Virus record (IMG/VR): IMGVR_UViG_3300033149_002277
Span: 1 to 23,518 of that record
DNA length: 23,518 nt
Direction: 5' to 3' (one strand)
From: a virus
How positions within the stretch are numbered: position 1 is the stretch's first letter; every line of letters begins with the position of its first letter. Positions 1-23,518 of the stretch are shown piece by piece. Under the pieces are notes generated by a model. The model did no database searches. It was not told the DNA's origin and saw nothing but the letters and a program-made list of their open reading frames with translations. A program made the position numbers and the translations under genes.

Positions 1-162
1 GTTGTGGATTATTCTCATATTGATACACTGAAATTGGCGATGGAGTTGGATGATGACTTTTGGCTACAATACATCTACGAAGTTCATCCAGATGATCGGG
101 ATTACATCACTTACCTCAGATGGCTTTGTCTAAAACTTAATGATTACAGGGAGAAAAAATGA
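1..162 (+). CDS. Hypothetical protein, 3' part only
   Basis: Frame 1 is open from the first base to a TGA at 160-162, giving 53 residues of a C-terminus whose start lies outside the window. The peptide is acidic and aromatic (DDDFWLQYIYEVHPDDRDY) and ends in EKK. The stop overlaps the next ATG in an ATGA, so the two genes are probably translationally coupled. I do not recognise a family. The stop and the coupled downstream start support the reading frame; function cannot be stated. Confidence 0.6.
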   Translation, partial: VVDYSHIDTLKLAMELDDDFWLQYIYEVHPDDRDYITYLRWLCLKLNDYREKK

Positions 163-443
163 CTAACCATAATCCACATAGAAACTGTGACCCAGAAAAA
201 TGCTTCTATAACTCACCATTTAATGTAAATAATGAAGGTTTTGTTGAAATGGATATTCCAGAAGGTGCGGCAATGAGATATGAAGAAGGAATTATAGATT
301 TTGACTCTCTTGACTTAGAGGAGGCAATTCATATAATTGGAGTACAACAGAATATGATCTCGGACTTGCGAGACATGGTAAAATATTACCAAGAAAAATT
401 ATCTAGCTCCCATGACCATTGGGATAAATGGGGCGGCAAATGA
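159..443 (+). CDS. Hypothetical acidic phage protein
   Basis: This 94-residue protein starts at an ATG overlapping the previous stop, with a GGGAG Shine-Dalgarno just upstream. The N-terminus holds two Cys residues (NCDPEKCF), which is compatible with a metal site but too little to call one. The C-terminal half (about residues 55-85) has a heptad-like hydrophobic pattern that could form a short coiled coil. The ATGA junction with the next gene suggests one polycistronic message. No family is recognised. Confidence 0.65.
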   Translation: MTNHNPHRNCDPEKCFYNSPFNVNNEGFVEMDIPEGAAMRYEEGIIDFDSLDLEEAIHIIGVQQNMISDLRDMVKYYQEKLSSSHDHWDKWGGK

Positions 444-559
444 AATTCTCACAACTACCAATGAAAGATCAAATAATTGTTGTTCTTATTTTGGGTGGGG
501 TTTGGTTTTTATGCAATGTAATAGGATGTGCTATTGGATTGTTTTTATTTAAAGGTTAA
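440..559 (+). CDS. 39-residue single-pass membrane protein
   Basis: A short ORF starts at the ATG that overlaps the preceding stop (ATGA) and ends with TAA at 557-559, three bases before the dCMP deaminase start. The peptide has a short polar N-terminus (MKFSQLPMKDQ) and then an almost unbroken hydrophobic stretch of about 25 residues, consistent with one transmembrane helix, with Lys-Gly at the end. It fills the gap between two good genes exactly and has no competing ORF. Function is unknown; phages encode many such small inner-membrane proteins. Confidence 0.55.
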   Translation: MKFSQLPMKDQIIVVLILGGVWFLCNVIGCAIGLFLFKG

Positions 560-562
560 CAA

Positions 563-1003
563 ATGGAAAATCTTTCATGGGATCTTCGATTCCTAGATCT
601 AGCTAAATTAGTCTCCACCTGGAGTCAAGACCCTAGTACAAAAGTGGGAGCAGTAATTACAGATAGCGACAATAGAATTGTTTCTATCGGCTACAATGGA
701 TTTCCAAAGGGAATAAAAGATGACGAAAGACTTGACAATCGTGATTTAAAGTATAAAATAGTGTTACATGCAGAGGAAAATGCCATTCTTTTCGCAAAGC
801 AAAGTCTAATTGGGTGTACTATTTATACATACCCCATGTTGCCTTGCTCGAATTGTTGTGCTAAAATTATTCAGGTGGGAATCAAGAATATAGTTTCAGT
901 GCCAAATAAAATCCCAAGATGGTCGGAAAATATTGCACTTTCTACCAAAATGTGTGAAGAATCTGGCGTAGAATACTCGATTATTGGAGATGTAGATGTT
1001 TGA
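563..1003 (+). CDS. dCMP/CMP deaminase family protein
   Basis: The 146-residue protein is a zinc-dependent cytidine/deoxycytidylate deaminase. The zinc signature is present: H69-A-E71 (His ligand and catalytic Glu) and P-C95-x2-C98. The N-terminus DPSTKVGAVI and GYNGFPKG are also typical of the dCMP deaminase branch. By family knowledge it converts dCMP to dUMP, feeding dTMP synthesis in the cytoplasm. The start has an AAAGG Shine-Dalgarno seven bases upstream. It overlaps the nuclease gene downstream by eight bases. Length fits phage dCMP deaminases of roughly 130-190 residues. The exact substrate (dCMP versus another nucleotide) is inferred from context with NrdA and the deoxyribosyltransferase-like enzyme. 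Confidence 0.88.
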   Translation: MENLSWDLRFLDLAKLVSTWSQDPSTKVGAVITDSDNRIVSIGYNGFPKGIKDDERLDNRDLKYKIVLHAEENAILFAKQSLIGCTIYTYPMLPCSNCCAKIIQVGIKNIVSVPNKIPRWSENIALSTKMCEESGVEYSIIGDVDV

Positions 1004-1352
1004 ATACAACGCCAAAGTAAAAAAAATTGTTGATGGAGACACGGCAGATTTTGAGGTAGATTTGGGCTTTAATGTGTATATCACTATACGAGGGCGGTTT
1101 AAAGATGTGGATACACCGGAGCGTGGACATAAAGACTGGCATAAAGCTAAGGCAAAGTGTTACGATCTTTTAAAACAAACGGCGATTGCAACGCATGGCG
1201 ACATTCAAGGAATGACTCCAGATGTTGAAGAGCTTTGGGTTGTAATAAAAACTGAAAAAACAGGCAAATACGGACGTTGGTTAGTGGAAATCGACGGTGT
1301 TACAGATGAATTAGCCAAGGTTTGGCCCTACGAACAAAAAGGTACAAAATAA
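996..1352 (+). CDS. Thermonuclease (SNase)-fold nuclease
   Basis: The 118-residue protein matches the staphylococcal nuclease family. All hallmark residues are visible: D13 and D15 in VDGDT, R34 five residues before D39-T40, E42 in VDTPE, and R94 in GKYGRW. These correspond to the calcium-binding and catalytic Arg/Glu set of thermonuclease. It would hydrolyse DNA or RNA phosphodiester bonds. No signal peptide is seen, so it probably acts in the cytoplasm, for example on host DNA. GGAG lies six bases before the chosen ATG, and the start overlaps the dCMP deaminase stop. It is slightly shorter than secreted thermonucleases because the leader is absent. Confidence 0.85.
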   Translation: MFEYNAKVKKIVDGDTADFEVDLGFNVYITIRGRFKDVDTPERGHKDWHKAKAKCYDLLKQTAIATHGDIQGMTPDVEELWVVIKTEKTGKYGRWLVEIDGVTDELAKVWPYEQKGTK

Positions 1353-1354
1353 TA

Positions 1355-1720
1355 ATGCGAATGAAAGAAATTTTTATCTCAGGATTATTAATATTTTCAG
1401 CATTTTGCTTGGGTGTGCTTGTTGGTCAAACAAACGACAATTCTTATGAAAATGAGTATCGAGCAGAGTTGGAGTCGATTTACATGCTTTTGGGTGGGAT
1501 GTCAGCGACTCAACGAGTAAACATGAATTTGTCACTTAAAACAAATCATTATCTACAACACGAGTTTGACAAGGATGTTTGTCCTGATTGCCTAAAACAT
1601 TATCGTTATTTGGTTGATAATATGCCCGAGTTACCAGAACAGCAGCAACAAACTTTTGATATGTTTTATACAAAACCTCTACAAAAAGTTGAGTCATTTA
1701 AAAGGAGTTCAGAAAAATGA
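1355..1720 (+). CDS. Membrane-anchored hypothetical protein
   Basis: I place the start at ATG 1355 (MRMKEIFISG) rather than at an upstream in-frame codon at 1322 inside the nuclease gene; ATG 1361 is also possible. The product of about 121 residues has a positively charged start, then a hydrophobic segment (about residues 5-22) acting as a signal anchor. A polar domain follows, with one CPDC pair that could bind metal or form a disulfide. Gln-rich stretches occur near the C-terminus. It ends in ATGA with the next gene. Family not recognised. Confidence 0.6.
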   Translation: MRMKEIFISGLLIFSAFCLGVLVGQTNDNSYENEYRAELESIYMLLGGMSATQRVNMNLSLKTNHYLQHEFDKDVCPDCLKHYRYLVDNMPELPEQQQQTFDMFYTKPLQKVESFKRSSEK

Positions 1721-2214
1721 TATTTTTATTGTGTGTATTGGGACTTTTACATTCTGAAGAAGAATTAATTCACACAATAGAATATGATTTTATAGAAATA
1801 AATCTTGTATACAATAAAGACGTTGAACCAAAAGTATCCAGATTTGATCAAATAATTTGTTGGAATGAAGAAAAAGAATATCCGTGTCAGATTTATCAGC
1901 TTGATGATGACAGTTTTAAAATAGTTCGTGGTAGTAAATTAGTTGTTCATGACTGGAAACAATTTAATCCAAATCAATACTGCTTTCAAAAAAATCCAAT
2001 AACAAAAAAATATGAAATGGTATTTTTTGATATGGGTTCTAAAAAATTGTTCAAAGTAATAAGCAGAATAAAACCAGAAATATCTCATACTTATAACGAT
2101 GTTGAGGTTGATAGTAGAAATCTAGTTCCGGCCCATAAGAAGATTAAAATGTCTCATGTTTTTATGATGGTTAGTAAATATAAAAATGAAGAGGTAAAAT
2201 CTAATGCTCCTTAA
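1717..2214 (+). CDS. Hypothetical protein with N-terminal hydrophobic leader
   Basis: This 165-residue protein begins at an ATG overlapping the previous stop, with AAAGGAG upstream. The first 13 residues (MIFLLCVLGLLHS) are hydrophobic and could be a short signal peptide or anchor; a Cys at position 6 has no clear lipobox context. The rest is soluble, aromatic and Lys-rich, with two Cys residues in the first half (IICWNEEKEYPCQIY). It overlaps the next gene by 11 bases. No family recognised; export is only suggested by the leader. Confidence 0.6.
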   Translation: MIFLLCVLGLLHSEEELIHTIEYDFIEINLVYNKDVEPKVSRFDQIICWNEEKEYPCQIYQLDDDSFKIVRGSKLVVHDWKQFNPNQYCFQKNPITKKYEMVFFDMGSKKLFKVISRIKPEISHTYNDVEVDSRNLVPAHKKIKMSHVFMMVSKYKNEEVKSNAP

Positions 2215-2461
2215 AAAAGTAGAAAACAAAAACAGATACAAAAGTGCTGGTACACACTACTGGTACATGAATGACGGAAAAAGTGAATATCTTTTTTCTG
2301 AATCTCAAATGGAAACCGCAAAGTTGAGGGCTAAAAAAAACCCAGAAGACCTACCTGAGTATGTAGGGTTTTATAAAACTTTAGATGTTTTAGGCTATCT
2401 TTTTTGTGGATTTTTACTAGGAGGATTTCTTGTGGGGATTGTTTTTGTGAACGCTTTTTAA
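2204..2461 (+). CDS. Small C-terminally anchored membrane protein
   Basis: The 85-residue protein has a basic, polar N-terminal half (HYWYMNDGKSEYLFSESQ) and a hydrophobic, Gly-rich segment at about residues 60-83, so it looks like a tail-anchored protein with its N-terminal domain in the cytoplasm. A GAGG Shine-Dalgarno lies upstream and the start overlaps the previous gene. No family recognised. Confidence 0.6.
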   Translation: MLLKKVENKNRYKSAGTHYWYMNDGKSEYLFSESQMETAKLRAKKNPEDLPEYVGFYKTLDVLGYLFCGFLLGGFLVGIVFVNAF

Positions 2462-2473
2462 AGAGTTATTATT

Positions 2474-2788
2474 ATGAATACCAACGAACTTAATAAGATT
2501 TTAACATCTGTCTACGATGACGCATTAGAAAAAGAACACTCATGGGAAGTTTTCAATAATTTTTTAGAACTTTTTATGATGGAAGAGATGCAAACTACTG
2601 ATTATTTGTGTAGTTTAATAGAGTTAAACAGACATCAAAGATTACAGTTTAGAAGTAGTTTGGCAGAGTTGGGTTATGAGTTAACCCCAAATGAATTGAA
2701 TCAGTATATTCTATTGTTAATTATTGCTATGGGAGAATATCTTGAAGGAAAAGGAAAAGAAAATGAACTACCGCGATCTAGCGATTGA
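2474..2788 (+). CDS. Hypothetical helical protein
   Basis: A 104-residue acidic protein, probably all-helical, with regularly spaced Leu and Phe residues and no membrane segment. The AAAGAG upstream serves as a ribosome site. It overlaps the following gene by 26 bases in another frame. No conserved catalytic motif is visible and the family is not recognised. Confidence 0.6.
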   Translation: MNTNELNKILTSVYDDALEKEHSWEVFNNFLELFMMEEMQTTDYLCSLIELNRHQRLQFRSSLAELGYELTPNELNQYILLLIIAMGEYLEGKGKENELPRSSD

Positions 2789-3011
2789 AGGCCTTTACAC
2801 AAAAGCCGAGGCAGACAGAGCACAAGCCCTCGCAAGTCTTGAGATTATGCTTCAGCATCCCGCTGGAATTGGAGATCATAGTACAGATGATCTTCATGAT
2901 AATCTAAACGAGGCCCTATCGAAACTCGCAGATGCGGACGACAGACTGCAAACTTTGAAAAGATATTATGATGGTTCGTGGAGTATCTCTCCGCTGCCAG
3001 AGGATAGTTAA
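2763..3011 (+). CDS. Hypothetical Ala/Asp-rich helical protein
   Basis: I choose ATG 2763 over an in-frame ATG at 2724 because AAGGAAAAG precedes 2763 directly, and because the longer form would add 13 Lys/Glu residues lying wholly inside the upstream gene. The 82-residue product (MNYRDLAIEGLYTKAEADRA...) is soluble and helical. Codon use is richer in G/C than its neighbours. No family recognised. It ends four bases before the large repeat protein, so the two are probably co-translated. Confidence 0.65.
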   Translation: MNYRDLAIEGLYTKAEADRAQALASLEIMLQHPAGIGDHSTDDLHDNLNEALSKLADADDRLQTLKRYYDGSWSISPLPEDS

Positions 3012-3014
3012 GAA

Positions 3015-5573
3015 ATGGGGAGACCTTGCCAGTGTTGTGATGATCCTCTACCTCCTCAGGCTTGTCCTATTTATAATGACTCTCTATATGGGTATTACGA
3101 CTCAAATGAATTTGGGGGAACGCGACCATTTGACAATGTTGACTTTAATGTTAACTGGAATGCTGAAAATTTAAATACTCCTGGCCCAATAGTAGATGTT
3201 AAAAACTTTCCCAATTTTACTATTGTCACAAACAATACGTCTTTAGGAACTAATAACGGAACCAAGTTAAATGTATCTGGAACTGTTAATGGTTCCACAT
3301 CTTCACTTGGCAGCATAATTGAAAATACATCAATAAGAATAATTATAAAGTTTGTTGATGTCAACAATTATATGTTTTTGGATATACAAAATTATGGTAG
3401 ATATTATTCTGGCACCGATAATTGTGATTATGTAAAATATCAAGTCGGAGTTAAAAATGGGGGTCAAGAAACTTTAGGAGAGTTAGCATATGCCAAAGAT
3501 GGTTTTATTTATCCTATTGAGTTATGCTATGATAATCAAACACTATCTGCAAACATAACAATAAACACACTGCTTGGTCAAAACTTAAACCCTACGGCAA
3601 ATGTCACTTTAGAGCTTGACACAGAAGATAATGACGGCACAAAGGTTGGTATACTTTCTTCGGATTGGTCGCTAAGTCCTAGCGGATTAGGATCTGGATA
3701 TTTTGATTACATTAATTTTACTTTTAGTGAACATGGGGCTATAGTAGCCAACTGCCCCCTATGCGAAAAAAATACAGAATATTGCTGGAGTGCTTCGGGA
3801 GTAGGATATGATGAAATTTGGGGTTATGGAGCACCAGTTTTTAATCAAGCTACAAATAAGTATGATGTAAGTTCAAATGGTTTAACTTGTATCGATCATC
3901 CTTATCATAGGACGGAAATATGTCCCAATGGATTAACAGTAAGATTCACCGATATTGTAAACGATGGTACTTATAGAATTGTTACAAACAGCAATGGTGT
4001 AGGAAATGGCGTTTTTGCTCAGTTAAGAACAGACAATATAGGTGGTGGAATTTCAGAGGTATATGTTGAAATAGGAAAAGATAATGTAGTACTAAGTAGT
4101 TTAAAGTCAGTTTCAAATCAATTAAATCCAAATTTAGTAAATCCGTGGGATGTAACATTAAATTTATGTTTAGACGAATTTGGTATCTTGTCAGGAGAAA
4201 TAACAAGCATAACTGCCCCACAAATTATATTTTTTGAAAAAATATGTACGTTTGTGGCAGATGTTGAAACAGAAAACTTCCAAGCAGGGTATGAGATAAC
4301 ATCTTCCTGTTCTATACTTAATTTCAATTGGTATGGTACAAAAATTTCTTCAGAAGTTGATTTTGCTAGTTGTCCATCGTGTGTTGTTACGGATTGTAAT
4401 TCTGAATGTGAAATTTATCAATCCTCCTTAGAACCTACATTAATTATTGATGGTGCCGATACAGATTGGGAGACTATTCCTGCTAATCAGGGCGTTTCAG
4501 TAAATAGTTTGTCTGACGGAACTATAGTAGTAAATAAAAATACAAATGAAGGTCAGGGTGCTAGATTTGAGTTTACGGATTACTTAGGTCCAGTTAGTCT
4601 AGATACATCGCAAGATTTTAGTCGTGTTCGGTGGTGTGTAGAATTTTTAGATGAAGATAATTACCTATACGCAGAAAAAACATACAGAAAAACTGCACAG
4701 GCTAGTCTATATCAAATAGGACAAAGGGTGCAGGGCGAAGACATTCCATTACAAACAGTCGCTTGTCAATCACAGCCAATTCAAGACTCTGCAAGATTTG
4801 CAGATCTGTGTTATACTGGAAGCAACTTAGTTTTTAATTCAAGAAGACAAGTTGATGCCGATCCTGAATCCGTTGTTGCCTTTACATTAAATTCTCAAAC
4901 CGGAAGTCCTGGTGGTGGGAAAACTGCAATAAGAAGAACAGATAATTGGGGTGGCCACACTTCTGATAACAAAACGTGGATATATACAAAAAATGGGCAT
5001 CAGGCATTTGGATGTCCAACTTGTTTTGGTCAAGGCGATGATGATACAACGGATTTTCCTTCTGACGGTGGTAGCGGTGGAGACTCATGTTGCGGTCCAT
5101 TCGTTACATTTAGACTAAAAGGTGACACAGAATATGTAGTAGGACTGGCACCTTTCGGGGATGGGTGTCGCGACTACGAAGACACTCTATTTTTACAAGC
5201 TAATTGTTCTGAAAAACAACCCCCTTTTCCCGGCACAGATTTTGAAGGAGCGTGTCAATGGGCGTATATAAGATTTGAAATCGCTGTATCCGCACTTGCG
5301 AATGCCGACCCCATTCCGTTCGGCACGGTTTTAGTACAACTAATAGGATTAGATGGTTGTACTGCGAGCGGAGCTAATGTTGTAGACTTTTTTGATGGTG
5401 CGAATAATTTTGTGATAAATAGTCCAGATTGGCAAAAGTTATATTGGCTCTCCTCCCCGGATTTACCGCAGGCTCCGTGGATACCGACAACAGGCGGCCC
5501 CGGATATTGCGACATCTTTAAAAAAGACTCAACAGGATATTATATAGAAGTTAAATGTTACAAGGATGAATAA
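3015..5573 (+). CDS. Large three-repeat Cys-motif protein, probable virion surface protein
   Basis: The 852-residue protein starts with MGRPCQCC and contains three diverged repeats. Matching Cys residues in the motif (E/N/D)LC sit at 171, 385 and 599, exactly 214 apart, and each repeat closes with a CPxC pair at 247, 453 and 667. The repeats are beta-rich and Asn/Gly/Ser-rich, with stretches such as FVDVNNYMFLDI and EFLDEDNYLYAE that resemble the concanavalin-like (LamG-type) jelly-roll fold; this fold is inferred. A separate Cys-rich C-terminal domain spans about 690-852. There is no signal peptide or membrane segment. Size, repeats and lack of a leader fit a virion adhesin or fibre. It overlaps the next gene by one base (TAATG). 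Confidence 0.7.
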   Translation: MGRPCQCCDDPLPPQACPIYNDSLYGYYDSNEFGGTRPFDNVDFNVNWNAENLNTPGPIVDVKNFPNFTIVTNNTSLGTNNGTKLNVSGTVNGSTSSLGSIIENTSIRIIIKFVDVNNYMFLDIQNYGRYYSGTDNCDYVKYQVGVKNGGQETLGELAYAKDGFIYPIELCYDNQTLSANITINTLLGQNLNPTANVTLELDTEDNDGTKVGILSSDWSLSPSGLGSGYFDYINFTFSEHGAIVANCPLCEKNTEYCWSASGVGYDEIWGYGAPVFNQATNKYDVSSNGLTCIDHPYHRTEICPNGLTVRFTDIVNDGTYRIVTNSNGVGNGVFAQLRTDNIGGGISEVYVEIGKDNVVLSSLKSVSNQLNPNLVNPWDVTLNLCLDEFGILSGEITSITAPQIIFFEKICTFVADVETENFQAGYEITSSCSILNFNWYGTKISSEVDFASCPSCVVTDCNSECEIYQSSLEPTLIIDGADTDWETIPANQGVSVNSLSDGTIVVNKNTNEGQGARFEFTDYLGPVSLDTSQDFSRVRWCVEFLDEDNYLYAEKTYRKTAQASLYQIGQRVQGEDIPLQTVACQSQPIQDSARFADLCYTGSNLVFNSRRQVDADPESVVAFTLNSQTGSPGGGKTAIRRTDNWGGHTSDNKTWIYTKNGHQAFGCPTCFGQGDDDTTDFPSDGGSGGDSCCGPFVTFRLKGDTEYVVGLAPFGDGCRDYEDTLFLQANCSEKQPPFPGTDFEGACQWAYIRFEIAVSALANADPIPFGTVLVQLIGLDGCTASGANVVDFFDGANNFVINSPDWQKLYWLSSPDLPQAPWIPTTGGPGYCDIFKKDSTGYYIEVKCYKDE

Positions 5574-5998
5574 TGATTAAAAGTTGTGTCCTGTATAAAG
5601 ATAAAGATGGTTTTACGTTTTGTGGCGTGTGTGGTAAAAGATATGGAAAGTCTACTTCTTTAAGTGCTGTGGCCAGTTGTAAGAAGAAACAAAGGAAACC
5701 GTTAACAATAGAACAACAAATAGGACAAGGCCCCGGAACAGAACTTAAAAAATTAATCCCAGGATTTTTAGAACATAAAAGTTGTGGATGTAAAGATTTC
5801 GCAAAAAATATGAATGTCTGGGGTGTTGAAGGATGCAAAGAAAACAAACAGCAAATTGTAGACAGGCTCGTATCAGAATCCAAAAAAAGATTTGGACTTA
5901 ACCTTATTCCAAAAATATTTACCACTATTGTTGCTGAAAAGATGGTTGACGATGCTATTAAAAAATATGAGGATAAATTGAAAAATGGAAAAACATAG
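5573..5998 (+). CDS. Small Cys-motif phage protein
   Basis: The 141-residue protein has an N-terminal FCGVCGKRYGK zinc-ribbon-like knuckle and a central GPGTELKKLIPGF...SCGCKDFAKNMNVWGVEGC block. A block of the form GPGTxL...GCxCxxxAxxMdxWGxxxC followed by a helical xxxIVxxLxxEsxkR is one I associate with short proteins found next to tail or glycosyltransferase genes of phages; its role is unknown. The Cys pairs suggest zinc binding. TAATG coupling to the large repeat protein suggests related timing. It overlaps the next gene by 14 bases. Confidence 0.65.
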   Translation: MIKSCVLYKDKDGFTFCGVCGKRYGKSTSLSAVASCKKKQRKPLTIEQQIGQGPGTELKKLIPGFLEHKSCGCKDFAKNMNVWGVEGCKENKQQIVDRLVSESKKRFGLNLIPKIFTTIVAEKMVDDAIKKYEDKLKNGKT

Positions 5999-6554
5999 AT
6001 TGACTGGTTCCATGTTTTATCTTGCAGGTCCAATGGATGATGTACCAGATAGAGGTTTAACATGGAGAAATGAAATAAAGAAATGGTTATGGGGCAAAAA
6101 TATAGGTGTATTGTGCCCATATGAAAAAGCAATTCTTGATTCTCAACATGAAGACCATAAATACTACGAAGAAATTAACCTTCTTAAAAAATATAGACAA
6201 TTTGACAAAGTTCATGAGAAAATGCGTGCCGTCGCTGCCGATGATTACAGAATGGTTGACAAGGCAGATGCTTTGATTCTTTACATCGATAAACATGCCC
6301 ATATGTGTGGAAGTTATCACGAAAATTGTATGGCGGCCTATCAGCGAAAACCAGTTATTGTTTGTTGCGAGCAGGGAGTTTCAAACATTCCAAACTGGAT
6401 TTTCTCTGTATGTAGACATGAAATGTTCTTTGAAAATTGGCAAGAAGTCAAGGCATATATAGAATATGTATGTTATGGGGTAAGTGTACCAACATACAAT
6501 CGGTGGAGATTCTTTGATTATGAGAAAATTTTCAATAAAAAATTTGGCAAATAG
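5985..6554 (+). CDS. Nucleoside 2-deoxyribosyltransferase-like protein
   Basis: The 189-residue protein has the family's Rossmann-like pattern: FYLAGPMDD at residues 11-19, WRNEIKKWL, then VDKADALILYID and CGSYHEN with E113 in the position expected for the catalytic Glu, followed by RKPVIVCC. Enzymes of this type transfer or hydrolyse the deoxyribose of (deoxy)nucleosides or nucleotides. That suits salvage alongside dCMP deaminase and NrdA in this window. Substrate and whether it is a transferase or hydrolase cannot be told. The first ATG overlaps the previous gene; ATG at 6012 (MFYLAGP) is a possible shorter start. Confidence 0.75.
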   Translation: MEKHRLTGSMFYLAGPMDDVPDRGLTWRNEIKKWLWGKNIGVLCPYEKAILDSQHEDHKYYEEINLLKKYRQFDKVHEKMRAVAADDYRMVDKADALILYIDKHAHMCGSYHENCMAAYQRKPVIVCCEQGVSNIPNWIFSVCRHEMFFENWQEVKAYIEYVCYGVSVPTYNRWRFFDYEKIFNKKFGK

Positions 6555-6572
6555 CATTATATAGAGTATAAT
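6544..6572 (+). promoter_or_regulatory. Sigma70-type promoter
   Basis: TTGGCA (6544-6549) and TATAAT (6567-6572) are separated by exactly 17 bp. The -35 box overlaps the last codons of the deoxyribosyltransferase-like gene, and the -10 lies 40 bases before the next start. Confidence 0.75.
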
Positions 6573-6611
6573 ACTATAGACAAAATGTAAATGGTTTAAT
6601 GGAGATCTAAA

Positions 6612-6812
6612 ATGCACAATTGGTCAAATCATGACGCTGCATTGATAAATGGTCAAATTTATAGAGTTATCTCAGTATCAAACACAAACGTTCCAGCAGT
6701 TCAAATAGATGACAGACTTATTATGGCTGAAGCCCCAGATTCTTGGAAACATGTTGGAAGATTTAAATGGGTTTGGTTTCCCAAGGCCCGTTGGAAATTT
6801 GTAGCTGCATAA
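6612..6812 (+). CDS. Hypothetical small protein
   Basis: A 66-residue protein with GGAG eight bases before its ATG, first gene after a good promoter. It is Trp-rich (WSNHDAA, SWKHVGRFKWVWFPKARWKF) and beta-like, with a run GQIYRVISVSNTNVPAVQIDDRLIMAE that could be a small SH3-like barrel. No family recognised. Confidence 0.65.
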   Translation: MHNWSNHDAALINGQIYRVISVSNTNVPAVQIDDRLIMAEAPDSWKHVGRFKWVWFPKARWKFVAA

Positions 6813-6814
6813 TT

Positions 6815-7255
6815 ATGAATAGAAAAAATTTTTTAAAAGTTCTTGGTGTTGGATTTGTACTTTCTGCCACAGGATCTTTATTGAAAAAATGTCAGAAAAG
6901 AGTTAATAATTTACTTGACATTGACGATGATTATAGTATAATATTTAAAGACCCGCCGCCACCACCTGAACCTGAACCAAAACCGGAAGCAGAACCTAAA
7001 CCAGTTATCACGGCAACTGAAACATATCATCCTGATGACGCTGTTAATAGATATAATCCAAGATGGAATGTTATGGGATCGTGGAGTGCGGCAAACAATA
7101 GAAAATCATTAATAAATCATCTTGCTGGACCAAATCATAGACACAGCAAACAAAGTTTAATTCAAATGTCTACAGATGATTTACAAAGATTACATGATAG
7201 TGATCATGGAAGTGGAAGAACTAGTAGTAGAAGAAGAGGATGGTTTTTTAGATAA
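6815..7255 (+). CDS. Pro-rich protein with Tat-like N-terminus
   Basis: I start this at ATG 6815, three bases after the previous stop; an in-frame upstream ATG at 6767 lies inside the neighbour. The 146-residue product begins MNRKNFLKVLGVGFVLSATG, a hydrophobic leader with a basic pair at 3-4 and Phe at 6, which resembles a twin-arginine signal with RK in place of RR. A Pro/Glu/Lys linker (PPPPPEPEPKPEAEPKP) follows. The C-terminal domain contains INHLAGPNHRH and a LHDSDHG His/Asp block before a basic tail. Similar His-rich short domains occur in phage proteins of unknown role. Tat export is inference. Confidence 0.65.
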   Translation: MNRKNFLKVLGVGFVLSATGSLLKKCQKRVNNLLDIDDDYSIIFKDPPPPPEPEPKPEAEPKPVITATETYHPDDAVNRYNPRWNVMGSWSAANNRKSLINHLAGPNHRHSKQSLIQMSTDDLQRLHDSDHGSGRTSSRRRGWFFR

Positions 7256-7256
7256 T

Positions 7257-7427
7257 GGTTCCGGCAGGAATCATATAGCCTGTTGGCACGGTAGGTACGA
7301 CCGCCCCTTGCGGGGATAAACGACGATATGTCGTCGATAAGACGTTCAACAGGATACCCCACTATAGGATCGCAACCTGTAGTTCAGTTCAAGGGGCGGG
7401 CGGCTACTCGTAAGGCCGCAATTTTTT
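7257..7427 (+). ncRNA. Candidate structured noncoding RNA
   Basis: No convincing ORF covers this GC-richer stretch, but complementary segments do. GGTTCC/GGAATC forms 7257-7262 with 7267-7272. CCTGTTG (7279-7285) pairs perfectly with CAACAGG (7347-7353) and encloses three hairpins: CGGT/ACCG (7289-7292/7300-7303, 7-nt loop), CCCC/GGGG (7304-7307/7312-7315) and CGACGA/TCGTCG (7321-7326/7331-7336). Downstream, CTATAGG (7362-7368) pairs with CCTGTAG (7376-7382) inside CCCC/GGGG (7357-7360/7393-7396). The last hairpin is an intrinsic terminator. It matches no RNA class I can name; I looked for RNase P, tmRNA, group I and 6S landmarks without success. It could be a standalone RNA or the 3' UTR of the upstream gene. 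Confidence 0.6.
7400..7427 (+). terminator. Intrinsic terminator of the candidate ncRNA
   Basis: GCGGC (7400-7404) pairs with GCCGC (7415-7419), followed by a T run at 7422-7427. It would end transcripts from the 6544 promoter and separate them from the tRNA region. Confidence 0.75.
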
Positions 7428-7433
7428 GTTAGG

Positions 7434-7520
7434 TGAGTGAAGTCGGAAGCGCCTGTGTGAGCAGGAAGCGATTAGACAGATGGACAACACTAGATTCGCG
7501 GGTGAAAATCCCGTCACTCA
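7434..7520 (+). other. tRNA-like element A (degenerate or novel)
   Basis: TGAGTGA (7434-7440) and TCACTCA (7514-7520) are perfect 7-nt complements placed 87 nt end to end, like an acceptor stem. Just inside the 3' strand lies a T-arm-like hairpin, GCGGG (7498-7502), 7-nt loop TGAAAAT, CCCGT (7510-7514; its last base is shared with the acceptor strand). A short CCTG/CAGG hairpin sits at 7452-7465. No convincing anticodon arm can be drawn and the loop lacks the TTC of a normal T loop, so I do not call a functional tRNA. It shares blocks with element B at 7609. Confidence 0.4.
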
Positions 7521-7536
7521 TATTTTTAACGAGTTT

Positions 7537-7607
7537 GCCACTATAGTTAAACGGTATAACTACTGATTTGTAATCAGCTATTCGGGGTTCGATTCCTCGT
7601 AGTGGCT
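7537..7607 (+). tRNA. tRNA-Thr (UGU)
   Basis: A full cloverleaf is visible. The acceptor GCCACTA/TAGTGGC is a perfect 7 bp. The D stem is GTTA/TAAC. The anticodon arm is ACTGA-TTTGTAA-TCAGC (four good pairs plus one A-C mismatch), giving anticodon TGT, which reads ACA. The T arm is CGGGG-TTCGATT-CCTCG. Position 73 is T and no CCA is encoded. ACA is a frequent Thr codon in the surrounding AT-rich genes, so the tRNA may supplement the host pool. Confidence 0.92.
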
Positions 7608-7608
7608 C

Positions 7609-7687
7609 TCTGGCTTTGCCAGATATGATTGTAGACGTTGTTATGGATATTGGCGGAGACGAGGGTGCAAATCCCTCCACGTCCACT
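7609..7687 (+). other. tRNA-like element B (degenerate or novel)
   Basis: It starts directly after the tRNA-Thr with a perfect TCTGGC-TTT-GCCAGA hairpin (7609-7623). It then has a T-arm-like hairpin, GAGGG (7661-7665), loop TGCAAAT, CCCTC (7673-7677). TAGACGT near 7632 can pair with ACGTCCA near 7680 with one mismatch. Shared with element A in order are a short hairpin, GATT(G)TAGAC, ATGGA(C/T)A, and GGGTGnAAATCCC. No anticodon arm is evident. It could be a tRNA remnant or part of a larger RNA. Confidence 0.4.
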
Positions 7688-7693
7688 TAATTT

Positions 7694-7724
7694 TCGACCA
7701 CCTCCACCGTTTTTGGTGTATAAT
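7694..7724 (+). promoter_or_regulatory. Possible promoter for the HNH gene
   Basis: TATAAT at 7719-7724 lies 30 bases before the HNH start. The best upstream match, TCGACC at 7694-7699, is weak and its 19-bp spacer is long, so this call rests mainly on the -10 box. Confidence 0.4.
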
Positions 7725-7754
7725 AATATATACCATTAAACAAAGGAGATGGAA

Positions 7755-8300
7755 ATGTCAATGATAACCGTAACGTGTGAAACCTGTAACAAAGAGTTTG
7801 AAAAAGCGAGGAACGAGTATAACAGAAAAATTAAACAAGGTAAGGATAAGTTTTATTGTAATCTGTCCTGTGCTGCGAAAAGCCCTAAAAATGTCAACCG
7901 TATAAAGGAATACGATGGGCATAAGTGGACAAAAGAAACGTGTCCGAGGCGATGGAAGCTAGACGAGTTTAGTCCATTCAGGGGTTATTTAAGAAAAGCA
8001 AAGGCAAGAAACAAAGAATTTAACTTAACGCTAGAACATCTTAAAGATATTTGGGATAGTCAAGGCGGTAAGTGTCCTTTTACTGGATTTGATTTGGAGT
8101 TAAGAACATATGATGGACATAGAGACAACCAACTAAATATCAAAAGTGCAAGTCTTGACAGGATTGATAACTCAAAAGGGTATGTCCAAGGCAATGTTAG
8201 ATGGGTTTCTGTTATGTTTAACTATGCTCGTAATACTTTTTCAGATGAAGATGTTTTAGAGTTTGCACAAGCGGTTGTAAAAAATAAGGGCGTGACTTAG
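7755..8300 (+). CDS. HNH-type endonuclease with N-terminal zinc finger
   Basis: ATG 7755 is chosen among three close ATGs because AAAGGAG ends six bases before it. The 181-residue protein has an N-terminal four-Cys finger (CETC...FYCNLSC), a basic middle (RGYLRKAKARNKEF) and a C-terminal HNH-like block, KCPFTG followed by SLDRIDNSKGYVQGNVRWV and FNYARN. That block is typical of phage HNH nucleases, many of them free-standing homing enzymes. It would nick or cut DNA. It sits among RNA elements (tRNA-Thr upstream, pseudoknot/terminator downstream), a common niche for homing nucleases. It is too small for an IscB/Cas9-like protein and has no RuvC part. Confidence 0.8.
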   Translation: MSMITVTCETCNKEFEKARNEYNRKIKQGKDKFYCNLSCAAKSPKNVNRIKEYDGHKWTKETCPRRWKLDEFSPFRGYLRKAKARNKEFNLTLEHLKDIWDSQGGKCPFTGFDLELRTYDGHRDNQLNIKSASLDRIDNSKGYVQGNVRWVSVMFNYARNTFSDEDVLEFAQAVVKNKGVT

Positions 8301-8334
8301 ATTCGATCCACAGTAAGAAGTAATAACTGCAATC

Positions 8335-8377
8335 CGTAGTTGGAATTGAGGCTACGTTAAAACAATTCCACATTTTT
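8335..8377 (+). terminator. Terminator hairpin that can fold as an H-type pseudoknot
   Basis: TGGAATTG (8341-8348) and CAATTCCA (8363-8370) make a perfect 8-bp stem followed by five Ts (8373-8377), an intrinsic terminator for the HNH transcript. CGTAG (8335-8339) just upstream is complementary to CTACG (8352-8356) inside the loop, which is the order required for an H-type pseudoknot with an A-rich third loop (TTAAAA). Confidence 0.6.
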
Positions 8378-8445
8378 AAATGCAGAACCTAGTTTTGCTT
8401 TGGCAGCGTAAGTTGCCGGGGGTGTGGCGAGCCTTTTTACCCAAA

Positions 8446-8477
8446 TCGCCATTTTTTAAAGTCGCCATTTTTTAAAG
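8446..8477 (+). repeat. Perfect 16-bp tandem duplication
   Basis: TCGCCATTTTTTAAAG occurs at 8446-8461 and again, immediately adjacent, at 8462-8477. The second copy supplies the AAAGGAG ribosome site of the next gene. The upstream 8378-8445 has no ORF; it holds a GGCA/TGCC hairpin at 8402-8417 and nothing else I can name. Confidence 0.95.
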
Positions 8478-8486
8478 GAGTAATCA

Positions 8487-8666
8487 ATGATAGATAAATT
8501 AAAAGCATTCTTTGCAAAGTTTACAAACAATGTAGTAGAGTTTGTTGACTCATTTAATTTAGACATTGATATTGATATTTGTACAAAAGACGAGGAAACA
8601 AGAGTAAGAAGGAAAAGATATAGACGCCTAAAAAGAAGAAGAAGGAGAAGAAAAAGGAAAAGATGA
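8487..8666 (+). CDS. 59-residue protein with Arg/Lys tail
   Basis: ATG 8487 follows AAAGGAG by eight bases and the frame ends at TGA 8664-8666. Residues 1-37 form an amphipathic segment (MIDKLKAFFAKFTNNVVEF) followed by an acidic stretch (LDIDIDICTKDEE). Residues 39-59 are almost purely basic (RVRRKRYRRLKRRRRRRKRK). Such tails bind nucleic acid, so DNA or RNA condensation or packaging into the virion is a reasonable guess; no family is recognised. The strong ribosome site and the tight junction to the next gene support it as real. Confidence 0.65.
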   Translation: MIDKLKAFFAKFTNNVVEFVDSFNLDIDIDICTKDEETRVRRKRYRRLKRRRRRRKRKR

Positions 8667-8667
8667 A

Positions 8668-8838
8668 ATGGATATCATGGGAATGATTTTATGGACATAC
8701 GATATTTTTGACTATCACTATTATAGCATTAGAAAAAAAATGACAACTATTTGGATGTTTGTTTCTGCAATTCTTTTGTTGATATGCGGAATTTATTTTG
8801 ATAAACTGGATATAAAGGAAGACGAAAATGAAAAATAA
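8668..8838 (+). CDS. 56-residue membrane protein
   Basis: The ORF begins at ATG 8668, two bases after the previous stop, and ends at TAA 8836-8838 inside the next gene. It has an aromatic N-terminus (TYDIFDYHYYSIRKK), one hydrophobic helix at about residues 26-44 (TTIWMFVSAILLLICGIYF) and an acidic end. It is probably a single-pass inner-membrane protein. ATG 8740 would leave just the helix and tail. Function unknown. Confidence 0.5.
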   Translation: MDIMGMILWTYDIFDYHYYSIRKKMTTIWMFVSAILLLICGIYFDKLDIKEDENEK

Positions 8839-9013
8839 AAACTATGCAGTTTGGTTTATTCCCCTGATCCTTGCTCCACTATACATTGTTGCGGGAGCAG
8901 GTATTATTAATTCTCCGCAGCCACAAGGCTCAGAATTTAATACTCAACCAACAGAGCAAAATCAAGATGAAAATTGTGATGAGCATGATGAAGGTGTTAA
9001 AATTGAAAACTGA
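8828..9013 (+). CDS. Short exported or anchored acidic protein
   Basis: The 61-residue protein starts MKNKNYAVWFIPLILAPLYIVAGAG, a signal-anchor helix, and continues with a Gln/Asn/Glu-rich acidic tail (EQNQDENCDEHDEG). It overlaps the previous gene by 11 bases. GGAAGACGAAA upstream is a plausible ribosome site. Function unknown. Confidence 0.6.
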   Translation: MKNKNYAVWFIPLILAPLYIVAGAGIINSPQPQGSEFNTQPTEQNQDENCDEHDEGVKIEN

Positions 9014-9040
9014 TAAATTCTGCAAAAAATAATTTTTAGG

Positions 9041-9069
9041 TTGACATTTCGCCAAATAAACCCTATAAT
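9041..9069 (+). promoter_or_regulatory. Consensus sigma70 promoter
   Basis: TTGACA (9041-9046), a 17-bp spacer and TATAAT (9064-9069) match the bacterial vegetative consensus at every position. It should drive the zinc-ribbon gene at 9111 and the genes after it, including ssb. Confidence 0.92.
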
Positions 9070-9110
9070 GTATTTAGAGTAAGGAAGTTTCAACGAATAG
9101 GAAATGCAAG

Positions 9111-9545
9111 ATGAGAAAAACGCCAGTTAAAAGTTGTCCAAAGTGCAACAACAAAGTCCACGCCAGAAAATCTAGTTGTCCTTGTGGTTACAGTTTTTAC
9201 ACAACAAAAGCAGAACGACAAAAGATTGATAATTGGAAAAATTTGAAACCTGGAGATAAGATAAAGTCTATCAAAAATAATGGGCCTTATTGGGAGAATC
9301 CAGAAACTAAAGAAAAGTCATACATTGGATCTTATGGTGAATTTGTAGTTGAAGATGTTGGACCAAATTACATTACTTGTTATGAAATTGGAAAGGTTAG
9401 AAATGTAAAAGGAAGAATTGTAAACTGTTCGGAAATGCATACTTTGTATATGGGACTATTTCAAAAATCTGATTTGTGTGACAACCTGTATCGTTGTCCC
9501 CATAAAATTATTAGGGTTCTTTCAAAGAAGGAGAGGGTTAAATGA
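9111..9545 (+). CDS. Zinc-ribbon hypothetical protein
   Basis: The 144-residue protein has an N-terminal zinc ribbon, CPKC (about residues 9-12) and CPCG (about 23-26), of the short UPF0547-like type, followed by a beta-rich domain (LKPGDKIKSIKNNGPYW, GSYGEFVVEDVGPNYITCYEIG) that looks like a small barrel. It is the first gene after a perfect promoter. A role in nucleic-acid or protein binding is possible but unproven. It overlaps the next gene by four bases (ATGA). Confidence 0.7.
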   Translation: MRKTPVKSCPKCNNKVHARKSSCPCGYSFYTTKAERQKIDNWKNLKPGDKIKSIKNNGPYWENPETKEKSYIGSYGEFVVEDVGPNYITCYEIGKVRNVKGRIVNCSEMHTLYMGLFQKSDLCDNLYRCPHKIIRVLSKKERVK

Positions 9546-9748
9546 CCAATTGGGATTCTGTTCTGTCAAACAATAAGAATGTAAATGTTTTTCGTAGTTT
9601 CGCTCAGGGGGATCTGAGCGGGCGAGAACTTTACTCAAAGTTTGCCAATACTCAAAATGGTGGTGTTGTTAGAAATCTTTTGAGAAGTGGCGTTGATCGT
9701 GCCAGAACCTTGACAAGAAAAGCTTTGTATCGTCGTGATTTTGTTTAA
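9542..9748 (+). CDS. Hypothetical basic protein
   Basis: A 68-residue protein coupled to the upstream gene by ATGA and preceded by GGAGAGGG. It is probably helical with an Arg-rich C-terminal half (VRNLLRSGVDRARTLTRKALYRRDF). There is no membrane segment. It may be a small DNA-associated protein given its charge and its place before ssb, but no family is recognised. Confidence 0.65.
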   Translation: MTNWDSVLSNNKNVNVFRSFAQGDLSGRELYSKFANTQNGGVVRNLLRSGVDRARTLTRKALYRRDFV

Positions 9749-9765
9749 TTTTTAAGGAGTTTTAA

Positions 9766-10155
9766 ATGCTTAACAATCGTGTTGTTCTAAAGGGAAATTT
9801 GACCAAAGATCCAGAATATAAGACTGTATCGGATAGGAAGTTGGTTACATTTCGTATTGCTGTAAATGAATCCTTGTCAAATGGAAAGGAAGAAACCTTG
9901 TACCTGGACGTGGATGGTTGGGGCGCTCATGCGGACTATGCCGATAATGTGTCGCTTAGTAAGGGTGACAGAGTTATTGTAGATGGAAGGTTGAGACAAA
10001 GATCTTTTGAAGCTAAGGATGGCAGCAATCGAACTGTCTATAGTGTTTTGCCATCGACCTTTTCCAAGGTGGTGAAGCCTGTCTTCTCCAAATCTACCAC
10101 TACTACCACTACTACCACTTCTTCAGGTAGCACAGAAGAAGAAACTGTTTTTTAG
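9766..10155 (+). CDS. ssb: Single-stranded DNA-binding protein (SSB)
   Basis: The 129-residue protein has a bacterial-type OB fold: NRVVLKGNLTKDPEYK, FRIAVNE, LDVDGWGAHAD and KGDRVIVDGRLRQRSFEAKDG. A Thr/Ser linker containing eight consecutive Thr leads to an acidic tip ending EEETVF, which resembles the SSB tail (DDDIPF in E. coli) that recruits replication and repair enzymes. It should coat ssDNA during phage replication. It is shorter than the roughly 180-residue bacterial SSB because the linker is brief. A strong AAGGAG site precedes the ATG. The Thr tract is encoded by an ACC/ACT repeat near 10097. Confidence 0.9.
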   Translation: MLNNRVVLKGNLTKDPEYKTVSDRKLVTFRIAVNESLSNGKEETLYLDVDGWGAHADYADNVSLSKGDRVIVDGRLRQRSFEAKDGSNRTVYSVLPSTFSKVVKPVFSKSTTTTTTTTSSGSTEEETVF

Positions 10156-10165
10156 AATGATAACG

Positions 10166-10227
10166 GAGAAAGGTAAGACCTCCAACTCGCTCCTTTCGTT
10201 GACCTTTCTTGGGGGTCTTACTTTCTC
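10166..10227 (+). promoter_or_regulatory. Long imperfect hairpin downstream of ssb
   Basis: Bases 10166-10183 pair with 10211-10227 over 17 bp, with one bulged G (10173) and one G-T pair, leaving a 27-nt loop. Part of the left arm, AGAAAGGT (10167-10174), is also perfectly complementary to ACCTTTCT (10202-10209) in the loop. No clean T run follows, so it may act as an mRNA 3'-end stabiliser or attenuator rather than a simple terminator. Confidence 0.65.
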
Positions 10228-10245
10228 ATTTCTTATAAATATACT

Positions 10246-10455
10246 ATGAATACAAGAAATACAATACTCAATAGTCTGAATAATATAAACGAAAGATTGG
10301 AAGTTTTAGAGGAGTGGGACTTTGACGCTAGAATAAGCTCTTCAGAGAAAAGAGAAATAGAAAAGCGAAGAAAGAAACTTCTTAAAAATAAAAAGAAACT
10401 TTTGAAAAAACTTGAGCAATTTAAGTTCAATCCAGACTATAATACATTAGATTAG
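10246..10455 (+). CDS. Coiled-coil basic protein
   Basis: The 69-residue product is predicted almost wholly helical, with heptads (LNSLNNINERLEVLEEW) and a Lys/Arg-rich segment (KREIEKRRKKLLKNKKKLLKKL). No Shine-Dalgarno precedes the ATG; TATAAATA at 10234-10241 lies only five bases upstream, which would suit a leaderless transcript. It sits alone between two hairpins. Function unknown. Confidence 0.55.
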   Translation: MNTRNTILNSLNNINERLEVLEEWDFDARISSSEKREIEKRRKKLLKNKKKLLKKLEQFKFNPDYNTLD

Positions 10456-10479
10456 GGTGACTACCACCCTGCCATTTTT
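10454..10479 (+). terminator. Probable intrinsic terminator
   Basis: AGGGTG (10454-10459) and CACCCT (10465-10470) form a 6-bp stem with a 5-nt loop, followed after GCCA by five Ts (10475-10479). It overlaps the stop codon of the coiled-coil gene. Confidence 0.6.
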
Positions 10480-10533
10480 CGTGCCGATAGTCGGGCGATA
10501 ACTTTTATTCTTGCTTTAATTAGGAGAAGCACA

Positions 10534-10932
10534 ATGTCGAATGTATTGACAAACACACTTCGTGGAGCAATGGCTCCTTGGTATCTTGAAGCAATGCACA
10601 ATGCACATGCCAAGCAAAACTATCCACCCCACAGCGTTCTTAAGCTGGGTGATGATACTCTGGTTCTTCAAATGGCATTAGTTGGTATTAATCCAGAGGA
10701 TTTGTCTTTAGAGTCAACTGGAAATAAATTCACCATCTCTTATGACCCATCGCCAACAGATGTGAAAATTGATGCCCAATATAGGGGTATTTCAACACGA
10801 AAGTTCCGAAAGTCATTTAGACTTGAAGAACCTTGGGAAGTTTCTAGTGCAACTCTGAACAATGGTTTGCTAGAAGTGACAGTATCACAAGTAAAAGAAC
10901 CAGTTAAAACAATTGAGATCAAGGTGAAATAA
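10534..10932 (+). CDS. Small heat-shock protein, Hsp20/alpha-crystallin family
   Basis: The 132-residue protein has the alpha-crystallin domain. YPPHSVLKLGDDTLVLQMALVGINPEDLSLE forms the first strands, YRGISTRKFRKSFRLEEPWEV the middle, and LNNGLLEVTV carries the family's G-hydrophobic-L motif. The C-terminus KTIEIKVK supplies an I-x-I motif used in oligomer assembly. Hsp20 proteins hold unfolding proteins in a refoldable state; many T4-like and marine phages carry one, possibly to protect virion proteins or the infected cell. AGGAG precedes the ATG. The next small membrane gene follows at once. Confidence 0.88.
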   Translation: MSNVLTNTLRGAMAPWYLEAMHNAHAKQNYPPHSVLKLGDDTLVLQMALVGINPEDLSLESTGNKFTISYDPSPTDVKIDAQYRGISTRKFRKSFRLEEPWEVSSATLNNGLLEVTVSQVKEPVKTIEIKVK

Positions 10933-11100
10933 TTGAAGGTTCTCGATTATCTTATTTTTGCAATGCCGTCAATTGTGGCGGCATTGTATTTTACTGTAGG
11001 TTTGTGTTATTTTATAAAAAATGACTTTGCCTGGGCTTTGGTTTGGATTTCTTATGCCTTGGCAAATGTCGGACTCGTACTAATCGGATTGAGGAATTGA
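10933..11100 (+). CDS. 55-residue two-helix membrane protein (TTG start)
   Basis: A frame directly after the Hsp20 stop opens with TTG at 10933 and ends with TGA at 11098-11100, one base before the next ATG. It encodes KVLDYLIFAMPSIVAALYF...ALVWISYALANVGLVLIG, two hydrophobic helices around a short KNDF turn. AAGGTG near 10921 is the ribosome site. The alternative ATG at 10963 would remove most of the first helix, so TTG is preferred. The perfect packing between two genes supports it. Function unknown; a hairpin-type membrane protein. Confidence 0.6.
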   Translation: MKVLDYLIFAMPSIVAALYFTVGLCYFIKNDFAWALVWISYALANVGLVLIGLRN

Positions 11101-11101
11101 T

Positions 11102-11308
11102 ATGAAGAAAAAGAAAGCTAAGCAAAGTCAAACAGGGGTAAAGTTAAAACAAAGAAAGAGATATAAGAAGGAAAAAGAAAAGGCATTAAAGTCTCTAAAG
11201 AGAAAACTTGCAAATGAAAAGAAAAGAAAGTTTGAAAGAGAGACATCAGATTTACAAAGAGAAAACGAAAAATTGAAAAATGTCGGAATGACCTATAGAA
11301 AGCCTTGA
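11102..11308 (+). CDS. Highly basic coiled-coil protein
   Basis: The 68-residue protein is dominated by Lys, Arg and Glu (MKKKKAKQSQTGVKLKQRKR...), with a helical C-terminal half (ETSDLQRENEKLKN) typical of a coiled coil. Biased composition means homology would be hard to detect, but its start sits one base after the upstream stop. The end overlaps the -35 box of the next promoter. It may bind nucleic acid; unproven. Confidence 0.55.
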   Translation: MKKKKAKQSQTGVKLKQRKRYKKEKEKALKSLKRKLANEKKRKFERETSDLQRENEKLKNVGMTYRKP

Positions 11309-11333
11309 CATATACCGATGCATACTTTATAAT
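11305..11333 (+). promoter_or_regulatory. Consensus sigma70 promoter
   Basis: TTGACA (11305-11310), a 17-bp spacer and TATAAT (11328-11333) are a perfect match. The -35 box overlaps the stop codon of the upstream gene. Confidence 0.92.
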
Positions 11334-11361
11334 GGGTTGATACTTAATCAACCCTATTTTT
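11334..11361 (+). terminator. Terminator-like inverted repeat starting right after a -10 box
   Basis: GGGTTGAT (11334-11341) and ATCAACCC (11347-11354) form a perfect 8-bp stem with a 5-nt loop, followed by TATTTTTTT. It fits an intrinsic terminator for the upstream operon. It could also be an operator at the start site of the promoter at 11305. Confidence 0.7.
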
Positions 11362-11373
11362 TTGGAGCAAGTT

Positions 11374-11757
11374 ATGAATGATGCTGGTACTTGGAATAGT
11401 GGATTAGCTATGTTTTTTCTAGCGGTTTTTACATTTCCTGTATGGATTTCCTTATTGTGCGGAGCAGTTGGAGCATTTATCAATGTGAATTATTTTGAGT
11501 TTGGCGATATCTATATCTTCGAGCAAAAAACCAAAAAGAAGAAGAAGAAGAAGAAGAAGGAAGAAGTATCTTTTGAGGAGTACAAACAGGGAAAATCAGC
11601 AGCCAATCGGAAACCAATCGAAGACGATGTGGTATCCGCATTAAAAAACATGGGATTTAAAACAAAAGACAGTAAAAATATGGTTTATTTAGCGTTTGTT
11701 AAATATCCATATGGAGATTTTGATACTATTTTAAATGAGTGTATAAGAAAGAAGTAA
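11374..11757 (+). CDS. Membrane protein with poly-Lys linker and RuvA-C-like tail
   Basis: ATG 11374 is preferred because GGAG lies six bases upstream; an in-frame TTG at 11362 is less likely. The 127-residue protein has an N-terminal hydrophobic region (about residues 7-33: LAMFFLAVFTFPVWISLLCG), then a run of nine Lys from an AAG repeat, a linker, and a C-terminal helical domain (IEDDVVSALKNMGFKTKDSKNMV). That last domain resembles the three-helix RuvA domain III/UBA-like fold (DAVSALVNLGYK). A membrane-tethered protein-protein adaptor is plausible. Confidence 0.65.
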   Translation: MNDAGTWNSGLAMFFLAVFTFPVWISLLCGAVGAFINVNYFEFGDIYIFEQKTKKKKKKKKKEEVSFEEYKQGKSAANRKPIEDDVVSALKNMGFKTKDSKNMVYLAFVKYPYGDFDTILNECIRKK

Positions 11758-11770
11758 ATATTTTGTGTAT

Positions 11771-11799
11771 ATAATTGATATAATTGCAAAATAATTGAT
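11771..11799 (+). promoter_or_regulatory. Promoter region with three ATAATTG repeats
   Basis: ATAATTG occurs at 11771, 11780 and 11791, the first and last extended to ATAATTGAT. The copies create two TATAAT-like boxes (11770-11775 and 11779-11784) ahead of the DUF1501 gene, without a clear -35. This could be a regulated promoter with repeated operator sites, though AT-rich chance cannot be excluded. Confidence 0.45.
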
Positions 11800-11810
11800 C
11801 GGAGAACAAT

Positions 11811-13043
11811 ATGTACAGGCGGGATTTTTTATCGATTGGCGGTATAGGGTTAACATCTTTGTATATGTCAAATCTTGCATTGGCAGAATCTTCCAGTCAG
11901 GATAAGTCTGTTATTTGGGTCTGGTTGGGCGGTGGACCAACACACTTTGAAACTTTTAATGCTAGAACAGACGTTCCAAGTGACCCATATAAACCAGTGC
12001 CAGTTAATGGCGTTTCTTCTATTCATGACTCAAAGTATGGTATAGAACTTGGAGGAGGATTTGTTAATCTGGCAAAACATATGGACAAGCTTAATGTTGT
12101 TGCTAATTTTTCTCATGGAGACTCTAGTCATCGTCAGGCTACACATTGGGTAAACACTGCTCATTATAATCCAGATAGAGCACAAACCGCAAACTCAAAA
12201 TACCCCTCTCATGGGTCAGTTATTTCTGCTGTTTATGGTCCAAATGACAAAAATGGAGTTCCATCTTACGTTACACAGAGTAAAATTGAAGGGGACGGCG
12301 CTGCTTGGCTTGGCGGTGCTTATAAAGGTTTTGACCCAAGGGCAAAAGATAATTTGTTTCCACAGGTTAAAATAGAAAGACTTGATAGTCGAAAGGGTCT
12401 TCTTTCTAGTTTAGATAAAGTTCAAATAGCGGCAGAATCTGGACCTGCGGTAGATTCTTATAAAAATCAAGCATTTAATACTATTGTGGGCAAAGCTAAA
12501 AAAGCCTTTGATGAAACCGAATGGGAAAATAAAAAAGAAAAGTATGGAAATTCTTCAATAGGCAAACAATTATGGCTTGCTAACAACTTGACTAAGTATG
12601 GAACAAAATTTGTTACAATTCATTATGGCGGTTGGGATATGCATTCCAATATTCAAAAAGCATTAGAATCCAGAGTTCCTCCCTTGGATTTGGGTTTACA
12701 TGGTTTAATTTCTCAACTTGAAGAAGAAAGTAGATCAAAAGATGTTTTGATTATAGTGACTGGTGAATTTGGTCGAACTAGATTAAATGCAAATCAAGGT
12801 CGTGATCATTGGCCTGCTATAACTCCTATGCTATTGGTTGGTGGAGATTATGATTCTGGAAGAGTTATTGGCACTTCTGATCGTCAAAATTACTCTCCAG
12901 ACAGTTCTCCTTATGGTCCTATTGATCTACAGTCTCAAATTTTTGATCATATGAACATGAACAAATTACAACAAAAAATTGATAATTCGGGGAGACCTAG
13001 ATACCTTTTAGAAGGTCAGGCAAGAAGCATTTTAAACAGTTAA
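11811..13043 (+). CDS. DUF1501 family protein with Tat signal
   Basis: The complete 410-residue protein opens MYRRDFLSIGGIGLTSLYMS, a twin-arginine signal, with an ALA cleavage site at residues 23-25. The mature part shows DUF1501 (PF07394, alkaline-phosphatase-like superfamily) landmarks: WLGGGPTHFETFNAR, GDSSHRQATHW, HYGGWDMHSN, VTGEFGRTRLNANQGRDHWP and VGGDYDSGRVIGTSD. The family is abundant and exported in Planctomycetota; its reaction is unknown, though the His/Asp motifs suggest metal binding. In bacteria it often pairs with a DUF1549/1553 cytochrome-like gene, absent here. CGGAGAA gives the ribosome site. A phage copy is unexpected. Confidence 0.88.
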   Translation: MYRRDFLSIGGIGLTSLYMSNLALAESSSQDKSVIWVWLGGGPTHFETFNARTDVPSDPYKPVPVNGVSSIHDSKYGIELGGGFVNLAKHMDKLNVVANFSHGDSSHRQATHWVNTAHYNPDRAQTANSKYPSHGSVISAVYGPNDKNGVPSYVTQSKIEGDGAAWLGGAYKGFDPRAKDNLFPQVKIERLDSRKGLLSSLDKVQIAAESGPAVDSYKNQAFNTIVGKAKKAFDETEWENKKEKYGNSSIGKQLWLANNLTKYGTKFVTIHYGGWDMHSNIQKALESRVPPLDLGLHGLISQLEEESRSKDVLIIVTGEFGRTRLNANQGRDHWPAITPMLLVGGDYDSGRVIGTSDRQNYSPDSSPYGPIDLQSQIFDHMNMNKLQQKIDNSGRPRYLLEGQARSILNS

Positions 13044-13059
13044 TTTTATGGAGGGATAT

Positions 13060-13812
13060 ATGCCAATTCCACAAAGAAAAAACGATGAATCTAAAGAGAA
13101 TTTTTTGTCACGATGCATGTCTGACGAAGTTATGAAAAAAGAATATCCAGACAATAAACAGAGAGTTGCTGTTTGTATGTCAAAGGCTTCGGCGGGACTT
13201 TCTGCCGTGGAGTCTGCCGACTTTCAATACAATGTAGAAAATTACGGATTTGTAGAAGAGGTTACTGAAGATAATTTTTATATTCCCTCGGAAGCAGAAT
13301 ATGTAGATTTTAACGAGGTTGAGGAGGACTGGGATATTGCAATCGCAAAACCTGGACTCTGGGAAAACATTCGTAAAAAGAAGGAAAGAGAGGGCAAAAA
13401 ATATAAACCAGCAAAACCTGGAGATCCTGATCGTCCAGATCCTGATGCCTGGAAAAAGGCTCAGTCAAAATATAAATATGAGAATCCTAAAACTGGAGAA
13501 GTGTTTATATACACAAGACAGGGTAATTATAAAAAGGATGGTGTTAACTTAGTATACAAAGGCAAGGCTGCAAAATACAAAGGGAGAACAGTTAAACTGA
13601 ATAAACCCTTTAGAACTCCAGGCGGTCCTAAAAAGTTCGCAGTTTATGTAAAAAACAAAAGCGGAAAAGTTATCATTGTTAGGTTTGGTGATCCAAACAT
13701 GGAAATCAAAAAAGATAATCCAGACAGAAGAAGATCTTTTAGAGCTAGACATAAGTGCGATACAGCAAAAGATAAAACAACGCCAAGATATTGGAGTTGT
13801 AAGATGTGGTAA
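13060..13812 (+). CDS. Conserved phage head-type protein
   Basis: ATG 13060 is chosen because GGAGG lies five bases before it; ATG 13048 upstream lacks a site. The 250-residue protein starts MPIPQRKNDESKENFLSRCM...YPDNKQRVAVC, a short motif common at the N-terminus of phage head or prohead-protease-associated proteins. The middle (GLWENIRKKKEREGKKYKPAKPGDPDRPDPDAWKKAQ) and the C-terminal block (FGDPNMEIKKDNPDRRRSFRARHKCD...RYWSCKMW) are also familiar from tailed-phage virion genes. Function is not defined; a capsid-associated or scaffold role is the best guess. It follows DUF1501 by 16 bases. Confidence 0.75.
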   Translation: MPIPQRKNDESKENFLSRCMSDEVMKKEYPDNKQRVAVCMSKASAGLSAVESADFQYNVENYGFVEEVTEDNFYIPSEAEYVDFNEVEEDWDIAIAKPGLWENIRKKKEREGKKYKPAKPGDPDRPDPDAWKKAQSKYKYENPKTGEVFIYTRQGNYKKDGVNLVYKGKAAKYKGRTVKLNKPFRTPGGPKKFAVYVKNKSGKVIIVRFGDPNMEIKKDNPDRRRSFRARHKCDTAKDKTTPRYWSCKMW

Positions 13813-13828
13813 ATTTTCAATTTTAAAC

Positions 13829-13857
13829 TTGTAATTCTATATGTTAGAACCTATAAT
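13829..13857 (+). promoter_or_regulatory. Sigma70-type promoter for the glycosyltransferase operon
   Basis: TTGTAA (13829-13834), a 17-bp spacer and TATAAT (13852-13857). A 6-bp inverted repeat, GAACCT (13847-13852) and AGGTTC (13864-13869), brackets the -10 box. Confidence 0.72.
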
Positions 13858-13891
13858 GATATAAGGTTCAAGTTTGTTAATGGGATTACAT

Positions 13892-14977
13892 ATGTCAGAA
13901 TTGAAAATAAATGCACCAATAAATAACTTAGGATATGGGGTCGCTGGATACAATATTTTTAAAGAGTTATATCAACTTCATCCATCCACGGCCCTTTATC
14001 CTATTTCTAAACCAGAATTTGTAGATAAAATTGTTGAGGCGGGTTTAAACAATAGAGAGAAGTCTTCTGTACATGATCCATGTGTAAAGATTTGGCATCA
14101 AAATGATATACATTCCCATATCGGAAAGGGTTTGCATATAGGATTTCCAATCTTTGAATTAACAGAATTCTCTTCAGAAGAGAAGTTGAGCATGAATCAT
14201 TGCGACAAGCTTTTTGTTTGTTCAAAATGGGCAAAAGAAATCGTAGGTCGAGTATTCAATAAATTGAGAGATATCCACGTTGTTCCGCTTGGTGTTGACA
14301 CTAAAATCTTTAAACCTTTTAATTCCACAAGAGATCAGACTATTTTCTTTAATTGTGGCAAATGGGAAAAGAGAAAGGGTCATGATGTTTTGTTAGAGTG
14401 TTTCAATAAAGCATTTAACTCTGGGGACAATGTAGAACTTTGGATGATGTGCGACAATCCATTTATTGGGCAGGACAATCAAAGATGGATAAATCTCTAT
14501 AAAGGTTCGCCTCTTGGCGACAAAATAAGGATAATTCCAAGACAGAAAACTCAAAAAGATGTGTATAATATAATGAAACAGACCGATTGTGGAGTGTTTC
14601 CGGCAAGAGCAGAAGGGTGGAATTTAGAACTACTGGAAATGATGGCTTGTGGAAAAGATGTTATTACTACTAATTATTCAGCCCACACCGAATTCTGCAA
14701 CAAAGAAAATTCTTTTTTAGTAGAAATTGACAATCTTGAACGAGCTTTTGATGGAGTTTTCTTTTCTGGTTCTCATGGAGAATGGGCAAAAATAGACAAT
14801 TCTGCAAAAGATCAGCTCATAGAACATATGAGAAATGTTCATGGTGTTAAACAACAATACACAAATGGCTGGAAAAAAGATATGCGTAATAAGTGTTTAA
14901 ATCATGGCGGTATAGAAACGGCCAATAAGTTCACATGGAAAAACTCAGCAAAGGAGTTGTTAAATGGAATCGTTTAA
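13892..14977 (+). CDS. GT-B family glycosyltransferase
   Basis: The protein of about 361 residues is a family GT4/GT1-type glycosyltransferase. IHVVPLGVDTKIFKP, FFNCGKWEKRKGHDVLLECF and the donor-site ExxxxxxxE motif E241-GWNLELL-E249 before MACGKDVITTNYSAHTEFC are clear. It would move a sugar from a nucleotide sugar to an unknown acceptor in the cytoplasm. The first residues INAPINNLGYGVAGYN fit the usual N-terminal Rossmann start, so I favour ATG 13892; ATG 13880 is possible, and neither has a strong ribosome site. It overlaps the peptidase gene by 14 bases, hinting at a joint role, such as virion or envelope modification. Confidence 0.85.
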   Translation: MSELKINAPINNLGYGVAGYNIFKELYQLHPSTALYPISKPEFVDKIVEAGLNNREKSSVHDPCVKIWHQNDIHSHIGKGLHIGFPIFELTEFSSEEKLSMNHCDKLFVCSKWAKEIVGRVFNKLRDIHVVPLGVDTKIFKPFNSTRDQTIFFNCGKWEKRKGHDVLLECFNKAFNSGDNVELWMMCDNPFIGQDNQRWINLYKGSPLGDKIRIIPRQKTQKDVYNIMKQTDCGVFPARAEGWNLELLEMMACGKDVITTNYSAHTEFCNKENSFLVEIDNLERAFDGVFFSGSHGEWAKIDNSAKDQLIEHMRNVHGVKQQYTNGWKKDMRNKCLNHGGIETANKFTWKNSAKELLNGIV

Positions 14978-15884
14978 ATCTCCAGAAGATATAGTGGAAT
15001 CATATAACAGTGGTTTTGTAGGCGCATTTTGCGACGAAGAAGATTTAAAAAAGTTACTTGGCGAGCTTCCTATGCCCGTCTTTGGTGCTGCTGCATATGA
15101 CCTTTATGAGTCTGGAAAGGGTAAATTGAGTTTACCTTTTAAGATTCTCTTAGAGTTTGACCCAGGTCATGGACCTGCGGAGCGTCAAACAACGGGAGAC
15201 TGCGTAAGTCACGCCACAAGAAACGCTGTAGATATTACAAGAGCAGTTGAGATTAAAAATGGAGATAGAGAAGAGTTTATGGCTCGTGGTGCGACAGAAG
15301 CAATTTACCAAAGTCGCGGTCACAGGGGGCAAGGAATGTCGTGTTCAGGAGCCGCTAGATATGTTCATCAAAAGGGTGGACTTCTGATACGAAAAGATTA
15401 TGGAGATATTGATCTTTCTACTTACAATTCTAGAATTGGATCTTCTCATCAAATCCCAGATAGCATCTACACAACTGAAGCTCAAAAACATCAAGTAAAA
15501 ACCATTTCCAATGTTAGAAGTGTCGAAGAGGCTCGCGATGCATTGGCAAATGGATATGCCCTTTCTGTTTGTTCTGGTTACGGATTTTCCAGTAAAAGAG
15601 ATGAAAAGGGTATAGCAAGCAGAAGAGGTGGATGGAGTCATGCTATGGCATGGACTGCCTGTGACGACACTAGAGAAAGGTATGATGAAACTCTTTTCCT
15701 AGTCCAAAACAGTTGGGGGAAGTGGAATGGTGGTCCCAAAGTCCACGACCAACCAGATGGAAGCTTCTGGATTAGAGAAAAGGATGCCGCCGGTATGCTT
15801 AGAGGCGGTGGAGCATTTGTGTTCAGTGATGTAGATGGTTTTCCTGCCAGAAAAGTAGACTTTACAATAGACGAGGTTTTTTAA
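14964..15884 (+). CDS. Papain-like (C1 family) cysteine peptidase
   Basis: The 306-residue protein carries all four papain landmarks: Q75 (oxyanion hole) and C80 in RQTTGDCVSHA, H226 in GGWSHAMAW and N249 in VQNSWGKWNGGP. No signal peptide or long propeptide is visible; about 70 residues precede the active site. By family it would cleave peptide bonds; other clan members form transglutaminase- or amidase-like activities. Its 14-base overlap with the glycosyltransferase and one-base coupling (TAATG) to the exported Cys-rich protein suggest a structural-maturation or envelope role. Intact catalytic residues imply activity. Confidence 0.85.
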   Translation: MESFKSPEDIVESYNSGFVGAFCDEEDLKKLLGELPMPVFGAAAYDLYESGKGKLSLPFKILLEFDPGHGPAERQTTGDCVSHATRNAVDITRAVEIKNGDREEFMARGATEAIYQSRGHRGQGMSCSGAARYVHQKGGLLIRKDYGDIDLSTYNSRIGSSHQIPDSIYTTEAQKHQVKTISNVRSVEEARDALANGYALSVCSGYGFSSKRDEKGIASRRGGWSHAMAWTACDDTRERYDETLFLVQNSWGKWNGGPKVHDQPDGSFWIREKDAAGMLRGGGAFVFSDVDGFPARKVDFTIDEVF

Positions 15885-16390
15885 TGAATAATTCAACAAG
15901 AATTTTAGCTGGTGGAATGGTGTTGACTATTGGATTACTGTTCGGAATTGGAAGCAGTTTCTCGCATTCTGTATCTAATGAAGAGGCTAATAAGATCCTT
16001 AGTGACACAATAAAAGCTTTTCAGGGTGCAGAGAGTGACGTGTTTAAAAAGCCTATAGTTCCTGAACCTGATGGTCCACATCCAGATGTTGAAAAATGTG
16101 TATGCAAAGGAACTGGTAAAATAACTCACGGGGATGGTCACACATCTCCATGTCCTTATCATGGAAGTAAGCAAAGTTCGTCAACGGAGAGAAAGTTAGA
16201 CTGTATTTGTAAATGTGTAGTTAGAGATGAAAACGGAAAATTAGTGACTGTTTGCGGTTGTATAAAAAAGTATGGAAAGTGTAGTTGCAATAAGCCAAAA
16301 ACTACCACCACTACCACTTCTACAACCACAAGAAAAACAATGTCAACTACAATTCCAAGAACATATTCTACAAGTAGAAGGTCTAGATGA
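15884..16390 (+). CDS. Anchored Cys/Thr-rich protein with DnaJ-like Cys motif
   Basis: The 168-residue protein begins with a signal anchor (about residues 5-28) and then a Ser/Glu-rich linker. The motif CVCKGTGKITHGDGHTSPCPYH follows at about 72-93; it resembles the CxxCxGxG zinc-binding repeat of DnaJ and, from memory, a motif frequent in planctomycete membrane proteins. A second cluster, CICKCVV...CGCIKKYGKCSC, is also Cys-dense. The end is a Thr/Ser/Arg tail with six consecutive Thr. It is probably periplasmic or surface-exposed with disulfides or zinc. Coupled to the peptidase by TAATG. Confidence 0.7.
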   Translation: MNNSTRILAGGMVLTIGLLFGIGSSFSHSVSNEEANKILSDTIKAFQGAESDVFKKPIVPEPDGPHPDVEKCVCKGTGKITHGDGHTSPCPYHGSKQSSSTERKLDCICKCVVRDENGKLVTVCGCIKKYGKCSCNKPKTTTTTTSTTTRKTMSTTIPRTYSTSRRSR

Positions 16391-16403
16391 TAACTATCAT
16401 TTT

Positions 16404-16420
16404 ATGGTCAGTTTGACCAT
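16404..16420. promoter_or_regulatory. Perfect 7-bp inverted repeat, possible operator
   Basis: ATGGTCA-GTT-TGACCAT lies between the Cys/Thr-rich gene and the holin-like gene. The right arm contains a TTGACC (-35-like) with only a poor -10 downstream. No T run follows, so an operator is more likely than a terminator. Confidence 0.4.
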
Positions 16421-16467
16421 TACGACAGTTTATTACTAAATTTAAATCCATTCTAAGGAGATTTACT

Positions 16468-16704
16468 ATGTTAGATAAATTTAAAGCACTTTTGGTTTCT
16501 AGAAGATTTTGGGCCGCCTCGATTGGTTTGATCGCGGTTGTCGCCGCAGACATTTTCGGAACAGAGCTTAATCAAGAACAGTTATTGGGAATTATCACTA
16601 TTGTCGTAGCATGGATTGTTGGCGACACTGTTAGAGAAACAAAACCCTTGGTTAAAAGTGAAAACTGCTCTAAAGAGTGCTCGGTTCATTGTGAAAAGGA
16701 TTAA
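16468..16704 (+). CDS. Holin-like small membrane protein
   Basis: The 78-residue protein has a short basic start (MLDKFKALLVSRRFW), two hydrophobic helices (about residues 14-28 and 38-52, the second WIVGD), and a charged tail with a CSKECSVHC cluster. The SRRFWAA...AWIVGDT arrangement resembles small two-helix phage holin families. Holins open the inner membrane for lysis. No endolysin is adjacent unless the papain-like enzyme serves, so the call is tentative. A strong AAGGAG ribosome site precedes the ATG. Confidence 0.6.
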   Translation: MLDKFKALLVSRRFWAASIGLIAVVAADIFGTELNQEQLLGIITIVVAWIVGDTVRETKPLVKSENCSKECSVHCEKD

Positions 16705-16732
16705 ATAAATTTAAAAATAAAAGGGGAAAATA

Positions 16733-17071
16733 ATGGAAATAATTTCATCCATAAGTCCTGTTCAATGGGTTTTTATTGGAGTTGGCATATTGCTTTTAGC
16801 TCCTGGCTTGTGGCCAATTATAAAAAAGATGCTTTCTGGTTTAGATGTTCCAAATATCATTCCAGACAATCCTCATGGACCGCATGACGGACACGAAGAT
16901 TGCTTGAGGGATTTGGTAGATAAATGGGAAGATCTTTCTGATTGCTGTCACAATTGTGGCCTGCATGATGCTTGTGAAAAGTTGGAAGAAGTCTTTCCTA
17001 TGTTAATCAAAGTAAAAGAGGATGATCACAATGATAGCTATGGTGAACTTAGAACCAGACGAAGGAAGTAA
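16733..17071 (+). CDS. Single-pass membrane protein with Cys/His cluster
   Basis: The 112-residue protein has one transmembrane helix (about residues 10-28), then an Asp/His/Pro-rich linker (DNPHGPHDGHEDC). The soluble helical part carries DCCHNCGLHDAC, a Cys/His cluster that could bind metal. AGGGG lies upstream. Its last 41 bases overlap the next gene in another frame. Function unknown. Confidence 0.65.
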   Translation: MEIISSISPVQWVFIGVGILLLAPGLWPIIKKMLSGLDVPNIIPDNPHGPHDGHEDCLRDLVDKWEDLSDCCHNCGLHDACEKLEEVFPMLIKVKEDDHNDSYGELRTRRRK

Positions 17072-17522
17072 TTTGAATATCAGAACTATAGTTGGTATTC
17101 TTGTTTTATTGACTGGTTTATTTTGGCCACAAATAGAAAAATCGCTTATCAAGTTAGTGGTGTCAAAACCAGATATAATAAAAGTAGATAAACCATCTGA
17201 AGAAGTTGTAAACAAAATCTCAAGTACTGCTGATGTTGTAACCGATAGTAAGGATAGAATGTATCTTGCAGTATTTAATTATGTCTTTTCTGACAGAGTT
17301 TTGAGATATGAGGCAAATTCTCAGCAGATAAATGATGTATATGTGAAAGCTGCTAAAAACCGTTTTGGAGCATCTATGAAAGGAAAGTATTCTGGATTAT
17401 CAGATGGAATAGAAGGAGTGTTTAAAAGTATTTTAGGTGATGAAAATCACTCCGTTTCAAAAGAGGAGAAAGAGGCTTTGAAGACTCATTTTTCGGCTCT
17501 TGCATGGAAATTAAATAACTAA
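17031..17522 (+). CDS. Anchored hypothetical protein
   Basis: Of three nearby in-frame ATGs (17022, 17031, 17040), 17031 has AAAGAGG nine bases upstream and is preferred. The 163-residue protein has an N-terminal helix (RTIVGILVLLTGLFWPQI) and then a soluble domain (DRMYLAVFNYVFSDRVLRYEANSQQINDVYVKAAKNRFGASMKGKYSGLSDGI). This looks well conserved in style, but I cannot name the family. It ends just before a strong terminator, closing the operon. Confidence 0.65.
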   Translation: MIAMVNLEPDEGSNLNIRTIVGILVLLTGLFWPQIEKSLIKLVVSKPDIIKVDKPSEEVVNKISSTADVVTDSKDRMYLAVFNYVFSDRVLRYEANSQQINDVYVKAAKNRFGASMKGKYSGLSDGIEGVFKSILGDENHSVSKEEKEALKTHFSALAWKLNN

Positions 17523-17529
17523 TTAGAAA

Positions 17530-17566
17530 AAGGGGGTTTATACCAAACCCCTTATTTTCTTTTTAT
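17530..17566 (+). terminator. Intrinsic terminator
   Basis: GGGGTTT and AAACCCC (within 17532-17551) form a GC-rich stem with a 5-nt loop, followed by TTATTTTCTTTTT. Confidence 0.85.
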
Positions 17567-17578
17567 AGGAAGGAAGTT

Positions 17579-17794
17579 ATGCAGATTGTAAGAATTTTGC
17601 AGCAGTCTATAAAGGCAAATATGGATGAGCGTGGATTTGAAATAAGTTCAATTATAGACAATCCAACCCAAGAAGGATCTTTAGAGAAGTTATCAGAACA
17701 TGTAAAACAATATGCTCTTTTAAGGTCTCAATTAGAAATATTGAACAGTTTGTCTAGTCAACTTGACGAAAAATCAGATGAAAACAAAAATTAG
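17579..17794 (+). CDS. Hypothetical helical protein
   Basis: A 71-residue protein, soluble and predicted helical (LEKLSEHVKQYALLRSQLEILNSL), with AGGAAGG upstream. It overlaps the next gene by 17 bases. No family recognised. Confidence 0.6.
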   Translation: MQIVRILQQSIKANMDERGFEISSIIDNPTQEGSLEKLSEHVKQYALLRSQLEILNSLSSQLDEKSDENKN

Positions 17795-18146
17795 TTTAAT
17801 AATAATTGAAATAAGTGGAGAGTTTGATCCATTCGGACTGTCTAATACCAGGGTAGTTGTAGATGAAAATGGAGATGTTCCTTCAAAATATATCTCTACA
17901 AAAAATGTTGAAGATACAATACAAGACTTGCTTTATGAGTATTGTAATATAGATACAAGGTACACAAAACCGGAACTTTCAGATTTTATTCATCCAGAGG
18001 GTGTTGCCGATTGCGAGGCTATTTATACAATAACCATACCCTCTGGATACATATCTTTAAAACGTGGATTATTGTCTTACATTGAAAATCTAGATTTAGA
18101 GGATTGCTATGAACGATTACTCAGAAGGATACCAAGAAACATCTGA
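17778..18146 (+). CDS. Hypothetical protein, fold unclear
   Basis: ATG 17778 is preferred to an in-frame TTG at 17763. The 122-residue product MKTKISLIIIEISGEFDPFGLSN... alternates strand and helix, with VDENGDVPSKYIS, VEDTIQDLLYEYC and CEAIYTITIPSGY. This is loosely like a Nudix core in strand order, but the Nudix box (Gx5Ex7REUxEExGU) is missing, so I do not assign that activity. It overlaps both neighbours (17 and 38 bases). Confidence 0.6.
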   Translation: MKTKISLIIIEISGEFDPFGLSNTRVVVDENGDVPSKYISTKNVEDTIQDLLYEYCNIDTRYTKPELSDFIHPEGVADCEAIYTITIPSGYISLKRGLLSYIENLDLEDCYERLLRRIPRNI

Positions 18147-18459
18147 CGAAAATGAATTTCCATCAAAGTTGCAAATTACAGTTGACAAAGATGGATCGAT
18201 TGAGTATAATTGTGATTGGGACTCTCAAGATGGTGCGATTTATTTAGGTTCAATATTTTATAAAATTATATATGATGATTTGATAACTTCAATATTAGAG
18301 GATATACACTCTAGATGTAAAGAAAATGATGTAGAAGAAGATTATTATTTAATGATAGACGTAATAAACAAGATGGCAGAAATTCAATTAGAAGAAGATG
18401 AAGGAGAAGATCAAGACCCTATAGTGATTCCGGCTGACAAAATATCCAACATACTATAA
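18109..18459 (+). CDS. Acidic hypothetical phage protein
   Basis: The 116-residue, strongly acidic protein overlaps the previous gene by 38 bases; TAGAGG lies just before its ATG. The sequence LQITVDKDGSIEYNCDWDS...IFYKIIYDDLITSILEDI reads like small conserved proteins of T4-related marine phages, of unknown role. An acidic C-terminus (EEDEGEDQDP) could be DNA-mimicking or a binding tail; neither is shown. Confidence 0.65.
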   Translation: MNDYSEGYQETSDENEFPSKLQITVDKDGSIEYNCDWDSQDGAIYLGSIFYKIIYDDLITSILEDIHSRCKENDVEEDYYLMIDVINKMAEIQLEEDEGEDQDPIVIPADKISNIL

Positions 18460-18470
18460 TGGAGAATAAT

Positions 18471-19109
18471 ATGACTCACAAACAAATAACTTGGACAAGT
18501 TGGAATGCAATAGCCGATGACTATATAGAGTCGATAATATTAGAATCAGAAGAGATGCAAAGAGATCTAGAAGAAAGTGCGAAAGAGTCTTCAAATGAAG
18601 GTATGATTTTTGCACCAATGTTTGATCAAATAAAACCCATAACGATACACACTCCTATGGGCATATTTCCACTAGACTCTTTGTGGAAACCTTCAGACAG
18701 ATGGGACTGTTGGATTGGCACAACTAATTTTAGTATTAGAAAGTCTACAGGCAAAATATTAAAAAACGATGTAGAAGGAATTGAAGCTTTAAAAATTATG
18801 GGGCGATACACATTTTTTATTGGTGTGCCTTTTATTTTTGACTTTACTTCGGTAAGAAAAGATATTGAAACTAAATTATGTTCTTATACAGAAAAGGAGA
18901 TTTTGACTGAAGAAACGAAAGCTACGGTAGATTTGGTTAAGGAGCAACTGCAAAATAAAAAGCATTGGTCTATTTTGGTTGCCTCAACTGGAAAAGTTGA
19001 TTATGTTTTTTCTGATAAGTTTGACCAAACTTATTTAGAAGGTTTACACAGACTGCTAGAAATGAAGCAGTCTTTAGGTGGTATTATTTTAAGAGGAAAT
19101 CATGGATAA
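18471..19109 (+). CDS. Hypothetical phage protein
   Basis: ATG 18471 is chosen because GGAG ends six bases before it; an in-frame ATG at 18459 has no site. The 212-residue protein is soluble, Trp-rich at the start (ITWTSWNAIADDY) and has a central segment (IHTPMGIFPLDSLWKPSDRWDCWIGTTNF) suggestive of a conserved surface. It overlaps the sigma factor gene by eight bases and may share its regulation. I do not recognise the family. Confidence 0.65.
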   Translation: MTHKQITWTSWNAIADDYIESIILESEEMQRDLEESAKESSNEGMIFAPMFDQIKPITIHTPMGIFPLDSLWKPSDRWDCWIGTTNFSIRKSTGKILKNDVEGIEALKIMGRYTFFIGVPFIFDFTSVRKDIETKLCSYTEKEILTEETKATVDLVKEQLQNKKHWSILVASTGKVDYVFSDKFDQTYLEGLHRLLEMKQSLGGIILRGNHG

Positions 19110-19626
19110 AGTTAATATTGAAGAGTTGGTTAAGGTGGGTGGTTCTAACAAGTTTAAACAATTGTGGGAAAACTCAGATGTTAGAAATATCATGAATAAA
19201 GTTTCAAATTTATACAAGAAGAATATAGATCTTGATGAAATTGAATCCATAAAAATGGATACACTTTGGAACTGTATTGAACAGTACGATGAAGGAAGGG
19301 GAACTAAATTTACCTCTTTTGTGTATCAAAGACTGTCTTATGCATATAAATCCTTTTTAAAAACTAAAAGCAATAATGCTAACGATGTAAAGACTTTATC
19401 TTCTGAAACTTTTTATTCAGAACCAGTTGACAAACAGCAGCTTGATAGAATGGAAGTTCTTGACATTATTACTGGTCTGGACGACGAAACCAAGAATATT
19501 TTGAGTCAAAAATTTTATGAAAATTTAACCATGTCCGAGATAGGAAGTAGAAACGGGTATAGCAGAGAAACTGCAAGAAGGAAGTTAGAAAACGCAATTA
19601 AAAAATGTAAGGTATTATCTTGTTAA
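19102..19626 (+). CDS. Sigma-70 family RNA polymerase sigma factor (phage type)
   Basis: The 174-residue protein has a region-2-like segment (LDEIESIKMDTLWNCIEQYDEGRGTKFTSFVYQRL, about residues 46-80) for -10 recognition and core binding. A region-4 helix-turn-helix (LDDETKNILSQKFYENLTMSEIGSRNGYSRETARRKLENAIKK) lies at about 124-170. Regions 1 and 3 are absent. Size and layout fit small phage or ECF-like sigmas; T4 gp55, the late-promoter sigma, is of similar length, but homology to it is only a suggestion. It would redirect host RNA polymerase. It directly precedes a gene with signs of high expression. Confidence 0.8.
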   Translation: MDKVNIEELVKVGGSNKFKQLWENSDVRNIMNKVSNLYKKNIDLDEIESIKMDTLWNCIEQYDEGRGTKFTSFVYQRLSYAYKSFLKTKSNNANDVKTLSSETFYSEPVDKQQLDRMEVLDIITGLDDETKNILSQKFYENLTMSEIGSRNGYSRETARRKLENAIKKCKVLSC

Positions 19627-19648
19627 TTTGATTTATTTTGTGTATAAA
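19620..19648 (+). promoter_or_regulatory. Probable promoter for the 19729 gene
   Basis: TTGTTA (19620-19625), 17 bp, TATAAA (19643-19648). A second TATAAT at 19687-19692 lies nearer the gene but lacks a good -35, so transcription may start at either. Confidence 0.5.
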
Positions 19649-19728
19649 GTATTGGAACTTGGATCTTCTATCGGAAATTAGGAAATTATAATCGTTTTAT
19701 TTACTAATTTTTGGTAGGAGATTTTATT

Positions 19729-20430
19729 ATGGCAGTACCTTCAGGTAACAATCATCTCAAAAACACCGCTGGTGGAGCGTTCACCAGTCAAACACAAGGT
19801 GGAACACTTCTTGGAAATGGCACAACTGGCGATGTTATATCCAACGCTTTACTGTTGAAAGACGCAGTTGATGCAGACATAAAGATTCCATTTCCTGTTG
19901 AGCGAGCTTATCCTGGTTTTGGTTCTTACCCAACCAACACTGGCGGTATGTATGGTACTCAAAAGGCTCTTTCTGGGGGCACATTTGCATATCTTGAAGC
20001 GGGTAAATACATCATTCGCACAATCAGCACTACAATTTCTGGCGTTGCTTCGTCAGAAGTTCTTATTCCTGGTGCAGATAAGGGTGATCGTCATGCTATT
20101 CATCAGTTCATTCATGACTTTGGTGTAGGATTGCTGGCTTCGTGGCGTGCTAATGAGTTCTCTTGGAATGGTAATCTGGATGCCGGAACTCCAATCTTGT
20201 CGCGTTTGAATTGGCTCAATGCTGCTGGAACGGCTCCTGAAGCTCCAGCAACTTTGACTGGCAATGACCCTTGGGATCCAGTAGCAGGATCTGCTTCTCA
20301 GAAAACAGATAGTGCTGCTAATCCAACTAGATCAATTCCTGGTGAATTGGTTATGAAGGTTGACTTTGTTGATACCAGTGTTGCTACTGGTGGCGACTTC
20401 TTCGATTATAAACCTATTACTGGAATGTAA
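19729..20430 (+). CDS. Abundant-type hypothetical protein, possibly structural
   Basis: ATG 19729 is chosen, with TAGGAG eight bases upstream. The 233-residue protein (MAVPSGNNHLKNTAGGAFTSQ...) has no leader or membrane helix and is rich in Gly, Ala, Thr and Ser. Its codons differ from the neighbours: Arg is often CGT/CGC, and Gly and Ala are mostly GGT/GGC and GCT, as in highly expressed genes, while other genes prefer AGA. Promoter candidates upstream and a strong terminator downstream isolate it as a single-gene unit. This pattern suits a major virion component or other mass-produced protein, but I cannot place it in a known capsid or tail family. Confidence 0.75.
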   Translation: MAVPSGNNHLKNTAGGAFTSQTQGGTLLGNGTTGDVISNALLLKDAVDADIKIPFPVERAYPGFGSYPTNTGGMYGTQKALSGGTFAYLEAGKYIIRTISTTISGVASSEVLIPGADKGDRHAIHQFIHDFGVGLLASWRANEFSWNGNLDAGTPILSRLNWLNAAGTAPEAPATLTGNDPWDPVAGSASQKTDSAANPTRSIPGELVMKVDFVDTSVATGGDFFDYKPITGM

Positions 20431-20449
20431 TATCATCAAAAGTGTTTCT

Positions 20450-20479
20450 ACGGTTTCACTTCAAAAAACCGTTTTTTTT
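20450..20479 (+). terminator. Strong intrinsic terminator
   Basis: ACGGTTT (20450-20456) and AAACCGT (20466-20472) with a 9-nt loop, followed by eight Ts. Confidence 0.88.
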
Positions 20480-20504
20480 CTTAATTTTTTTTTAGGTTTA
20501 TATC

Positions 20505-20870
20505 ATGGCCAAAAATAAAGATTTATGCAAAAATCATATTGAAAATATTCATAATGGAACTCCTTGCGATTCCTGTCCAGTAAATGAGATTAAAATTATG
20601 GCAAGAAATGACTCAGATAATAATAGTGCGATAAATGATATCATTGTAAGCGAACTGCACACGATCCGTAGAGAGTTAGAGCAATTAAACCACACCATAA
20701 ACGGCAATGGGCAACCGGGATTAAAAACTAGAATAGCTGTTTTAGAAAATCATTCAAAAACAAAAAATCAAGGATTGTCAACTAATTTGGTAATTATTTC
20801 TATAATACTTTCGTCTTTAATTGGTGTTAGTGGCGTCGTAGCAACTTTAGCTCAACTAGTAGTTCGATAA
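20505..20870 (+). CDS. Coiled-coil protein with C-terminal TM helix
   Basis: The 121-residue protein has an N-terminal Cys cluster (LCKNH...TPCDSCP), a central helix (IIVSELHTIRRELEQLNHTINGNGQPGLKTRIAVLE) and a C-terminal membrane segment (about residues 94-117). NGxPGLKTRxAVLE followed by a single helix recalls XhlA-like phage haemolysin/holin-associated proteins, which sit at the inner membrane. The homology is suggestive only. The ribosome site is weak (AGG), and the gene lies between two terminators, so it may depend on read-through. Confidence 0.65.
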   Translation: MAKNKDLCKNHIENIHNGTPCDSCPVNEIKIMARNDSDNNSAINDIIVSELHTIRRELEQLNHTINGNGQPGLKTRIAVLENHSKTKNQGLSTNLVIISIILSSLIGVSGVVATLAQLVVR

Positions 20871-20893
20871 AAACGACTTAAAATACAATTCTA

Positions 20894-20922
20894 AAACTTC
20901 GTTGAAAAACGGAGTTTTTTTA
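20894..20922 (+). terminator. Intrinsic terminator
   Basis: AAACTTCG (20894-20901) pairs with CGGAGTTT (20910-20917), including one G-T pair, and runs into seven Ts (20915-20921). It lies ten bases before the nrdA promoter. Confidence 0.8.
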
Positions 20923-20931
20923 TTTTTTTGA

Positions 20932-20960
20932 TTGATATATCTCTCTATAAAGTGTATAAT
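20932..20960 (+). promoter_or_regulatory. Sigma70-type promoter for nrdA
   Basis: TTGATA (20932-20937), a 17-bp spacer and TATAAT (20955-20960), 41 bases before the start codon. Confidence 0.85.
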
Positions 20961-21001
20961 AATAAGTAGAGAATGTAAACATTGTAGTTAAGGATTAATA
21001 A

Positions 21002-23263
21002 ATGAAAGTTACCAAGGCGAATGGTGATAAAGAAAATTTCTCAGTTGAAAAAATTCATAAAGTTGTTGAATGGGCTACAAAGGGAATAAATGGTGTCTCA
21101 TTTTCAGATATCGAAATGAATGCAAATTTAAGTTTGTATGACGGTATTACTACAAAGGAGATTCATCAAATTTTGATCAAGTCTGCAAATGATTTGATTT
21201 CAAAATCGGCACCCAATTATCAATATGTGGCAGCAAAACTACTTAATTTACAACTAAGAAAAGAGGTATGGGGAAGTCATAACACTCCTCCAAATTTTGT
21301 AGATTTCCTATATAAGAATGTTGACAACGGAATCTATGATAAGTCACTAGATCCTGTAAAGTGTCGAACAGACGAGGCAAATGCGGACAAATGGACAATC
21401 GAAGAAATAGAAATCTTTGGAAATTATATTAATCACAATAGGGATTATTTGTTTACATATGCTGGTTTACAGCAGATGATCGATAAGTACTTGGTAAAAA
21501 ATAGGAGCACCGGAAGCATTTATGAAACGCCACAGTTCGCCTATATGGCTATTGCAATGTGTTTGTTCGATAATGTGGACGATGTTAAGTCTGCTTATGA
21601 TGCTTATTCTACACATAAAATTAATCTTCCTACTCCTATCATGGCAGGCGTTCGTACAAATATTAGACAATTCGCCAGTTGTGTACTTGTTGATGTTGAT
21701 GACAACCTCGACGGCATCTTTTCTAGCGTTCATGCTGTTGGAAAGTACACCGCGAGGCGTGCTGGAATTGGTCTCAACATCGGAAGATTACGACCAATCA
21801 ACTCACCAATCAGAGGTGGAGAAGTGATCCATACTGGACTTATTCCCTATTTAAAGAACTTTGAGTCAGCAGTTAAATCAACGTCGCAGAATGGACTTCG
21901 TGGAGGCTCTGCTACTGTCCATGTACCATTTTGGCATTATGAAATTGAAGATATTATGGTGTTGAAAAACAATGCTGGAACAGATGATAACAGAGTTCGT
22001 AAACTTGATTACAGTGTCCAATTTTGTAAACTTTTTTATGAAAGACTAATCAAAAACGAAGATGTAACGTTGTTCAGTCCGCATGAAGCAAAGGGTTTGT
22101 ATGAAGCATTTGGAAATAATGAGGAATTTGAAAAACTTTATACAAAATATGAAAATTCAAGATCGTTGAAATTTAAGAAAAGGGTTCCAGCTAGAAAAAT
22201 TGCTGAAATTTATGCCAGAGAAAGACTTGAAACTGGTCGAATTTATAGTATGAATATAGACACGGCAAATGAGAATGGTTCATGGGATGTTTCTTGCTAT
22301 ATGTCAAATTTATGCCAGGAAATCATTCACCCAACAAAACCTATTAAGTCTATAGATGATCCAGAAGGAGAGATAGGTATTTGTATTTTGTCTGCATTAA
22401 ATCTTTTAGAGCTATCAAATGAAAAAGATATTGAAGATGCCTGTAGAATGGCAGTTCGCACATTAGATTCTGTTATTGATTATCAAGACTATCCAGTAAT
22501 TGCCGGTGAAAACTTTACTAAAAACAGAAGGTCTTTGGGAATTGGAATTACCAACCTTGCCGGATTTTTGGCTAAAAACAAACTAAAGTATGAAGACCCA
22601 GGAGCTTTAGAGTTGGTACATGAAACAATGGAACAAATACAGTGGCATTTATTAAGTGCCAGTTGTGAATTGGCGGAAGAGAAAGGGTCTTGCCCAAAGT
22701 TCCAAGACACAAAGTATTCAAAGGGATTACTACCAATCGATTGGTACAAGAAAACTGTGGACGATCTTGTAAAACCAGAATACAACATGGACTGGGAGGG
22801 TCTTCGTAAAAGAATAGAAAAGCATGGACTAAGACACTCTACTTTATCTGCGATAATGCCATGTGAAAGTTCAAGCGTTATTCAAAACAGCACTAATGGA
22901 ATCGAACCAGTCAGAAGTCTATTGATTCACAAAAAGGCTAAAAATGGTGTGCTAAAACAACTTGTTCCCAACTATCATATGAGGAAGAAGTATTACACTA
23001 TGGCTTGGGATATGCCTGATAATAAAGCAATGATTAACATTGCCGCCGTGGTTCAAAAATTTGTCGATATGAGCATGAGCACAAATCTGTACTATAACTA
23101 TAATCATTACGAAGATGGAAATATTCCTCTTAGTGTCATTATAAAAGATCAAATTTATGCATACAAATATGGTCTTAAAAATCTGTATTATTTAAATACT
23201 CCAGACGGAGATGGAGAAACTGAAAAGGAAATGAACTGTGAATCAGGAGCATGTGAAATATAA
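21002..23263 (+). CDS. nrdA: Class I ribonucleotide reductase alpha subunit
   Basis: The complete 753-residue protein reduces ribonucleoside diphosphates to deoxy forms for phage DNA synthesis. An N-terminal ATP-cone (about residues 1-90) supports allosteric control. Active-site residues align with E. coli numbering within two positions: C227 and C461 (redox pair), N436-L-C438-Q-E440 (thiyl radical site). Y729-Y730 belongs to the radical-transfer path. The C-terminal pair C746-x4-C751 in NCESGACEI, for thioredoxin or glutaredoxin reduction, is nearly identical to the E. coli end. It needs a beta subunit (NrdB), which is not in this window. AAGG lies upstream of the ATG. It is coupled by TAATG to the next gene. 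Confidence 0.96.
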   Translation: MKVTKANGDKENFSVEKIHKVVEWATKGINGVSFSDIEMNANLSLYDGITTKEIHQILIKSANDLISKSAPNYQYVAAKLLNLQLRKEVWGSHNTPPNFVDFLYKNVDNGIYDKSLDPVKCRTDEANADKWTIEEIEIFGNYINHNRDYLFTYAGLQQMIDKYLVKNRSTGSIYETPQFAYMAIAMCLFDNVDDVKSAYDAYSTHKINLPTPIMAGVRTNIRQFASCVLVDVDDNLDGIFSSVHAVGKYTARRAGIGLNIGRLRPINSPIRGGEVIHTGLIPYLKNFESAVKSTSQNGLRGGSATVHVPFWHYEIEDIMVLKNNAGTDDNRVRKLDYSVQFCKLFYERLIKNEDVTLFSPHEAKGLYEAFGNNEEFEKLYTKYENSRSLKFKKRVPARKIAEIYARERLETGRIYSMNIDTANENGSWDVSCYMSNLCQEIIHPTKPIKSIDDPEGEIGICILSALNLLELSNEKDIEDACRMAVRTLDSVIDYQDYPVIAGENFTKNRRSLGIGITNLAGFLAKNKLKYEDPGALELVHETMEQIQWHLLSASCELAEEKGSCPKFQDTKYSKGLLPIDWYKKTVDDLVKPEYNMDWEGLRKRIEKHGLRHSTLSAIMPCESSSVIQNSTNGIEPVRSLLIHKKAKNGVLKQLVPNYHMRKKYYTMAWDMPDNKAMINIAAVVQKFVDMSMSTNLYYNYNHYEDGNIPLSVIIKDQIYAYKYGLKNLYYLNTPDGDGETEKEMNCESGACEI

Positions 23264-23518
23264 TGGATAGACGAACTTTCAATAAAGGTGTGGGTGCTTT
23301 TTTTGGAGCATTGTCACTTCCGTTTGGATTCAAATCCATTCCGGCATCCGTAACTAAGAACCCGAAGATTTATTATGCTGCGAATAGTGTAGGAATATCT
23401 ACAGCATTTGATTTGGATCAGGTGTTCACTCTTGGCAACCTCGAAATATATGAGAACATCGAAGAAAAACCAGATATAGATGTAGATGTATCATTTTGGC
23501 TCGACAAAGACCGCAAGA
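23263..23518 (+). CDS. Tat-signal protein, 5' part only
   Basis: ATG 23263 overlaps the nrdA stop (TAATG) and the frame stays open for 85 codons to the window end. MDRRTFNKGVGAFFGALSLPFG is a clear twin-arginine signal (RRTFNKG, then hydrophobic). The mature part visible so far (KNPKIYYAANSVGISTAFDLDQVFTLGNLEIYENI...DVSFWLDKD) shows no known motif. The product would be exported folded to the periplasm or envelope. Finding it co-transcribed with nrdA is odd. NrdB would normally be expected here. Confidence 0.75.
   Translation, partial: MDRRTFNKGVGAFFGALSLPFGFKSIPASVTKNPKIYYAANSVGISTAFDLDQVFTLGNLEIYENIEEKPDIDVDVSFWLDKDRK

Follow-up and report, generated by a model that had tools for sequence, protein, structure and literature searches.

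A strongly folded stretch (RNA-1) and a predicted permuted two-piece tmRNA with an HNH gene between its pieces lie close together in the window analysed here, a 23.5-kb virus fragment from IMG/VR (23,518 nt, GC content 36%). The folded stretch at 7257–7427 is real as an observation, and every feature that an initial annotation of this DNA had named in it is present. We favour the reading that RNA-1 is a genuine stable non-coding RNA with which a phage cassette of stable RNAs begins, and regard it as an even call. The firmest new result of the analysis is the HNH-split permuted tmRNA, tmRNA being the RNA that rescues stuck ribosomes. The coordinates of all features are collected in Table 1.

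Table 1. Features of the window between RNA-1 and the end of the tmRNA locus, with the evidence for each
Feature	Position	Strand	Evidence or description
RNA-1, structured stretch, putatively non-coding	7257–7427	+	Minimum free energy (MFE), shuffles, no Rfam match
H1, 5′ hairpin 7257–7262/7267–7272	7257–7272	+	Pair probability ~0.75
H2, closing helix of the initial annotation, 7279–7285/7347–7353	7279–7353	+	8 pairs including G7286–U7346; outside the minimum fold; crosses H3
H3, 10-bp helix 7301–7310/7390–7399	7301–7399	+	Probability 0.95–1.0
H4, hairpin 7321–7326/7331–7336	7321–7336	+	Present in both folds
H5, hairpin 7361–7368/7376–7383	7361–7383	+	Probability 0.87–1.0; present in both folds
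Intrinsic terminator, stem 7400–7405/7414–7419, then AA and six Ts	7400–7427	+	Predicted terminator-like site
RNA-2, tRNA-like element, then ATTTTT	7433–7521	+	7-bp acceptor-like stem 7433–7439/7515–7521, T-arm 7498–7514
tRNA-Thr (TGT)	7537–7608	+	tRNA scan, Rfam
Hairpin TCTGGC-TTT-GCCAGA, between tRNA-Thr and tmRNA acceptor piece	7609–7623	+	Sequence
tmRNA acceptor piece; T-arm 7661–7677, acceptor 3′ strand 7678–7684	7630–7687	+	RF00023 positions 294–374, E 4.2e-5 in 1.6 kb
HNH/endonuclease VII-like gene in tmRNA intervening segment	7749–8300	+	PHROG 3322, E 9e-27
tmRNA coding piece; acceptor 5′ strand 8288–8294, D-loop-like ATTCGA, PK1, tag, terminator	8288–8435	+	RF00023 E 3.1e-5 in 1.6 kb
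tmRNA tag frame, AEPSFALAA and stop	8382–8411	+	Translation

Folding of RNA-1 and the search for its relatives

RNA-1 is approximately 165–170 nt long and starts 2 nt past the stop codon of an upstream open reading frame (ORF; 6767–7255). As had been noted at the outset, the stretch is comparatively rich in GC: at 53%, against 36% for the window, it is the richest 170-base stretch present. The initial annotation had proposed a comparison with dinucleotide-shuffled sequence, and RNA-1 folds clearly better than such controls, with an MFE of −65.5 kcal/mol against a shuffle mean of −50.3 kcal/mol (z = −3.48); not one of 200 shuffles reached so low an energy. The shuffle test, repeated independently, gave a z of −4.1. 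Among 467 plus-strand 170-base segments of the contig, RNA-1 has the lowest MFE and ranks seventh by z; values of z similar to or below its own occur elsewhere in the window, at lower GC. Segments at 19657, 10857–10957 and 13657–13807 have z values of about −3.9 to −4.9, with higher (weaker) energies than that of RNA-1. The stretch had also been described as free of ORFs, which is true of longer ones; a 34-codon open frame with an ATG start (7328–7432) crosses its 3′ half. A promoter search near 7257 yielded no convincing candidate.

The helices listed by the initial annotation can all be located. The 7-bp closing helix (H2) consists entirely of Watson–Crick pairs, and three hairpins are found at 7289–7292/7300–7303, 7304–7307/7312–7315 and H4, followed by a nested pair, in which 7357–7360/7393–7396 encloses H5, and by the terminator stem with its six Ts. 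The three-hairpin core does not survive as the main structure, however, because a stronger helix that the annotation lacked, H3, competes with it or crosses it. H3 comprises ten perfect pairs, is the strongest helix available in RNA-1 (−20.0 kcal/mol) and shares bases with the nested helix 7357–7360/7393–7396 as well as with two hairpins of the core. When H2 is forced, the energy is −62.0 kcal/mol, a cost of 3.5 kcal/mol relative to the minimum, and the probability of H2 in the nested ensemble is near zero; the terminator, like H4 and H5, is common to both folds. Because H3 excludes two core hairpins and crosses H2, the core is modelled either as a bistable structure or as an H-type pseudoknot whose long loops contain hairpins. 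The number of short perfect helices had been taken as a signature of a non-coding RNA, but individually such helices are not unusual: 59 of 500 shuffles contained at least two Watson–Crick helices of at least 7 bp. A helix as strong as H3 occurred in one of 500 shuffles, and a crossing pair of helices as strong as H3 with the 7/8-bp H2 likewise in one of 500.

The initial annotation could place RNA-1 in no nameable class, and the Rfam check that it suggested bears this out: a scan of 7200–7760 gave no match to RNA-1 at the gathering score, nor at E ≤ 10. A group I intron, RNase P, 6S, GOLLD and ROOL were rejected on this result. A tRNA was rejected for the lack of a model match, and a tmRNA piece for the lack of an RF00023 match there, both pieces being located elsewhere. 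An HDV-like ribozyme, which has the same helix crossing order, was rejected by eye, as P1 lacks the initial G and P3/L3 do not fit. RNA-1 had been described as a structured RNA of no known class that carries its own terminator; of this description, structure beyond that of shuffles and the absence of a known family are upheld, and the specific core is not.

Relatives of RNA-1 were sought in several ways. By blastn, phage records and plasmids returned the tRNA-Thr only, or nothing. Exact patterns from RNA-1 had no matches in IMG/VR, or none with extended similarity among the matches listed, and two patterns gave zero matches in GTDB genomes. For comparison, 80 related viral loci were collected with a profile built on the DUF1501 protein of the window; an 852-aa protein used as the query retrieved no kin. 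A single-sequence covariance model of RNA-1, which scores its own source sequence in the window at 196.7 bits, found nothing in 85 loci or in more than 50 related records. Because a model of this kind is weak on diverged relatives, the absence of matches limits a family of RNA-1 without excluding one. In the relatives found through the upstream gene (6767–7255), the element is absent; in two contigs that carry this gene, L002 and L128, the next gene follows directly.

The two-piece tmRNA and its neighbours

The initial annotation did not mention a split tmRNA, a neighbour of RNA-1 that we consider important. The acceptor piece reads TGTAGACGTTGTTATGG...GAGGGTGCAAATCCCTCCACGTCCACT, and the coding piece contains, in order from 8288, GGGCGTG, ATTCGA, the pseudoknot PK1 (8335–8356 with 8363–8370) and the tag GCAGAACCTAGTTTTGCTTTGGCAGCGTAA, translated as AEPSFALAA, before a terminator-like stem at 8413–8430. 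The tag ends in the small residues ALAA and is near-identical to tags of kin (AEPSFAIAA, AEPSLALAA and AKPSFALAA). In an alignment of the window with four permuted kin tmRNAs and that of the contig L269, the inter-piece acceptor stem and the T-arm are 100% paired, and four pairs are changed on both sides; when the partners were slid by one to three columns as a control, no double-sided changes were observed. At pair 4 of this stem, the window has C–G where the kin have the reverse, G–C. With its covarying inter-piece stem, 7630–8435 is, at the level of comparative structure prediction, a permuted two-piece tmRNA.

A plain scan misses this tmRNA, because RF00023 gives its pieces 18.6 and 19.0 bits when each is scored alone, below the cut-off of 47, and ARAGORN is silent, even when the insert is deleted in silico. 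The tmRNAs of related records guided its reading in two pieces. Of 50 such records, 18 have a tmRNA of standard form and four others a permuted one, scoring above the Rfam cut-offs, with tags that include VEENFALAA, AEPSFAIAA and AKPSFALAA.

The 3′ end of the HNH gene, with its stop codon, lies within the opening bases of the coding piece (8288 on). The sole relative of its protein found in IMG/VR (56% identity) is encoded by L269, where the gene also lies between the acceptor piece (2372–2429) and the coding piece (from 3040) of a permuted tmRNA (locus 2372–3161; tag AGRNVAMAA); the nesting of an HNH gene in a tmRNA is therefore a recurrent one. In a 2025 survey of 97,179 tmRNAs (PMC11915505), homing endonucleases are described only for group I introns of the T-loop, and a tRNA and a repetitive element are all that is mentioned for intervening segments. 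No report of an HNH gene nested in a tmRNA was found in the open-licence literature. We infer that the intervening segment is removed during tmRNA maturation, so that the HNH gene would be harmless in this proposed safe harbour.

Between RNA-1 and the tmRNA lie RNA-2, the tRNA-Thr gene and a short hairpin; comparable hairpins stand 5′ of the acceptor piece in L246, L247 and L269. RNA-2 combines an acceptor-like stem and a T-arm with an interior that is not tRNA-like, and its fold z is only −1.6. It did not match tRNA models, no 7-nt anticodon loop was seen by eye, and it lacks a cloverleaf with an anticodon arm. In L269, a tRNA-like element with an acceptor stem, a T-arm and three non-tRNA hairpins (~2231–2350) is located just before the tmRNA, a placement much like that of RNA-2. 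The same contig contains, at 1658–1796, tRNA halves (GCCGCAT/ATGCGGC acceptor) split by an insert with a promoter-like TTGACA–TATAGT.

The records behind loci L131 to L209 are phages with Tat-signal DUF1501 proteins, in which tmRNA is common, in standard or permuted form; DUF1501 leads us to guess at planctomycete-type hosts. Apart from the near-identical contig L130, L131 has the most similar DUF1501 protein. The spacers in its tRNA array are 60–225 nt long and GC-rich, several have z < −2 (down to −3.4), and Rfam finds tRNAs only in the array; folded, family-less RNAs between tRNAs thus appear to recur in this lineage. Kinship of RNA-2 with these spacers was rejected, as only an 11-mer is common to them, which we treat as chance. 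A promoter and a folded leader are located at the head of the L131 tRNA array (14200–16300). On the reverse strand of L271, a stem motif is repeated 5′ of tRNA-Gly and tRNA-Asn; its copies, GTAGATTGCAGATTCATC...GCTGTAATCGAATGTT and GTAGAATACAGCTTCATC...CCTGTATTCGCTTGTT, differ by paired changes in the stem.

Possible roles of RNA-1

As a stable RNA, RNA-1 would open a cassette in the order RNA-1, tRNA-like RNA-2, tRNA-Thr and permuted two-piece tmRNA, the intervening segment of the last carrying a gene for an HNH homing endonuclease. RNA-1 would be transcribed either together with the upstream gene or from a weak promoter close to its own 5′ end, and its transcript would end at 7400–7427. The RNA would fold around H3, H4 and H5, with H2 as a crossing (pseudoknot) helix or a competing fold, and would persist during infection, like rnaC and rnaD of phage T4; its terminator might shield the genes for tRNA and tmRNA from messenger transcription arriving from upstream. 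The position of RNA-1 leads us to guess at a service role in a phage translation cassette. Excess folding, the GC-rich island, the terminator, the lack of an Rfam match, the adjacent tRNA-Thr and tmRNA, the folded spacers of the L131 tRNA array and a comparable layout in T4 all argue for a stable RNA. Against it stand the zero homologues found, the lack of a convincing promoter at 7257, the lack of sequence similarity to rnaC or rnaD, and the similar or lower z values in other parts of the window.

RNA-1 could instead belong to the upstream protein operon, whose last gene is 6767–7255, as its terminator and structured 3′ untranslated region, with no separate role. Its start immediately past the stop codon, its end in the first terminator-like site, and the lack of a good promoter between that codon and that site are consistent with this explanation. 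However, approximately 30 nt suffice for a terminator, and 140 nt more are folded beyond expectation; RNA-1 is also far richer in GC than the adjoining genes, and L002 and L128 share the upstream gene without such an element. We consider an untranslated region unlikely.

The two mutually exclusive folds, only 3.5 kcal/mol apart, would also suit a regulatory leader of the attenuator or riboswitch-like kind, in which competing folds determine whether transcription stops at 7400–7427 or reads through into the tRNA and tmRNA genes. The terminator lies directly 5′ of these stable-RNA genes, and in phage Melnitz a two-piece tmRNA is accompanied by a riboswitch (PMC9004378). Yet the terminator stem is intact in both folds, given that H3 ends at 7399 and the stem starts at 7400, and the only clear antiterminator pairing (7301–7306/7398–7403) is a register of H3 weaker than H3 itself (−11.6 versus −20.0 kcal/mol). 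No match to a known riboswitch class was found, and a leader of this kind seems to us improbable.

Quite improbable, too, is a non-functional remnant or chance fold, in which GC-rich DNA, foreign or from decayed stable-RNA genes, happens to fold well. Relatives were absent from every search, and other segments of the contig have similar z values, but none of the 200 shuffles folds as well, H3 and its crossing pair were each matched in one of 500, and the terminator-like site at the end is intact. Finally, the 3′ half of RNA-1 might be a gene for a 34-residue peptide rather than an RNA, the frame being open and starting with ATG; no ribosome-binding site precedes the ATG, the frame crosses the terminator stem and T-run, frames of this length are common by chance and no relative was found, which leaves this reading almost without credence.

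Beyond the stable-RNA reading, which we continue to favour, a broader proposal combines an undescribed pseudoknotted RNA with a two-piece tmRNA that works and offers, in its intervening segment, a safe harbour to the HNH gene, RNA-1 and RNA-2 forming a new, fast-evolving class of stable RNA in phage tRNA/tmRNA arrays; we advance it tentatively, as falling somewhat short of probable. If our reading of the cassette is right, gene finders overlook in some phages a small translation-support cassette of a tRNA, a ribosome-rescue RNA and folded RNAs that are as yet unexplained. The HNH-in-tmRNA arrangement would likewise let a homing gene reside inside a conserved RNA gene without an intron and leave that gene unbroken.

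Comparison with known systems

Permuted two-piece tmRNAs are known in phages, for example Melnitz (PMC9004378). The tmRNA of the window shares with the permuted family RF04321 the acceptor-then-coding order, the inter-piece acceptor stem, the T-arm, a PK1-like pairing and the ALAA tag end; it differs in having approximately 600 nt with an HNH gene between its pieces and in falling below detection by Rfam and ARAGORN. The spacers of L131 resemble RNA-1 in being GC-rich, folded and without a family, but have no sequence or model match to it. GOLLD and ROOL are structured non-coding RNAs near tRNA genes in phage and prophage DNA, and the initial annotation compared RNA-1 to them in its position near a tRNA, with the reservation that it is much shorter. 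Both points hold, and the likeness is one of position only: GOLLD and ROOL are several hundred nucleotides long and have Rfam families, whereas RNA-1, at ~170 nt, matches neither at E ≤ 10.

The rnaC (139 nt) and rnaD (119 nt) of T4 are, in our analysis, a closer parallel to RNA-1 than GOLLD and ROOL are. They are non-tRNA RNAs in a tRNA cluster with a homing endonuclease gene, segB, and the window's cassette is alike, in that the phage tRNA cluster next to RNA-1 also includes a gene for a homing endonuclease. Like RNA-1, they have no Rfam match, and rnaC ends in a T-arm, as RNA-2 does. RNA-1 has no sequence similarity to either (blastn, word size 5; best E ~1 for RNA-1), the T4 cluster is without the tmRNA that the window's cassette has, and rnaC and rnaD are annotated as stable, whereas the stability of RNA-1 is a prediction. 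To our knowledge, the role of rnaC and rnaD has so far gone unanswered; if our reading of RNA-1 is true, the function of stable RNAs in phage tRNA clusters could be studied in the window's cassette as a second system.
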